A stretch of DNA of 64,000 bases from Protonemura montana (Eukaryota > Arthropoda > Insecta > Plecoptera > Nemouridae): contig OX387607.1 of assembly GCA_947568835.1 (NCBI GenBank), positions 3,658,001-3,722,000 on the forward strand. The letters are read 5' to 3'. The notes under the pieces are model-generated. The model was not told the DNA's origin and ran no database searches. It saw nothing but the letters and a program-made list of their open reading frames with translations. Of this stretch, positions 1 through 64,000 are shown piece after piece. How positions within the stretch are numbered: position 1 is the stretch's first letter; every line of letters starts with the position of its first letter. The position numbers and the translations under genes are program-made.

Positions 1-1925
1 AGTGTACCTACCTGAAACCGCTGTAGGTACCTACTCCGAAACAATAATTTGTGCCCTGCGCAAACTCGTTTCGCGAAAATGCATTATATAAAATATGGCC
101 GAACCAGATAGACAAAAACCTGGCCGAAAAAAAATGTTGCGTACTTGCCAAAAATTGCATGGCCGAACACCATGCAAATCATTTATGCACATCAACGACA
201 TGGTATATATTACTCGTACCGAAAAACCACTTGAGTCCATCCGTCTCTCTTTCTCTCTTTCCAACTCTTTGGTATCTGTATGAGTCTTCTCTCTCTCGTA
301 TGACCACATTCCCTTTCCCTACCCCGCCTGACAAGATCGGACATAATTGAAGGTGTCTGGGATGTTTTAGTTCGGTGGGCCAGACATTTTGGCCCCCCCG
401 ACCTAGCACACATTTCATGAAAAATCTGTTCAAAATAAGCGCCTCCAGATGCAACTGAAAGTTGGCTGAGATCGTCTGGTAAAACCGTAGCCTGCGCGTT
501 TATTAATCGATATTCAGTTTGTGGTTTTCCGCTTCGGGGTTCTCTGTCAGGGAAAATACGCACGCCATTCTGGCTGTCTGTCTGGCAATCCTGCATTTTG
601 TATTTATAACGAGCTGACCAAAAAAAAAAATGAGTCATTTTTATGACTGTACCACAAACCTGACTATAACATTTGAATCGTCAATTGGATGTTTATTAAA
701 TTTGTCATAATTAGAAAGACGTCACTGTAAACATCTAAACTCGGTACGGCGATTTCCTGTAGTGTAAAACACTCGTACTTCTCACCTGGCACAGAGTAAG
801 CAACTCAATCTGTGTGGGTAATTTCATGACAGCTTATTGCAATATGAATAATCTCACTCGGACACAGCTGAATCGACTACGTACTGGCTTCAAGACCGTC
901 AAACTTACATAATGGACGTGACATGTGAGACAATATGATGCTAAGGCGATAATAATACGTAGTTTGCATATTGATATTAGATATAATTGGAATGCTGGCC
1001 ATCTGAAACCACCTGACGGCTTGCTCTGCCAGTGGAATGCGACTAGTTCCAAAGTTCCAGCGTATTTAGGCTTGCCATTGCCTAAAATGCAAGTTCGTAT
1101 GAAGATGATAGAGTACGTACCAAGTCGTTTACAAGTTGTCAAGACCAGTCCTTAAATTGCATTGTAACGAGTGTGGCTAAATGTGAACTTTGGGATACTG
1201 GTGTCAGAAACAGGATGGGTGTGTGTCGTGAACAAGTGCGTGGTGGCGTTGTGAACATTTGTGAGCTTGATTAACATTGTACACTATTTTTAGAAGTAAA
1301 TGTACTGATAATTAGCCGTTTTTTTATTGCAGTGCAATGCACCACTGTCAAGCAATGGTGTTGACAAATTCGACTTGACCCCTATTTAACTTTTGGATGA
1401 ATAATGGCGAACTGTGCTCGAGGACCTATACGTGGCTCTTTGTGTGTTGGTTAAATATTTTAGAGAATCTTTATTGTTTTCTAGCACAAGCCACCAAAAT
1501 TATATTAACACATTGTAAAGAACAGTCACTACCCAAAATGCAATTGAAAGTGGTAAATTTATTGTAGCATAAAAGTTAGCATTCATGCGTATAACATTTG
1601 ATACCCCAAATCGTGATTAAAAAAAAAACACGTAATCGAGTCCCAAAAAAGCACGCCATAAAATTCTAATTACTTGCAAAACGCACGTCACACACACACA
1701 GACACACATGGGCCAGACGCTCACACGTACACGCGATACAACGCATGCAATTTTCATGACGGATCCTAACCTTGAATTTTGGGCGCTATTAGAGTTTCGT
1801 CTAGACAGACGTTAGTCTCACAAAATGCAGCTATGTACGTAGGCATTGGCCCATGACCACCACGCTCCGATATGAATTACATCATCGTCACCGTCGTCGT
1901 CGTCGTCGCCGTCGACGACGACGGT

Positions 1926-1961
<36 letters not shown>

Positions 1962-2086
1962 GCGCCTGTCCCTGTTTGCTAGCGTCGCCCCCGATCTTTC
2001 TGACCATCCCACCAGCAATCATCACTGTGTCACATTGTACGTTTGTCTTCATCCGTTTTCAGAAGCTTTATTTGATGTTGTTTATC
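1..2086. other. No gene recognised; triplet repeats
   Basis: I see no supported gene in this stretch. Open frames are short, AT-rich and lack splice or homology support. Its only clear structure is simple sequence near 1.9 kb: a (GTC)n tract followed by an uninterrupted (GCG)n tract. Confidence 0.5.
1892..1962. repeat. (GTC)n / (GCG)n triplet repeat
   Basis: A GTC/GAC tract runs into roughly 34 bases of pure GCG repeat. It reads as poly-Arg or poly-Ala on the plus strand and poly-Pro on the minus strand, but no surrounding exon structure supports coding. It is probably a microsatellite, and strongly GC-rich against its AT-rich flanks. Confidence 0.85.
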
Positions 2087-2150
2087 AAAGTTAAGCAATA
2101 GTGCGCTGAGCCAAAAATTGGATAGGTGACCAAATTCCAAATGACCAGCT
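2087..2150 (+). repeat. 5S-derived SINE head fragment
   Basis: The segment starts with AAGTTAAGCAATAGTGCGCT and then has GGATAGGTGACC. This matches the internal part of the 5S-like heads of the complete SINEs at 4.8 and 19.4 kb. It lacks the downstream body and is a truncated relic. Confidence 0.55.
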
Positions 2151-2899
2151 ACAACTATGATATTCACATGAATATATATTGTTGCTATTTTAATTGTCTT
2201 AATGTAACCCTCCCTTTTGAAAATTAGGCCCGGGTCTTTATTTCATTTCATGCCTCTCCTTTTTTGTTCTTTTTTTCGACTGCAATATATTAGATAGTAA
2301 ACAAACCGGTGCAACATGCAGCTACCTCTGATAGGTACTTATTAAATTTCGTCTGGCCCAATCTTGTGAACCACCTTACTGTGCTCTCTCTGGCGAACCT
2401 GCATTCTTACTCTAACGTTCTCGCTCGTACTCCCAGTAAGATGAAGAAAAGATTTTCGGCTGGCATGAAAGCCCCAAGAAGTAGAGACATTTCACAAAAT
2501 TTAAATACAAATAGAACGAATCAAATTTTGGCATACGGAAGAGTGGTCTTCGTTCCACAGAGGATTATCAACTGTCGTTTTTACTGATGTAAATGTACAA
2601 AAAAAAAATGCAGTATCAGATATTTATTTGCGGTGACATTGTTTGGGGAAGGATTTCTTCTTTAGCATCTCTGACCTTCAATCTTCAGCGATTTTCCTCG
2701 TATAGCTAAAGCATGCGCGAAGAGCATTTACAAGGCTATTCAAAACTCCTGATCTTGTCTGTGCTTGCCGAAAATGTGATGCACCCAAAAATATGTGCGC
2801 TTCACAGAATTGGCAGAAACGGCACCGACTTCTCTGCAGCGATCGGCCCTCCTCAAAGCAGGGACCCGGACAAGAGAGATGCTTAATTGCATACACAGG

Positions 2900-4774
2900 T
2901 TTTTCGCTGTCTAAGAAGTAGCAGCTTTTTCAGCATTGGCATTTTGGCCCGGCCAGGCTAGAGATATTCTGTCGCTAGTGCATTACGCGGAATCGTGTAA
3001 TTAAATGCTTGGAGTTTTGGAAAATCGAAATTTATAGTTATCTGGTTGGTTAACGAACTGTGAGTGAACTTGCAAAGGAAAAAATGCAAAAAAATTTTGT
3101 TTTTTACTCTAATTAATAATAAAAAAAAGAAAGTTAGGATTGCTTTATGCACGACGTTGTTTTTAAAATCTGTGTATTTTTTTATCCCAAACCGAAATTT
3201 GATGCCTAATTTCTTTGACTAATTTATCAAGAAATTTTGAGCTATTTTTTCTTTACACTGCTCAGCAATATTTTCGAATGGCCAAATAAATCGGCAACCA
3301 CTTATTTTTTTTACTCGCTATGATGAAGCCGACCCGCTGCGAGTCACGAGATTGCAGTTTGCATTTTCGGCGGTCGGCCCTGGGTGCCAGACAGGCCAAC
3401 CTGTATAGGTGTAGACCCGAGCAACAAATGCAAGTTATTAGCATTAGACTGCATCGAAACGAGACGGTGTGCACAAATATATCTTGCACATGCATGTACA
3501 TAAATTATACTCCTATGTGCCATGCTTTATTTATAATATTTGCAGGACAGACTACAAGGATTTCATGGGGCCAACATCTTATAGATAGAGATGCTGTGCA
3601 GGATGTAGGTCGGAGTTTTTGCTGCACAGTATTTTTTTTTCCTGGCTGGCTATAAAGCTAAACCTTATGACAACATGAGACAACACGATAAGTAAAGATC
3701 AATTGGCTTATGTTTTGATTCGAAATTATCAGACGGTAAAGGTATTCATGTTATTTTTTTCAAATACAATTCGAAACAATGTCAGTAAATAAACGTTCTT
3801 ATTATTTGAGAATTTGCAACGATGTTTTGTCACAGAGGACGATGATTTCCTCAATTTATATAAAATGTATCTATTAGAATAAAATGGTCAAAAATCATTT
3901 CTGCTTCTCATAAAATCACTACCAACGTCTCCCTAGTCTACACGTGTTTCACTTTCTGCAAAGCGCTCCGGGGCACGCATCCATTCTAAAAATGAAACAC
4001 CCCTTTGCCCCTCTCCCGATCACAGCTTCGATAGCGATAATTCTGCTCATACCAACGCTGCAACTTCACCTACATCTAATAAATAATAAATTCTGCATCA
4101 TTTAAAAACAGAATTGGCCCCCTCCCCCCCAAAAAATGCCATCATGCAGGCCAAACCGCCAACCAGTTTCTCGTTACCAGTACGCCAGTACGTCATATTT
4201 ACATGCACTCGCTCACATGCACGAAAATAGAGGAGTATTCCATTTTAAAATTTCAAAAACATTAATTGTCCGAGGGGACCTGTCAAAAATCCGGTTTACA
4301 ATTGCAACATCTTTTTGGTAACTGGTACCGGAAAAGTGATTTTATTTTGTCTGGGCCATGGTGTTTTTTCAAGGGTACCTTCATGTAAGGATGCATCGAA
4401 GGCGAGGATTGGCCGCGGAGGCTGCAGTAATTATGCAGCTAGACGTGTCGGGGTCGTCCTCGTGGATGGGGGGGACAGCGTCGACGGCGACGGCGGAGGG
4501 TGATGGGTGATGGATGGGCGTCGTACACGTGTAGAGAAAGGCGCGTGGATGACAGGGACATTGTGTGGATGCGGAGGATTACGATTCTGTCTGACGAGAA
4601 GCTATGAGGACCGCGTCGACGACGACGGCGGAGGGTAGTTATTAAGTGGGAGAACATTGTTGCACTCTGGAGAGAAATGTCATGGGGGATGGCACGCAGA
4701 AATAATATTTTGATGAGGACGCATATTTTTTTGTATCTTTTGTAAACGTACCTTTCATTGTAAAAAAGAGTGAA
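2900..4774. other. No gene recognised
   Basis: AT-rich sequence with only short, unsupported open frames. I see no domain, RNA gene or long repeat. Confidence 0.5.
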
Positions 4775-5192
4775 TGGCGTGTTGGAAACACCGGACCTCG
4801 TGAGAACCAAAGTTAAGCAGTACTGAGCTGAAAATATTGGATGGGTGACCGTCTTACACTTGGCCAGTTTTGTTCGGGAGAGAGGTTAGAGGGATGAAAG
4901 TTAGTACAAAAATCTTATTTGCCTTACTTATCAACTTCTCGACTGCATGGATTTGTGGAGGAATCCTGCTGTTCGAGTTGTACCGTCCTTCGGAAGGGAC
5001 GTTAAGCCGGTGGTCCCCTTGGTGCTCTTTGACAGAAGTAGGCTATGTACCGGCACTGGGTTCCATTCTAGACTAGGTAAGGTTAATCATGATCGTGATC
5101 ATCATCCACTAATTCACCGACGCCATTAGACCAGTGCCGCATAGCTAGATGTCAAAACAATGCGTCGCTTAACTCCACTAATAAATCAATCG
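4775..5192 (+). mobile_element. 5S-rRNA-headed SINE, copy A
   Basis: The head begins GGCGTGTTGGAAACACCGG and contains AAGTTAAGCAGTACTGAGCT and GGATGGGTGACC. These are degenerate forms of the 5S rRNA promoter region (SINE3-type head). The body has the conserved CCTTCGGAAGGGACGTTAAG module and the end of the element has GCGTCGCTTAACTCC plus an AATAAATC tail. Such elements are non-autonomous, transcribed by Pol III and mobilised by a partner LINE. No clear target-site duplication is visible. Confidence 0.8.
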
Positions 5193-6250
5193 GTTGACAT
5201 CTGAAGTTTTAAACTAGGTACCTAACCTCAGCTGAAGACTAGCTTGTGATCATCTTGATTAAAGAGATGTGCCATTCCCGCCACATCTCGTTGAGGCAAA
5301 GTGGGGAATTGCATTTTTGTATTAAACAAATATACCCAATGACAGACTACAATGTATCGTAAGGAAAATCTCGTCATGGAATAGTTTGGTTGAGTAAGAA
5401 ACAATAGGATGGATAATCAATCTCATCGATCATTGACAATTATCTTGTAGCCACAACCACTCATTAAGCTTGGAGAATATTTAAATTGAGCGCAAAGTAA
5501 TTATTTTCAATATAAATTATTTCTCCCAAATTAGATTTTCTATTGATATATAAATATCTAAAAAACTGACATCTCCTTCAAAACCCAGAAACCAACCAAC
5601 TTCCATCAACATCCGAGTCCCTAATGGACCAGCACGCAGCAGACTCCAGCCTCCACAACCTCGACGCAGTTTACACGTCTCCCGCCAAGCGCCACTAGTC
5701 ACGCATCTCGTCCAGCCACTAGCGTCATCTAGCAGCCAGCCTCCAACCAACCGACCATGTCCTCATCATCAAAGAGGAAATCCGATAAATTACAGCCAGC
5801 GAAAAAAACATTGTCCACATCGCCGGCGACTGTCAGCCCAGCGCAACGAGGTACACGTCGAGGCGACTACGGTTGTGGGCAGTTCGAGATAATATCCGCA
5901 AAGAAGGAAACAGGATCTGACTTTTCGATAAGCAATAACAATCCCTCAGAGTTTCTAGTGGATTGGACGAGGTCGGTTTGATTGTCAAGAATCCAGCGCA
6001 GTGTCAGTGTGTTTTTTGCTTGTTTTTATATCTCTCCGGTCTCTCCCATCTGCGGCGTGTGCGTGTGTTTCTTTTTGTTGTTTGTCGCTGAACCCTTTTT
6101 TTTCTACTAGTCTGCTCCAAGCCTTGGTGTGATATACCTGATCTCAGAACTTTCTCCACGGCTGGGCGTGATCCGGGTCGGATGTTTCTTACCGTGTTTA
6201 AATACCATCTATAGATCGTTCAATTAGAATTTTTGTAATTCGTTTAGAGA
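5193..6250. other. Upstream region of the adaptor gene
   Basis: This is the 5' flank of the SLP-76-like gene. A possible splice acceptor (CGTTTAG) lies four bases before the start ATG at 6251, so a non-coding first exon may lie in this stretch. A Ser/Lys-rich frame starting at 5757 would join out of phase with the SAM exon at its best donor (5853/5854). I do not call it coding. No promoter element can be identified with confidence. Confidence 0.35.
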
Positions 6251-6331
6251 ATGGCGGGAAAAAACAAATTCACACCTCTGCAGCAAATTCGTGGCTGGAC
6301 GTGTGAAGATGTCCAGAGGGCTCTGACAAAG
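6251..6331 (+). CDS. SLP-76-like exon 1: start and SAM helix 1
   Basis: Encodes MAGKNKFTPLQQIRGW and then CEDVQRALTK after one Thr. The GW..EDVQRAL pattern is the start of a SAM domain. It ends in phase 0 at AAAG|GTGACA. The ATG is preceded by a possible acceptor, so the 5'UTR may be spliced. Confidence 0.9.
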
Positions 6332-9300
6332 GTGACAGTCACTTTTAATTGCGTTGTTAATTGCTTTTGTACATACAGTTGTACAGAGAAATGATGCGCT
6401 AGTAAAATATAATTATATTTGTTTAGGTGTGGGTGTGTAGGATTCATCACCTGTTGCATTGATGTTAATGAATCAGGGAAATAAAATTAAAAAATTGATC
6501 TCGATGAGGAATATCATGCAAAATTTGTGATGGTTTTATTGGCTTATCTTCTCGTGTGCTAGAACGACTCAAAAGCGTATCTTAGATAGAGACAAATCTC
6601 GGTTTTCTGCTTCTGCCGATAAGACTTTTTTTGGCAATTTGATCAAACTACTTGCCTTAAAATCAGTTGCCCTTTTCCATAACCTTTTTTTTGTGTGTCT
6701 AGAATGACCTGCAGACATGCTGTGATGCTGTCGCCAAACGCAACATAGACGGCGAAGCATTACTGGTAATTATGTCTCTGTGGACTCGTACGAATTGAGT
6801 CACTAATTGCTCGATGCGTCACAATGCTAGTGCGTGTGACCTCACCGCGAACCCATTGTCTCGCTATCACGATGAAAATCAATATTGGGCCCACCACGTG
6901 CAGCCTGAAATAACATGGCAACCTATGCAAGGAATCGGTCGAGTGGGTAAAGAGACGCTGGAAAGACGGCCTTGGTGGTTGGTGGGTGTCAGTTGCCGAA
7001 TTGGGGAGTACAGAAGGTCGTCACGAACATCATTTTGATGTTTGCTCTTGGCTGTTTCAAGTTTTTGCTTTTTGATGATATTTAAATCGACCGCCGAATA
7101 GTTGTTTACCTGTTTCTGTTGGTGAATTAAAGGTTAATATCGTTCGATAATCAATGTCTTGATTTCAACCAATGATAGAACGACAGGACCTTTTTGAAAA
7201 CGAACTTACTGAAAGTATGATAGTTTCTAGACTCGTGTCTACTTGATTTATCCTTGGCACTAGTTTGAACAACAACTATTTGAACTGGGTTTTTGAATGC
7301 TAAGTAAAGGAGAACTAAATTTCCCGACGTTTCGTAACATGTACTAGTTATTAGAAAAACTATTAGAAACTATTGCTAAGGATAAATCAAGTAGACATGA
7401 GTCTAAAAACCATCATGTACTAGTCACTTCTTCAAGGACTGCTCTAACCCTTGAAGAAGTAACTAGTACATGTTACGAAACGTCGGGAAATTTAGTTGTC
7501 CTTTACTTAGCATTCAAAATCCATTTCAAATAGTTTTTGTTACAATCTGAAAGTACTTCATGTTTTTTTTTTTTTTTTTTTTTTTTTAAGTTTGTTCACC
7601 TAACGAATAGGGAGCAAAATAGGAATTCATTTTTGGTTGTTTTATGGGAATAACATCGTGCCTTTCCAAACTTCAAGCTATAAACACAGTAGGCTATGAG
7701 GTAATTCGCTCGTTCACCACTGGTTTTCCGGTGACATTCCTCATAAGTTATTTTAACTATTTATTTACGACTCTGGATAAACAATGACAATTAAAATAGA
7801 TCATCTCTCACTCGTTACACAAATTGTAATTGCAGAGACGATCGTCGTAGAGGTAATTGAGCCTTTTCATGGATCCTTTTTATTATTATATATTTTTTAA
7901 ATCGAACAAAGACATTCAGTCTTACCCTTATAGAGAGTAAAAAAGGCAAACATTTAATTTTAGAGTTGATGACGATAAGTTTTCTTTCCGGTGACGAAAT
8001 CACTGAAATCTTACCACTTCACGATAACGTCTCTGTGAGCGCTGCGGTGGCACAACCAGTGACACAAGATAAATTATATTTAATTATTGAGTACCTATAA
8101 GTGTAATTTTGTAAATTATTTGAATTTTTTTCAGAATTTGACCGAAGGCAAGCTTGTGTTGTGGAAAAATGATCTCAAACAAACTGAAATTCAGTAAGTT
8201 ACTTTACGTAATTGCTTTGATTAATTAACAATATAATGATATTTGTTTTGTTACCAGTTACTAATGCTTTCTTTTGATGGGTTTTTAGTCCTAAAAAGTA
8301 ATTCAACCCGACGTTTCGGTTGAGTTAGCTCTGGGTGAGACTGAATATGGCAGAGCTAACTGCCGAAACGTCGCGAGAAGAAATTTGAAGTACTAAGAAC
8401 CCATTAGAAAGAGAGACCGAAAAAAAACCCATAAATATCATTCAACAACGGCTCTGAAAACATTTAATGCACTTGTTAGAATTGAATTGTGTGAACAGAA
8501 TATGTCAAAAGGAAACGTAAATTCCATCAATTTCCTGCAAACACGGACAGAACACTAGCGTCGACTATCAACCACATTTCCTGTAGGATTGATTCTGTAC
8601 GAGTCATTGCGATGCTAAAAATGACTGCTTATCATATTATTTGCTTATTTCCACTTGAATGTACTGCATTAACAGAGAGTATGAGACAAGTATGAGCTAA
8701 TAATCTTGGCTCCGAGCATTTATTGTATAAAAATTGTCGGGAGGCTTACTGCCTTGGGAAGGTGATGGTATGACAACAGACGCTTTGGTACAGAGGCAAG
8801 TTTATGCCGATAGTGCCACACCATTTGGTCATAATCACGCCCGTGGTTTTTAAGGAAATGTGGTTAACTTAGTTACAGTTCGGCATTTTCCTGGCAAAGA
8901 TTTGAGTGTGATTTTGAATTTGGTTACCTGACTTTCCTCAACCGAATGACGATTTAATCCGTTTTTTCACGAAATCAGTAACGTGTTAGAAGGATAGTGG
9001 CAAAGAAAATTGTATTTTTGGGTGCCAAAGTCCACTCGATGCCGTGGCACTGGGTCAATCCGTCTCTGCCGAAATCCAATTTAAACGAGTCACAGAACGT
9101 TTGGCTCTGATTTCTTTTTAAGCTCTATTTCAAAGGAACCTACCATATTCTAAGGTCCTTAGGTCTTACACCGACCGGTAGCAAGCTGCTAAAACCAGGT
9201 AAACCAGGCACCTGGACAACTTGGTACTAATCAAAACACAACGAATCTAGATGACTTGATCCACTAAAACAGATTCACTTTTTCTTTCAGAAAGCTCTCT

Positions 9301-12300
9301 TCCTTTGTGGTGAACGTAAACTTTTATCCCGAGAAGTACTCGAGCAGCGCCGGTGGACTTCGCCAGGGGGGTAACGTCCCAGCGAAAACCTGGGGGCAGA
9401 ACGCAAACCAGTCGACGTCGTCGTCGTCCTTCGGCAGGTCGACGCCGACGCCTCCCAGTAAACCGACGCCGGGGTTGAGGAGCGCGGGCTCGTCAAACGG
9501 CTTCAACGCCCCGACCGCGCAGGCGACGAACAAATTTAGCAAACCAACTCCTCCAAATAATTTTAACAAACCTCCCCCAAACAATTTTAACAAACCGGCT
9601 CCCCCAAATAATTTTAACAAATCGGCTCCCCCAAATAATTTTAACAAACCTTCCCCAAACAATTTTACCAAACCAGCTCCCCCAAATAATTTTAACAAAC
9701 CTCCCCCAAACAATTTTAACAAACCGGCTCCCCCAAATAATTTTAACAAACCCAATCCACAAAATAATTTTAACAAACCTCCCCCAAATAATTTTAACAA
9801 ACCAACTCCTCCAAATAATTTTAACAAACCTCCCCCAAATAATTTTAACAAACCTCCCCCAAATAATTTTAACAAACCGGCTCCCCCAAACAATTTTAAC
9901 AAACCCAATCCACAAAATATTTTGAGAAAACAAAATCCCCCCTATATTGCAACAAAGAATGCAGCCAGCTCCAGCAGACTATATCCGACAGCCGGCGGTA
10001 CACGCTCAACGCCCCAGCAAAGTCTTCAAGTCGACCAAAGGGATCAACAGAACGAATATTTGGCAATGGAAGGAAAGTCGCCCGTGGCACCAAAAACTCC
10101 AGTTCTCGAGCCCACAAACAAATTCACTAGACCAGTACCTGAGCCTCCCCGAGAATCAGTCTACTCACCTCCAGCTTTGCTCCGGAGCGAGTACCCTATT
10201 TCCAACTACGACGAAGACGAGCAACCTGAGTACCACAACATTGACGAGACGACAAACACTGCTGAAGCATACCCTCCAGCAGACCCCGACAACTATCATT
10301 CGGATGCAGAAAGTTGGGGCACAGACTTTGACGACGCCGATGAAGAGGACATCGACTTTCCACCGGAAGAGTTATCGGCGAACAAATCGTCTCTCTTCAG
10401 AGACGAGGGGCCCTCTCTACCTCACCGACCTCCCAACAGAGAACCCGTGTTGCCGGCGCGGCCAACATTCCAGCCTCCATCAGCATTCCAGCCACCGTTA
10501 GCATTCCAGCCTCCGTCAGCATTCAAAGTCTCAAAAGCCTTTGACTATCCGCAGCCCCCAGCGGCGATGGACAACAACATGTTGAGCGGCCTGATAGGAG
10601 ACGACCAGCCTGAATACGCGGACGACGAGGAGTATTCTCTAATCGACGAGTTCAGTAACCTCCCGCCGCCAGCTCTGGTACCGAGGGAGTATCCGAGCAA
10701 ACCGGCGTCGATTCAAGTACCGGAGGCGATGGCGCCGAGGGTCCCGCACAGAGAGCCCGTTTTGATCTTGCCAAGGAATCTCCCCAGTCATTTCGGAGAG
10801 AGCAAGTTGCCTGACAGTCTTTCGCTGAAACCCCATCTGCCACGAAGGGAGCCGTACAAGCCACCTAAAGGACGGGAAGAGACCAACCCAGAGGCGTTTG
10901 ATGACTGCGAGTACGAGGTCATAGAACACCGGGAAGGGGACAATGATTACCTGGCTCCTACAGGCATGAAGCGTGCAGCGTCGGTAAGGAGCATCTAAAT
11001 CTTATTATTATTATCATTATTAAATCATTCAATATACTGTGGTGCTCTGTGTTCTTACCACTTAATCTGAAACGTTCTCTGCTCACCACTACTTTTTCTT
11101 GCATTTTGTACCGTATCTGTTAGAAGATATAAGGATCTTTCGCATGCATCCATCACAGCTAAATGTTCACATATTGTCAGAAGACCCTGACTAATTCGTC
11201 GTGTTCCCGCTAGACGGAGTCAGTGGGCAGTCCGAGTGCGCTCACCGTCAAGCTTCGCGAAGCTCTCCACGCTCGGAAAATATCGCTCACCACGACTGTG
11301 CGGCCCGAGATACCACCGATGCCGCACGAGTTCGGCCGAGGTAAGCGACTTAACTCACTCGCGGATGTTCTGTCATGCCGATCAGCTGGATACTGGGGGG
11401 TACAGAGGGGTAACTGCCACCTCTGGCCACTTGGATTATTTGACTAGCTGGTCATTTCAACTATTGGCCTCTCTCTTGCAGTCTAATGCTACAAATGGTA
11501 TCCCTATCATTTAACCAACAGGAAAGTAACAATTTAAATTATTATTTAGCTACCTTTCTTTCCTATTCTACTCCTTTCTCTCTCAAATGCTTGGATTCAC
11601 CCAAGTCTAAGCATACATACATAGACTTTGGTTAAAGTATTTTTCAAAACTTTGGTTTGTAAAACACGAGAAATACTATGCTCATCAATCATCGCGGTTC
11701 GAACTGGGACCAGAGTCAACTTTCCCTCTCCTACCCCCTCTTTAATTCGGTTTAGTCTACAGCAAGCTCTCGGTGAAGATCCTCTCGGCGTTAAAATCGG
11801 CAAAAGAAGTTATTTATAGTCTCAGGGTGGGGCATTTTCGTACTGTTCCTGTGTGTGAAAGATTAAATCTTCGTGGTTTTTTTGCGGCTATGAAATGATA
11901 ATTAAGCTATTAAGACTAACGTGTATCTACAAAAGCCAGTCCCAAGAAAGTTTGTCAACTTAAGACTCTTAACAGTGATTAAAAGTGGTAGCACCAGCTT
12001 GACTGTCGAGGACTGTAGCAATAGAACGCAGCTGTTGGCCAAAAAACAGATCGCAAAACAGATGTGGGATACCCAATACTCGACTTCCCTAATATCTCTC
12101 TTTGCCCCATTCTAGTTCTAGGGGGGTTACACTTGTGCTATGGGAGACCTAGTTATGTTTTTTCTACCCTCCTCGTGACAGGTCCCCGACTGGTTCGTCT
12201 TGCCGTTCATTCAGTGCATTCACTTGTTGACTAGGAAACGAATCTGATTGTTTAATCTCGTCGCTCGTTCAATGGAGATTTTAACAGATTTTCAAATATT

Positions 12301-15300
12301 CTTCGTCGATTTTCTTATCTAGACAATTAAACCGTCGTTATTTTTACACATTTTTAAATGGCGCATTGCATTGTTCGTTGATGTCAAGTAGCTAAACGTA
12401 ACGTAGCGTGTGATGTGAATACGACTTTGCGCTCCAAAACATTATTAGAAGACTAACGTTGCTTTCACATAGACACAAACGTGTTTCCGGTGCAAAAAAA
12501 CCTCGCCTGTGCTACCGAAAATGTTACCGCACATCGAAGAAGAGCCCAGCGTCACCTCCACCCGCTCAAAACCGGCCCCGAAGGTGTCATAACCAGTGCC
12601 CCAATCCCGTGATGCCCGCCCACCGACTCACGCTTGCACAGGTCAAGTGGTTCAATCAGCGAGTCAAGTGGCCGTCACGGGGCCCGTCGGACTAGGGGCA
12701 ATGAGTGCCTGTTTCTACCTCCGTGTAACCGGGTCCCTGCTTAGTAACCTGGCGTCGCGGGTCGGCTCTGAGATGGCCGATGTCGCCGTTGGGATCAGAA
12801 GGAAAGTGCTTTACACGATCAGGAGGATGCTGAATCGCTACGACGATGTGATGCCGGGAGACGACGAACATTGGGAGGATGCAGGTGATGTGATGTATTT
12901 CTTTGACTTTGTTGTATGAACAAGTTTATTTTGACGGTCTATGCCGTCTGGTCTTGTTCTTACTGGTAGCGTTTCTTGCTTTAAGATTGTGGGCAATCAG
13001 GGTTGTTTAGTAAACACTCTTCCCATCAGCAGCTACTCGAAAAATCCATTTCCAGGCCAACAAAGGCGTGCGGCGCAGACTTTTGGACGTCGATTTTTTC
13101 GTTTAAGTTACGAGAGGAAGTTCCTGTTAAGGGAAGTTGTAGTTATCGGTGATAATAGGGGCAGTTTAAGTAGTGGCAGTTAACGAAGTGGTTTATACGG
13201 TTTTCCGAGGGGAATGAAAGTGTAAGTGCACTTTATTTGATTGCTATCGGCGAAAATAACTGAAAGAGTTTCTAACGAAAGTCTTCTTTATTCTGGGAAA
13301 CAATAAACTTTTTGAGGCGGATTTATTGATTTTTTTTCTAAGGCCAAGCAGCTTAGTTCACAAGTATACGCATGTCGTCCTTAGTTTGTCACTAGGTTTT
13401 ATATTTTTATTTCCCAAATAAAAAACACATGGTTCAGTTTATTGTGAACGTCTTAGCAAGGCAAACCTTTATTAATGTTTACGACGTTTTACAAAAGTGC
13501 TACACCATTTGTTCATCGGCTTGACAGGTAGGTATGTCTTTCCATTTTTCATTCAGTTTAATTTTATTTAAAAGTCAGCTGTAATGCCCTCCCATCCTAT
13601 TTCCAGCCTGATATCTTAAGTCGACTGCACACTTCTTTGTGTTCACCGCTTTTAAAGCTTGTAACCTCCCAGCTCGAAGTCTCCCAGGAAGCAGAATACC
13701 AACCTATTTCTTGTCTCTCCTCGAATTCTACACCAGTCTTTCAGTAGCATGGATAGACCAGCCATCGTTCTTACAACGTTCCAACAAACTGCGACCATCA
13801 GGCGAACCTGCTCAGTCAACAATGCTGCTCGCCGCACGCTTTTCAACAGTTTTCCCCCAGCGCCGAAGAAAATGTCGTTTCTCTTTTCCAGTAAGTCGAC
13901 GTCTTGGAACGATTGGCTGCTTTCTTTTCAGTGTCAAGTGGTCGTTAGTGTTTTTATTTTGACAAAGTAAATTATTGGCGAGTTTTTTTGTTGTTGTTCG
14001 TCTTGCGTCAAACTGTTTTGTTCGAGCGCCGAGCGCAACTTGGCAAATGTGTTTCGGTTCCGTGAACATGTTGCCGACGTTTCTTCCCACCAAGAGGGCA
14101 ACTGCAACGGGATCCTGTTTGGAAAATGCCTCGGAAGTTTTTACTCCGCCGAACGTTCGCCAGTTATCGTTCGGTGGTGGTGCGGCTAAGTGACACGTTC
14201 TTGCAGTCTGTCTACTTTGCGTCGGTGATTCATTAGTTTTTGATCAAAAGGAATTTATTTGAAATTATTTGTGTAGAATGTTCTCAACTGTGGATTCAAG
14301 ATTCGGAAGATCTAAGCCAAACATTCCTTGCTTTCGGATAAGTAATTAATTAGTCATTTACTTAGATCAAAGGTGCTTCGATTTTCGTTTCTATCACAGA
14401 GATTTCCTCGATTTTCTTTGATTACCATTGAATTCAATTAAAAGCATGACATGTTATGTATTACCTATCGCGTAAAATATTGCAGTGGCTTTCAAGCCAT
14501 TACTTTTTCGAACCATGTGACTGTTAGGGGCGCCAATGGCGTTAAGTATGAAGTGCGGGAATATTCAGCCTGCTATTTAACCGACTTTTACATACATTCA
14601 CCGTCCGAACTTGACGGAGACAACCAACGTCCAAGGACAGATATTTTAAGCACAATACTTTTTGGAATCATTCCGGGAAAGATTCGCGTCTTTCTGCCCC
14701 TGCAAGTCTAATGCGATGACCGTCACCATTCAACATCAACAAACTAGCGTTTAAATCCCACTCAGACCATTCACTGCCTTTCTCATATAAATCAAGCTTA
14801 TTTTTCTCCTCCTGTTTCTTCTAGCCAAGACACCTACCCTCGAAAGCAAGCCGTTCCCGAAGCCTCCACCCGTGGACCGGCCGTTCTCTAACGGTCAGCC
14901 CCAGAGACCGTTGCCGCCTCCTCCAGAGCCCGAAAGACGACCGTCGACAGGAACTGGCCCTCAGAATCTGAAGACCAAGCAGTGGTACCACGACGTTGAC
15001 AGAAGACGCGGCGAAGAAATGCTTAAATACGGTGAGGTTTCATGGGCAGTACGGGGTCGCAGATCTTTGTCTTCGAATGCGTTCAGTTTTTCACGACATA
15101 AGAGAGCTTGTGGCAACCTTGCAAGAACAGGGACATTTTCTCTTGACATCAAATCGAAAAATCACCGATTGACTTAAAATATCTTCATAATTATTAATGT
15201 TTGTTTTTTTGCCAATCAACAATATTGTCCATGCGCAGTGGCAGAACGAATGGACGTAGGCGGCAATGCTCTCACTGCAACAAGCGCCATAGCCTGTCCT

Positions 15301-16712
15301 ATAACTGCGAGGTTTTTTCAGGTGAAAATGGCTCGTTTCTCCTGCGACCCTCGGCCCGAACGGCAAACCCCTTGACGCTGACCCTCTGGTACGATAATCG
15401 TATCTACAACATTGGTGTTCGACTTCGTGAAGACCAGCGCTATGCTCTCGGCACGGAGAAGGCCATGGAACGGGTAAGGCAGAATTCTATCAGGTTTTGC
15501 GCTGTAATTACCGATGACAAGTAGAAGTGTTTTGATTTAATGATGGCCTGGCGGTCGTCAGCAAAACTATCCTATCCTATAGCATCTCATCGAAATGGGC
15601 ATTGAATTTCGGTGAACAAAATGTCCACACTTTGGAAGAAATAAATGTGTTGCCAACTTGCAGTTCATGAACAATGGCAAGCATTTTTTTTTTGTAAACA
15701 TGAATTAAGTTTCAAAAATACGAAAAAAAAAGTTGAAAAGTGTCGATGTTGTGTAAGAAGTGCTTGCAAATAGTGAGCCATTTGAGGATAATATTGCAGT
15801 AGTTAAAAGTCCTTGGTTCATGTCCTTTATAATGCTTGTGTCCACTAGAGTGATGTCTTGGCAGAAATCTTGTCTTTAAATAGTTTCTTATCAGTGTTTT
15901 AATGGGGTTTGGATTGCTATAAAAACAAAGAGCTTCAAACTATTTGAGACTCCCAGCGAAAACATTTTTCTCTTCCTTGGAAACTGTAGAGTCATCACAG
16001 TATAATGTTTACTTCTTGGAAATTATCTAGAGACGTCGATAATGTGACGGCAATGAACATCCTAGACCTAGCCTAGAAGCCAGAAGAATAGGAGATAAAG
16101 TCAAACAACTCTACCAGCACAATTTCTCTGGTTTTCATTCACTTATGTTGTCGAGTGATTGATTTGCATAAGTTTAGAAAGGAAACTGATCTAGACTAAA
16201 AAATGGGCGACTGAACCGAGATAACCCGGGACCTACCAATTACCGGTTGAGTGCTCTTCTAACTAAGCTTCAGTCACGTAGATTCGAGCTTTGCAGGATG
16301 GAATTAGGATCCCAGCAAGGGTGAAGAGGCCAGGGTGACTCGTAGGTGGACGAATACTTAGCACCCCAGGGATGCTAATTCAACTGCCAAATTTACAGCC
16401 TGGGCTGTCACCTTTCCGTATGTCCCCCTGGGAAAGATAGACAGTCCAAGAAAGCAAAGCTTCAACTCTGTAACCCTGCAAAGCTTAGAAAAGTAGATAT
16501 TTTAGAGCATACTCTATTTAGTCTAATTTAAACAGATCGCAACCAATTTCTCAACTAACAATGTTTACATCTTTGTCATGCAGAGTTTCGGGTCAGTTGA
16601 CGAACTGGTGACTTTCTACCAGAGAGAGTCACTGATGCTGTTCTCTGGCGGCGAGAAGTCGGGATCGACGATGCTGACGGAGACTCCTGGTCGGCGATAT
16701 ATGTCGCACTAG
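6251..16712 (+). CDS. SLP-76/BLNK-family adaptor (SAM + Pro-rich + SH2), 8 exons
   Basis: This is a cytosolic scaffold of the SLP-76 (LCP2)/BLNK/CLNK family. Known members lie downstream of Syk/ZAP-70-type kinases and recruit SH2/SH3 proteins such as Grb2, Vav, Nck and PLC-gamma. Joined exons: 6251-6331, 6703-6765, 8135-8193, 9291-10983, 11214-11340, 14825-15031, 15322-15473, 16584-16712. All junctions are GT-AG, phases close, and the product is 836 residues (human SLP-76 is about 530). The SAM domain is at about 15-78 (NIDGEALLNLTEG resembles HIDGARFLNLTEN of SLP-76). The start ATG is 15 codons before the first SAM Trp, as in human SLP-76. A repeat of PPNNFNKP units is at about 152-275. Tyrosine motifs include YSPP359, YHNI382 (Grb2-type YxN), YPQP487, YKPP590 and YLAP621. 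The SH2 domain is at about 728-832 (WYHDVDRR, FLLRPS with the phosphotyrosine-binding Arg752, RIYNIGVRL, RYALGTEK, SFGSVDELVTFYQ). Family membership is firm; which vertebrate paralogue is closest is not decided. Confidence 0.92.
6703..6765 (+). CDS. SLP-76-like exon 2: SAM core
   Basis: Sixty-three bases, phase 0 to 0, between TGTCTAG and GTAATT. Encodes a segment ending in KRNIDGEALL, the most conserved SAM signature in this family. Confidence 0.9.
7217..7543. repeat. Foldback repeat F1, copy 1
   Basis: The arms carry AACTATTTGAACTGGG, GAATGCTAAGTAAAGGA, AACTAAATTTCCCGACG and TTTCGTAACATGTACTAG, and the reverse complement of most of these returns on the right side (TACGAAACGTCGGGAAATT). The inner part forms a further hairpin, CTTCTTCAAGG/CCTTGAAGAAG. 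This is a long inverted repeat of MITE or foldback type with no coding. It lies in the second intron of the adaptor gene. Confidence 0.8.
7563..7587. repeat. Poly-T tract
   Basis: About 25 consecutive T, just after foldback copy 1. It may be the A-tail of an inverted insertion. Confidence 0.8.
8135..8193 (+). CDS. SLP-76-like exon 3: end of SAM domain
   Basis: Begins NLTEGKLVLWKNDLKQTEI after TTTTTTTCAG. It ends two bases into a codon at CA|GTAAGT. The reading continues in exon 4 as QKLSSFV, the last SAM helix. Confidence 0.88.
8267..8415. repeat. Foldback repeat F2
   Basis: The ends are inverted copies (TGATGGGTTTTTAGT and ACTAAGAACCCATTAG). Each arm carries CGACGTTTCGG next to AGTTAGCTCTG. 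The core CGACGTTTCG is shared with family F1, but the arms are different. It lies in the intron after SAM exon 3. Confidence 0.7.
9291..10983 (+). CDS. SLP-76-like exon 4: Pro-rich, tyrosine-motif linker
   Basis: A single 1693-base exon that encodes most of the linker. In order it has the SAM tail, a Ser/Thr-Pro segment, 14 NNF-containing repeat units, an acidic tyrosine-rich part (YDEDEQPEYHNIDE, EYADDEEYSLID), three FQPP/AFQPP units, and three REPV/REPY Pro-rich motifs (NREPVLPARP, HREPVLILPR, RREPYKPPK) that could bind SH3 domains. It ends with CEYEVI and NDYLAP. The donor is TCG|GTAAGG. Reading through the donor would add RSI-type residues and a stop at 10996-10998. Confidence 0.9.
9538..9918 (+). 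repeat. In-frame tandem repeat, PPNNFNKP units
   Basis: Fourteen units of 8-9 codons with the pattern (A/T/P)PPNNFNKP, plus a last decayed NPQNIL unit. Two unit types, PPPNNFNKP and APPNNFNKP, tend to alternate. Pure AT cores (AATAATTTTAACAAA) are joined to C-runs, so the array is probably prone to slippage and length change. Confidence 0.95.
11214..11340 (+). CDS. SLP-76-like exon 5
   Basis: Encodes TESVGSPSALTVKLREAL, then a short basic segment and PEIPPMPHEFGR, and ends in phase 1 at CGAG|GTAAGC. The acceptor is CCCGCTAG. This linker segment has no domain I recognise, but the exon is GC-richer than its introns and keeps frame between exons 4 and 6. Confidence 0.8.
12642..12884 (+). CDS. 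Candidate in-frame cassette exon of the SLP-76-like gene
   Basis: A GC-rich open segment inside intron 5, flanked by a good acceptor (ACGCTTGCACAG) and a donor (GCAG|GTGATG). It is 243 bases, phase 1 to 1, so it could be included between exons 5 and 6 without a frameshift, adding 81 residues. The product includes LGAMSACFYLRVTGSLLSNL and VGIRRKVLYTIRRMLNRYDD, an amphipathic, partly hydrophobic stretch, followed by an acidic DDEHWEDA. I recognise no domain. It could instead be a chance open frame or part of a nested gene. Confidence 0.4.
14825..15031 (+). CDS. SLP-76-like exon 6: Pro-rich and start of SH2
   Basis: Encodes KTPTLESKPFPKPPPVDRPF, then a PLPPPPEPERR SH3-type motif, then KQWYHDVDRRRGEEMLKY, which is SH2 strand A and helix A. 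Starts after TTCTTCTAG; ends in phase 1 at TACG|GTGAGG. Confidence 0.92.
15322..15473 (+). CDS. SLP-76-like exon 7: SH2 phosphotyrosine pocket
   Basis: Encodes ENGSFLLRPSARTANPLTLT, WYDNRIYNIGVRL and RYALGTEKAMER. FLLRPS is the family's FLVRES motif, with the Arg that binds phosphotyrosine. The YNI.VR pattern matches SLP-76/BLNK/CLNK SH2 domains more than other SH2 families. Phase 0 donor CGG|GTAAGG. Confidence 0.95.
16206..16277 (-). pseudogene. tRNA-like pseudogene
   Basis: On the minus strand the ends pair (GTGACTG with CAGTCGC). A D-arm-like GCTTAGTTAGAAGAGC and a decayed T-arm (GGGTTATCTC, where GGTTCRANYC is expected) follow, and a run of six T comes right after the 3' end. The total is 72 bases, a tRNA's length. 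The T-loop is shortened and the anticodon loop lacks U33, so it is unlikely to be functional. It could be a tRNA relic or a tRNA-derived SINE head without body. It lies in the last intron of the adaptor gene. Confidence 0.45.
16584..16712 (+). CDS. SLP-76-like exon 8: end of SH2 and stop
   Basis: Begins SFGSVDELVTFYQRESLMLF, which is the SH2 helix B and last strands, and ends ETPGRRYMSH followed by TAG. There is almost no sequence after the SH2 domain, as in vertebrate SLP-76 and BLNK. Confidence 0.92.
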   Translation, partial: SFGSVDELVTFYQRESLMLFSGGEKSGSTMLTETPGRRYMSH

Positions 16713-17750
16713 ATAAGGGAACAGCCCGCCAGCTGTTCAAGACTCATTTTTGTAAATCTTTTACAATACTTTGCTCCATAAGCACGATATATTTGCTATG
16801 TGACTTATCTTCCTAGTCAAGCTACTGCCAGCGATGCCTTTGTAACCAATGCCTTTTCTTTTAACTTAGCATACTAAGGTCCACTATTGCATTGTTCTTA
16901 AATTCTAGTTAAAGTGAGAGTTAAATTAATTGTCATTACAACAACCAATCACCTGCGGTGAAAGTTAGCTGTTTCTGAGAGTTAAGAGCTTAACTCGGAG
17001 TTAAAGCATTTCGTAATACCAGACCTTAGGTTAACAAGTAACGGTTAGAAATATCGAGCATGTGATAGAAATCTCATATTACCGCAATTAGGATGCGCAA
17101 CTGGTTTTAGATGAATATATTTTCTAAATTTGGATCTAGAACCTGAACTGTGCACGATCTTCAATTTTATTAATGATACCAATTATTATTAGCCAATATG
17201 TGATAAGAGTTTTTAATATTTTGTGCTCATTTATACAAAAATGACATTTTCATATTTTAATATATATCATTGTGTTTTTACTGTTGAATTATACATATTA
17301 TTTTAAATTTTATGGCGGTTGCACCACGATATCTTGCGTTTGACACCCCCTAAATCTCCTCCAGAAGCTGTCAGTCCACTTTGAAACTTTCCGGACGCTG
17401 GAGCGACGCAAACAATAAGGCTAGAAACTTCCATTCAAATGCTGTTCACAAAGTCCTAGGGCAGTAACGCAAACCAACGGGCGGCGAAGTGAACTTGGGG
17501 AACTACTCCACTGCCAGGAATAACACTTTATTTGAACAACGGCCACCGATTTCGCAGACGTGAATTCATTTTAATTGTGACAAGGGTCGCTTGCCTAACG
17601 CACTAGTCAAAGTCGCTTGTGCTTATTTAGTTTGAAATTCAAATAAAGAAGTGTTTCAATTCACAAGTTAGGACTTACACCAAAGACATTCGCGAAAAAC
17701 GACCAAAAGATGGCTCCAAGACGGACGTACCAGGAATGTGAAAAAAATTT
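16713..17750. other. 3' flank of the adaptor gene
   Basis: AT-rich, no open frames of note. The first clear AATAAA on the plus strand that I see is at about 17642; a shorter 3'UTR with a variant signal is possible. The TRPV gene arrives from the other side, so the two genes converge here. Confidence 0.4.
17741..17747 (-). terminator. Pol III T-run terminator of tRNA-Pro
   Basis: Seven consecutive T on the minus strand, three bases after the tRNA 3' end. This is the normal Pol III stop signal. Confidence 0.85.
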
Positions 17751-17822
17751 GGGCTCGTCCGGGATTTGAACCCGGGACCTCTCGCACCCTAAGCGAGAAT
17801 CATACCCCTAGACCAACGAGCC
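17751..17822 (-). tRNA. tRNA-Pro (AGG)
   Basis: On the minus strand it begins GGCTCGTTGGTCTAGGGGTA (A box included). The anticodon arm is CTCGC-TTAGGGT-GCGAG, with anticodon AGG reading CCU/CCC proline codons. The T arm is CCCGGGTTCAAATCCCGG, a perfect B box. The acceptor stem GGCTCGT pairs with ACGAGCC, and the discriminator is C. There is no intron, and CCA is not encoded, as is usual in eukaryotes. It lies between the convergent 3' ends of two protein genes. Confidence 0.96.
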
Positions 17823-18194
17823 AGATGAGTACTGATGGTGTTAATTAGGCTCAATAACAATTATGTACACTCATTAAAATGAAATGTGAAACGCTGGCAT
17901 TTTACTGCTTGCGCAACCGACCATCGCGTCACGAGGATGTCAGAATGTTGTAAACAGCGACGTTGTTGCTAGAGTGAACTATAACAAAATTAAAATAATT
18001 CGGGTAAAGTATCAAAAAGATTTCCCAATCGGCTCGTTTTTTTTTCTTACCATATAATAACAAATAAAAGAAAATTGCCGAGCTGAATTTTGAATTCAAA
18101 CGTAGACAGTTCCCCCATGACCTGGATAAGGGTCATTGCAAGTTAAAGGCACCCAAAACATTTCAAATAGCAAACACGGCTAAGAAGTTTTTGT

Positions 18195-58637
<40,443 letters not shown>

Positions 58638-58640
58638 TTA

Positions 58641-58797
<157 letters not shown>

Positions 58798-60223
58798 TAC
58801 GGACCTGGTCAGTGATTTATATTTTAGTTCTGAGTCGTATTTTTTCGATGGCTGGTAAAGTTTTTATTGGTATGTTACATTGTTTTGCCCTAAAATGAAT
58901 TCTTTTAGAGCATCAATGTAAAACCATGTAAAAACAGAACATTTTCACTTAAAAAAAATCAGTTAAACTCGATTTTTTTTTTAATCTTAAACAGTCTCGA
59001 ATTTTACCGTCGTTACACTAACTGTAAAGTCGTAGTCTTTCTGAAAAAATGTTCCATCTGTTGTTTTTTTTAAACCTTTTTAAATTGATAATTTCTAAGC
59101 AGTAGTTACTTCTCTTTAGAACCATTTTCGAACACTTTCCTACAACTTCGTGCAAAGCTAAAATAAATACTCGTGAGGTCCGAGACAGATTTTGAAGACG
59201 TCGCCAATCGGACGGGATCTTCCCCCTTAATTTGCCACTCAGACTGATTATCCTCTGAAGATGAAGCAATGAGAATCTTCGCCTTCGTGATAAATTTAAC
59301 ACTGAGTCAGCTAAGTGTCAATTTCCCATCGCCAATAGCCTGTTAGGAGATGCAAAGTTAGGAGATGGCAACATTTAAATACAAACAACTAATGTTCCCA
59401 AAGGTTATGTGCGGAAAAGACATTGGCTGTGCAACTTTTAAAGAAAATTAAATTTTTTGAGCGCTACCTGACGGTATTAAGACCACCGCCGATTGTTTTT
59501 GCTCTAAAGATTGTATTTATTTAAAGTCTGAATCGTCGATTATATAACATTCCACAAGGAAATATCAAATCTCGCCATTGACAATTTTTATTTTTTAGCC
59601 TATCACGTCAATCGTAGCTGGCATGACAACAATGGATGTATTTCCCATGTCCCCAACTGTGAGCGGCAGCGATTTAGTTGACATGTCCGAGTGCCATCGA
59701 AACCATTCCAGGCAATTTGAACAACAAAGTTCGTCATATAGGGGTGTGAAATTTCGTTGACCGATGTTCAATACGGCTAGCCGGGTATCAGATGTGTCTA
59801 TCGGCATTTTATATGGCATTTTAGTCGGGCAGATTTGGGAGACGAAAAAGAGCTACGCGGGTGCTAATTTGACAGCCAACGAGATGTTTTTTGTACGCAA
59901 TGCGTTTTGAAATTTGTGTCGGGCACACAAACAAAAAAAAAAGAGAAAGCCCACGCGAGTTTGCCGTCGTAAGCAATTAGAATTTTAACATGAAACGGTG
60001 GAAAATAAGGCACATTGTCAGGGCTTTAAAAGAGTGTGTGTGTGTGTGTGTGTTTTTTCTCGACAAAATACACGTTTCACGTCTGGTTTCGGTCCGTTGG
60101 CCCGAGTCAAAGCTTGCAGGGAATCTGACGGTGTGAGGCGACCGTAATCTTGTCCGGCGTTCTCGTCTGCAAAGAAAGATTTCAATTTCGATTGCTTGCT
60201 ATAGAAAGTAAAGGATACTACAT

Positions 60224-60254
<31 letters not shown>

Positions 60255-63200
60255 GAAAAACGTCTTCCAGACTTTGCTTCTTGATCAAGGAAAGCGGGCC
60301 CGACGTACCCTCTAGACCGTGCCTTATTGGAGCCGCATTTCCGTTGGGGGGCGTCAAAAGATGGACGCTACGGCACCCTCTTAAAAATATTTCTCTCAGA
60401 TAAAAATTAAATGAAGGGCTTTTGCTGAAAATTGAAGTTGAGGTCTTTGGCAAGAAAAACTCGGACTTAGGTGGCCTTGGCTAAAGCTTTAAAAGTGTCT
60501 ACGGGGCTGGGACTTACGCGGCAGTATTTTCTTTTGTCAATTGTGACAGATTCGAAGAAATAATATCAATTTAAGAAAATCAAGTTACAGGATACAGTAA
60601 ATAGTAATGATTTCAAAGAGCAATGTCGATTTGACGACATAAGATCATTATATGATCACTGCTTTTCTTTTTTGAGTTCTGATATTGCCTCAATCGGATC
60701 AAAAATAATACCAAGTAAAGTTGAATGAAAAATGCGAGGTAAAGACTTGCCGGGAAAAAAATTTTTCAGTGACATTAGGGAAATATGAAAAGGAAACCTT
60801 AAAAAAATAATATTCTATCGCCATTGGCACTCGCGGTATCGTAAGCCTGAAAGCAACTCTTCCAAAGCTCTCATATTAGAAGCTGGACGAATTTTTCTTC
60901 CACTCAGCAAGCAGAAAGCACAAAAGTTCACTCGAAAATCAAAAAAGCAATTTCTTCATCATCATTTTCCAATGTGTATTGTACAAATTGATTGCTGTCC
61001 TTGTCCCATCGAAACATTCATAGCTCAGTAATGAAACGTCTAGCGTCATCACGGTCAAGTCCCTGGTGTCCGGACTTTGTTTTTTCACCCAGCGCACATC
61101 AAGCGATTCGAAAGGTTTTCAATTTCGCACCATTCCATCATTTCACATCTGCTCAGCGGAGCGCAGCGATGCCAACTTTCGCTCCCTGCGCAAATTGCCA
61201 GTGGGAAAACCTTTCCAATGTCAAATATAATGGGTAAAATTCTGAAGATACATTATATATATATCTTGCAACATATATCCAGAAGCCAATTTGACGGGTA
61301 ATTTTCAACATTTCTGCCACACGCCAACCAAATTCGTAGGCATACATTTGCTAACCATTCTCAGAATAAATATCCCCTCACCCTTATCTGCATGGGAAAA
61401 TATTCATTACTTTCAATTTCAACGTCTGACACGGCGAAACGCATGTTTCGTATCATTTTTCATTTTATATTTTCGTCAGGATTTGCCCCAGCCTGTAAAG
61501 GACCGAATGAAAAATGCATGGCTGTGTCAAACATACACATAACGAACCCCTACATAGATCCAGATTTCGATTTCGAACGCCGATTGGGTGCTAATACGTG
61601 GGCTAACGATCGACAGAGTTTGCCTCATATTTGTCCCAGAAATCCTGTCAGAAAAGCGGCGGCCAGAGGCTGACCAATCACGTACGCGGTAAACAAAGCC
61701 GGCTAAACGCCTCCGAGGATGCAGCGTGCGTGCTAAAGTGTGCACATCCGTCTTCGGCTATCGATATTGTCGATGCCTTCGAGCGCACGGACAGTGGGAA
61801 GAAACGAGTCGATGTATCGGAATAACATACATAATAGCTGGCACGTTTTTTTTTTATATTTGAAACTAAAGGAAATGGGGAGAAAATCTTCTTTGACGAC
61901 AAAAGATATTGGAGCGTTTTTTAAATTTATTGTAAGTGGGTTGAATTATGTATCGATGTTTTTTAAATAAACGAGGTTTTCCGCTATGGAGGACTTTTGT
62001 GGTAAAGGTGTTAGATTACAGTCTGCATAAGACGCCAAACACTCCGTTAACTCTGCTCGAGAGAAGACGATCGGTTACTGCTATGTCATTTAAACGGGCT
62101 GTTTGAGAACTGACCGTTATGGTTTAAACTAGCGGTATGAGGTTAATGAGTACCAAATCTCGATTTTTAATATATATTTGAGAGCCACGTCACTGGATAT
62201 TTAAATAAAAATAATGCAAGATTTTTTGGCGCAGATAATTTTTGTAATTTTTACCCTTAATGAGCGATTCTTTCACAACGCACAGTGTCAGTTTTACTGT
62301 AATGAGGGCCCTGTGCAGCAATATTTTTCTGTAAGATTTAAACTAAAAACGTGTGGTGCAAGATAATAGCAAGAGAAGTAAAAAGCTGCCTTAAAGATAT
62401 TACATGCGCCCTAAATTTTTTGTTTCAAATGTTATAAATATTCTGTATGGGGACTAGTAATTTGTAAGGGGCTGGAAAAAAACATTTTGTACTTTTAAGT
62501 TTGTCTTAAAAAAGTGTGTGTGTGTTGTTTTTTTTAAATATTCTTCATTAGAATAATTTTTGAAGCTAATCTATTCTTATGAAATACATATTTAAAGACA
62601 TTGTTTATGTTTTTATATAAGAAATTGTGAAAAATAGTTGTGAACATTAAATGGTTTTAAATTTCCGAACGGAGTCGCACCGACCTCCTGCTCGACGCCA
62701 ATCAACGAAAAGCCGTGTTTGTCCAACTTGATTTGCATGCTTGCTCTCGACTATGATTGTCTCAAAGCTAGGTCATGAGCGATCAGCGATTATTAAGTGA
62801 TTTTTCAAGTAAAGGGCTCAATTGCAAATAAAGAGGTGATAAAGCTTAAACGATTAATCGCTCCCGACAGAGTCATAACATTACGATAACTGCGTTATGC
62901 AATTATGATTAAAAATGATTGATAGTACCCGCGGTTTCCTGTCTACTCGATAACAATAAGGAATAGATAAATACCAGTGTAAGACTCATCTTCATGGTAA
63001 CAGCCAATCAAACATTTCTGCATGCATTTTATCTCCAGTTGTTTATTCAACTGGCAGGTGCAAAAGTGACCCTAAGAGTTATACGACATAGAAGTATGTA
63101 GGCACAAGATGCACATCGTTGGAAAAGAAAGGCAGAGTTTCCACTCAAGACCCTTTTTAAGGCACGCACGCCCTGTTTAACGATGAACGAGAGTTTTAAC

Positions 63201-63590
63201 GATGAAGTTGGAAAAGCGTTAACCCGTGGCCTCCCACACTGTCGAGGTTGAGCGCGTTGGGACGGGGATCGTGGAAATGCGATTGTTAACGTGCTCTTCC
63301 CGTCGCGGGACGTCCCGGAGGAATAGGTCGTGTTTGGAGCTTTGTTTCCCGACGCCCAGCTACGGTTTCAGGTGGCGGTATGCGACGCCGACCGCATGGG
63401 AAGACGTCGGTTAGCCGAGGCTTTACGACGGCGTGGTGAGCGTCGCTTCCTCGCGGCGCCAGCGTCTATTGCATTAATCTGAGTAGCGTCGCATAGAGGT
63501 AGTTCGTGGAAATGTGCGAGAATTGGATTGGCAAACAGATATTCGGCTTTTCTTGAGACTTTAGCTGTTTTATTTATAAGGTTTTCTTCT
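58798..63590. other. No exon recognised (TRPV 5' intron or flank)
   Basis: The missing N-terminal TRPV exons should lie upstream on the minus strand, but I could not find one with TRPV-like sequence here. It holds a (GT)n tract near 60035, a (TA)n(GA)n tract near 60226-60254, and a CpG-rich patch at about 63215-63470. Confidence 0.45.
60226..60254. repeat. (TA)n(GA)n microsatellite
   Basis: TATATATATATA followed directly by AGAGAGAGAGAGAGAG. Confidence 0.9.
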
Positions 63591-63593
63591 GTT

Positions 63594-63975
63594 TAACGAT
63601 GCATTTTTTTTTACAACTGGCCTTGTGGCACTGGCCCAAAGGCGTCAGTGAATGAGTGGTTGATGATGACGAGGTAGAAGAGGAAAACTGGTGCCAGCAC
63701 CTATCTCACTCTACTCTAAAAGCACCAAGGGAACCACCGGCCTAAAATCCTAATGAGAAAACTTCTCCGACAACGGGATTCCTCTACAAATCGATGCTGT
63801 TGAGCGGTTGATTAACAAAGTGTTAAAACCTTTTAACTTACTTCAAATCCCATTAACCTCTCTCTCGAATAGAATTGCTCGTAATTATCGTGGTCACCCA
63901 TTTAATATACCGATCAAGCAGAGTGTTGCTAAAACTTTGGTGATCTCACGAGCACCGGTTCGCAAAGAACTGTTC
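63594..63975 (-). mobile_element. 5S-headed SINE, copy D (inverted)
   Basis: On the minus strand the head reads GAACCGGTGCTCGTGAGATC, then ACCAAAGTTTTAGCAACACT and AAATGGGTGACCAC. The body has GGTGGTTCCCTTGGTGC and the tail CACTGGCCCAAAGGCGTCAG in plus orientation. Complete apart from divergence; close to the right edge. Confidence 0.75.
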
Positions 63976-64000
63976 GACGTTTCTTTTTTTTTTTACAAGT

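Follow-up and report, generated by a model that had tools for sequence, protein, structure and literature searches.

A probable SLP-76/BLNK-type adaptor gene in an arthropod genome, with candidate Shark-type and Draper-like partners

Introduction

SLP-76 (LCP2) is an adaptor in which a SAM domain, a linker and an SH2 domain follow one another in that order, and a Gads-type RxxK site is special to it. BLNK (SLP-65), unlike the adaptor described here, has no typical SAM domain. The phosphatase SHIP2 carries the two domains in the opposite order, with an N-terminal SH2 domain, the phosphatase domain and a C-terminal SAM domain. The kinases Syk and ZAP-70 favour acidic residues before their target tyrosines, and in Drosophila the kinase Shark acts within the Draper cascade.

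In mammals, ZAP-70 phosphorylates SLP-76, which acts together with Gads, Itk, PLC-gamma1, VAV1 and NCK (PMC5431462). Drosophila Draper signals via a Src-family cascade (PMC5303877). The arrangement SH2–ankyrin–SH2–kinase is that of Shark (HTK16) and is described as unique to invertebrates, in which a separate Syk-like gene also occurs (PMC10253181).

Invertebrate relatives of SLP-76 and BLNK have likewise been reported. A 2017 study cloned and tested the amphioxus SLP-76, bbslp76, which has the arrangement SAM-WW-PRR-SH2 and binds the Gads and Itk of amphioxus (PMC5431462). A BLNK-like transcript of the sea star Patiria miniata (XP_038070561) was reported in 2024, with its SAM and SH2 parts read in two frames of a single transcript, of which the SH2 region was amplified by RT-PCR (PMC11593052). 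A search of the open-access literature, covering titles and abstract openings, found no SLP-76/BLNK from an arthropod or other protostome, though annotated protostome entries may well exist. The gene described below is thus a pancrustacean gene of a known family, of which invertebrate members have already been published for amphioxus and sea star.

The gene and its protein

Within the window, meaning the whole 64,000-nucleotide stretch of DNA that was analysed, one gene on the forward strand is predicted to encode an adaptor of the SLP-76/BLNK type. The eight-exon model put forward in the original prediction was reproduced, with the following features:

6251..16712 (+): whole gene, predicted SLP-76/BLNK-type adaptor of 836 aa from 8 coding exons
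6251..6331 (+): exon 1, carrying the start codon and the opening portion of SAM (aa 1-27)
6703..6765 (+): exon 2, central portion of SAM (aa 28-48)
8135..8193 (+): exon 3, closing portion of the SAM-like region (aa 49-68)
9291..10983 (+): exon 4, the largest; linker with Pro-rich and Tyr/acid-rich sequence, open for about 564 codons
9535..9906 (+): tandem repeat of 24/27 bp, in frame, with NNFNKP-type units, inside the exon 4 linker
11214..11340 (+): exon 5, linker
14825..15031 (+): exon 6, Pro-rich end of the linker and start of SH2
15322..15473 (+): exon 7, SH2 core with FLLR (Arg752)
16584..16712 (+): exon 8, C-terminal part of SH2 and stop codon

When the exons are joined as predicted, the phase is continuous through 836 codons and a stop, and all seven introns are bounded by GT-AG. 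Two codons before the ATG stands an in-frame TAG. The linker repeat consists of 14 overlapping copies in 24/27-bp steps, and the length of the array may possibly differ between individuals. Upstream of the gene, a short open frame beginning with ATG (5757-5981, +) stops 269 bp before the adaptor start and has no Pfam match; it may belong to a gene upstream, represent a 5ʹ exon or have arisen by chance.

All three parts foreseen for the protein, namely SAM, a Tyr/Pro linker and SH2, are present in this single model. The SH2 domain is clear (Pfam, residues 728-806, E 2e-9), and its arginine is intact: R752 occupies the position of the SH2 phosphotyrosine Arg and presumably binds phosphotyrosine. 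The SAM signature, which had been called conserved as well, proved weak and by itself is not diagnostic; SAM_1 scores 27.1 bits against a cut-off of 23 (E 5.5e-6) when the first 90 aa only are scanned but 21.9 bits, just below the cut-off, on the full-length protein. The last third of the SAM domain is divergent, as the Pfam match ends at aa 53-54. Nothing besides SH2 and SAM exceeded the cut-off in the Pfam scan of the protein. Single-sequence AlphaFold2 models (mean pLDDT 47.8 for SAM and 57.5 for SH2) were too poor for use; a Foldseek search with the SH2 model gave 409 matches, none of them at E≤0.001.

The linker contains eighteen tyrosines. Four YxxP motifs (at 359, 487, 590 and 621) and a Grb2-type YHNI (at 382) are present just as first noted, but they lend the family assignment no support and were dropped as evidence for it, their counts being at chance level in shuffled linkers. 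Four YxxP compare with a mean of 3.5 in shuffles of the linker (p 0.47) and of 3.0 when the repeat is left out (p 0.35); in four block shuffles p was 0.17-0.34, and the expectation over all shuffles ranged from 2.3 to 3.5. The single YxN is likewise at chance level, and YxxL-type motifs are not in excess in the shuffles (p 0.11, 0.21). Acidic residues are enriched before the tyrosines: 23 were observed at positions -4 to -1, a number reached in at most 1/3000 shuffles, with expectations of 7.8 for the whole linker, 9.7 without the repeat and 9.6-12.6 in four block shuffles. Tyrosines with at least two acidic neighbours are weakly enriched (7 against 3.1, p 0.02; without the repeat 7 against 4.3, p 0.11). 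SH3-type proline motifs are present at four to five times expectation outside the repeat, where [RK]xxPxxP occurs 6 times and PxxPx[RK] 7 times against 1.5 expected for each (p 0.0007 and 0.001). Over the whole linker the expectation is 2.7 each (p 0.044 and 0.016), and the excess is about 2.3-2.6 times. A motif search of the adaptor found no Gads-type RxxK site.

Family of the adaptor

Membership in the SLP-76/BLNK family, to be checked by SH2 searches and phylogeny, was supported by both. Among the best 60 of 192 distinct sequences with solved structures matched at E≤10, the SH2 domain of the adaptor is closest to BLNK (2eo6; E 9.5e-14, 54.6 bits), and the runner-up is SHIP2 (E 3.7e-9, 39.8 bits); no LCP2 SH2 is among these 60. 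When the BLNK SH2 was used to search the genome, exon 7 of the adaptor ranked first of 9 matches at E≤10 (E 8e-4), followed by a locus that reads as RasGAP-type (E 0.067). Searched against its own genome, the adaptor SH2 gave as its best match beyond its own three SH2 exons an Abl-type locus, also named by reading (E 7.7e-4), and this SH2 search found no second close copy of the adaptor.

In a first SH2 tree of 30 rows, made up of the adaptor, six PDB rows and 23 rows from the genome itself, many consisting of one exon, the adaptor paired with BLNK (support 97/87). Three control pairs were recovered in this tree, Abl with ABL1 and the N and C SH2s of RasGAP with the two of RASA1; 7 of its 27 inner branches were starred, and the deeper order was without resolution. 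For a second tree three rows were added and 16 of the resulting 33, all shorter than 75 aa, were dropped; in the 17 rows kept, the pair returned with support of 99/98. The second tree cannot show the control pairs, since the dropped rows include Abl and RasGAP of the genome itself. Grouping of the SH2 domain with another family, named beforehand as one part of the refuting outcome, was not seen in either tree. The AU test disfavoured placing the adaptor with SHIP (p 0.038), PLC-gamma N (0.045), Shark C (0.005) or Nck (0.006), four groupings that were picked after the first tree and of which SHIP and PLC-gamma N were disfavoured narrowly. With BLNK as the sole SLP-family SH2 reference, the tree cannot place the adaptor nearer to SLP-76, BLNK or CLNK, and the natural reading is that it is a co-orthologue of all three together.

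The proposed comparison of the SAM domain with LCP2 gave a mixed answer. The LCP2 SAM (2eap) is alignable, with 34% identity over 44 aa, but it ranks third of 23 matches (E 0.0059), behind tir-1 (3.9e-5) and Sfmbt (0.0022), and a 60-aa piece of it found no match in the genome, where the SAM exons of the adaptor are short. The same piece matched nothing better than E 0.015 among other solved SAMs. Because tir-1 and Sfmbt outscore LCP2, the similarity is low and the back-search came up empty, the SAM domain is compatible with common descent without proving it. The common SAM–linker–SH2 order adds weight to shared descent. Taking this order together with the best match of the SH2 domain, the reverse best match and the trees, the adaptor very probably belongs to the SLP-76/BLNK family.

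Compared with its described relatives, the adaptor has the C-terminal SH2 domain in common with BLNK (2eo6), which is both its best match and its sister in the trees. It shares the SAM-linker-SH2 order with SLP-76 but differs in lacking the RxxK site and in having YxxP motifs not above chance. SHIP2 has the opposite order, the adaptor shows no phosphatase in the Pfam scan, and the AU value given above speaks against a grouping with SHIP1/2. Amphioxus bbslp76, also from an invertebrate, shares SAM, PRR and SH2 and has a WW domain following SAM (PMC5431462); the adaptor has no Pfam WW match and instead carries a tandem-repeat array in its linker. The Patiria miniata protein, from a deuterostome that is not a chordate, shares SAM, a low-complexity middle and SH2 (PMC11593052).

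Two other accounts of the gene deserve weighing. An SH2 adaptor of some other origin might have gained its SAM domain independently, as the low similarity to the LCP2 SAM and the higher scores of other SAM families would allow; SHIP2 is the second-best SH2 match, and a SHIP grouping was disfavoured by a narrow margin. This origin is nevertheless improbable, given the well-supported clade with BLNK in both trees and a domain order that is the same as in SLP-76. It is still less probable, and indeed very unlikely, that the model wrongly merges two adjoining genes or a gene fragment: intron 5 spans about 3.5 kb, the SAM match covers part of its profile and the joins are predicted, yet seven GT-AG junctions are in phase and no stop interrupts the 836 codons.

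Candidate partners and a proposed role

A Syk/Shark kinase and a Draper-like ITAM receptor had been suggested as the partners to look for, and candidates of both are found in the genome. An SH2 census of the genome gave 35 matches at 26 places, with family names at most places resting on a reading of the translations. The adaptor is absent from the 35 matches because its SH2 domain spans three exons, and the census is thus a lower bound. Genes of the Nck, PLC-gamma, Tec/Btk, Grb2, Src42A, Csk and Abl types are present by reading; no Vav was identified in this general SH2 census. One further locus (L046) matches Pfam SH2_2 (E 7.4e-82), and we take it to be SPT6-type.

The candidate kinase lies at a locus (L025) that carries an SH2 domain, ankyrin repeats, a second SH2 domain and a tyrosine kinase domain, in that order. 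Among the single-stretch PDB matches in the best 60 of 776, its kinase exon is nearest to SYK, 1.5 bits over ErbB-4; with so small a lead, the name Shark rests on the domain order. The top PDB match of this exon, 9p9u (EGFR), was set aside, its score being raised by two stretches of one chain. No separate Syk-like gene was identified in the genome. Just upstream (L025:796-3032), open frames read as Frizzled-like cysteine-rich and LDL-receptor-A-like.

A search of the genome for EMI domains hit one place. It is followed, on the same strand, by EGF-like repeats, with Pfam scores partly above and partly below cut-offs, and the locus further carries, by reading, a membrane span, an NPVY motif and the ITAM-like YHSI-x10-YDEI. 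These features stand in separate open frames scattered along about 17 kb, and a pattern served to choose the ITAM-like motif. We take the combination of EMI, EGF-like repeats, membrane span and NPVY/ITAM-like motifs to be the make-up of Draper/MEGF10, and the locus is likely to hold exons of a candidate Draper/MEGF10-like receptor with an ITAM-like motif.

Judged by its sequence, the adaptor is most likely a cytoplasmic scaffold, homologous to the ancestor from which SLP-76, BLNK and CLNK derive, and the only copy found in the genome. Because Draper uses a Src cascade and ZAP-70 phosphorylates mammalian SLP-76, we infer that a scaffold downstream of Shark is the simplest model. A Draper/MEGF10-type ITAM receptor would be phosphorylated by a Src kinase and would then recruit Shark, a Syk-family kinase, which would phosphorylate tyrosines in the acidic linker of the adaptor. 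The resulting phosphotyrosines could dock the SH2 proteins Nck, PLC-gamma, Tec/Btk and Grb2, while Pro-rich stretches of the linker would hold SH3 proteins. The C-terminal SH2 domain would connect this assembly with a further phosphoprotein, and protein contacts would be made by the SAM domain. In this scheme every interaction, the order of events and the cell type are conjectural, and we give the Shark-linked role about an even chance; that family membership and this role both hold is, in our judgement, evenly balanced as well.

The chief competing account, a real possibility that falls somewhat short of even, keeps the adaptor as a true SLP-76/BLNK homologue but has it act below tyrosine kinases of the receptor or Src type and PLC-gamma, for example in egg activation or development, without Shark or a Draper-like receptor. 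The BLNK-like transcript of the sea star came from mature eggs (PMC11593052), and Src-family kinases and PLC-gamma are reported to contribute to the calcium rise in eggs. Src42A, Abl, Csk, PLC-gamma and Tec/Btk type genes, all named by reading, would fit such a role. The acidic bias before the linker tyrosines, however, fits substrates of Syk-family kinases, and the genome does contain a kinase of the Shark type and a receptor with an ITAM-like motif; both points favour the Shark-linked role.

Age of the adaptor

The idea of a Syk-family adaptor pathway older than antigen receptors fits the present findings, but it is not new, and the pathway is a reconstruction in this genome. A relay older than lymphocytes would agree with the presence of the adaptor and several likely partners in an arthropod. 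Insects such as Drosophila are not known to have the adaptor. Tentatively, and with rather less than even confidence, we suggest that a SAM-linker-SH2 adaptor dates to the protostome-deuterostome ancestor and served Draper/Shark-type ITAM engulfment, that lymphocyte receptors took the module over, and that insects such as Drosophila dispensed with it. That one arthropod carries the adaptor together with a candidate kinase of the Shark type and a receptor resembling Draper makes a pre-lymphocyte role testable in an animal without antigen receptors. In the amphioxus report, SAM was said not to have emerged in slp76 until amphioxus, to the knowledge of its authors (PMC5431462); the SAM domain of the adaptor and the sea star SAM-SH2 protein speak against that view.

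Other features of the window and genome

Elsewhere in the window, a frame at 58344-58637 (-) matches Nanchung (E 1.8e-35), an arthropod channel. A Nanchung-type TRPV channel gene probably occupies 49845-58637 (-), with an ankyrin frame at 49845-50207 as part of it. Tandem repeats at 50140-50542 (104 bp x3.8) and 58521-58796 (129 bp x2.1) overlap these frames and look as if they were duplicated exon edges. A 637-aa open frame at 22611-24521 (+) has a weak match to the hAT transposase dimerisation domain (E 0.0036), below the cut-off.

In a 15.9-kb mitochondrial contig, trnL2 lies between cox1 and cox2, a position that marks Pancrustacea, and the order is otherwise that usual in insects and many crustaceans. 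This gene order and the Nanchung match near the adaptor both point to a pancrustacean genome. A nuclear contig (C4:5760925-5762262) holds a cox1 copy that scores the same as the mitochondrial contig (C34) and is either a recent nuclear insertion or an assembly error.
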